Positions 1-36,078 of a stretch of DNA of 36,078 nt are shown here, piece by piece (the first letter of the stretch is position 1; each line of letters starts with the position of its first letter). Source of the DNA: Porticoccaceae bacterium. Lineage in GTDB: Bacteria > Pseudomonadota > Gammaproteobacteria > Pseudomonadales > Porticoccaceae. The translations under genes were made by a program, and so were the position numbers. Where the stretch lies: positions 1-36,078 of the forward strand of contig JAQXBF010000027.1 in the NCBI GenBank assembly GCA_029252555.1. The letters run 5' to 3'. Below the pieces are notes generated by a model. That model worked only from the letters and a program-made list of their open reading frames with translations, ran no database searches and had not been told where the DNA came from.

Positions 1-99
1 GAAAGTCGCTGCATAGATTGCGCCATGGCTCGCTCGTTCTTAGCGAGGCTGTTGGCGGCAATGCTTGCCGTTATGTTTGTACCTATTTTCATACTTTAA
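1..99 (+). CDS. C-terminal tail of an unidentified membrane protein (partial)
   Basis: A frame open from the left edge ends in TAA at 97-99 and gives 32 residues. The last 20 or so are strongly hydrophobic (Ala/Leu/Val/Met-rich, ending FVPIFIL). This resembles the end of a membrane protein; the 'FVP-F' ending is loosely like the last helix of RND efflux pumps, but that is a weak guess. Two short hairpins lie inside the stretch, so it could also be chance open frame in structured non-coding DNA. Confidence 0.25.
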   Translation, partial: ESRCIDCAMARSFLARLLAAMLAVMFVPIFIL

Positions 100-352
100 T
101 CCAATATCCAAAAATTTGGCTATCAGAGACGCGGACTTATTTCCGCGATCTCGCTAAGCGAGATCGACAGTGAAAATGGCTTCTTTAGATAAGTGGCAAT
201 AGGTCGCCGGCATTAGCCGGAAAAACGTGCGTTTGGCAAGAGTTTGCCAGTTTTAAAATAAGGGCAGGGGAGCTCTATGGATTATTGGCCGAGCTTGCGT
301 GGCTTTTAAAAGTAGGGGCTTATGGCTAAATTACGCTATTATTTAAGCTTTA
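100..352. other. Hairpin-rich non-coding stretch
   Basis: No gene is visible here. The stretch holds a succession of short perfect inverted repeats: CGCGGA/TCCGCG (130-135 and 142-147), a 10-bp arm pair around one base (146-155 and 157-166), CCGGC/GCCGG around ATTA (207-211 and 216-220) and TGGCAA/TTGCCA around GAGT (234-239 and 244-249). The last is followed by GTTTTAAAA and might act as a terminator. Two further hairpins with similar stems lie just upstream, at 29-47 and 56-70. Confidence 0.5.
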
Positions 353-364
353 TTGGAGGTCATC

Positions 365-949
365 ATGCGCTACACACTTTTTACCACCCCGATACTGAGT
401 GACGTGCTGCGTGGTATATCCAAGGTTGTTTTAAAGCTTATTCGCTGGCGAGTTGTTGGGTCACTCCCGCAAGATCAACATAAGTATGTCCTTATCGTGG
501 CGCCTCATACATCAAACTGGGACTTTGTACTGTTTGTTTTGGCCGTATCAGTATTGCGTCTTAAGCCCAGTGTGCTGATAAAAAGCACTCTCTTTGTCGG
601 CCCTCTGGGTTGGTTTCTGCGCTATTGCGGTGCCATTCCAGTTAACCGTACTCAGGCGAACTCATTGGTGAACTATATTACGGGGATCTATGATGAGCGT
701 GACGAGTTTGTATTAATTATTACTCCAGAGGGCACCCGCAGTGCCAACCCTAACTGGAAACGCGGGTTTCACCATGTGGCATCAACGGCTAAGGTGCCTA
801 TTCTTGTTGTCTATGTCGACAGCGTTATAAAAACCATTGGAATAGAAGGGCTTATGGAAACCTCAGATGATGTTGATGGAGATATTCGTCAAATCAAAAA
901 GTTTTTTGACACCAAGAGAGGCTTAAAGCCAAATAACTATACCTCTTAG
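365..949 (+). CDS. PlsC-family (lysophospholipid) acyltransferase
   Basis: This 194-residue protein belongs to the PlsC/1-acylglycerol-3-phosphate acyltransferase superfamily, which transfers acyl groups to lysophospholipids or related acceptors at the inner membrane. Motif I appears as H48-TSNW-D53 (the HX4D catalytic pair) and motif III as PEGTRS at 121-126, followed by a conserved KRGFHHVA stretch. Hydrophobic segments near 55-70 and 80-95 suggest membrane association. I chose the ATG at 365 because GGAGGT (355-360) is an excellent ribosome binding site 4 bases upstream; a TTG at 353 overlaps that site and cannot be the start. At under 200 residues it is the short form of the family, so the true acceptor is unknown. 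The gene stands alone, with hairpin-rich DNA upstream and the zinc locus downstream. Confidence 0.8.
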   Translation: MRYTLFTTPILSDVLRGISKVVLKLIRWRVVGSLPQDQHKYVLIVAPHTSNWDFVLFVLAVSVLRLKPSVLIKSTLFVGPLGWFLRYCGAIPVNRTQANSLVNYITGIYDERDEFVLIITPEGTRSANPNWKRGFHHVASTAKVPILVVYVDSVIKTIGIEGLMETSDDVDGDIRQIKKFFDTKRGLKPNNYTS

Positions 950-1043
950 ACTGCTATGTATGTGAGTCGATAGCTTAATTTTTCTGGGGCTCGAAGCCTA
1001 ATCTACCCCGGCCTGCCCCGCCGCTAGGCGCTGATAATAGGTG

Positions 1044-1071
1044 TTGCCGAAATAATGATATGCTGTATCAT
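1044..1071 (+). promoter_or_regulatory. Predicted sigma70 promoter of the zrgA-zur operon
   Basis: TTGCCG (1044-1049) and TATCAT (1066-1071) are separated by 16 bases and resemble -35 and -10 boxes. Transcription would start near 1078, giving a leader of about 33 bases before the GTG at 1111. The -10 box forms the right arm of the inverted repeat at 1054-1072, so a bound repressor would block polymerase. Confidence 0.5.
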
Positions 1072-1072
1072 T
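1054..1072. promoter_or_regulatory. Putative Zur operator 1 (19-bp inverted repeat)
   Basis: AATGATA (1054-1060) and TATCATT (1066-1072) are a perfect 7-bp inverted repeat around TGCTG. It matches the site at 4648-4666 at 13 of 19 positions, including both half-site cores. Both sites lie upstream of genes of zinc-responsive families and close to a zur-like gene, so this is probably the binding site of that repressor. It departs from the classical enterobacterial Zur box, so binding is an inference. Confidence 0.65.
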
Positions 1073-1110
1073 CTTGGTTCACTTCTCCTCCTTATTTAGG
1101 CTTTTTACCG

Positions 1111-1689
1111 GTGAACCTAACTTTTAACAGTGGCACTTTCGTAATTCTGTGGTTATTTCTGGTAAACCTCAGTACTGCAGCCGAGCAGCACGACCATCAG
1201 CCTTTGCAACAAGTTGCGCACCTGCATGGTTATGTTGAACTTATGGCAGTCATAGAGGGAGGTAGCCTTGAAATCAATTTAGAGTCACCAGCGGCTAATA
1301 TTATTGGCTTTGAGCATAGGGCTATATCGAGTGAACAGTTACAGGCTATAGTGCTAGCAAAGCAGGTTCTCGAGTCACCGGCAGAGCTTTTTACATTTTC
1401 TGGTAGTGACTGTTCCCCAGCGCTAGCGCAGGCAAATTTTTCGGATTTAATCTCCGATGATCAGAATGATGGGCACCATCATGAGCACCGAGGGAATAAG
1501 CGGAGCCACAGTGAAGTTACCGCCAGCTACAAGTTTGCCTGCGTGCCACACGAAAAACTCGATGCCATCAGGGTGAATTTGATCAGTCACTTCTCAGGAA
1601 TAGAAAAAATTAGAGCTATGTGGCTGACCGATACAAAACAGGGTGCGATAGAGCTAACCCCAGAATTTAACCTTATCGAAATAAGGTAA
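1111..1689 (+). CDS. zrgA: ZrgA/DUF2796 His-rich periplasmic zinc protein
   Basis: This is a ZrgA-family (formerly DUF2796) exported protein, a family associated with zinc-starvation loci and thought to help capture zinc in the periplasm. The family signature is clear: AHLHGYVEL after the signal segment, then ESPAANIIGFEH, and a variable His-rich linker (DGHHHEHR) in the middle that is a likely metal-binding loop, followed by a Cys-containing C-terminal half. An ATG at 1060 would add 17 residues, but it lies inside the predicted operator and upstream of the predicted transcription start. I therefore prefer the GTG at 1111, which places a hydrophobic signal segment (TFVILWLFLVNLSTAA) at the N terminus; its ribosome site is weak and the start remains uncertain. 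The stop overlaps the first in-frame ATG of the next gene, so the two are translationally close. First gene of block A. Confidence 0.85.
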   Translation: MNLTFNSGTFVILWLFLVNLSTAAEQHDHQPLQQVAHLHGYVELMAVIEGGSLEINLESPAANIIGFEHRAISSEQLQAIVLAKQVLESPAELFTFSGSDCSPALAQANFSDLISDDQNDGHHHEHRGNKRSHSEVTASYKFACVPHEKLDAIRVNLISHFSGIEKIRAMWLTDTKQGAIELTPEFNLIEIR

Positions 1690-1694
1690 TGTTT

Positions 1695-2156
1695 ATGAGT
1701 AGAGTACAGATCGCAATTAACCACGCCGAGAGTAGTTGTAAAGCGCGCGGAGCAAAATTAACCAACAAGCGCAAGCAGGTTCTGTCTGGTTTATTACAAT
1801 CGAACAAGGCGAGATCTGCCTACCAACTGGTTGACTACTGCAAGGATGAATTTGGTGAAACCCTGCCGCCCATGTCGGTTTATCGCATTCTTGATTTTTT
1901 ACAAGATGAGCATTTGGTCCACAAGCTGAAGTCGGCTAACAAATACATTGCCTGTGCTCATATAAATTGTGATCACGCTCATGGCGTCTCACAATTTCTG
2001 ATTTGTAACCAATGCGAAGTTGTAAAGGAAATAACCATTAACAAGTCAACTATAAACGGATTGCAGCGCAACGTAGAGGACGCTGGCTTTCATTTGGCCA
2101 GTCCACAGTTGGAAATAAACGCTGTCTGCGACAGCTGCAAAAATAGAGCTGCCTGA
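1695..2156 (+). CDS. zur: Fur-family zinc uptake regulator Zur
   Basis: This 153-residue protein is a Fur-family metal-responsive repressor. The N-terminal winged helix (about 20-80) contains LTNKRKQVLSGLL and the recognition region PPMSVYRILDFLQDEHLVHKL, which is typical of Zur rather than Fur. The C-terminal dimerisation half carries two CxxC pairs (ICNQC and VCDSC) that form the structural zinc site in this family, and a His/Cys-rich segment (HINCDHAHG). The good AAGG ribosome site at 1683-1686 is 8 bases before the ATG at 1695 and only 2 bases before an ATG at 1689, so I chose 1695. With zinc bound it would repress its operon through the inverted repeat at 1054-1072, giving autoregulation; under zinc limitation the operon would be released. 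Zur specificity is inferred from neighbours as well as sequence. Confidence 0.9.
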   Translation: MSRVQIAINHAESSCKARGAKLTNKRKQVLSGLLQSNKARSAYQLVDYCKDEFGETLPPMSVYRILDFLQDEHLVHKLKSANKYIACAHINCDHAHGVSQFLICNQCEVVKEITINKSTINGLQRNVEDAGFHLASPQLEINAVCDSCKNRAA

Positions 2157-2178
2157 CCCTTAAACGAATAAGAAAATT

Positions 2179-2577
2179 ATGAATAATATACAAGTCGTTT
2201 CTGACAAAGCCGCTATCAGCCTGTCTTTTCTTTGCGCCATGCACTGTCTGGCAATGCCCCTGATCATTGTGATGTTGCCAGCACTGACCGTATTCAATTT
2301 GCAAGATGAAGCTGTTCACTGGTGGATGCTGATTGCTGTTATACCCACCAGCTTATTTGCCCTTACCATGGGGTGCAGAAAACATAAAAATTATAGCGTG
2401 ATGTCAATTGGCCTATTTGGAATTGCGATTTTAATTGCAACAGCATTCTTAGGCCATGATCTGCTGGGTGAAAAAGGTGAAAATATCTCCACCGCTATAG
2501 GCGCGCTTGTCGTTGCAGTGGGCCATGTGAAAAACCAAAGACTTTGTAGCCGCTCTGATTGTCAATGCGACACATAA
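2179..2577 (+). CDS. MerC-family inner-membrane metal protein
   Basis: This 132-residue protein matches the MerC family, known from mercury operons as inner-membrane metal carriers. It has four predicted membrane segments (about 11-35, 45-65, 75-93 and 103-118). The signature cysteine pair sits in the first helix as C19-A-M-H-C23 followed by LAMP, and a Cys-rich cytoplasmic tail follows the last helix (C123, C128, C130). There are no mer genes around it: it lies 22 bases after zur and 16 bases before hisI, inside the presumed zinc operon. A role in zinc or other soft-metal movement, perhaps handing metal to the COG0523 GTPase, is inferred from this context only. The ribosome site is weak. Confidence 0.8.
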   Translation: MNNIQVVSDKAAISLSFLCAMHCLAMPLIIVMLPALTVFNLQDEAVHWWMLIAVIPTSLFALTMGCRKHKNYSVMSIGLFGIAILIATAFLGHDLLGEKGENISTAIGALVVAVGHVKNQRLCSRSDCQCDT

Positions 2578-2593
2578 ACGAACTGCCCCTAAG

Positions 2594-3013
2594 ATGAAAA
2601 ACAATCACTTCGAGTCTATTGAGGGCTCTGAAAGCGGGAAGTCATTTGCGCTGCAAGACCTTATTGATGAATTAAATTTCAATAGCCAAGGTCTTATTCC
2701 CGTGATTACTCAAGACGCAACCAGCAAACAGGTTTTGATGTTGGCGTGGATGAATAAAGAGTCAATAGACCAAACATTATCCACGGGCCGCATGACCTAC
2801 TGGTCTAGAGGCCGCGAGAAACTGTGGATAAAAGGCGAAACCAGCGGCCATATTCAGTCTTTAGAGTCTATGCAGTTAGACTGTGATGGTGATGCCATAT
2901 TATGTTTGGTCAATCAAGTTGGGGTGGCCTGTCACACAGGCCGCGATCATTGTTTTTATTTTAAGGTCGACAGAAAAAATATGTCTGTTTCGGTTATGGG
3001 TTCAGCAGCATGA
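2594..3013 (+). CDS. hisI: Phosphoribosyl-AMP cyclohydrolase (HisI), zinc-locus copy
   Basis: HisI hydrolyses the purine ring of phosphoribosyl-AMP in histidine synthesis and is a zinc/magnesium enzyme. The 139 residues show all family blocks: MLAWMN at 49-54, TYWSRGREKLWIKGETSGHIQ, the D96-C97-D98-G99-D100 metal block and A-C113-H114-TGRDH-C120. The three cysteines and three aspartates that bind metal in characterised HisI are all kept, so this copy is not an obvious metal-free variant. There is no HisE domain. It is not in a his operon but overlaps the downstream COG0523 GTPase by 4 bases (ATGA). Extra hisI copies next to COG0523 genes are a known feature of zinc-response loci; whether another hisI exists in this genome cannot be seen here. 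Confidence 0.92.
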   Translation: MKNNHFESIEGSESGKSFALQDLIDELNFNSQGLIPVITQDATSKQVLMLAWMNKESIDQTLSTGRMTYWSRGREKLWIKGETSGHIQSLESMQLDCDGDAILCLVNQVGVACHTGRDHCFYFKVDRKNMSVSVMGSAA

Positions 3014-4029
3014 CGGCAACGGATACAAGAATCGAAGCAGTGCCCACCAATGTTATTACGGGCTTTTTAGGCGTCGGCAAAACATCGGCTATTTTGCACC
3101 TGTTGAAATCAAAGCCAGACAATGAACGCTGGGCGGTTTTGGTCAATGAGTTTGGTGAAATTGGTGTAGATGGTAACCTATTTGAAGGCCAGCACAATGA
3201 AGCTGGCAATGTTTTTATTCGCGAAGTACCGGGTGGTTGCATGTGTTGTGCAGCAGGGCTACCCATGCAGATTGCTCTCAATCAATTACTCAGTCGCGCC
3301 AAACCTGATCGTTTACTCATTGAGCCAACAGGGCTTGGCCACCCGATTGAGGTCCTAGAAGTGTTAACCGCTGAATATTATTTTAATGTACTGGCAATTC
3401 AAAAAATTATCACTCTGGTTGATGCGCGGAATCTGGCTGATACTCGTTACACTGACCACGCAACCTTTAATCAACAAATTGCGATAGCCGATATTATTGT
3501 CGGCAATAAGCAGGATCTTTATCTACCAGGGGATAAAGATCAGCTTGAAACCTATGCCAAATCAAAAGCCCTGTCAGAGGTAGATGTCATCTTCACCGAA
3601 CATGGCCAATTACCCATATCCGCCTTAGACGGGTCGACTGGTGCCAGGGTCGGCTCACATCAGCACCATCATCACAGCAATAAAGGCGCAGAACAGGTTA
3701 GTTTGGCTGTTGCGCCTTTGCCTGAAATTGGCTATCTAAAGGCGGTTAATCAAGGTGAAGGTTTCCACAGCATAGGTTGGCGCTTTGACGCTTCCAAAAC
3801 ATTCGATCGACAGGCCTTGTTTCTATTTTTAAGCGGTGTCTTTGCGGAAAGATTGAAAGCTGTTTTTATTACTGAAATCGGCGTGTTTGGTTACAACCTT
3901 ACCTCTGATGCTCTCACTGAAGTAGAGCTGGATGACTGTGTGGAAAGCCGCATTGAAATTATTGCCAGCGAAATTTCTGACCAATGGGATGAACAACTAC
4001 TAGCCTGCATAGTGACTAGTGGCCAATAG
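3010..4029 (+). CDS. COG0523 (CobW/ZigA/YeiR-type) metallochaperone GTPase
   Basis: This 339-residue G3E GTPase belongs to COG0523, whose zinc-linked members are proposed to deliver zinc to client enzymes during starvation. Seen in the sequence: Walker A GFLGVGKT at 18-25, the metal-binding CxCC motif GGCMCC with C77, C79 and C80, EPTGLGHP near 105-112, the base-specificity motif NKQD at 166-169, and a CobW C-terminal domain from about 230. A His-rich loop (H217, then H219-H222) links the two domains. The start ATG overlaps the hisI stop by 4 bases, indicating coupled translation. HisI is therefore the prime candidate client. The gene ends only 4 bases from the stop of the opposing DUF3299 gene, with no terminator visible between them. 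Confidence 0.93.
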   Translation: MTATDTRIEAVPTNVITGFLGVGKTSAILHLLKSKPDNERWAVLVNEFGEIGVDGNLFEGQHNEAGNVFIREVPGGCMCCAAGLPMQIALNQLLSRAKPDRLLIEPTGLGHPIEVLEVLTAEYYFNVLAIQKIITLVDARNLADTRYTDHATFNQQIAIADIIVGNKQDLYLPGDKDQLETYAKSKALSEVDVIFTEHGQLPISALDGSTGARVGSHQHHHHSNKGAEQVSLAVAPLPEIGYLKAVNQGEGFHSIGWRFDASKTFDRQALFLFLSGVFAERLKAVFITEIGVFGYNLTSDALTEVELDDCVESRIEIIASEISDQWDEQLLACIVTSGQ

Positions 4030-4033
4030 CCTG

Positions 4034-4621
4034 TTACTGGGTATAGGCCTCGTAACTGCGCATTTCAATGCCGTAGGCAGCTGTTGCCATATCATTTGAT
4101 ATCAGAGATGCCTTTAGAATACCTGAGATCCAAAACGGGTTGTACAGGGCTTCAAGTTTTAATCCTTCTGCATACTTCACATGGATAATCTGGTTTGGTG
4201 CTGGCGGTGGCATATGCAGGCAAGCGCCAAAATATGGCACCAGGAAAAACTCCGTGATAATTTGGTCGCCGTCAAATTCTATGGGGACAATAAATCCGGG
4301 TATGCGCACAGCTCTGCCGTCCATTTCAGGTTTTATATTGGTTGACACCAATGCCTCTTGGTAACGACTTTCTTCAGCATTGGCCAGGGTGTTTTTAAGC
4401 AAATTGCCAATTTGATCCTCAGCCGAACCATCTTCAATATCATCCATATAAGCAGGTGGGTTGGAAAGAATGTCAAATTCGTCCTGAGGGATAAGGTCAG
4501 TCCATTCAATTGTCACAAACTCAACAGCCTGAGCAGAAGCCTGGCTAACAGATAGTGGCACCAGCATTAATATCAACACAATCGTTTGGTTTAATATGCT
4601 TGATAGGTTCAATTTAGTCAC
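4034..4621 (-). CDS. DUF3299 exported protein of the zinc locus
   Basis: This 195-residue protein has an N-terminal signal peptide (hydrophobic 12-25, likely cleavage after ASA-QA near 32) and belongs to DUF3299. Family blocks seen are WTDLIP (40-45), GRAVRIPGFIVPIE (102-115) and the strongly conserved VPYFGACLHMPPPAPNQIIHV (128-148) with C134 and H136, a plausible metal site. The start is a GTG at 4621 with no clear ribosome site. DUF3299 proteins accompany the DUF2796/ABC gene sets controlled by Zur in Pseudomonas and Vibrio, to the best of my recall. Here the gene is divergent from the ABC genes across a shared putative operator. Its biochemical job is unknown; a periplasmic partner of the ABC permease is a reasonable inference. 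Confidence 0.85.
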   Translation of the reverse strand: MTKLNLSSILNQTIVLILMLVPLSVSQASAQAVEFVTIEWTDLIPQDEFDILSNPPAYMDDIEDGSAEDQIGNLLKNTLANAEESRYQEALVSTNIKPEMDGRAVRIPGFIVPIEFDGDQIITEFFLVPYFGACLHMPPPAPNQIIHVKYAEGLKLEALYNPFWISGILKASLISNDMATAAYGIEMRSYEAYTQ

Positions 4622-4647
4622 CGGTAAAATATAAAAGCGCCTGTTGC

Positions 4648-4666
4648 GATGATACAGTGTATCCTA
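4648..4666. promoter_or_regulatory. Putative Zur operator 2, shared by divergent genes
   Basis: ATGATA (4649-4654) and TATCCT (4660-4665) flank CAGTG, forming a near copy of the site at 1054-1072; both contain ATGATA-NNN-TG-TATC-N-T. It lies between the DUF3299 gene (start 4621, leftward) and the ABC ATPase gene (start 4711, rightward). A rightward -10-like TATATT at 4665-4670 touches its right arm. One bound repressor dimer could silence both directions. Binding is inferred from the repeat and its context. Confidence 0.6.
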
Positions 4667-4710
4667 TATTTTTGACACTCCATGCATTGAAACCCCAGTA
4701 GAAACTGAAT

Positions 4711-5391
4711 ATGGCCATTCAATTAAACGATGTGCGTTTTGCCTACCCTGAAGCCCCTAATGACTGTGTATTGAATATCAAAAGCTGGTCAGTTTCTGAT
4801 CAGGAGCATGTTTTTGTCCATGGCCCCTCTGGCGGTGGAAAGTCCACATTACTCAACCTGCTAAGTGGCATGTTGGATGCAAGCGATGGGGAGGTAAATG
4901 TGCTGGGCCAAAGGCTGGACAGCATGGGCGCTCGCCAGCGCGACCGTTTTAGAGCCAATCATATTGGCTATATTTTTCAGCAATTTAATCTGGTTCCCTA
5001 TATTGATGCGATTGATAATATTCAACTGGCTCATCAGTTCTCTAATCAACAGCCACAATCGTCGCTGTTTGACGAGATCAAATCGCTGCTATCAACCTTT
5101 CATATTCCCCAATCTGAATGGCATAAGCCCGTGGGCAAACTCAGCATAGGGCAACAGCAGCGCATTGCTATCGCCAGAGCAATGATCAATAAACCAGAGC
5201 TTCTGATTGCTGACGAGCCAACATCGTCCCTTGACAACAACAACCGTGATAATTTTATGTCTGAGCTTATGGCCATGGCATCGGAGCACCGCGTTACCTT
5301 GCTATTTGTTAGCCACGACATGTCATTAGCCAATTACTTTGGTCGCACTGATGCGCTCTCTGAGATCAATACAGTAGGAGAACACAACTAA
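4711..5391 (+). CDS. ABC transporter ATPase, LolD/MacB type, zinc locus
   Basis: This 226-residue ATPase belongs to the MacB/LolD/FtsE branch of ABC proteins. Walker A is GPSGGGKST (38-46), the Q-loop region reads YIFQQFNLVPY, the signature is a variant LSIGQQQR rather than LSGGQ, and Walker B is LLIADEPTS followed by LDNN and a switch histidine in FVSHD. It overlaps the start of the permease gene by one base, so the two form one unit. The set resembles the zinc-regulated ABC genes beside DUF2796 and DUF3299 in Pseudomonas and Vibrio. MacB-type systems usually drive extracytoplasmic conformational work rather than classic import, so the transport direction is open. Confidence 0.9.
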   Translation: MAIQLNDVRFAYPEAPNDCVLNIKSWSVSDQEHVFVHGPSGGGKSTLLNLLSGMLDASDGEVNVLGQRLDSMGARQRDRFRANHIGYIFQQFNLVPYIDAIDNIQLAHQFSNQQPQSSLFDEIKSLLSTFHIPQSEWHKPVGKLSIGQQQRIAIARAMINKPELLIADEPTSSLDNNNRDNFMSELMAMASEHRVTLLFVSHDMSLANYFGRTDALSEINTVGEHN

Positions 5392-6632
5392 TGTTTTTTC
5401 GGCTGGCAGTAAAAAGTTTATTGAATCGCAAAGGTTCTGTCATGCTCACTGTCTTGGCGATGGCTGTGAGCATTTTTGTGTTGTTGGGTGTGGAGCATAT
5501 CCGCGGCCAAAGCAAACAAAGCTTTAACAGCACAGTCTCTGGTGTCGACCTGATTGTCGGGGCACGAACTGGCAGCATGAACCTATTGCTCTATTCTGTG
5601 TTTCGTATGGGGTCGCCCACCAATAACATCGACTGGCAGACCTATCAAAATATTAGCGCCAACCCAAAGGTAGCATGGGTAATTCCTATTTCTCTGGGGG
5701 ATTCCCATAAGGGCTTTCGAGTCATGGGTACCACCACTGACTATTTCACGTATTTTAGCTATGGCAACAAACGCCAACTGAACTTCAGCCAAGGCAAGCC
5801 ATTTGAACAGGTCTTCGATGTTGTATTGGGCGCACAGGTAGCAAAAAAATTAAACTATACATTGGGTGAGAATATTATTTTGGCCCACGGCCTTGGCAAA
5901 ACCAGTTTTAGCACGCACGACCAAAGCCCGTTTAAAGTTGTAGGTATTTTGGGCCCTACGGGAACACCGGTTGACCAAACTGTGCATGTGAGCTTGCAAG
6001 GTATCGAAGCGGTTCATATGGACTGGCAACAGATTGCTAATATGTCTGGTGGCGCAGTATCCCATAAGCAAATACAGGCACTGGAGCTGGAGCCAAAAAA
6101 CATCACGGCTTTTATGCTGGGCTTAACTTCTCGAATGGCTACCTTTCGGGTTCAGCGGGATATCAACAATTACTCCAATGAACCCCTTACGGCTATATTG
6201 CCAGGAGTGGCTCTGGCAGAGCTGTGGCAAATGATGGGCCTGTTGGAAAATATCCTGCGGCTTATTTCTGGCCTGATACTGGTCGCCGCGCTGTTGGGGT
6301 TGAGCGCGATGATGCTGGCCTCTATCAGAGAACGCGAGCACGAAATACACTTGCTCAGAGTCATAGGCGCGCCCCCATGGTTTTTGTTTTTGTTGGTAGA
6401 GCTGGAAGCATTATTGGTTAGCTTTGTGAGCATGCTTGTTGGTATAACTGGTTTGTATTTAAGTCTGCTTATTGCCGGTGATGTGCTGTCGACGGACTTT
6501 GGTCTGCATATTGGGTTACATATCTTGTCTTTTAACAACCTTCTATTTCTATTGTTGGTGGCAGGCTCAACGCTTATTGCTGCGGCTATTCCTTCATTCA
6601 CGGCCTACAAAAGTGCCAGTAGAGGCCGGTGA
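5391..6632 (+). CDS. FtsX/MacB-like ABC permease, zinc locus
   Basis: This 413-residue permease has the MacB/FtsX layout: one N-terminal membrane helix (about 15-35), a large periplasmic domain (about 45-270) and three C-terminal helices (about 285-310, 330-355 and 380-405) with the FtsX-type AAxPxxxAYKxxxxG ending. The motif LREREHEIHLLRVIGAPPW-like block after the second helix (ASIREREHEIHLLRVIGAP) is the coupling region that contacts the ATPase. It starts at ATG 5391, overlapping the ATPase stop. Together the two would form a type VII ABC system using ATP to move something in the periplasm. A role in zinc acquisition or in remodelling a zinc-binding partner such as the DUF2796 or DUF3299 protein is inferred from the locus. 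Confidence 0.88.
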   Translation: MFFRLAVKSLLNRKGSVMLTVLAMAVSIFVLLGVEHIRGQSKQSFNSTVSGVDLIVGARTGSMNLLLYSVFRMGSPTNNIDWQTYQNISANPKVAWVIPISLGDSHKGFRVMGTTTDYFTYFSYGNKRQLNFSQGKPFEQVFDVVLGAQVAKKLNYTLGENIILAHGLGKTSFSTHDQSPFKVVGILGPTGTPVDQTVHVSLQGIEAVHMDWQQIANMSGGAVSHKQIQALELEPKNITAFMLGLTSRMATFRVQRDINNYSNEPLTAILPGVALAELWQMMGLLENILRLISGLILVAALLGLSAMMLASIREREHEIHLLRVIGAPPWFLFLLVELEALLVSFVSMLVGITGLYLSLLIAGDVLSTDFGLHIGLHILSFNNLLFLLLVAGSTLIAAAIPSFTAYKSASRGR

Positions 6633-6807
6633 TTTATTGCAAGTCGCTGTGGTCGCCATAGAGGCTTTCCGCAGCAGAGCAATGACGGCATTAACTAGAT
6701 ATTGTCATTTTTTCTAATACTCATGCAGAATGGGACCGACTCTTGTTTTATTTGAGGCGGAATTCTTAGCAGACAATAATAATATCTGTAGCGGCAGGAA
6801 GATCATT

Positions 6808-8022
6808 TTGAATAGAAAAAAGATTATTATTGGCTTGGTTGTGCTAGGGGTACTGGCCATCTCTACTTGGGTCAGCTTCGGTGATCGCATTATGCGAGTG
6901 CGAGTTATCAGCAGCCTGTTTACTGGTGCGGAGCAGTCGGCCAATTTCAATCGTATGCATAATATGTTTCCGGTCAAAACAATGCCTGCGGCACAACAGC
7001 CAAACCCCTTTCCCTTGGGTACAGCAGTAGCCTTGCCGGAAAACTTCTCCTATTTGGGTGAAACCGTAGCGACTCCTGAGTTTTTAGAGCGCACGGATAC
7101 AGGTGCGGTACTGGTGGTCAATGACGGGAAAATTAATGTTGAACAGTACTGGCTAAGCGGCGGGCAAAATGAAACCTGGTTGTCCATGTCTGTGGCAAAA
7201 AGCTTTATCTCTGCTCTAATCGGCATAGCCGTGGAGCAGGGTCATATTCGCGACATTAATGATCCGCTGACTGATTATGCACCGGAGCTTGCAGGCTCGG
7301 CTTACGATAATGTACCTATCAAAGATGTTTTACAGATGTCCTCTGGAGCATCTTGGAATGAAGACTATGGTGATCCGGAATCTGATATCAGTAGATTCAG
7401 CCGAATCTTTGCGCTGGGTGGTTCCATGAATGAGTTCGCCGCAACCCTGCAGCCAGAAAAGCCCTCTGGCACCTACAACCGTTACAATTCCACTGATACT
7501 CAGGTGTTGGGAATGATCTTATCCAATGCCGTAGGCCGTTCCATTACAGACTACATGACCGAGATGATGTGGCAGCCCATGGGTGCCGAAAACAGAGCCC
7601 ACTGGCTGGTTGACTCCAATGATATGGAAATGGCTTTTGCAGGCCTCAATGCGACAGCGCGGGACTATGCCAAGTTAGGAGAGATGTATCGGCTGGGCGG
7701 CGCTCTAAATGGTCGCCAAATAGTGCCGGCCGCTTGGGTTCAGTCTTCTATTACGCCTGATGCTCCCCATCTGATTCCCGGTGATAACCCTGCCTCAGAC
7801 TGGCCTTTGGGCTATGGCTACCAGTGGTGGATCCCCGACGGTAGCGTTGGCGAGTTTATGGCTATAGGCGTGTACAACCAGTTTATCTATGTAGCACCAG
7901 AGTCGAACACAGTGATTGTTAAGCTGTCGGCCAATAGTGCCTATGGCACACCAGAGGATGAGAATGCCTCCAGCGAATTTGAGTCGATTGAGTTTTTTCG
8001 CGCCATCGTCAGTCAGCAATAG
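6808..8022 (+). CDS. Beta-lactamase-fold serine hydrolase (class C-like), membrane anchored
   Basis: This protein belongs to the PF00144 beta-lactamase/esterase family of about 404 residues. The SxxK nucleophile motif is S128-V-A-K131 within SMSVAKSF. A second family motif, RYNSTDTQVLGMIL, supplies the Tyr/Asn catalytic block, and a C-terminal GVYNQFIYVAP strand completes the site. I chose the TTG at 6808 because AGGAAGA (6796-6802) lies 5 bases upstream and the protein then begins with a short basic stretch and a membrane helix (IIIGLVVLGVLAISTWVSF); an ATG at 6730 has no ribosome site and would place 26 unlikely residues before the helix. The active domain would sit in the periplasm. Substrate unknown; members include esterases, 6-aminohexanoate-dimer hydrolases and peptidases. 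It is convergent with the next gene. Confidence 0.85.
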   Translation: MNRKKIIIGLVVLGVLAISTWVSFGDRIMRVRVISSLFTGAEQSANFNRMHNMFPVKTMPAAQQPNPFPLGTAVALPENFSYLGETVATPEFLERTDTGAVLVVNDGKINVEQYWLSGGQNETWLSMSVAKSFISALIGIAVEQGHIRDINDPLTDYAPELAGSAYDNVPIKDVLQMSSGASWNEDYGDPESDISRFSRIFALGGSMNEFAATLQPEKPSGTYNRYNSTDTQVLGMILSNAVGRSITDYMTEMMWQPMGAENRAHWLVDSNDMEMAFAGLNATARDYAKLGEMYRLGGALNGRQIVPAAWVQSSITPDAPHLIPGDNPASDWPLGYGYQWWIPDGSVGEFMAIGVYNQFIYVAPESNTVIVKLSANSAYGTPEDENASSEFESIEFFRAIVSQQ

Positions 8023-8062
8023 CTACGTGCTACAGCCTTTCTCCCTAGCACCGAAAGGGCGA

Positions 8063-9136
8063 TCAATTGGCCCTGATAAAGTCTGCCAATATCCCGGATA
8101 GTTTTTCCGCTTTTCCCCATTGGAAAAAATGCCCACCACCAATATTGGCATGGGGCAGACCCTTTGTTCCCGGAACCTTTGCCAGCCAGATCTTTTCAAA
8201 ACCATCAGTAACAGGGTCATTGCCTGCGCCAACACACAAAAACGGCTTTTTAAACTTGGCAAAGAACGCCCAGGCTTTTTTCTGTGCTTCCAGTGATTGA
8301 TCAGGAATAGTAGGTACCTGACTAGGCATGGCTCTGGGACCCATTTTATAGGCCGGAGTTGGGAAGGGTGCCTCATAAGCCTTGGTTAGCTGAGTACGGA
8401 AAGGGGAGACGTTGCGCAAACCGATATAGCCGGTAAACAACTCAAGCATCAGCGATAGCTTATTGCGTGGCTCCATCATAGAGGAGGCAATAATGCCAGC
8501 AGGTAAATCTGGGTTTTCCCAGGTGTATTTTTGCCAGTAGGCAAATAGATCGACACCAGAATCTTTGCCAATACCCTTCATTTTGGTGACCTGTTTCTGC
8601 ATTGAAAACAGATTGAGCTTTAATGGGCTGGCGCGAAAAGCTTTAACTTTTGCAATCATGCTTTCGGGCGCATCAGGGTTATAGGGCAACCCTGTATTGC
8701 CGATTGCCACGCGGTCAAAGCGGTCACCATTGTCCGCAACCATCCGCAGGCCAATCAGCCCCCCCCAATCCTGGCCAAAAAAGGTCAGGTTAGTAAAATC
8801 ATTTTGTACCAGCCATTGGTTCATCCAATCCACCTGACGCTGGTAGCTATAGTCCTCTCTGGCCGCTGGCTTATCAGATTTGCCATAGCCCGGCAGATCC
8901 GGGGCTATGACTCTTATGCCAGCCTTAACCAAATGCGGAATCATGCGGGCATAGAGATAACTCCACACCGGCTGCCCATGCATGCAGAGAATCACCGGGC
9001 CATCTTTTGAGCCTTCATCGATATGATGAATTCTTAGATCGCTGCCATCATGAGTTTTCACCACAGTGTAGTGTGGCTCAAAAGGGTAATCTTTGATATT
9101 GGCAAAACGACTATCGGGGGTTCTTAGAATTTCCAT
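8063..9136 (-). CDS. Haloalkane-dehalogenase-like alpha/beta hydrolase
   Basis: The 357 residues have the alpha/beta-hydrolase fold with features of haloalkane dehalogenase subfamily I, which cleaves carbon-halogen bonds to alcohols. Seen: the oxyanion loop HGQPVWSYLY (53-62), the nucleophile elbow GQ-D123-W124-GG where Asp replaces Ser and the adjacent Trp would hold the halide, PDLPGYGKSDKP, a probable acid D307 in GAGNDPVTDG and the base H336 in GGGHFFQ. Cap-domain tryptophans near 201-206 could be the second halide-binding residue. It is longer than DhlA (about 310), mainly in the cap region. The start ATG has a modest AGGTAGC ribosome site. No signal peptide, so cytoplasmic. An epoxide hydrolase is the main alternative because it also uses Asp; the DW pair favours dehalogenase. 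Confidence 0.82.
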   Translation of the reverse strand: MEILRTPDSRFANIKDYPFEPHYTVVKTHDGSDLRIHHIDEGSKDGPVILCMHGQPVWSYLYARMIPHLVKAGIRVIAPDLPGYGKSDKPAAREDYSYQRQVDWMNQWLVQNDFTNLTFFGQDWGGLIGLRMVADNGDRFDRVAIGNTGLPYNPDAPESMIAKVKAFRASPLKLNLFSMQKQVTKMKGIGKDSGVDLFAYWQKYTWENPDLPAGIIASSMMEPRNKLSLMLELFTGYIGLRNVSPFRTQLTKAYEAPFPTPAYKMGPRAMPSQVPTIPDQSLEAQKKAWAFFAKFKKPFLCVGAGNDPVTDGFEKIWLAKVPGTKGLPHANIGGGHFFQWGKAEKLSGILADFIRAN

Positions 9137-9372
9137 TGGAGCTACCTGAGGCTTTTGACGGTTATTTAACCAGAGTATAACAAAATTGGCATTAGTTGTG
9201 TCAATATAATTTCGAAAAACTAGCTGCTCTTATTAGAGGCCGGTCGTAATGCTTGCCAGCACAATGTTTTTACTCTGCGGATACTTGCTTCATACCCCTT
9301 ATCCTAGCCTGATTCTAAAACTTCACCTGACAGAGGGCGACAGGGGGCTGGCTTGTGGCGACAATTTGGCTT

Positions 9373-10830
9373 TTATGAGTCGGGTAACCAACCTCGTTTG
9401 TTGGCCGCCATTTCATCGCGCTTAGCTTTTAGGGCCGATTCCATTCTTTGGAGGACCTCTGGTCTATTGGCGCTGATATCATAGGACTCATTGTTATCAA
9501 GGCTTAAATCAAACAGCCATGGGCCCTTATGAATTTCGGGGGTCACAGGCATTAGATCATTAGCATAATAATAATGGGCGACCTCATGATACTTATACCT
9601 GCTATCGCGAACCGCAAATAGCCTTTGACCACGGTAATAGTAGAGGTACTGATGGGGAGAGGGCTGGTCTTGCTCAAGCATTGTGCGAATGCTTTTGCCA
9701 TCAATAATGCGGTCCTTAGGTGCTGGTAACTGCAGCCAGTCCAGCACTGTGGGCAGCAGATCTATGCCCATACTCATACCGTCCAGGCTTTTGCCCGGCG
9801 CCAATTGTTGAGGCCAGTGAAAAAGCATTGGCACATGCATGCCACCCTCAAAGATATCGTTCTTGCGTCCCCGATTACTGCCGGGGCTTCCCTGATACCA
9901 GGGCCCATTATCACTGGTCAAAATAATAATGGTATTTTCGTAAACTCCCTTGATTTTCAGAGCAGTAACAATGCGCTTTACCGTATCGTCAAGACCCTCG
10001 ATTAGATCTCCATAGAGGCCACCTTGAGAGCGATTTTTGTCTTCGTCAGGAATATATAAAGGCACATGGGGAAAGTTGTGGGCGAAGTATAAAAAGAATG
10101 GTTTGTCTGTTTGACGAGCAATAAATTGCTCGGCTTCGCCGCCATAAAGATCATTTAACTGAGTTTGGTCGACAGGCGCAGCGACGGCAATGTCTCGGTT
10201 GCGATACATGGCAAACGGCTGCATATCATTGCTGTAGAGTGCGCCATAAAAGTCGTCAAACCCCATATCATTCGGCAGCGAGGGAGAGATATCGCCCAGA
10301 TGCCATTTGCCCACCATACCGGTTGTGTAACCAGAGGCTTGCAAAATATCAGCCATGGTAATTTCTTCAGCGGGCATGCGCAGATTTACGCCGTAGTATT
10401 TCTGCAAGTCACTTATAAAGCCCCCCTTGGGGAAGGCAACCTCAGCGGTACCGGCACGGGCTGGCAGGCGACCGGTTAAATAGCCGGCTCGGGCTGGCGT
10501 GCATACCGGGGAGGGAGAGTAAAATTGATTGAGCACAATGCCGCCAGCGGCAAGGCTATCAATGGTTGGCGTCGCTATGGATTGGCTACCGGTGTAGCCC
10601 AGATCTCCATAACCCAGATCATCAAAGAGAATAAAAACAATATTCGGCCGCTGTTCAGTGGCCGTCAAGGTTTCAATTTCTGCAAGGTAGTGCTGCTTAT
10701 TTTCAACCCTTAGGCTGTTGTCAGTTTGCTCGTAGTTGTTGATGGTAGCCAGCGCATCAAGCCAGATCACTATTGGTGTTAGAAACAATAGCGCTACAAT
10801 TGCAATACAAAGCCTACCTAGCCATTTCAT
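9373..10830 (-). CDS. Type I sulfatase (arylsulfatase family), membrane anchored
   Basis: This 485-residue enzyme is a formylglycine-dependent sulfatase of the alkaline phosphatase superfamily that removes sulfate esters. The signature is C110-T-P-A-R114-AGYLTGR, where the cysteine must be converted to formylglycine. The N-terminal metal block is NIVFILFDDLGYGDLGY (paired Asp near 70-71), followed by KWHLGD and TSDNGP metal/active-site blocks. I chose the ATG at 10830 because GGGAGG lies 7 bases upstream on the minus strand and the protein then starts with a typical signal/anchor helix; an ATG at 10887 has no such support. The domain should be periplasmic. No sulfatase-maturing enzyme is in the window. 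The natural substrate (algal polysaccharide or small aryl sulfate) cannot be told from sequence. Divergent from the HMG-CoA reductase gene. Confidence 0.9.
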   Translation of the reverse strand: MKWLGRLCIAIVALLFLTPIVIWLDALATINNYEQTDNSLRVENKQHYLAEIETLTATEQRPNIVFILFDDLGYGDLGYTGSQSIATPTIDSLAAGGIVLNQFYSPSPVCTPARAGYLTGRLPARAGTAEVAFPKGGFISDLQKYYGVNLRMPAEEITMADILQASGYTTGMVGKWHLGDISPSLPNDMGFDDFYGALYSNDMQPFAMYRNRDIAVAAPVDQTQLNDLYGGEAEQFIARQTDKPFFLYFAHNFPHVPLYIPDEDKNRSQGGLYGDLIEGLDDTVKRIVTALKIKGVYENTIIILTSDNGPWYQGSPGSNRGRKNDIFEGGMHVPMLFHWPQQLAPGKSLDGMSMGIDLLPTVLDWLQLPAPKDRIIDGKSIRTMLEQDQPSPHQYLYYYRGQRLFAVRDSRYKYHEVAHYYYANDLMPVTPEIHKGPWLFDLSLDNNESYDISANRPEVLQRMESALKAKRDEMAANKRGWLPDS

Positions 10831-10977
10831 TGGTTGTCCTCCCAGATGGCCTGAGTCTACTCGACAAGTGATTCCTATGCATTGCATTATAACGATTTAC
10901 ATAAAGCGGTGGACTCAATTGATTGTTTCTGGGATATTCCTGTCCCTTTTAAAAACTAAAATAAAGAGTAAGTATTT

Positions 10978-12144
10978 ATGTCTGACCGCATCCCCAGAGA
11001 TAGCGCCAACGATTACACCGAAGAGATGGCTCACAAGCGCCGTGAGTTTGTTACTGAAAAAACATCTGTACCACTTGACCATATTGGTCATTATTCCGTT
11101 GACCCTGCTGCTACCGCCGGGAATGTTGAGAACCTTATAGGCGTAGCCCAAGTGCCCTTGGGGTTGGTTGGGCCGCTCCTGGTCAATGGCGAGCATGCCT
11201 CTGGTGATTTTTATATGCCAATGGCAACCAGCGAGGGGACATTGATTGCCAGCTATAACCGCGGCGCGCGCTTGCTGCGTGATTCCGGTGGCGCCAAGGT
11301 GACTGTGGTTGACGATGCTATGCAGCGAGCACCTGTATTTATATTTGAAGATGCACGACAGGCTCGTGACTTTGGTGTTTGGGTAGAAAAAAATTTCGCT
11401 GAGATTGCCGCTCAGGCGGAGACTACAACCAAGTCTGGCAAGCTGCGAAATATTCAGCAGTTTGCCGCTGCACGCATGCGCTACCTGCGCTTTAACTACA
11501 CCACTGGAGATGCGGCTGGACAAAATATGGTGGGCAAGGCGACCTTTACAGCCTGTGAATGGATTGTTGCCAATTACCCCGGTATTCAACGCTATATGCT
11601 GTCTGGTGCTATGGATACAGATAAAAAGCATTCTTTTCTTAATACATTGCATACCAGAGGCAAGCGAGTGATTGCTGAGGTAACCATACCCAATGAGCTG
11701 CTACAGAAAACCATGAATATTTCGGCCGAGGCACTATTCAAGGCGAGATCAATTAGTCAGGTAGGTTCCTTTATGGCGGGTTCCAATAATACCGGTGCCC
11801 ATTCTGCCAATGGTATTACCGCCGCTTTCATTGCCACTGGGCAGGATGTGGCTAATTTGGCAGAATCTTCAGCAGCGGTTGTCTACGCTGATCTCGATGC
11901 AGAGGGTAACTACTATCTGTCTATCACAATTCCCTCACTTATTATTGCGACATTTGGGGGTGGCACAGGTCTGGCCACGCAGCAGGAATGTCTGAAAATG
12001 ATTGGCTGTGATGGTGCGGGCAAGGTGCATAAGTTGGCAGAAATTATTGGTGCGACGGTACTGGCTGGAGAGGTGTCGCTGATGAGTGCGGTGCTGGCGG
12101 GTGACTGGGTGACTAGCCATGATGCGCTGGGACGGAATCGTTAA
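10978..12144 (+). CDS. Hydroxymethylglutaryl-CoA reductase, class I-like
   Basis: HMG-CoA reductase interconverts HMG-CoA and mevalonate. The 388-residue protein looks like the catalytic domain of class I (eukaryote/archaea) enzymes rather than the usual bacterial class II form: ENLIGVAQVPLGLVGPL (51-67), PMATSEGTLIASYNRGAR with catalytic E86, TDKKHS with K216/K217, GQD290VANLAES, GGGTGL (328-332) and the near-terminal catalytic H381 in TSHDALGRNR. The nucleotide-binding block, usually DAMGMNM, reads DAAGQNMV at 178-185. There is no membrane domain. No other mevalonate-pathway gene is in the window, and the gene stands alone, divergent from the sulfatase. The ribosome site (AAGAGTAAG) is moderate. 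Enzyme identity is sure; biosynthetic or catabolic direction is not. Confidence 0.93.
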   Translation: MSDRIPRDSANDYTEEMAHKRREFVTEKTSVPLDHIGHYSVDPAATAGNVENLIGVAQVPLGLVGPLLVNGEHASGDFYMPMATSEGTLIASYNRGARLLRDSGGAKVTVVDDAMQRAPVFIFEDARQARDFGVWVEKNFAEIAAQAETTTKSGKLRNIQQFAAARMRYLRFNYTTGDAAGQNMVGKATFTACEWIVANYPGIQRYMLSGAMDTDKKHSFLNTLHTRGKRVIAEVTIPNELLQKTMNISAEALFKARSISQVGSFMAGSNNTGAHSANGITAAFIATGQDVANLAESSAAVVYADLDAEGNYYLSITIPSLIIATFGGGTGLATQQECLKMIGCDGAGKVHKLAEIIGATVLAGEVSLMSAVLAGDWVTSHDALGRNR

Positions 12145-12397
12145 GACGCTTTTCTAAGCCATTGTTTTTCAAGGGCCGGTAGTAGGCCCCGGTTTTTATA
12201 TAGATAAGGTTATCTTGAATAAGTAGGCAGGGCCTGAGGGCATTGCTGTGAGGTACGAGATGGTCTTAATTAGGACATAATAGGGTGATTAAAACCTCTA
12301 CTATCTAACCACAGTGATAGGGTAGGGTGATTAACTACATGTAGTGTTGCTTTGGAGAACTCAGTGATAACTATAATAAAAATAATAGGGATTTCTT
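12145..12397. other. Intergenic region with direct repeats and palindromes
   Basis: The region first holds a possible weak terminator for the HMG-CoA reductase gene at 12173-12197. Further on TAGGGTGATTAA occurs twice, at 12281-12292 and 12323-12334, exactly 42 bases apart (about four helical turns). Between the copies CTATC/GATAG arms (12301-12305 and 12316-12320) form an inverted repeat, and a perfect 12-bp palindrome ACTACATGTAGT lies at 12334-12345. This looks like a control region for the downstream DUF3604 gene, but no known regulator is recognisable. Confidence 0.45.
12173..12197 (+). terminator. Possible weak terminator after HMG-CoA reductase gene
   Basis: GGGCC (12173-12177) and GGCCC (12185-12189) form a short GC-only stem with a 7-base loop, followed by CGG and five T residues (12193-12197). 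The stem is short and the T-run offset, so the call is tentative. Confidence 0.4.
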
Positions 12398-14353
12398 ATG
12401 ATTTCTAAAAAACATCTGTATCGTTTATCAGCACTCCCGGCGCTGGTGATTTTAAATGGCTGCAGTGAGCCAGAGGCGCCAGCATCGCAGGATACCAAAC
12501 TGTTGGCCAGTGATAATTTGGAAAGCTGCGCCAGATTTGACGAAAACCGCACCGCGCTATTTGGTGACCTGCATATCCATACTAGCTACTCTTTCGATGC
12601 AGCCGCTAACAGTACTGGCGCAACCCCTGAAGATGCCCATCGCTACGCCCGCGGTGAGGAAATTCCGATTTTCCCGATCAATGATCAGGGTGTGGCCACG
12701 GGCCGTACCAAGATTGATCGCCCCCTAGATTTTTTGGCAGTAACAGATCATGGGGAATTTCTCGGTGAGCGTGCCCTTTGCCGGACCGAGGGGTCACCGG
12801 TTTACAGCACTGAATTCTGTGCTGGTTACAGGTCTAACGAGCGCATGGGCATGATGATGTTGGGCACGGTGATTACCACTGAAACCCCAGCGCGTATTCC
12901 TGAAATCTGTGGTGCCGATGGCAATCTGTGTCGTGACTTTGCCCGGTCTCCTTGGGAGGATATTCAGGCGGCGTCCAATACGGCCAATACACCCTGCGAA
13001 TTTACCAGTTTTGTGGCCTATGAATACACAGGCACTCCGGGCACCAGCAACTATCACCGCAATGTAATCTTTAGGAATGATGCTGTGCCAGCGCTGCCCG
13101 TGAGTTATATCGATGCACCTATCGACAGCAAGCTTTGGTCTGCGTTGGATGCTGTTTGCGACAGCGCCGATGGCTGTGATTACCTCACTATTCCCCATAA
13201 CTCCAATCTGGCCAATGGTCGCATGGCGCCTTATATGCAGCTCGAGGACACAGACGCGGCCAAAATCGGCTATGCCAAAAGCCGTTTAAAGCGCGAGCCC
13301 ATTATGGAAATTTTCCAGCATAAAGGCGGCTCGGAATGTATTAATGGTTTGAGCAGCGTGTTTGGCGCGCCAGATGAGCTTTGCGATGTTGAAGCGGTTA
13401 GGCGTATGGGCGAAAGCAAAACCTATGCCACCCGTGACCTGTCTAAATCCCAGCTTACCGTGGGTCAGGCCACAGAGGTAACCGCTGAATGTGCAGAGGG
13501 CACAGTTGGTGGCAATGGTATGGTCGGTGCAGGTTGTGTACACGCCACAGACTTCCAGCGCTCGGCGCTTCTGGTTGGTTTGAAAGAAGAGCAAGCCATC
13601 GGCCTAAACCCAGTAAAGCTGGGTATTATCGCTGCTACAGATACTCATTCTGCGACCTCTGGTGGCGTTAAAGAATCTGAGTGGGTAGGTGCTGTTTCTG
13701 GTGAAGCCAATCCCATGGAGCGTTTGCAGCCCGGCCTGCTAACCAGTGGTATCGATGGCAACCCCGGGGGTTTGGCCGGAGTCTGGGCTAAAGAGAATAC
13801 CCGCGATGCGATTTTTGATGCCATGTTGCGCAAAGAGGTGTTTGGCACCTCTGGCCCGAGAATCAGACCGCGACTATTTGCCGGCTGGGGGCTGAATAAA
13901 GGCCTTTGCGAAGCCAATGATATGGTAGCTCAAGCCTATACCAATGGCGTGCCTATGGGCGCTGATCTGAGTGCCGGAGCCGAAGCCTCCGATAAGCCAG
14001 TATTTTTAGCCTATGCGGTAAAAGACCCTGAGGGGCAAAAGCTGCAGGCGCTGCATTTGATCAAAGGCTGGATTGATGGCGACGGCAAAATGAACACTGA
14101 AGTACTGCCCATCGCTGAGGCAGACGCGGGTGCCGATAGCCTGTGTCAGGTATATACAGATAACAGCTTTGACCCTGCTCAGTCAGCCTATTACTACCTG
14201 CGCGCAGTAGAGCCAGAGACTGCCCGCTGGCACACCTATGACTGCGCGGCAATTGCCGAGGCTGATCGCCCTGAGGTATGCACCAATGGCGCTTACCCTG
14301 ATACCATCCGAGAAATGGCTTGGACATCGCCTATTTGGTATCAAGGTCAGTAG
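12398..14353 (+). CDS. DUF3604 lipoprotein, PHP-like metal-dependent hydrolase
   Basis: The 651 residues match DUF3604, large exported proteins related to PHP-type metal-dependent phosphoesterases, with no assigned substrate. A lipoprotein signal (VILNGC, Cys22) predicts membrane anchoring. The likely metal site starts with FGDLHIHTSYSFDA (55-68), continues with LAVTDHGEFLGE and includes a late TDTHSA histidine, the pattern of PHP domains. Many cysteines occur in pairs in the mature part (for example CDSADGC, CEFT), consistent with a disulfide-rich periplasmic protein. It is a single-gene unit between two hairpins, with direct repeats upstream at 12281 and 12323. DUF3604 genes often sit beside sulfatases or TonB receptors in marine bacteria; here a sulfatase lies about 1.6 kb upstream. 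Function is unknown. Confidence 0.85.
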   Translation: MISKKHLYRLSALPALVILNGCSEPEAPASQDTKLLASDNLESCARFDENRTALFGDLHIHTSYSFDAAANSTGATPEDAHRYARGEEIPIFPINDQGVATGRTKIDRPLDFLAVTDHGEFLGERALCRTEGSPVYSTEFCAGYRSNERMGMMMLGTVITTETPARIPEICGADGNLCRDFARSPWEDIQAASNTANTPCEFTSFVAYEYTGTPGTSNYHRNVIFRNDAVPALPVSYIDAPIDSKLWSALDAVCDSADGCDYLTIPHNSNLANGRMAPYMQLEDTDAAKIGYAKSRLKREPIMEIFQHKGGSECINGLSSVFGAPDELCDVEAVRRMGESKTYATRDLSKSQLTVGQATEVTAECAEGTVGGNGMVGAGCVHATDFQRSALLVGLKEEQAIGLNPVKLGIIAATDTHSATSGGVKESEWVGAVSGEANPMERLQPGLLTSGIDGNPGGLAGVWAKENTRDAIFDAMLRKEVFGTSGPRIRPRLFAGWGLNKGLCEANDMVAQAYTNGVPMGADLSAGAEASDKPVFLAYAVKDPEGQKLQALHLIKGWIDGDGKMNTEVLPIAEADAGADSLCQVYTDNSFDPAQSAYYYLRAVEPETARWHTYDCAAIAEADRPEVCTNGAYPDTIREMAWTSPIWYQGQ

Positions 14354-14382
14354 TTGAAGGGCCATAACATTTTTTAATCGCC

Positions 14383-14426
14383 AAAGAATCAGACTAGCTG
14401 CGCCAAAATAGCAGCCTGATTCTTTT
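14383..14426. terminator. Bidirectional terminator between convergent genes
   Basis: AAAGAATCAG (14383-14392) and CTGATTCTTT (14416-14425) are perfectly complementary, with a second inner stem GCTGC/GCAGC (14397-14401 and 14411-14415). T-rich ends face outward on both strands. It sits between the rightward DUF3604 gene and the leftward DJ-1/PfpI gene, so it can serve both. Confidence 0.8.
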
Positions 14427-14494
14427 CCTACCTTGCCTGACTTTTGAATGGTTGCTTTGATGACGATGTTCGTCGTCTCGCAAACCATGTTCGG

Positions 14495-15388
14495 TCAGTT
14501 AGCCTCGTTTACTGGCAGGGATTCTATTGGAAGAGAAGCGCTACGCTTAGCAATAATGGCCATCATTTGATGGGCGGTTTCATGCCCAGAGTTCTGGTTT
14601 TGACCGGTGACAAAACGCTCTTCGCTATCGACCACCACATGGGTCGCAAAGAAATCGATTAACTTGCTTTGGCTTTCAAATAATGCCCCTGCCTTGCGGA
14701 GTTCTGCCTCTGGGTGCTGAGGTGTTAGCTCAATACCTAGCTGCTTAATCTGCTTGTCGGTAACACCGGTCATGGCTCTGCCAGCGATTAACTTATTCCC
14801 TTGTTTGTCTTTCGCATTTATCAGCCCCAGTGCACCATGGCACACAGAGCCTATGATGGGCTCCTCGGCATAGTAGGCTTTGGATATTTTTTCAGCCAAC
14901 ACTTCTGAGTAACCCAAGTCGTAGGCTGCGCCCCAGCCACCGGACAGAAATATGGCATCGTACTGGGTGAAGTCAATATTATCGATTAGCAGGGAATTAT
15001 TGACCTTGGCTTGCAGCGTTGGGTCAGATAAGTAGCGATCGTCCTCAGGGGTTTTAATTATTCGGGATAAGGTCTGTGGGTCCACTGGAATCTGCCCGCC
15101 TTTGATGCTGGCAACATCTACTTGCATACCAGCATCAGTGAAACCGTAGTAGGGGTGCGTCATTTCTGAGGCCATTACACCGGTAGATTTGCCCTCAAGT
15201 TCGCCGGGAAGTCCAAGAACCCCATGGCTGGTAGTGATTATCAGAGCGCGCTTGCCAGGTAGGTTATAGGTCTCGCCCTGGTATTCCGGGTGAAGCCCCA
15301 AACCATGAAGTATTGAGGGCAAGCTGATAGCTAAGACTATTCCGACTCCCAGAAGCCACTTTATTACTTTGCCGATCTGTTTAAACAT
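14495..15388 (-). CDS. DJ-1/PfpI (type 1 glutamine amidotransferase-like) family protein, membrane anchored
   Basis: This 297-residue protein has an N-terminal membrane helix (about 10-27) followed by a DJ-1/PfpI domain of the Hsp31-like type. The nucleophile elbow is GSV-C183-H184-GALGL, the acidic partner is probably E75 in ASEMTHPY, and the LSGGWGAAYDLGY loop forms the oxyanion region. Relatives include glyoxalase III/deglycase-type and chaperone proteins, and the type 1 glutamine amidotransferase domain proteins of unknown function. The N-terminal anchor is unusual for the cytoplasmic Hsp31 group and suggests work at the periplasmic face. The gene ends in a shared terminator with the convergent DUF3604 gene. 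The ATG at 15388 is preceded by a GAGGGTTC stretch that can serve as ribosome site. Confidence 0.83.
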   Translation of the reverse strand: MFKQIGKVIKWLLGVGIVLAISLPSILHGLGLHPEYQGETYNLPGKRALIITTSHGVLGLPGELEGKSTGVMASEMTHPYYGFTDAGMQVDVASIKGGQIPVDPQTLSRIIKTPEDDRYLSDPTLQAKVNNSLLIDNIDFTQYDAIFLSGGWGAAYDLGYSEVLAEKISKAYYAEEPIIGSVCHGALGLINAKDKQGNKLIAGRAMTGVTDKQIKQLGIELTPQHPEAELRKAGALFESQSKLIDFFATHVVVDSEERFVTGQNQNSGHETAHQMMAIIAKRSASLPIESLPVNEAN

Positions 15389-15647
15389 TTTTGAACCCTC
15401 TGATTATTTCCAACTTAGCTAAGACCTTTATTATGGCATATTGCATGCTATAAGATTAGCAGAGCGATTCTACTCAGGCAATGCTTTTTCAAATAGCATA
15501 AAGTCTTGAAGCCAGAGCAGGTGGAATTACCCACTATCGACAAGCTGATAGGTTTTCAAAAAATCTGTGTTATCTTTTACGGTTGGTCGAATGGTGGCCG
15601 CAGGTTTTCCAATAAAAAATTTTAAATAATCTATGGGAGTAGACTCG

Positions 15648-15923
15648 TTGTTCAATAAACCAATTTTAGTGTTGGCTACATGTTTTTTGGTCGCCTGTGG
15701 CGGTGGCTCTAGTTCTTCCTGTGACAATACTGCGACCCCACTGGTTGGCGCTAATGAGCAGCCTGTGATCAATAGCTTTTCTTTTTTGATGTCAAATAAC
15801 CCCAGTTTAGAGGCTGATATTAATCCGGTATTTTTCGGCACCCATGAGGAAGAAGTGGCCCATATCAAATCCAGGTATACCCGCAGAATGGATTGGCTGG
15901 CAGAGGCTTTTAACAGCCTGTAA
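15648..15923 (+). CDS. Small lipoprotein, possible internally deleted relic
   Basis: A 91-residue predicted lipoprotein starts at TTG 15648, with GGGAG (15635-15639) 8 bases upstream; an ATG at 15633 overlaps that ribosome site. The signal ends in a lipobox LVAC (Cys17) followed by GGGSSSS, the usual linker of large exported enzymes. The next part, INSFSFLMSNNPSLEADI, resembles the first strands of DUF5018-like beta domains. The last part, HEEEVAHIKSRYTRRMDWLAEAF, resembles the final helix of CotH-kinase-type proteins. Start and end of a large lipoprotein therefore seem joined in frame with the middle missing. This reading is an inference by eye; a genuine small lipoprotein is the alternative. 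Confidence 0.5.
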   Translation: MFNKPILVLATCFLVACGGGSSSSCDNTATPLVGANEQPVINSFSFLMSNNPSLEADINPVFFGTHEEEVAHIKSRYTRRMDWLAEAFNSL

Positions 15924-16082
15924 CAGCCTCTATTGGAAAAAAACCATTTAACTCTGCCCAGAGCGGCAGGGTTGATCCTCTGATGGTATATTCTGTTACA
16001 GGGCTAATACGCAGATAATCCGCTCCCTATGCTTTGCTCGTAACAACATCTTCTCAGCTAATAATTATAACTAGGATGTCCC

Positions 16083-17012
16083 ATGAAACAGCTTCTCTTG
16101 TGCCTGCTACTGGCGATAACGCCTCTGGCAAATGCCGAGTACTCCCGCACCTTTCTTGATACTCACCCGTTAAAAACTATTGGGGTGAATGGTATTGATA
16201 TTGCGTATCGCACCGTGGGTGAAGGCGCAGATCGGCCCAAGATTGTTGTGATTATGGGGTTAGGTGGTTCTAATGTGGCCTGGGGTGATAATTTAATTCG
16301 AGGTTTGTCAGACGCCGGCTATGAAGTGTTGATGTTTGATAACCGCGACACTGGAGCCTCTACCAGGTTTGATAGCTGGGGGCAGCCAACTATCTGGTTG
16401 CAACTGATCAAACATAAGCTAGGTTTGTCGGTGAACGCACCGTACTCCCTTGATGATATGGCTGCAGATGCGGTGGGCTTAATGGATGCTCTAGGCTATC
16501 AGGATGGCCACATTATTGGCACTTCAATGGGTGGCATGATTGCGCAAATAGTCGCAGCTAAATATCCGGAGCGCACGCGCAGCCTGATTTCAATTATGTC
16601 CACCACCGGTGCACGTCATCTGCCACCGCCTACAAGTCTGGCGGAGAATCGCCTGAAAGATTTGGCTGAGGGAGAGGCCGAAGCCGATCGCGAAGCCAAA
16701 ATCCGTGCAAGAGGTTTTTACCCTAAATCTATGCCACGCCATTTGATGGCTGTGTTTAAAGTAGGTGATCGCTCTGGGGCAGTTGCCAGTATTCAGGCCC
16801 AGACCTTGGTAGTGCATGGTGCAGATGATGGTCTGATACCACCAGCCCACGGCGAGCACACAGCTGAGTTAATAGAGGGCGCTGAATTTATTTTGTTCGA
16901 GGGCATGGGCCACAACCTTCCAGAAGCAGTCATGCCAGATTTAATCTCCAGCATGACCGCTCATATGGACAGAGTTGAAGCCGCCAATGCATCAATTAGC
17001 CCCGAGTCCTGA
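16083..17012 (+). CDS. Exported alpha/beta hydrolase
   Basis: This 309-residue alpha/beta-fold hydrolase begins with a clear Sec signal peptide (MKQLLLCLLLAITPLANA, cleavage before E19). The oxyanion segment is IMGLGGSNVAWGD (58-69), the nucleophile elbow GTS148MGG, the probable acid Asp lies in VHGADDGLIPP near 265-272 and the base His in GMGHNLPEAV near 290. The NRDTGAS block (88-93) is typical of the aclacinomycin-methylesterase/RdmC-like branch. Those are ester hydrolases, but this copy is exported, so substrate assignment would be a guess. A possible ribosome site AGGATG precedes the ATG closely. It is convergent with the M1 aminopeptidase gene, with 5 bases between the stops. Confidence 0.85.
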   Translation: MKQLLLCLLLAITPLANAEYSRTFLDTHPLKTIGVNGIDIAYRTVGEGADRPKIVVIMGLGGSNVAWGDNLIRGLSDAGYEVLMFDNRDTGASTRFDSWGQPTIWLQLIKHKLGLSVNAPYSLDDMAADAVGLMDALGYQDGHIIGTSMGGMIAQIVAAKYPERTRSLISIMSTTGARHLPPPTSLAENRLKDLAEGEAEADREAKIRARGFYPKSMPRHLMAVFKVGDRSGAVASIQAQTLVVHGADDGLIPPAHGEHTAELIEGAEFILFEGMGHNLPEAVMPDLISSMTAHMDRVEAANASISPES

Positions 17013-17017
17013 TAGCT

Positions 17018-19693
17018 TTAGAGTAAAGCCAGCGCCTTAATACAGCGCCCAACTGTTTGGTGCCTTGCTTTTACCGCTTTGAGTATCTGCGGTTTCATGG
17101 CAGAGTATTCTTCCACTAATGCTGCCATTTCCACTTCACTCTCGGCAGTACAATGCGCCGGCAGCATATTGCCGGCAAAGGATCTTGTTAAGCCAAGGTC
17201 ATTGCCCTGATTGAGTATCGGTATCTGAGCTAGTATTCTGGCTTTAAAAGGCGCCTCTAACGCAGCCTGTTCCGGCGGGAATAGCCCCGCTATAATGTAA
17301 CGCAATGTCGCCAGCTTTAATTGTTCCGGATTCTCTGTCAGCACATCAAACCATTTGCTTTTGATGTCAGGGTCTGGACGCATAGTCTCAGAATAGATGG
17401 CATACTTCACACCAATATCAGACTTGTCTCGCAATATTTCCGAGGCTAGCAGGGCCTTATAATCGCCAAATTGATAACGATTTAAATGGGCCACAATAGC
17501 CCAGCGCTTGTCCTGATCTATGGTCAGCCCGACATAGGTTTTACTGCCATCCAAAATTGCCCTTAGGTGTTTAAGATGAGCGCTGTTTTTGCTCAGGTCG
17601 ACATAGTTACTGTACCAATACTTTTGCAAGTCTGACCCGGCAGCAGCATTGCGCAGTAATTCAAGGTGCAGGTTTTCGACGTCGGCATACACAGCATTGT
17701 AATCTTTAACCCCTAATCTGGTCGCCGTGGTCAGATAATCCAGAGCTTGTAAAATCCCTCCACCTATGGCTCTGGCTACATTGTAATCAGTCTCCCCGGC
17801 CACATTGGCCATGGCAAACTCAACAAAGGTTTCTGCGCTGAGATTAGCATCATTAACACTGTCTATCAGGCTTTGCCAGAGCATCAGGCGCATCATACTG
17901 TTGTCGACTTTATTGATATATGGTTTGGCGATGGCCAGTGATTTTTCGTCGAGATCGACTTTGACATAGCCCCAGTCGGCTTCATTGGGGTACACCAGCT
18001 CTGGGCAACGCAAACCCTCGGCTTCTGTAACTCGAGTTTTGGCACCCATATAGGTGACTGGCACAGCACTTGTTAAGGTTAAGCCATTGCCGGTCACATT
18101 ATAGAGGCCCACTTGAACCCGCTGCTCTCGCAGAGTAGGGAAACCCTCAGGGGCTGTCTGGGTGATATTAAGCTCACTGAGCCTATTGTTGGTGCAACCG
18201 TAATCGACCTTAATAGTATTTAGGCCGGCTTGGTAGAGCCAATCCTGAGTCCATTGGCTGAGTTCCATATCGGCGGCTCTACCTAGTTCGCCAATAAAAT
18301 CATCAAGGTCGGTGTTTTTATAAGAGAATTTTTTCAGGTAGTTGCTGACCCCTTGGCGGAAGTTCTCTTCTCCCAAATAATAGGGCAGCTGTTTAAGTAC
18401 AGAGGCACCTTTACCATAGGTAATGCCATCAAAATTGGTCATGGCTTCACCAGTAGAAGGGACGATTAATTCAATGGGGTGAGTGTTAATCGAGTCGTCG
18501 GTGCGGTAGGCCCATTGTTTGGTGCGGGCATAGAAAACCTCCCAGACGTTGTCAAAGTCACTGGCTTTCGACAGTGCCAGATTGGCCATGTAGGTAGCAA
18601 AACTTTCATTGAGCCACAGGCCATTCCACCAGCGCATAGTGACCAGATCACCAAACCACATATGGGCCATTTCATGGGCAATCACATTAGCCAAGCGCAT
18701 CTTAGACAGGGTGGATTTTTCACCCTTGGCAATATAGACCTCATTGAAAGTCACTGCGCCGACATTTTCCATGGCACCGGCATTAAAGTCGGGAACAATG
18801 ATTTGATCATATTTACCAAAGGGGTAGGGAATACCAAAATATTCATTGAAGAAGCCAAAGCTCTGTTTGGTTGGGATAAACCATTCATCAAGATTGACAT
18901 ATTGGGCTAGGCTTTGGCGAGCAAACAGGCGCAGTGGGATGTCTTCGAATTGGTCTTCCCAGACAGCGTAATTCCCCCCATGTAACGAAAAGATATAGGA
19001 GGAAAAGACAGCAGAGGTAGGAAAGGTCCAAACCCTTTTATCAGCAACCTGCTTAATAGAACTTTCTCTGGTGGAGCTGATAACTTGCCAGTCGTCTGGT
19101 GCGCTCACCTGCATGCTGTAACTGGCTTTTAAATCAGGTTGATCAAAGTGGGGAAACAGACGATGGGCATCATAGGGTTCAAAGTCTGTATAGAGATAAA
19201 TTTCGCCATTCTGAGGGTCGACAAATCTATGCAGGCCAGAACCATCTGTGGCATAGGGGTGGTCATAGGTAATAACCAGCGTATTTTCACCTGCCGATAA
19301 TTCGCTGGCGGGTATGCTAATAAACCATTTGTCATAGCTGTATTTGATTGGGCTTCCATCTTTGGTAATCGAGTGCACGATTCCCCGATTTAAGTCAATG
19401 CTGAGGTCGTGGTTGTTATCGGCGATTAAATCGAAGCTGATGGCGGTGACCCCAGAAAAGCTATCTCCCTGTTTGTCTAGGCTAAACTCTAGGTCATAGC
19501 TAACATTGCTGAGCTGTTTGGCTCGCAATTCTGCGGTGCTAGCGTAAAGGAACTCGCTAACAGGGCGTGGCTGAGTTTGTTGTTCGTTGGCTAGGGGGTC
19601 CCTGCTGCCACAGCTTGCCAATAGCACGCAGGACAGGGCAGTGCCCAACCACAACCAGCATTTGCCGTTGCGAGTAGTGTTTTTGCTGCTCAT
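17018..19693 (-). CDS. M1-family zinc aminopeptidase, lipoprotein
   Basis: The 891-residue protein is an M1 metallo-aminopeptidase of the PepN/ERAP type that removes N-terminal residues from peptides. Seen: the substrate-binding exopeptidase motif GAMEN (306-310), the zinc motif H340-E341-MA-H344 with the third ligand E363 exactly 18 residues on in WLNESFA, and the transition-state tyrosine Y426 in ITYGKGA. The C-terminal half (about 550-870) is the helical ERAP1_C-like domain. A lipoprotein signal (CVLLASCGS) predicts membrane anchoring, unlike cytoplasmic PepN, so it should digest peptides in the periplasm. The ATG at 19693 is preferred because the signal follows it directly; an upstream ATG at 19819 would bury the signal behind 42 residues. 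It is divergent from the TonB receptor gene. Confidence 0.93.
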   Translation of the reverse strand: MSSKNTTRNGKCWLWLGTALSCVLLASCGSRDPLANEQQTQPRPVSEFLYASTAELRAKQLSNVSYDLEFSLDKQGDSFSGVTAISFDLIADNNHDLSIDLNRGIVHSITKDGSPIKYSYDKWFISIPASELSAGENTLVITYDHPYATDGSGLHRFVDPQNGEIYLYTDFEPYDAHRLFPHFDQPDLKASYSMQVSAPDDWQVISSTRESSIKQVADKRVWTFPTSAVFSSYIFSLHGGNYAVWEDQFEDIPLRLFARQSLAQYVNLDEWFIPTKQSFGFFNEYFGIPYPFGKYDQIIVPDFNAGAMENVGAVTFNEVYIAKGEKSTLSKMRLANVIAHEMAHMWFGDLVTMRWWNGLWLNESFATYMANLALSKASDFDNVWEVFYARTKQWAYRTDDSINTHPIELIVPSTGEAMTNFDGITYGKGASVLKQLPYYLGEENFRQGVSNYLKKFSYKNTDLDDFIGELGRAADMELSQWTQDWLYQAGLNTIKVDYGCTNNRLSELNITQTAPEGFPTLREQRVQVGLYNVTGNGLTLTSAVPVTYMGAKTRVTEAEGLRCPELVYPNEADWGYVKVDLDEKSLAIAKPYINKVDNSMMRLMLWQSLIDSVNDANLSAETFVEFAMANVAGETDYNVARAIGGGILQALDYLTTATRLGVKDYNAVYADVENLHLELLRNAAAGSDLQKYWYSNYVDLSKNSAHLKHLRAILDGSKTYVGLTIDQDKRWAIVAHLNRYQFGDYKALLASEILRDKSDIGVKYAIYSETMRPDPDIKSKWFDVLTENPEQLKLATLRYIIAGLFPPEQAALEAPFKARILAQIPILNQGNDLGLTRSFAGNMLPAHCTAESEVEMAALVEEYSAMKPQILKAVKARHQTVGRCIKALALL

Positions 19694-20025
19694 CTTTTTG
19701 TTACCCACCTTTATTGCCTTTTCTTTAGCGCTTATGTGTAAAAGCGGTTGTTTTATCCTAATACCTGCAAGAGAAGGGAGTCCCTTGCAGGAGCGGTTGG
19801 GCATCATAACCTCACACATAGATGCAATTACCCAAAGGGTGTTTGCCAGGCATGAATAGGGTAGACCGCACCTCAGCCGAAGTAGAGTTATCTGAGCAAA
19901 GTGTCAAGATATTTAAAGACGACTCGCTAGTTAAATTTAGTCAATTTTAAACCTTCGGGCTTTAAGACTCTATGTTAGTTTACGCCTCGCATGTAACCAA
20001 GAGAAATTAAACCTAGGGACTAAAT
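19694..20025. other. Divergent intergenic region, no clear element
   Basis: About 330 bases separate the leftward aminopeptidase gene and the rightward TonB-receptor gene. It must hold the two promoters, but I could not assign boxes with confidence and saw no operator-like repeat matching the zinc-locus sites. The ORFs that cross it have no family features. Confidence 0.4.
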
Positions 20026-22677
20026 ATGTTTTTTAAACGCAGAAGTATAAGTGCGGCTATTTTGGCTGGCACCGCTTTATTATCGACAACCACAGCGGTT
20101 GCTCAAGAGATTAATGAAGGAACCATCGAAGAGATTCAAGTAACCGGTTCATATATTAAGAGCACACCCGGCGATGCGGCATTGCCAGTGCAGGTTCTTA
20201 ATCGTGATTACATTGATGGCATAGGCGCTATCTCAGTAGCTGACGTGATTGGCAAGCTGGCGATCAGTTCTGGTGCAGAAAACCAAACTGACTCATTCAC
20301 CCAGGGTTCGACTCAGGGTACAGCTAATGTGAATTTGCGAGGCTTGGGCCTGAGCTCGACTCTGGTATTGATCAATGGCCGTCGCCAGACAATTTCTGGT
20401 GCGCTGGCTAATGATGGCAGTGTCTTTGTTGATACCAGCAGTATTCCTATTACCGCTCTGGAGCGTGTCGAAGTATTGAAAGAGGGTGCGGCTTCTACCT
20501 ATGGTTCCGATGCCATTGCCGGTGTAGTTAACTTTATTCTGCGTAAAGACTTTGATGGTTTTGAGTTGAGCACAAATCTGTCTTCAGTAGACCGTGGTGA
20601 TCAAGAAGATCAGTCTGTTGGTTTTATCTGGGGTGGCGGCAACGACACAACTCGCTTTACCGTTGCGGGAAACATTATTGATCGCACCTCTCTGGGTGCT
20701 TCCGACCGGCCTGAGTTGGTTGATAATGCCCGCAGTTCGTTGGGAGCTAGCTTCGTTGCGATGCCTCATCTGGCTGGCATGGCAAGCGTTACATTAGATT
20801 CTGGTCCCTATGCTGGCACCTATGGTCCTGGCCAGCGCTTTGCTATTGATGGCTGTGCCGGTCTTGAGGGCGGTTCGGTTGTTCCTACTCCGGCTGGGCC
20901 CATGTGTTTCTTCCAGTACGGCACCAGATTTAATCTGGTTGCAGCAGAAGAGAGAACTCAGCTATATGCCAATATGACCCACGAGATGGCCAATGGTGTT
21001 GAGATGACCGCTGAGCTCGGTTATGCCAGCAACAAGGTCACGGAAAACCCTCAGTCGCCAAGCTATCCCGACCTGACATTCCCACTAATCTCTGGTGATC
21101 ATCCCAGCAATGACTTGGGTGTGCCACTGGTATGGTTGGGTAGACCCCTTGCGTTTGACTACCCGTCCCCAAATGCGCCCCGTCAAAACGATACATTGCG
21201 TGCTTCCCTTAGCTTTAAGGGTGAGCTGAGCAATAGCTGGGCTTGGGATGCGGCATTGACTCGCAGCAGTAACGAGTACAGCGCCAGACAGCCAGATACC
21301 AAGTCGTCTCGCTTGAGAGCTGGTCTTGCCGGCGTGGGTGGTCCTACCAACAACGAATACTATGATCCATTTGTGTCGTCTAACAATAGCGCAGCATTGA
21401 TCGCTGATATGAGCTATCTCACGGATACTCAGCGCACCACAGATTTGACCGTAGCCGATGCGGTTGTCAGTGGTGAATTGATGACTCTGGCTTCAGGTGC
21501 AACTGTAGACTTTGCTGCTGGTATTCAGGTACGTCGCGAAGGCTACAAAACTGAGACCGATGACCTTTATGAAATCAAGTTTGATGCGAATGGTAACCCG
21601 ATCCCCATCGATTTGATCTTCCTGGGCGGTGTTTCGGAGATTGACATCAGTCGCACCGGTGTATCTGCTTTTGCTGAAGCTAAAACTGCTCTGTCAGACA
21701 ATGTTGAGCTAACGGCAGCATTGCGTTACGAAGACTTGGACAGCGGCAGCAGCGTTGATCCCAAGTTGGCACTGCGCTGGCAGTTGTCTGATCAGTGGGC
21801 ATTGCGCGCGTCTGCCAGTACGGCATTCCGTGAGCCTTCGCTGTCACAGATCAATGCTCAGGTGGTTAACCTAGAAGGTATTCAGGACTTCAATGCCGAT
21901 GGTTCGGCGAATGGTGGTGTTGCCTTTGTTCGTGTCACCTCTTCAGGGTCGGAAGACTTGCAAGCGGAAGAGTCTGATAACTTCAATGTTGGCTTGATTT
22001 TCCAGCCCTCAGATGACCTCGACTTCAAGCTGGATTACTGGGTAGTGGATTATACTAATCTGATCACCGTCGAAAACGCACAGGGTAAAGTGGCTGCGGA
22101 TATCAATGGAGCAGACGTGATTCGCAGTGATACCGGCACTCTTGCAGGCGTGCTTGTAGACTACTTTAACTCCTCAAGTGTTGACGTTAGCGGTATCGAT
22201 CTGGAAGTCAATTGGGCGCTGAATGAGAACTGGAATATGGGCCTGAATATTGCTCATTTCCTAGAGTACGATATTACTCTGCCTACCGGTGATGTTGTCG
22301 ATGCAGTGGGTTATTTGAACAACAATAACTTCGCTCGTTCTATGCCAGCGACCAAGGCTAATTTGAATGTTGCCTGGACCAATGGCGCACAAAATGCCTC
22401 GTTAAATGTTCACCACATCACTGACTATCAGCACAGCCAGACTGTACCGGCTACTGAGAGTCAGAGCATTGATTCCTACACTACTGTTGATGGCCAGTAT
22501 GGCATCACCATGGCGGCAGGTGCAGATGATGGCGAGCTAATGTTGAGCGTTGGTGTTAAGAATATGTTCGACGAGAAGCCACCACGTGTATACGACAGCG
22601 CTAACTACAGCTTTGACTCCAAGCAGCACAGCCCATTGGGTCGTGTGTACTATGTTAAGGCTAACTACAGCTTCTAA
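20026..22677 (+). CDS. TonB-dependent outer-membrane receptor
   Basis: The 883-residue protein is a TonB-dependent receptor for energised uptake across the outer membrane. After a signal peptide (cleavage after TAVAQ, about residue 27) come a TonB-box-like segment (IEEIQVTGSYIK), the plug domain (about 50-175) with the blocks NVNLRGLGLSSTLVLINGRR and AASTYGSDAIAGVVNFILRKDFDG, and a long beta-barrel ending in the expected aromatic (VKANYSF). The GSYI(K/R) and INGRR forms are typical of the large receptors of marine gammaproteobacteria that import peptides, oligosaccharides or other larger substrates. The divergent exported aminopeptidase makes peptide uptake a reasonable guess, no more. It is followed by a strong terminator. 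Confidence 0.93.
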   Translation: MFFKRRSISAAILAGTALLSTTTAVAQEINEGTIEEIQVTGSYIKSTPGDAALPVQVLNRDYIDGIGAISVADVIGKLAISSGAENQTDSFTQGSTQGTANVNLRGLGLSSTLVLINGRRQTISGALANDGSVFVDTSSIPITALERVEVLKEGAASTYGSDAIAGVVNFILRKDFDGFELSTNLSSVDRGDQEDQSVGFIWGGGNDTTRFTVAGNIIDRTSLGASDRPELVDNARSSLGASFVAMPHLAGMASVTLDSGPYAGTYGPGQRFAIDGCAGLEGGSVVPTPAGPMCFFQYGTRFNLVAAEERTQLYANMTHEMANGVEMTAELGYASNKVTENPQSPSYPDLTFPLISGDHPSNDLGVPLVWLGRPLAFDYPSPNAPRQNDTLRASLSFKGELSNSWAWDAALTRSSNEYSARQPDTKSSRLRAGLAGVGGPTNNEYYDPFVSSNNSAALIADMSYLTDTQRTTDLTVADAVVSGELMTLASGATVDFAAGIQVRREGYKTETDDLYEIKFDANGNPIPIDLIFLGGVSEIDISRTGVSAFAEAKTALSDNVELTAALRYEDLDSGSSVDPKLALRWQLSDQWALRASASTAFREPSLSQINAQVVNLEGIQDFNADGSANGGVAFVRVTSSGSEDLQAEESDNFNVGLIFQPSDDLDFKLDYWVVDYTNLITVENAQGKVAADINGADVIRSDTGTLAGVLVDYFNSSSVDVSGIDLEVNWALNENWNMGLNIAHFLEYDITLPTGDVVDAVGYLNNNNFARSMPATKANLNVAWTNGAQNASLNVHHITDYQHSQTVPATESQSIDSYTTVDGQYGITMAAGADDGELMLSVGVKNMFDEKPPRVYDSANYSFDSKQHSPLGRVYYVKANYSF

Positions 22678-22717
22678 GACTGCCTTAGCAGTTATCTTTT
22701 AGAAGTAACAGTTAAAG

Positions 22718-22753
22718 TCACCCGAGGGATTAGACCTTCGGGTGATTTTTTTT
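22718..22753 (+). terminator. Rho-independent terminator of the TonB-receptor gene
   Basis: TCACCCGA (22718-22725) pairs with TCGGGTGA (22738-22745), followed by eight T residues (22746-22753). It overlaps the last codons of the convergent trhO gene (which ends at 22730), so its right arm and T-run are also coding for the Lys/His tail of that protein. Confidence 0.88.
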
Positions 22754-23710
22754 GCCCGCCTTTTTTTCAGCCCGTCGGCGCTCTGTATCCAGTTGCGCTG
22801 CGCTGCCAATATGCTCCTCACCCCGCGCCTTGGCCAGTTGCACCTGCTTTTGACGTTGCGCAAAGCGCTGCTTTTGCTCCTCACTCACTCGGTTGTAGCA
22901 ATGGTGGCAGGAGAGGCCTTCCTGATAGGTCTCCAGGGTTTTTTCCTGCTCAGTAATGGGCATACGGCAGGCATGACACTGGTCGTACGAACCGCGTTTT
23001 AAGTCGTGGTCCACGGCCACGCGGTTATCAAACACAAAGCATTCTCCCCGCCACAATGTTTGGTCTTTGGGCACCTCCTCAAGATATTTTAAAATGCCAC
23101 CTTCGAGATGATAGACTTCATCAAAACCCTGTTCTTTCATGTAGGCTGTCGATTTTTCACAGCGAATACCGCCAGTGCAAAACATCGCCACTTTTTTGTT
23201 TACGGTGGGGTGCAGATTGTCTTTTGCCCATTGGGGAAACTCGCGAAAGCTGGTGGTTTTGGGGTCGACAGCCCCTTGAAAAGTGCCAATCTTCACCTCG
23301 TAATCATTGCGCGTATCTACCAGCACAACATCTGGGTCAGAGATTAGATCATTCCAGTCTTTGGGCTGCACATAGGTGCCCACCGCCTGCTTTGGGTCTA
23401 TGCCTTCCACACCCATGGTGACAATTTCTTTCTTGAGTTTGACCTTTGTACGGTAAAAGGGGATTTCATTATCAAAGGATTCTTTGGTGTCGATATTGTC
23501 TAGCCCTGGCTGCTGACCGATCCAAGCTAGCACAGTATCTATGTCTTCTCGGCGGCCAGAGATGGTGCCATTCATGCCCTCAGCCGCTAATAGCAATGTG
23601 CCGTAGACATTGTTGTCGGTCATAACCTTTAGCAGAGGGTGGCGGATAGAACCGTAATTGGGAAGAGCGACAAATTTATACAGCGCACAGGTGACGTACT
23701 GAAGGGACAT
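22730..23710 (-). CDS. trhO: tRNA uridine(34) hydroxylase TrhO (YceA), rhodanese family
   Basis: TrhO makes 5-hydroxyuridine at position 34 of certain tRNAs using oxygen. The 326 residues show the family layout: an N-terminal acylphosphatase-like UPF0176 domain (about 1-95, with [14 protein letters not shown]), a rhodanese domain with the catalytic loop C178-TGGIR-C184-EKS, and a C-terminal zinc-ribbon-like segment with [11 protein letters not shown] and LSCHHCY. It then has a charged Lys/Arg-rich tail. The ATG at 23710, giving MSLQYVTC, fits the family start and has TTGGAA upstream; the longer ORF from 23767 adds 19 non-conserved residues. The gene end overlaps the terminator of the convergent receptor gene. 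Confidence 0.93.
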
Positions 23711-23866
23711 ATTAAAATTCCAACGGGTTTGTTCAGCTAACCAAATCGCAAATTTGGCGCGGGTCATAAGTTGTTTTCGGCCGCTATTATAGCAAAAGCC
23801 GCTCCTTGTGACTTGATATTGGAAAATATGCTATAAAACCACAAATCTCTGATTGGAGGCCATGTA

Positions 23867-25261
23867 ATGAGGCCACGGATAAATTATAAAAACCGATGGG
23901 TGCTGATGCTTTTATTATTGGGTCTGGTCAGCTGCAATAACGGTCTCCCGCTAGAGCCTCTGGTGATATCACGAGCTGACTACGCCAATAGTTTGCAGGG
24001 CTTTTGGTTAGGCCAGAATATTGCGAACTGGACCGGCTTGATCACCGAGATGGACAAAGTGGGCACCCCGGCCACAATGCCGTTTTATACCGATACTGAT
24101 TGGGGTGGGCCGGACCAACTGGCCATGTGGGGCGAATATATGCCCCATGCCCAGACCATCGACTTCTATTTTGAGCCGGCGGGTCAACCCTGGGGCTCGG
24201 ATGATGATACAGACATCGAGTATATGTACGCCCACCTGCATCGTGAGCTGGCCACCAGCAAATTGTCAGCTACCCAGATTCGCGATGGCTGGCTGAAGCA
24301 TATTTATTCAGAAACTGATGCGCCAGTATTTAAAAAGTTTGCCAACTCAGAGCCGCAAATAGAGAACTTTCTCTGGGTATCCAACGAGCGTGCTCGTCAA
24401 TTGATGGAGCAGGGAATGGTGCCCCCAGCCACCAGTGCGCCTGCGAACAATAACAAAGCCATGATGATTGATGCCCAGCTGACTACAGAGATATTTGGCC
24501 TGCTGGCACCAGGCAGACCAGATACAGCACTGGATATTGCCTATCTGCCCATTCGCACCACCGCCTATGGCGAGGCCCAATGGGTCGCCCAGTTCTATGT
24601 GGTCATGCATTCATTGGCCTCGGCAACCGATAGCAGCCAAACCATGCAACAGCAGACCGAGTGGCTGGCCGAACAAGCCAGCGCCTATCTGCCCGAGCAG
24701 TCGGCCGCGCTAAAAATCTATCAGTTTGTAAAACAGCAATATATTCAACATCCCCACAGCTGGGAGCAGACCAGAGATGCGGTGTATCAGCGCTATCAGG
24801 TGCAGAGTACCGATGGCTACAGCTATAGCGAGCCCTTTGATGGGCTGATTAATTTTGCCGCGGGGTTGGTTAGCCTATTTTACGGTGAGGGGGATATTGT
24901 GCGCACGGTGCAGATTGGCTCACTGGTGGGCTGGGATTCCGATAACCCTACTGCCACTTGGGGCGGGCTGCTTGGCTTTATGCTGGGGGTTGATGGGGTG
25001 GAAATGGCATTTCAGGCGGTAAAACCCCAGACAGATATGTCCAAAACCTATTGGATACACCGCACAAGACGCAATTTCCCCGACCATCTTCCAGCGCAAA
25101 AGGGTGAAGACAGCTTTGCCAATATGGCAGCGCGAGAGCTGGTCACCATTGATTTAGTGGTGGAGCAGCAGATGGGTGGTCAGATAAGTGAGGCTGCCAA
25201 TAGCTGGGTTATTCCCCGCCTTCAACAGTCTAGCGAGACGGGGCTGATGACAGGACCGTAG
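23867..25261 (+). CDS. ADP-ribosylglycohydrolase-fold lipoprotein
   Basis: This 464-residue protein has a lipobox (LVSC, Cys23) and an ADP-ribosylglycohydrolase (DraG/ARH) fold. The first metal-binding block is S111-DDDTD116 followed by an EYMYAHL helix, and the second is G355-WD357-SD359-N360 followed by PTATWGGLLGFMLG. In classic members the second block reads D-x-D-T-x-A; here an Asn-Pro-Thr replaces the usual Thr, so metal binding may differ. Exported ARH-fold proteins exist in many marine bacteria and are probably glycoside or nucleoside hydrolases rather than ADP-ribose removers; the substrate is unknown. AGGAGG-like GGAGG precedes the ATG by 6-7 bases. It is a single-gene unit. Confidence 0.82.
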   Translation: MRPRINYKNRWVLMLLLLGLVSCNNGLPLEPLVISRADYANSLQGFWLGQNIANWTGLITEMDKVGTPATMPFYTDTDWGGPDQLAMWGEYMPHAQTIDFYFEPAGQPWGSDDDTDIEYMYAHLHRELATSKLSATQIRDGWLKHIYSETDAPVFKKFANSEPQIENFLWVSNERARQLMEQGMVPPATSAPANNNKAMMIDAQLTTEIFGLLAPGRPDTALDIAYLPIRTTAYGEAQWVAQFYVVMHSLASATDSSQTMQQQTEWLAEQASAYLPEQSAALKIYQFVKQQYIQHPHSWEQTRDAVYQRYQVQSTDGYSYSEPFDGLINFAAGLVSLFYGEGDIVRTVQIGSLVGWDSDNPTATWGGLLGFMLGVDGVEMAFQAVKPQTDMSKTYWIHRTRRNFPDHLPAQKGEDSFANMAARELVTIDLVVEQQMGGQISEAANSWVIPRLQQSSETGLMTGP

Positions 25262-25413
25262 TCTGTGCACTATTGCAGGCTATTAGCCATATGACTTTGT
25301 CAGCCCACCATTCTCAAACCATCCTTAAAGCTATGTCTGCGTCGCGGCCCTTGCATCTATCTGTGCGCTGGTCATAATCCCTGCGGTAAATTTAATATCG
25401 AGAGAATATCCAG

Positions 25414-26118
25414 ATGGGCGCTCAGTGGAAGGTGAAGCACAAAGAAGTTGCGGCAAATCTTAAAGGTCGTGTGTTTGGCAAAATGACCAAGGAAATTATG
25501 GTCGCTGCGCGCAATGGTGCTGACCCAGATACTAACTCCCGATTGCGACTGGCCATAGAGCAGGCCAAAAAAGCCTCTATGCCCAAAGACACTCTGGAAC
25601 GGGCGATTAAGAAAGGGGCAGGCTTGCTGGATGGAGCCGTGCACTATGAAAAGCTCTCTTATGAGGGGTTTGCGCCACATAATGTTGGGTTGATCGTTGA
25701 ATGCCTGACAGATAATGTCAATCGCACGGTGTCTGAAATTCGAGTTTTATTCCGCGGTGGGCAGCTGGGCGCTGAAGGTTCAGTGGCCTGGGATTTTGAT
25801 CATGTGGGGCTTATAGAAGCCAAGGGTGAAAACCCTGACAGCGACATTGATGAGGCCGCCATTGAAGCCGGTGCTCAGCATGTTGAGCCTGCAGATGATG
25901 AAGGTCTGGCCCTATTTATTACTGACACCACTGATTTGGATAGCGTTTGTCGGGCGCTACCGGAATATGGCTTCGCTGTTGAGACTGCAAAAATAGGTTA
26001 CCGGCCGAAAAACCCTCAGAGCCTGAGTGGTCAAGACTTGGAAGAAGTCGAGGCGTTTTTGGCTGCCATCCATGAGCACGATGATGTTCAAGAAGTCTAT
26101 GTGGCCCTCGAGGGATAA
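25414..26118 (+). CDS. YebC/PmpR family protein
   Basis: The 234-residue protein is a member of the YebC/PmpR (TACO1) family: N-terminal helical domain with [27 protein letters not shown]-type start (W and K in place of the usual GHS..W), followed by [36 protein letters not shown] and the alpha/beta domain [23 protein letters not shown]. Family members act as transcription regulators or help ribosomes through proline-rich stretches. The start differs from canonical YebC (MAGHSKW) and is closer to the YeeN paralogue group. The exporter gene follows with only 2 bases between them, indicating one transcript. Confidence 0.88.
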
Positions 26119-26120
26119 GT

Positions 26121-27902
26121 TTGGCTGAGAAATCTGAAAACCCGGATATGCCTCTGGGCAGACCTCCCGTGCTACTGTCTCTGACGCAGTTTTTAAAACC
26201 CTATGGCGCGCAGATAAGTATTTTTCTGCTGGCTTTGGTTTTTACCGCAGTGGTGACTCTGTCCGTGGGGCAGGGCCTAAGGCTGGTCATCGACCAGGGC
26301 TTTTCACAGCAGTCTCAGGTTCATTTAAATACCGCAATATTATTTATTTTACTGGCCTCGCTACTTATGGCCGTAGGCACTTATATCCGCTTTTACCTGA
26401 TCTCCTGGCTGGGCGAGAGGGTAAGCGCAGATATTCGCACCGCTGTGTTTGACCATGTGGTGAATCTGCACCCGGCCTTTTTCGAAACCAATCGCAGCGG
26501 CGACATTATGTCTCGCCTGACATCAGACACCACATTATTGCAATCAATTATTGGTTCATCTGTTTCCATAGCCCTGCGCAGTGTGATTACCTTTAATGGC
26601 GCTCTGATCATGCTGTTAATTACTAATTTAAAACTGTCTCTTATTATTTTGCTGGCGGTACCCTTGGTGCTGATGCCGATTCTGATATTTGGTCGCAAGG
26701 TGCGCAATTTATCCCGCGAGAGTCAGGACAGTATTGCCGATGTGGGTTCCTATGCTGGTGAGGTGATTCAGCATATTAAAACCGTGCAGAGTTTCACCCA
26801 GGAAGCTCAGGAAAAAACCGCTTTTTCCCGTGAAGTAGAGCGCGCTTTTGCCGTGGCTAAAAAGCGTGTTAGTCAGCGCGCAGTATTGATTGCTGTAGTG
26901 ATTATGTTGGTGTTTAGCGCACTGTCGGTAATGCTCTGGGTGGGTGGCTCCGATGTGATTAATGGCACCATGACTGGAGGTGATTTAGGGGCATTTATTT
27001 TCTATGCCATCCTTATGGCAACGGGGGTAGCATCATTGTCGGAAGTCTATGGAGAATTGCAGAGAGCTGCCGGTGCCACCGAGCGGTTAATGGAATTATT
27101 ACATGCAAAAAACGATATTCTGGTGGCTGATAATATTGCAGGTAAGGCAATCAATTTGGCGCCTGTTTTAGAATTTAAAGGCCTGACTTTTTGTTATCCG
27201 TCTCGCCCTGAGCAGCCGGCATTAAAAGATTTTTCTCTGCGTATAGACGAAGGTAAAATTGTGGCCTTGGTTGGGCCATCCGGCGCCGGTAAGTCGACTC
27301 TGTTTGACTTGATTCAGCGATTTTATGACCCGCAGGTGGGTGCTGTTTGTTTCGGCGATTGTAATATTCGAGATCTGCACCCCCATGATCTGCGTGAGCA
27401 AATTGCCGTGGTGCAACAGCAGCCGACATTATTCACTGGCGATGTGATGTATAACATTCGCTACGGCAAGCCCGATGCAACCGACGACGAGGTAATGGCA
27501 GCAGCGGTAGCGGCCCATGCAGATGAGTTTATTCGGCGATTACCCGAGGGTTATCAAAGTGACTTAGGTGAGCAGGGGGTGCGCCTCTCCGGTGGTCAGC
27601 GACAGCGTATCGCTATCGCCCGAGCCCTGTTAAAGGATCCTCGTATTTTGCTTTTGGATGAGGCTACTAGTGCACTGGATGCTGAGAGTGAGTATAAGGT
27701 GCAGTTGGCTTTAGATAAATTAATGAAGGGCCGTACGACCGTTATTATTGCCCATCGCTTAGCAACTATCCTGCATGCGGATTTAATTGTGGTAATGGAT
27801 GGTGGGGAGAAAAAGGCCGCCGGAAGCCATCAGGGCCTGCTGGCCTCAAATAAACTCTACGCGCGCCTGGCCAAGCTACAGTTCTTCGCTGAGGGAAAAT
27901 AG
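26121..27902 (+). CDS. MsbA-like ABC exporter (fused membrane and ATPase domains)
   Basis: The 593-residue half-transporter has six predicted membrane helices (about 30-310) followed by an ATPase domain. Walker A is GPSGAGKST (385-393), the signature LSGGQRQRIAIARALL, Walker B RILLLDEATSALDAES and the switch His in IIAHRLAT. This is the homodimeric type IV ABC exporter class, including MsbA and multidrug exporters; sequence alone does not fix the cargo. The start is a TTG at 26121 with GAGG 7 bases upstream, located in the tail of the YebC gene. No lipid A biosynthesis genes are nearby, so a general lipid or drug exporter is the safer name. Confidence 0.9.
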   Translation: MAEKSENPDMPLGRPPVLLSLTQFLKPYGAQISIFLLALVFTAVVTLSVGQGLRLVIDQGFSQQSQVHLNTAILFILLASLLMAVGTYIRFYLISWLGERVSADIRTAVFDHVVNLHPAFFETNRSGDIMSRLTSDTTLLQSIIGSSVSIALRSVITFNGALIMLLITNLKLSLIILLAVPLVLMPILIFGRKVRNLSRESQDSIADVGSYAGEVIQHIKTVQSFTQEAQEKTAFSREVERAFAVAKKRVSQRAVLIAVVIMLVFSALSVMLWVGGSDVINGTMTGGDLGAFIFYAILMATGVASLSEVYGELQRAAGATERLMELLHAKNDILVADNIAGKAINLAPVLEFKGLTFCYPSRPEQPALKDFSLRIDEGKIVALVGPSGAGKSTLFDLIQRFYDPQVGAVCFGDCNIRDLHPHDLREQIAVVQQQPTLFTGDVMYNIRYGKPDATDDEVMAAAVAAHADEFIRRLPEGYQSDLGEQGVRLSGGQRQRIAIARALLKDPRILLLDEATSALDAESEYKVQLALDKLMKGRTTVIIAHRLATILHADLIVVMDGGEKKAAGSHQGLLASNKLYARLAKLQFFAEGK

Positions 27903-27996
27903 GATGTTGTGGCTATCGCCGTTTACTATTTCTAATTAATTTAAAATATTTTCTTGTATAAATGAATAGTGCTTACTATCGTTCATTTATGGATAG

Positions 27997-28224
27997 CTTG
28001 AAGGAAGTAAGCAAAGGCCAATTTGGTGGCCAATTTCTCGGGTAACAACACAACTTGGGGTTCAGCTGTATTGCAAATTTCCCCGCACTATTCTCAGTAT
28101 TCTGTTCTTCTATCTAGCGGCCTGTGGCTCTTCTTCCGATAGCCCCGATGATCAAGCTGATTATGCAGTTGGCCATCCTAGCCTAAGCATCAGTGCCGCA
28201 GGGACAATTGGCGCAAACAGTTGA
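27997..28224 (+). pseudogene. Remnant of a lipoprotein gene
   Basis: A frame of 75 codons from just after TAG (27994-27996) to TGA (28222-28224) contains no ATG, GTG or TTG. It nevertheless encodes an excellent lipoprotein signal: KFPRTILSILFFYLAAC, with the lipobox Cys at 28123-28125, then GSSSDSPDDQ and HPSLSISAAGTIGA. After the stop a different frame continues with plausible protein-like codons for about 35 residues (to 28304), as if a frameshift had occurred near 28190. The N-terminal style would suit a secreted esterase, possibly a decayed relative of the carboxylesterase downstream, but this is speculative. Confidence 0.45.
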
Positions 28225-28411
28225 TCAGACAGTATGGCAGTTACATGCTGCAGATAGCTTTGAAAAAACATCAAGAATTAGCAACAGGAGGTAGGGAGTG
28301 AGAAAGTAAGACCGCGAGTAAACCGTAATGTTACACAGCGTAACCGGGAGAAAGCGTATATCAGCAGTAGAAGGGTGTTATCACTAGTTTGGGGTTTTTC
28401 CCTGGTTGATT

Positions 28412-28460
28412 GGCTGAGCTGAGAAGCTCTAATTTAGACTTTCTCAGCTCGGCCTATTAA
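28412..28460 (+). terminator. Strong hairpin, probable orphan terminator
   Basis: GAGCTGAGAA (28416-28425) and TTCTCAGCTC (28441-28450) form a perfect 10-bp stem, extended by GGC/GCC after one mismatch, with partial inner pairing (TCTAA/TTAGA). A moderately T-rich stretch follows. No intact rightward gene ends just before it, so it may have belonged to the decayed gene. Confidence 0.55.
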
Positions 28461-28569
28461 TTTTCTTGTCTATCTGTGCAGTGATCGAATAAGCTGACGA
28501 AAACGTACTTAACTGTAGTTCCAGGTCAGCACTTTTGCCGGCTTAAAAAATAATAAAAACGAGCTTATC

Positions 28570-30393
28570 ATGAGAAAGTTAATCGGCTTTTCTGCCATCT
28601 TGCTAATCAGTATTTCCATTGCATCCTGCAGCCTGTTTGGCACTTCAAAATCTGCTCTGCAGACATTGGCAGAACATAATATTAGTACCTCAACTGGCAT
28701 CACCCAAGGGCAGTCTTTTGCCTCGGCCGCCACGGTTGTCTCATGGTTTGATATCCCCTATGCACAGCCACCTGTGGGTGATCTCCGTTGGCGGGCACCT
28801 CGCGAACTTGAATCTCCGACCCAGATAATAGTAGAGCGGGAAGATACCTCCTGCGTGCAAGAGGCCAGCCGCTTTGCCGGTGTTACAGGTGAAGGCATGG
28901 TGGGTAGTGAAGACTGCCTGTATCTGGATATTAAAGCCCCCGCAGATTTTGCCACCCAGAAATATCCAGTTATGCTGTGGATTCATGGTGGGGGCAATAC
29001 CACTGGCCTAAAAGATTATTATGAATACGACAAACTGGTGGCCCGTAAAGATGTAGTCGTGGTTGCCATTAATTATCGCCTCGGTGCGTTGGGTTGGTTT
29101 AGCCATCCAGCCATTCAGGGTCTGCAAGAAGACCTAGATAAAACGAGTAACTTTGGCACCTTGGATATTATTCAGTCTTTAAAATGGGTGAAGAAAAACA
29201 TTGCCCAGTTTGGTGGCGACGCCGATAATGTCACCATCTTTGGCGAGTCTGCTGGAGGCCATAATGTTCTGACATTGTTAGCCTCTCCTTTGGCCAATGG
29301 TCTATTTCATAAAGCGATCTCGCAGTCTGGCTATACACAAGAAGTGTCTGTTGATGATGCCTATAACCAATATGGCACCAATGATCTGATAGCCAGAGGT
29401 GGCTGGCAAATAGCTAATAAATTAATCGATAAACCGCAGGCAGATTATAGCGCCGAGGAACTGAATCAAATTCTCAAAGGCACCAATGCCATTGAGTTTA
29501 TGAGCCTCTACAAAACCAGTGATCTGGATTTTGACAAGATGCCATTGGCGACCGTTGATGGCATAGCCATTCCCAAGGTAGGTATTCTCGGTGCCCTCGC
29601 CAGTGCAGAGTACGCCAAGAATGTTCCTGTTATAGCCGGCGCCACTAAAGATGAAGTTGCTCTCTGGCTAGCATTGCATCGCTACTTTATGGATACCAGC
29701 TATATCCTGACCAAGTTTTTGCCACCGCGCATCACTGTGAAAGATCCCGAGCTTTACAAGCTTTGGGTGCGAACGCGATCCCATGCATGGAAATTAAAAG
29801 GTGTTGATGATGCGCTTATTGCCATGGAGTCTGCTGGTTACACAGACCTCTATGCTTACCAGTTCGACTGGGACCATCAAGATAGCTCCATGCTAATTGA
29901 TTTCCCCAACCTCTTTGGCGCGGCCCATGGTACAGATATTGCTTTTGTGACAGGCAAATTTGCCTATGGCCCCATCTCTTCCTATATCTACCCCGATGGC
30001 GAGGCTAGGGACCAGATGGAAAATACAGTGATGAGCGCCTGGACTAATTTTGCTAAGAGTGCGGTGCCCAATATGGATAAGCCAGTGCAATGGCAAAAAT
30101 TCTCTTCGGCCAACCCAGTATTTTTGCATCTGGATACCGACGATGCGCTGCGTATGGAGCGGGAAGGCGACACCATTAGCTCCTTACTAGAAAAAATGGC
30201 CGGTAACAGTGCGCCCACGGATTTAGAGCGCTGTTATATAGCTTGGGAAACATACACCAATGTAGGTAATGTGGACCCAGAGGGATATCGGTCTTGGAAT
30301 GGTGGCCTCTGTGCGGATATTGATATGCCCGCAGAGCAAAAAGCCATAGCGGCAGAGTTGATTGCCGAGCACGGTTCAATTGCCGTACTCTAA
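28570..30393 (+). CDS. Carboxylesterase type B lipoprotein
   Basis: The 607-residue protein is a type B carboxylesterase (cholinesterase-like alpha/beta hydrolase). Seen: a lipoprotein signal ending SIASC (Cys20), the family start block WFDIPYAQPPVGDLRWRAPRE, the SEDCLYLDI block, the oxyanion loop WIHGGGNTTG, and the nucleophile elbow GES227AGG followed by HNVLTLLASP. The base His probably lies in GAAHGTDIAFV near 450 and an acid in the KDEVALW region. It should act on esters in the periplasm or at the outer membrane. The next gene, a DoxX-like membrane protein, follows after 24 bases, so the two are likely co-transcribed. The remnant upstream may be a former relative. Confidence 0.9.
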   Translation: MRKLIGFSAILLISISIASCSLFGTSKSALQTLAEHNISTSTGITQGQSFASAATVVSWFDIPYAQPPVGDLRWRAPRELESPTQIIVEREDTSCVQEASRFAGVTGEGMVGSEDCLYLDIKAPADFATQKYPVMLWIHGGGNTTGLKDYYEYDKLVARKDVVVVAINYRLGALGWFSHPAIQGLQEDLDKTSNFGTLDIIQSLKWVKKNIAQFGGDADNVTIFGESAGGHNVLTLLASPLANGLFHKAISQSGYTQEVSVDDAYNQYGTNDLIARGGWQIANKLIDKPQADYSAEELNQILKGTNAIEFMSLYKTSDLDFDKMPLATVDGIAIPKVGILGALASAEYAKNVPVIAGATKDEVALWLALHRYFMDTSYILTKFLPPRITVKDPELYKLWVRTRSHAWKLKGVDDALIAMESAGYTDLYAYQFDWDHQDSSMLIDFPNLFGAAHGTDIAFVTGKFAYGPISSYIYPDGEARDQMENTVMSAWTNFAKSAVPNMDKPVQWQKFSSANPVFLHLDTDDALRMEREGDTISSLLEKMAGNSAPTDLERCYIAWETYTNVGNVDPEGYRSWNGGLCADIDMPAEQKAIAAELIAEHGSIAVL

Positions 30394-30417
30394 TTCAAAA
30401 TAATAGGGCAGAAAATA

Positions 30418-30846
30418 ATGGCCGACTTAACATCTCTTTTAGAACCACTGCAACTTCCCGCTGGCTGGTGGAAGAAACTAGTTCTGTTTGGCCTGGCTGC
30501 CTTTTTTATAAATATTGGCGTCGACCACTTTGTTAACCCAGACTTCTATTTAGCAATTATGCCTCCTGCCTTTCCACTGCATGCGGAAGCAGTTTATATC
30601 AGTGGTTTTTTCGAGGTTTTAGGTGGTGTCTGTGTATTGATTCCCAGGCTGCGTAAAATTGCGGGTTGGGGTTTGGTGTGCCTTTTAGTCGCTGTGTATC
30701 CCGCCAATATTTATATGGCGATAACTCCTGAGGCATTTCCAGATATTCCCGTTTCACTACTGTATGTTCGCCTCGCATTTCAATTTTTATTTTTCTACTG
30801 GGCTTATTCTGTCACCAGGCCAGACTATAACTCTGGTGCTTTTTAA
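30418..30846 (+). CDS. DoxX-like four-helix membrane protein
   Basis: The 142 residues form four predicted membrane helices (about 20-38, 60-80, 85-105 and 112-132) of the DoxX/DoxD-like superfamily. The family features are FFINIGVDHFVNPDFYLAIMPP after helix 1, SGFFEVLGGVCVLIPRLRKIAGWGL across helices 2 and 3 and YVRLAFQFLFFYWAY in helix 4. Molecular function is unknown for this group. AGGG about 9 bases before the ATG can serve as ribosome site. It closely follows the carboxylesterase gene. Confidence 0.85.
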   Translation: MADLTSLLEPLQLPAGWWKKLVLFGLAAFFINIGVDHFVNPDFYLAIMPPAFPLHAEAVYISGFFEVLGGVCVLIPRLRKIAGWGLVCLLVAVYPANIYMAITPEAFPDIPVSLLYVRLAFQFLFFYWAYSVTRPDYNSGAF

Positions 30847-31030
30847 AATCGGTTTGGGCAACCCTTTATGACAGCCTTAAGGCGCTGTTCCCTGCTGTAA
30901 GGCCCCTGTTGATACAGACCAATTGGTCATGGTTTTCGGTTTACACCCAAGTATTCACGCGACTATTCTAACGTCCGAATCCTGAGTTGTAACAACGCCA
31001 TAGTTCGCTGTAAATCGAGGTTAGTCTCCA

Positions 31031-32809
31031 ATGTCTGTCTATAAAGCCCCCCTAAAAGAATTTTCTTTTCTTCATCGTGAGTTGGTCAATTATGAAGAGC
31101 ATTGCAAAATGCCGGGCTATGAAGACGCGGGCAGCGATATGCTGGAAGCGATCATGCCAGAAGCTGCTAAATTCTTTGAAGAAATTGTTGCTCCTAACAA
31201 CTGGGAAGCCGATACCCAGCCCGCACATTTGCAGGATGGCAATGTAGTTACGGCACCCAAGTTGGCCGGCGCCTACAAACAAATGGTAGAGGCAGGTTGG
31301 TGTGGTTTAAGTGGCAACCCAAAATACGATGGCGCTGGTTTCCCGGGCGTTGTCGATGTGGCTGTGCAGGAAATGCTGCAGTCCGCCAATATGGGCTTTA
31401 GCCTGCTGCCAATGTTATCTCGCGGGGTGATTCATGCACTCAATCTGTATGGCACAGGCCAGCAACAAGACATTTATTTGGCCAAGCTGATTTCTGGTGT
31501 TTGGTCTGGCACTATGAACCTGACAGAGCCCCAGGCGGGCACCGATCTCTCTGCCGTGCAATCCAAAGCTGTCCCTCAGGGCGACCACTTTCTTATCAGT
31601 GGCCAAAAGATTTATATCACTTGGGGCGACCATGAGTTAGCCGAGAATATTATTCATCTAGTGCTGGCCCGTACCCCAGATGCCCCGGCTGGCAATCAGG
31701 GTATTTCGCTGTTTTTAGTACCCAAATTTTTGATTAATGCAGATGGCAGTTTGGGGGAGCGCAACGACGTTAAACCCGTTGGCGTAGAGCACAAGTTAGG
31801 CATTCACAGTAGCCCCACCTGTACCCTGGCATTTGGCGATCAAGGTGGTGCCGTAGGCTATTTGGTTGGGCCTGAAAATCAGGGCCTGATGTGCATGTTT
31901 AGCATGATGAATAATGCTCGCCTATCTGTAGGGCATCAGGGCGTAGGTGTTGGCGAACGCGCCTATCAGCAAGCTGTGGCCTATGCCTCCGAGCGAGTTC
32001 AGGGCAAGGTGGCCGGTGTCGAAGGCAAGGCACCTATAATCCATCACCCAGATGTAAAACGTATGCTGATGCAAATGCGCGCCTTAACCGAAGCCGGTCG
32101 CGCAATGTCATTCCATGCCATTGCCGCAGAAGATCGCAGCCATCATCATGGGGACGAACAAGTAAGAGCCAAGAGTGCCAGAGCTGTTGAAGTATTAACG
32201 CCACTGGTTAAAGGCTGGACAACCGAGATGTCTATGGAGTCTACCTCTCTGGGTGTGCAAGTGCATGGTGGTATGGGCTTTATTGAAGAGACCGGCGCCG
32301 CGCAGCATATGCGCGATGCGCGTATTCTGCCGATTTATGAGGGTACCAATGGTATTCAGGCGTTAGATTTTATTGGCCGCAAATGTCTGCGCGACGGCGG
32401 TGAAGCGGTAAGTGAAATGCTGTTAGAGATTGCAGCAACAGTAGCGGATACTAAAGCGAATTCAGTGCAGATATCGAGTTTGATCAAGTCATTGGAAATG
32501 GCGCTGGAACAATGCCATGAGGCGCTGGCCTATGTTCTGTGCAATGCCGAGCATTCGCCCGCTGTGGCGTACAACTATATGATGCTGTTTGGTAACTCAG
32601 TGTCTTACTGGTTACTGACCAAGTTGGCGGTTGCGGCTCAGGGTCAGGTTGATAATGGTTCTGAGGATCGGTTTTATGTGCAGAAGATCGCGACAGCGAG
32701 GTTTTTTGCGACACAGATTTTGACCCGCAATAACGCTTATCTGGCTTCACTGAAGCAGGGTGGGGAGACTATTGTTGAGTTGGGGGCAGAGGATTTTATT
32801 ACTCAGTGA
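31031..32809 (+). CDS. Acyl-CoA dehydrogenase, DmdC-like long form
   Basis: The 592-residue flavoprotein has the long acyl-CoA dehydrogenase layout: an extra N-terminal segment (about 1-35), N-terminal and middle domains with TEPQAGTDLSAV near 160-172, the C-terminal helical domain with QVHGGMGFIEE and the catalytic base E437 in PIYEGTNGIQ, and a C-terminal extra domain (about 465-590). This four-domain form includes 3-methylmercaptopropionyl-CoA dehydrogenase (DmdC) of DMSP breakdown, and FadE-like enzymes for other acyl chains. No dmdB or dmdD is in the window, so substrate is open. It oxidises acyl-CoA and passes electrons to ETF. It is a single-gene unit, convergent with the metH-DUF2970 pair. 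Confidence 0.9.
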   Translation: MSVYKAPLKEFSFLHRELVNYEEHCKMPGYEDAGSDMLEAIMPEAAKFFEEIVAPNNWEADTQPAHLQDGNVVTAPKLAGAYKQMVEAGWCGLSGNPKYDGAGFPGVVDVAVQEMLQSANMGFSLLPMLSRGVIHALNLYGTGQQQDIYLAKLISGVWSGTMNLTEPQAGTDLSAVQSKAVPQGDHFLISGQKIYITWGDHELAENIIHLVLARTPDAPAGNQGISLFLVPKFLINADGSLGERNDVKPVGVEHKLGIHSSPTCTLAFGDQGGAVGYLVGPENQGLMCMFSMMNNARLSVGHQGVGVGERAYQQAVAYASERVQGKVAGVEGKAPIIHHPDVKRMLMQMRALTEAGRAMSFHAIAAEDRSHHHGDEQVRAKSARAVEVLTPLVKGWTTEMSMESTSLGVQVHGGMGFIEETGAAQHMRDARILPIYEGTNGIQALDFIGRKCLRDGGEAVSEMLLEIAATVADTKANSVQISSLIKSLEMALEQCHEALAYVLCNAEHSPAVAYNYMMLFGNSVSYWLLTKLAVAAQGQVDNGSEDRFYVQKIATARFFATQILTRNNAYLASLKQGGETIVELGAEDFITQ

Positions 32810-32887
32810 TTAGTCGCTCTGATGGGGCGTGTCACGCCATGATCTAAGCTCAATATGATAGCAGTGTACGAAGACAGGTTGCGCCTG

Positions 32888-33112
32888 TCAGTTGTTGCTG
32901 AGAATAACGCCTACTATGGTTGCAATGGTGGCGATAAACAAGAAAGTAAAAACAAACCCACCAATAATAAACGCGAGGGGGCTACCCTCGTTAAAATCCT
33001 TCTCACGGTTTTTGTCTGTCTGCACACCAATAGCTGCCGCCAAAATACTTTTGACCAGATCACCCAGTCCAGGCCTTTTAGGTTTTTTCTCGTCAGTCAC
33101 TCTCAGGTCCAT
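32888..33112 (-). CDS. DUF2970 small membrane protein
   Basis: The 74-residue protein matches DUF2970: a basic N-terminal part, then LVKSILAAAIGVQTDKNREKDFNEGSP and one membrane helix (about 47-70). Function is unknown. Its ATG at 33112 directly follows the metH stop codon (TAA at 33115-33113 on the minus strand) with no gap, so it is probably translated by re-initiation from the metH transcript. Confidence 0.82.
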   Translation of the reverse strand: MDLRVTDEKKPKRPGLGDLVKSILAAAIGVQTDKNREKDFNEGSPLAFIIGGFVFTFLFIATIATIVGVILSNN

Positions 33113-36078
33113 TTAGTCATTAAGAATCGGCGTTAACCAGCGCTCCAAATCCGGGACTGATATTCCTTTACGACTGGCCAGTGATTCTATCTGATCAGGA
33201 GCAATTTTCCCGGTATTAAAATACTTGGCATCCGGATGACCAAAGTACCAGCCACTCACCGCCGCAGCCGGGCTCATGGCATAGCTAGACGTCAGTTCCA
33301 GCCCAATATTCTCTGTTACATCAAGCAGCTTAAACAGTGAGCCCTTTTCGGTATGGTCTGGGCAGGCAGGGTAGCCGGGTGCTGGGCGAATACCGCGATA
33401 CTTTTCTTTGATTAGGGCTTCATTATCCAAGGTTTCGTCGGCGGCATAGCCCCAGTATTCCGTGCGTATCCGATGATGCAGGTGCTCGGCAAATGCCTCG
33501 GCCAAACGGTCGGCCAGTGCCTTTACCATAATGGCATTATAGTCATCGTGGGCCGCTTCATATTGCGCCGCCAGTTCATCGGCACCAATACCAGTGGTAA
33601 CTGCAAAGGCACCTATATAGTCGGTCAACCCAGTTTCTTTGGGAGCAATAAAGTCTGCCAGTGAGGCAAGCTCTTCACTGGCACCCGGTTTCTGTATCTG
33701 CTGACGAATCTGGTGCAAGGTGGCGGCTGCAGAGCCATCCGCCCCATAAATCTCAATATCGTCATGACTGACTGTATTGGCCTCCCACAGGCCAAAGACA
33801 GCCCGTGCAGTTAAGCGTTTGTTATCAATAATATCTTTCAGCAATGCCTCGGCATCAGCAAATAAATTTTGCGCTGCTTCCCCCACCACCTCGTCATTGA
33901 GAATTTTGGGGTACTTACCCACGAGATCCCAGGTGATAAAGAACGGTGTCCAGTCGATAAATGGCACCAGAGTTTCCAGTGGGTAATCGTCCAGCACAGT
34001 GATACCCAGCTGATTGGGAATCTCCGGTTGATAGTCGCGCCAGTTAAGCTGGGGCTTCTGTTTTACCGCATCAGAGTAGGCAAACAATGTTCCCCTTGAG
34101 GTGCGATTGGCCGTGCGCAGACGCACAGCGTCATAATCTCGCTGAATTTCAGCGACAAACCCATCGCGATGCTCTTTGCTAATTAACTTACTGGCCACAC
34201 CAACCGCCCGGGAGGCATCTGACACATAGATGGTCTGGTTGCGCTTGTAGGTTGGGGCTATTTTTACTGCCGTGTGAGCCTTTGAGGTAGTTGCACCTCC
34301 AATCATTAGGGGCACATCAAACTCTTGGCGCTCCATTTCTTTGCCCAATGTCACCATCTCATCGAGAGAAGGAGTAATGAGACCAGACAGGCCAATAATA
34401 TCCACATTCTGCTCTTTGGCGGTTTGCAAAATCTTTTCCGCGGGCACCATCACGCCGAGGTCGATCACCTCATAGTTATTGCACTGCAACACCACGCCAA
34501 CAATATTTTTGCCGATATCATGGACATCGCCCTTAACCGTGGCCATGAGAATTTTGCCATTGGTACTGGCAGATTCATCTTTCTCCTCTTCAATGTAGGG
34601 CTGCAAATAGGCGACGGCCTGTTTCATCACACGGGCAGATTTCACCACCTGTGGCAGAAACATTTTGCCGGAACCAAACAGGTCGCCGACGATATTCATG
34701 CCGTCCATCAGGGCACCTTCAATCACATGCAAGGGGCGGGCGGCTTCCTGACGCGCCTGTTCGGTATCATATTCAATAAACTCAGTAATACCTTTAACAA
34801 GCGCATGCTCAAGGCGGCGATTTACAGTGCCTTCGCGCCAACTTAGGTCTTCAGTTTTCGCCTGAGTTGACCCATCGCCACGGTATTTGTCGGCAATTGC
34901 CAGCAGGTTTTCAGTACCCTCTGGTGTGCGGAATAGCACCACGTCTTCAACCACATCGCGCAGCTCCGCGGGCAGATCGTCATACACCGCCAACTGCCCA
35001 GCATTCACAATACCCATACTTAAGCCTTCACGGATAGCATGGTAGAGGAACACCGAGTGAATGGCCTCGCGCACCGGGTTATTACCTCGGAACGAAAACG
35101 ATACATTGGAGATACCGCCACTAATCAGGGCGTGGGGCAGGTTCTGTTTAATCCAGCCGCTGGCCTCAATAAAGTCGAGACCATAGCGATTGTGCTCTTC
35201 AATACCTGTGGCCACGGCAAATACATTGGGGTCAAAAATAATATCTTCCGCCGGGAAGCCAATCTCATTAACCAAAATATCATAGCTGCGCTGGGAGATC
35301 TGCTGACGACGCTGCAAATTATCCGCCTGACCATCCTCATCAAAGGCCATCACCACAACGGCGGCACCATGCTTTTTGCACAGCTTGGCTTTTTCAATAA
35401 ACTCGTCCGTACCTTCTTTTAGGCTGATGGAATTGACCACCGACTTGCCCTGAATGCACTTTAGTCCCGCTTCAATGACCTCCCATTTGGAGGAGTCGAC
35501 CATAATCGGCACCCGGGAGATCTCAGGCTCCGAGGCAATCAGATTTAAAAAGGTCACCATAGCTGGCAGGGACTCCAGCATGCCTTCATCCATATTCACA
35601 TCAATAATCTGGGCGCCATTAATCACCTGCTGGCGGGCGACCTCCAGGGCAGCATCGTAGTTCTCTTCCAGGATTAGCCGCTTAAAAACAGCAGAGCCGG
35701 TGACATTGCAGCGCTCGCCTACATTCACAAAGAGCGAATCAGACTGAATGGTAAAAGGCTCAAGACCAGAGAGACGACAGGCCGGTTCAATCTCTGGCAC
35801 TTGGCGAGGTGTAATACCCGCTACCGCATCGGCAATAGCGCGAATATGCTCCGGCGTAGTACCACAGCAACCGCCAACAATATTTAGCAGGCCGGCACTG
35901 GCAAACTCCGCCACTGTTTCGGCCATATTGGCGGCATCCAGATCATAGCCGCCAAACTCATTAGGCAAACCGGCATTGGGGTGCGCGCTGACCAGAGCGT
36001 CGGCCACAGTGGAGATTTCCAGCAGGTGAGGGCGCAGCTCTTTGGGGCCGAGGGCACAGTTTAGGCCAATGCTAACTG
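33113..36078 (-). CDS. metH: Cobalamin-dependent methionine synthase MetH (N terminus outside window)
   Basis: MetH moves the methyl group of methyltetrahydrofolate to homocysteine through cobalamin. The visible part, about 988 codons, runs in frame to the right edge and lacks the start of the homocysteine domain. In order: end of the homocysteine domain ([20 protein letters not shown], and [11 protein letters not shown] with the zinc cysteines), pterin-binding domain ([12 protein letters not shown]), cobalamin-binding domain ([15 protein letters not shown], with the DxHxxG motif), and the AdoMet-dependent reactivation domain ([15 protein letters not shown]). Any start inside the window would be false. 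DUF2970 follows directly downstream. Confidence 0.97.

Follow-up and report, generated by a model that had tools for sequence, protein, structure and literature searches.

The locus described here (positions 1044..6632) lies in a window comprising the whole stretch of DNA that was analysed, the 36,078-nt contig JAQXBF010000027.1 of Porticoccaceae bacterium (GCA_029252555.1). All eight gene families named in the first-pass annotation are present, each matched by Pfam in a scan of ten window proteins. The forward run (1060-4029) consists of five genes: zrgA (DUF2796/ZrgA; ORF as listed 1060..1689; match at 1e-40); zurL (1689..2156; FUR, 1e-10), encoding a Fur/Zur-family repressor; a gene for a MerC-family membrane protein (2179..2577; 3e-29); a hisI paralogue for phosphoribosyl-AMP cyclohydrolase (2594..3013; PRA-CH, 2e-34); and a gene for a COG0523/CobW-type GTPase (3010..4029; cobW, 4e-44). 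A zrgE-like DUF3299 gene follows on the reverse strand (4034..4621; 1e-46), its product having a signal-like stretch at the N-terminus, and then a forward ABC pair (4711-6632) made up of a MacB/LolD-like ATPase (4711..5391; ABC_tran, 3e-30) and a MacB/FtsX-type permease (5391..6632; FtsX and MacB_PCD). The "two facing blocks" of the earlier description are therefore a loose term for a five-gene forward run, one reverse gene and a forward pair, the DUF3299 gene being convergent with cobW and divergent from the ABC pair. This opposing layout had been called unusual; however, among the best 80 of 311 related loci, DUF3299 and the permease occur together at 32, and in 26 of these DUF3299 is divergent from the ABC ATPase. 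Judged by gene content and recurrence, the eight-gene locus is a recurrent zinc-starvation-type cluster, and comparison with relatives bears out the proposal that it is a unit of the zinc-limitation type, which encodes a Zur-type repressor of its own and in which operators are shared.

The shared operator that had been postulated is real and is found in two copies, of which putative ZurL operator copy 1 (TGATATGCTGTATCA, 1056-1070) is located upstream of zrgA and copy 2 (TGATACAGTGTATCC, 4650-4664) in the gap from which DUF3299 and the ABC pair diverge. The zrgA start given by the ORF finder (ATG 1060) overlaps copy 1; the true start is probably the in-frame GTG 1111, which is followed by a signal-peptide-like stretch as read by eye, and this would place copy 1 about 40 bp upstream of zrgA. 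A sigma-70-like promoter, TTGCCG-16-TATCAT (1044..1071, forward strand), is a match to the consensus only (one found, the mean for shuffles being 0.2), and its -10 hexamer coincides in part with the right half of copy 1. On the minus strand, a promoter-like -10 (TATCAT, again a consensus match only) overlaps copy 2, although such matches (two in the stretch, shuffles mean 1.6) are not above chance.

In the 2.30 Mb genome, the TGATANNNTGTATC pattern, a close form of TGATAYNNNRTATCA, occurs at three sites and the reversed control pattern at none. The third site (C20:7216) lies upstream of another COG0523 gene, at a distance of about 55 bp; the product of this gene passes the ZigA model NF038288 (701.6, cut-off 600). 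With up to three mismatches, TGATACANTGTATCA gives 73 sites in this genome against 48 for the reversed control, so that weak sites mean little; the six two-mismatch sites other than those of the cluster and of zigA were inspected by eye, and none precedes an evident zinc gene.

The transport part of the locus resembles two described systems. ZrgA, the MacB-type ATPase, the permease and DUF3299 are also found together in Vibrio ZrgABCDE, for which passages of PMC9817125 describe the same families and zinc control. The five-gene list given there, unlike the window locus, includes no repressor, MerC, HisI or COG0523 gene, and the putative Zur site is of the classical type with a TGTTATATTATAACA core (PMC9817125, in the same passages). 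DUF2607 (ZrgD), a member of that list, was not detected among the ten window proteins scanned, a set without small ORFs. The window ZrgA scores 104.8 bits with the NCBIfam ZrgA equivalog NF047873, below the cut-off of 185. The P. aeruginosa set PA4063-PA4066 has four genes, of which PA4066 is presumably a DUF3299 member, and comes without its own repressor and without MerC, HisI or COG0523. Its likeness to the window locus consists in a ZrgA homologue and a MacB-type ATPase and permease under Zur repression, as described in parts of PMC11481552.

The first-pass annotation assigned both the periplasmic and the membrane parts to zinc gathering. The permease is of the FtsX/MacB type, a fold known from exporters and mechanotransmission machines. 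For the periplasmic part the assignment is sustained by Vibrio parahaemolyticus, in which, according to passages of PMC9817125, zinc acquisition depends on ZrgA and the operon is Zur-repressed, and the same data favour a reading of the DUF3299/MacB part as a zinc-uptake machine fed by ZrgA. For the membrane part, however, both the permease type and the P. aeruginosa homologue PA4063-4066, reported in parts of PMC11481552 as a MacB-type exporter of the cobalt-pyochelin complex, speak against uptake, which we regard as possible but rather doubtful. The MacB pair is more likely to be an exporter than a zinc gatherer.

The name ZurL is coined here for the lineage of the window-type repressor. Its FUR domain (PF01475) scores 42.3 bits (cut-off 23.1), and the protein stays below the cut-off of the NCBIfam Zur equivalog NF008646 (89.6 against 167 bits). 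The best PDB matches of the ZurL profile are X. campestris Zur (7dh7) and E. coli Zur (4mtd), and the AF2 model (pLDDT 87.9) has the Zur fold, with 4mtd as the top PDB match (TM 0.81). With the metal sites of E. coli Zur as reference (passages of PMC4219657), the site A/B ligands H78, C89, E114, C106, C109, C147 and C150 are found in 80/80 ZurL rows and H96 in 79/80. ZurL thus resembles the classical gammaproteobacterial Zur (E. coli 4mtd and the copy on C24 of its own genome) in its fold, both metal sites and the base-reading Tyr45 and Arg65, which are present in every ZurL and classical Zur row. It differs in its recognition helix (M62-S63...I67, against P-T...A in classical Zur), in the conserved extras H91, C94 and H98, which are rare or absent at the same columns of classical Zur, in its putative operator TGATAYNNNRTATCA, and in its phylogenetic position, since the tree separates 85 rows of ZurL from 20 of classical Zur with branch support 100/98. 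L084, a copy of L083, was left out of the module comparison, tree and residue count, and L255 was excluded from the classical rows in the residue count. The best 80 of 311 loci (L076-L155) were retrieved with two peptide patterns, M62/S63 and H91 being among the residues specified; in a 12-row alignment (A2), the loci of which were picked by ZrgA, H91, C94 and H98 are invariant and M62 and S63 are conserved in at least 90% of rows, so that this conservation is seen without the choice by peptide pattern. On the evidence of alignment and tree, ZurL is a separate, well-supported lineage that keeps the Zur metal ligands.

The earlier proposal that the unit is all under one repressor holds for the presence of its own Zur-type repressor, but it overlooked a second, classical Zur beside znuA elsewhere in the genome, with TGTTATANTATAACA-type boxes. 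With up to two mismatches, TGTTATANTATAACA occurs at five sites in the genome, against seven for the reversed control; none of the five is on the window contig, so the classical operator was not found at the operon of ZurL itself, and three sites outside zur/znuA have, by eye, no evident zinc gene. Within the genus, ZurL is found beside classical Zur in 12 of 39 sampled genomes, and in the order classical Zur (at least 99 bits) is absent from 33 of the 50 ZurL genomes examined.

The ZurL clusters carry the palindrome TGATAYNNNRTATCA, which differs from the classical box. When all exact inverted repeats were counted in 110 ZurL regions, TGATA-N5-TATCA came first with 29 regions, while the best repeat of one shuffle reached 3. 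The exact new operator is present in 27/110 ZurL regions (shuffled mean 0.0) and in 0/20 classical zur/znu loci, whereas the classical box (up to two mismatches) is present in 9/110 and 18/20, respectively. At up to one mismatch, the new operator is found in 28 of the 34 zrg modules that include ZurL (six lack it), against 1 of the 21 without ZurL (Fisher 1.3e-8, a p-value overstated because rows are related and sets overlap; the scanned modules were also of unequal mean length, 7.2 kb with ZurL and 4.7 kb without). The classical box is found in 5/34 ZurL modules, and the transport module without ZurL has classical Zur boxes (up to two mismatches) in 13/21. Inside the genus, the exact operator occurs at 10 of 12 ZurL loci, which overlap with the 80-locus set, while the eight classical zur/znuA loci of the same genus genomes have the classical box (up to two mismatches) in 8/8 and the exact new operator in 0/8. 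The main difference between the operator types is a T to A change at position 3 of each half-site. Genome G057 encodes both repressors; it has no exact match to the pattern anywhere, and its cluster box is nearer to the classical type. Repressor and operator covary in these comparisons.

A search of 16 genomes gave 29 sites for the exact pattern and one for the reversed control. Away from the clusters, an exact site lies before a ZigA-type gene in six other genomes (with a dksA-like gene intervening in one of them), before znuA in two genomes and before a TonB-receptor gene in genome G152, and several sit within unrelated genes.

The genes, the two repressor lineages, the two operator types, their covariation and the zinc-type targets are read from the sequences, and they suggest that the locus is most likely a second zinc regulon, controlled by ZurL and additional to that of Zur and znu. 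We infer zinc as the signal and repression as the mode of control. Zinc-bound ZurL, a divergent Zur paralogue, would bind TGATAYNNNRTATCA or close forms at three genomic places: one ahead of the zrgA-zurL-merC-hisI-cobW run, one in the gap separating DUF3299 from the MacB pair, and one upstream of the remote zigA gene. Bound there, it would block RNA polymerase; at both window sites a promoter-like -10 (by consensus match only) overlaps the operator. When cytoplasmic zinc falls, ZurL would lose its zinc and leave the DNA, releasing the synthesis of products for which we infer the following functions: a periplasmic zinc binder (ZrgA), the MerC membrane protein, a spare HisI in which the zinc cysteines are kept, a pair of COG0523 GTPases and an export-type machine of DUF3299 and the MacB proteins. 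The regulon would run beside the classical Zur-znu regulon and, if insulated from Zur, at least partly apart from it.

Alternatively, there may be one regulon with two redundant repressors, in which Zur can occupy the TGATA sites as well, or ZurL the classical boxes, and the second repressor only adds dosage or fine tuning. E. coli Zur reads an R-N-N-N-Y core that is kept in both operators, which makes cross-recognition possible, the base-reading Tyr and Arg occur in all rows, and hybrid one-mismatch forms of the new operator are found at 3/20 classical loci and, in the genus comparison, at 1/8. However, the site type tracks the repressor across the modules, genus genomes with both repressors have the exact sites at the ZurL loci and not at zur/znuA, and most ZurL genomes examined are without classical Zur, so redundancy appears unlikely. 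Still less probable is the sensing of another metal, such as cobalt, nickel or manganese, to which the cluster would respond; it could draw on the extras H91, C94 and H98 and on the cobalt-pyochelin handling of the related PA4063-4066 (parts of PMC11481552), but the Zur zinc ligands are kept in ZurL, the targets ZrgA, ZigA-type and (in two genomes) znuA are zinc genes, and the module without ZurL has classical Zur boxes in 13/21 cases. That the palindromes are chance matches is hardly credible: exact matches do occur away from zinc genes in some ZurL genomes and in four genus genomes without ZurL (three sites, of which two were inspected and both lie within unrelated genes), but all three TGATANNNTGTATC sites of the own genome adjoin zinc-type genes, and the shuffled and reversed controls are near zero.

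MerC (PF03203, 102.1 bits, cut-off 27.6) has the conserved residues D9, C19, H22, C23, H47, C66, H69 and H116. Its presence in such a unit had been considered unusual, but in the best 80 of 311 loci merC is directly downstream of zurL in 44. It shares its Pfam family with the MerC of mercury-resistance operons, from which it differs by having conserved His residues, a linked gene for a zinc-type repressor and no mer genes nearby; the scan of ten window proteins detected no Mer enzyme or regulator. A plasmid search for MerC gave ten records, and neither of the two neighbourhoods inspected is a mer operon. An assignment of the MerC fold was given up (AF2 pLDDT 70.5; best PDB match by Foldseek at E 1.7), leaving only "helical membrane protein".

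HisI, a candidate client of the GTPase, which the first-pass annotation supposed to protect it, is encoded at 20 of the best 80 of 311 loci. It passes NF000768 (163.6 bits, cut-off 126), and its C97, C113 and C120, which we take to be zinc ligands, are kept at 100% in 21 rows. The COG0523 GTPase has a G3E domain (PF02492, 4e-44), a His-rich stretch and a GGCMCC motif, in which the CxCC cysteines C77, C79 and C80 are conserved at 100% in 36 rows; with 70 bits against the cut-off of 600 in NF038288, it is not of the ZigA type. Zur-regulated clusters that combine COG0523 with a HisI paralogue retaining its zinc ligands were reported before in passages of Haas et al. 2009 (PMC2770081). In a text search, the main text of that paper contained neither DUF2796 nor mercury, the "merc" matches displayed coming from the author name Merchant, and its passages on these clusters name no second Zur lineage having another operator (PMC2770081).

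Such a lineage was not found among the matches listed in the open-access literature, where the "two Zur" of PMC5387054 are, in the passage concerned, binding motifs. In the same literature, MerC with "zinc uptake regulator" gave one plant review only, MerC domain, family or -like with zinc gave none, a further search gave no MerC among the matches listed, Zur with SAR92 gave one community survey only, and the text of PMC5343134 did not contain "Zur".

The usual picture of Zur is that of a single repressor and a single box in each cell. If the second regulon exists, predictions of zinc regulons from the classical box alone overlook a portion of the zinc response of marine Gammaproteobacteria, and some ocean bacteria may have two such responses in operation at the same time. 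Since the operators of this transport module change according to whether ZurL accompanies it or not, the module represents a natural experiment in repressor-operator co-evolution, and the poorly understood MerC family would gain a testable zinc role. As a tentative extension, ZurL, which occurs also on a cyanobacterial plasmid, may have spread horizontally, bringing along an orthogonal operator and having an additional metal site of His and Cys residues, so that many marine bacteria might possess two insulated regulons with different set-points, in which the MerC proteins would be carriers of zinc and not of mercury.

The new operator was also expected at znuA of ZurL-only genomes; among 20 loci around ZnuA-family matches, ZnuA was recognised in 11, of which two have the exact operator, and at L258 and L272 of this set the exact site is elsewhere than at znuA. 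Two genomes of one family have another palindrome, of the GAAATGGTATATCATAGCATTTC type, in common.

The ORF listing and the family matches of the window proteins bear out the eight genes of the first-pass annotation and their placement: zrgA, a Fur-family gene, merC, hisI and a COG0523 GTPase gene (1060–4029, plus strand), DUF3299 (4034–4621, minus strand), and the MacB-type ATPase and permease (4711–6632, plus strand). The window constitutes contig C35 in a genome of 2.30 Mb and 97.5% completeness. For comparison, 80 loci were collected by similarity to the Fur-family repressor (1689–2156), which is called here, together with its relatives, ZurL. MerC lies immediately 3′ of ZurL in 44 of the 80 loci and ZrgA immediately 5′ in 33; HisI occurs in 20 (in 17 of them right behind MerC), cluster-type COG0523 in 35 and DUF3299 in 39, while the 32 loci with both DUF3299 and the permease include 26 cases in which DUF3299 and the ABC ATPase diverge. 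Since MerC and the divergent DUF3299 are this frequent in ZurL loci, neither is peculiar to the window, and the earlier description of both as unusual does not hold. The unit is composed of known zinc-starvation parts in an arrangement recurring among relatives. What is truly new here is the second Zur lineage, which by sequence comparison appears to have an operator and a set of targets of its own.

Three FUR-family genes were found in the genome, on contigs C28 and C24 and in the window. The C28 gene is a typical Fur by score (150 bits). The C24 gene adjoins znuA (PF01297) and is followed by znuC and znuB, both identified by eye, and the zur–znuA gap carries boxes of the classical type, AGTTATAATATAACA (one mismatch) and AGATATATTATAACA (two mismatches); a classical Zur is therefore present in this cell besides ZurL, the two sharing 39% identity. 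In a 106-row tree, a single branch with 100/98 support separates 85 ZurL from 20 classical Zur rows; the bootstrap had not converged, both the separating branch and the Fur outgroup have great length, and the rooting is provisional. Nearly all ZurL rows retain the zinc-binding residues known from E. coli Zur, and the Tyr and Arg that read bases occur in every row. The recognition helix of ZurL has M62 (76/80 rows), S63 (76/80) and I67 (78/80), where classical Zur has P (24/27), T (27/27) and A (27/27). ZurL also has the extra residues H91 (80/80), C94 (75/80) and H98 (80/80), at which classical rows mostly show other residues or a gap (H91 in 2/27; gap in 26/27 at H98). In the PDB, the ZurL model is matched best by 4mtd, a DNA complex of E. 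coli Zur (TM 0.81).

Two palindromes are located in the window: TGATATGCTGTATCA before zrgA (1056–1070) and TGATACAGTGTATCC in the DUF3299/ABC gap (4650–4664). A sigma-70-like −10 hexamer, TATCAT, overlaps one half-site at each of them; the promoter match on the zrgA side (1 found versus 0.2 in shuffles) differs from that in the DUF3299/ABC gap (2 in the stretch versus 1.6), which is not above chance. The pattern TGATANNNTGTATC has three copies genome-wide (control 0), the third being about 55 bp 5′ of a gene above the NCBIfam cut-off for ZigA, a zinc metallochaperone GTPase.

When all exact inverted repeats were counted with no preset pattern, TGATA-N5-TATCA was found in 29 of 110 ZurL-cluster regions; after one shuffling, the top-ranking repeat reached 3. 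Exact TGATAYNNNRTATCA is present in 27/110 ZurL regions (shuffled mean 0.0) versus 0/20 classical zur/znu loci, and with one mismatch in 55/110 (shuffled 0.6) versus 3/20, the scanned stretch being about 2–6 kb for classical loci (own locus 0.3 kb) versus about 0.5 kb for ZurL regions. The classical box with two mismatches shows the reverse, 9/110 versus 18/20. The strongest control is the same transport module compared with and without ZurL: the new operator (one mismatch) occurs in 28/34 versus 1/21 modules and the classical box (two mismatches) in 5/34 versus 13/21, with a longer stretch scanned for ZurL modules (7.2 versus 4.7 kb) and p-values that are too small because of related sequences and module sets of differing taxa. 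Twenty of the 21 modules without ZurL come from genomes with a classical-type match only. The remaining one, a MerC–DUF3299–ABC module on a Catenovulum adriaticum plasmid (L283, 5925–9289), has no ZurL found in the fetched stretch around it and carries classical Zur boxes, TGTTATATTATAACA and TGTTATAACATAACA, at the two corresponding promoter positions. Within the window's genus, 12 ZurL loci, overlapping with the 80, have the new operator exactly in 10 and with one mismatch allowed in 11, and the classical box in 1. Eight of the genomes that hold these loci contributed a zur/znuA locus each, with the classical box in 8/8, the exact new operator in 0/8 and a one-mismatch form in 1/8. In these comparisons, operator type covaries with repressor type.

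Some data speak against a separate operator and regulon. The new operator, with one mismatch allowed, is absent from 6/34 ZurL modules, and one ZurL carrier (G057) has the exact site nowhere in its genome and a box closer to the classical type at its ZurL cluster. ZnuA was recognised in 11 ZurL-only loci, with the new operator at znuA in only 2. The half-site contrast mainly concerns position 3 (A in 70/92 counts for the new versus T in 11/14 for the classical, both strands counted). The new half-sites, too, keep the R-N-N-N-Y core known for E. coli Zur (PMC4219657), and since it is common to both operator types, insulation of ZurL from Zur remains putative.

Genome-wide, the exact pattern gave 26 sites in 12 ZurL genomes versus 3 in four genus genomes lacking ZurL; its reversed control gave 1 across all 16. 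Among the sites read in context, exact ones lie 5′ of ZigA-type genes in G195, G152, G202, G214 and G242, and in G192 with a dksA-like gene intervening. Another site in G152 is just 5′ of a TonB-receptor gene, while in G021 and G241 a site is 0.5–0.6 kb from such a gene (in G241 inside another ORF). Further exact sites fall within unrelated genes: VanZ-like (G195), pheT (G021), restriction (G241), MFS (G222) and GMC oxidoreductase (G281). By eye, a large window ORF (20026–22677) resembles a TonB-dependent receptor; it has no nearby TGATANNNTGTATC site. In two ZurL-only genomes, G245 and G162 (L256, L257), the znuA promoter has the exact new operator, ZurL is near znuA and no classical Zur was recognised in the genome; here ZurL may have taken the place of classical Zur. 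The znuA/znuC gaps of two ZurL genomes of one family (L267, 1912–1934; L268, 3223–3245) share a different, GAAATGGTATATCATAGCATTTC-type palindrome that may represent a third form of operator.

A ZurL-type match (150 bits or more) was found in 77 of 293 sampled genomes of the order; typical classical Zur rows score at most 116 bits and a few rows are intermediate. When fifty of the 77 were examined with classical Zur as query, a classical Zur of at least 99 bits turned up in 17 (in G084 only just, at 99.9), leaving 33 without one. Among 39 sampled genomes of the genus, 13 have ZurL-type genes (189 bits or more), 37 have classical-type rows (absent from G319 and G321) and 12 have both. By these counts, ZurL is an accessory second Zur in the genus; in many genomes elsewhere it is the sole Zur-type gene recognised. 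The distribution of zrgA is patchy: among six genus members of the order sample it is confined to the window's genome, but it occurs in 5/12 further ZurL loci of the genus. On plasmid pREC2 of the cyanobacterium Acaryochloris marina (L282, 4457–6486), a ZurL relative (56% identity) adjoins zigA, with the exact operator TGATACGATGTATCA 5′ of zigA; apparently, repressor plus operator were transferred to another phylum.

The window's ZrgA, DUF3299 and MacB pair match both Vibrio zrgABCDE and PA4063-4066. Vibrio ZrgA, which Zur represses, contributes to zinc acquisition (PMC9817125); PA4063-4066 is reported as an exporter of cobalt-pyochelin (PMC11481552). Because of the permease type, the MacB-type pair probably serves to export a metal bound to a chelator, or a similar substrate, rather than to import zinc.

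In MerC, D9, C19, H22, C23, H47, C66, H69 and H116 are conserved in 35/35 rows; over a broader set of 48 rows, conservation is 96% for C66 and 98% for H116. These residues and the place beside a zinc-type repressor make it plausible that MerC of these clusters is a zinc carrier. On a Tolypothrix plasmid (L281, 5627–6387), a MerC-family gene is directly 3′ of an ArsR/SmtB-type gene and adjoins a heavy-metal P-type ATPase, so that transport direction and metal are assigned only tentatively.

The genome has two HisI copies, one in the window and one on C33, where it adjoins a hisE-like gene. As the window copy keeps the three conserved cysteines, it does not look zinc-sparing; the same had been pointed out by Haas et al. 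for HisI paralogues under Zur control (PMC2770081). In Pseudomonas protegens, hisI2 is listed with the genes that respond to zinc limitation (PMC6103462). The COG0523 GTPase is a candidate zinc donor for the window HisI. In cluster-type HisI a fourth cysteine, C104, is invariant (21/21 rows; window codon 2903–2905) and lies close to the conserved C97; its position is Met in the genome's other HisI and Leu in PDB 1zps.
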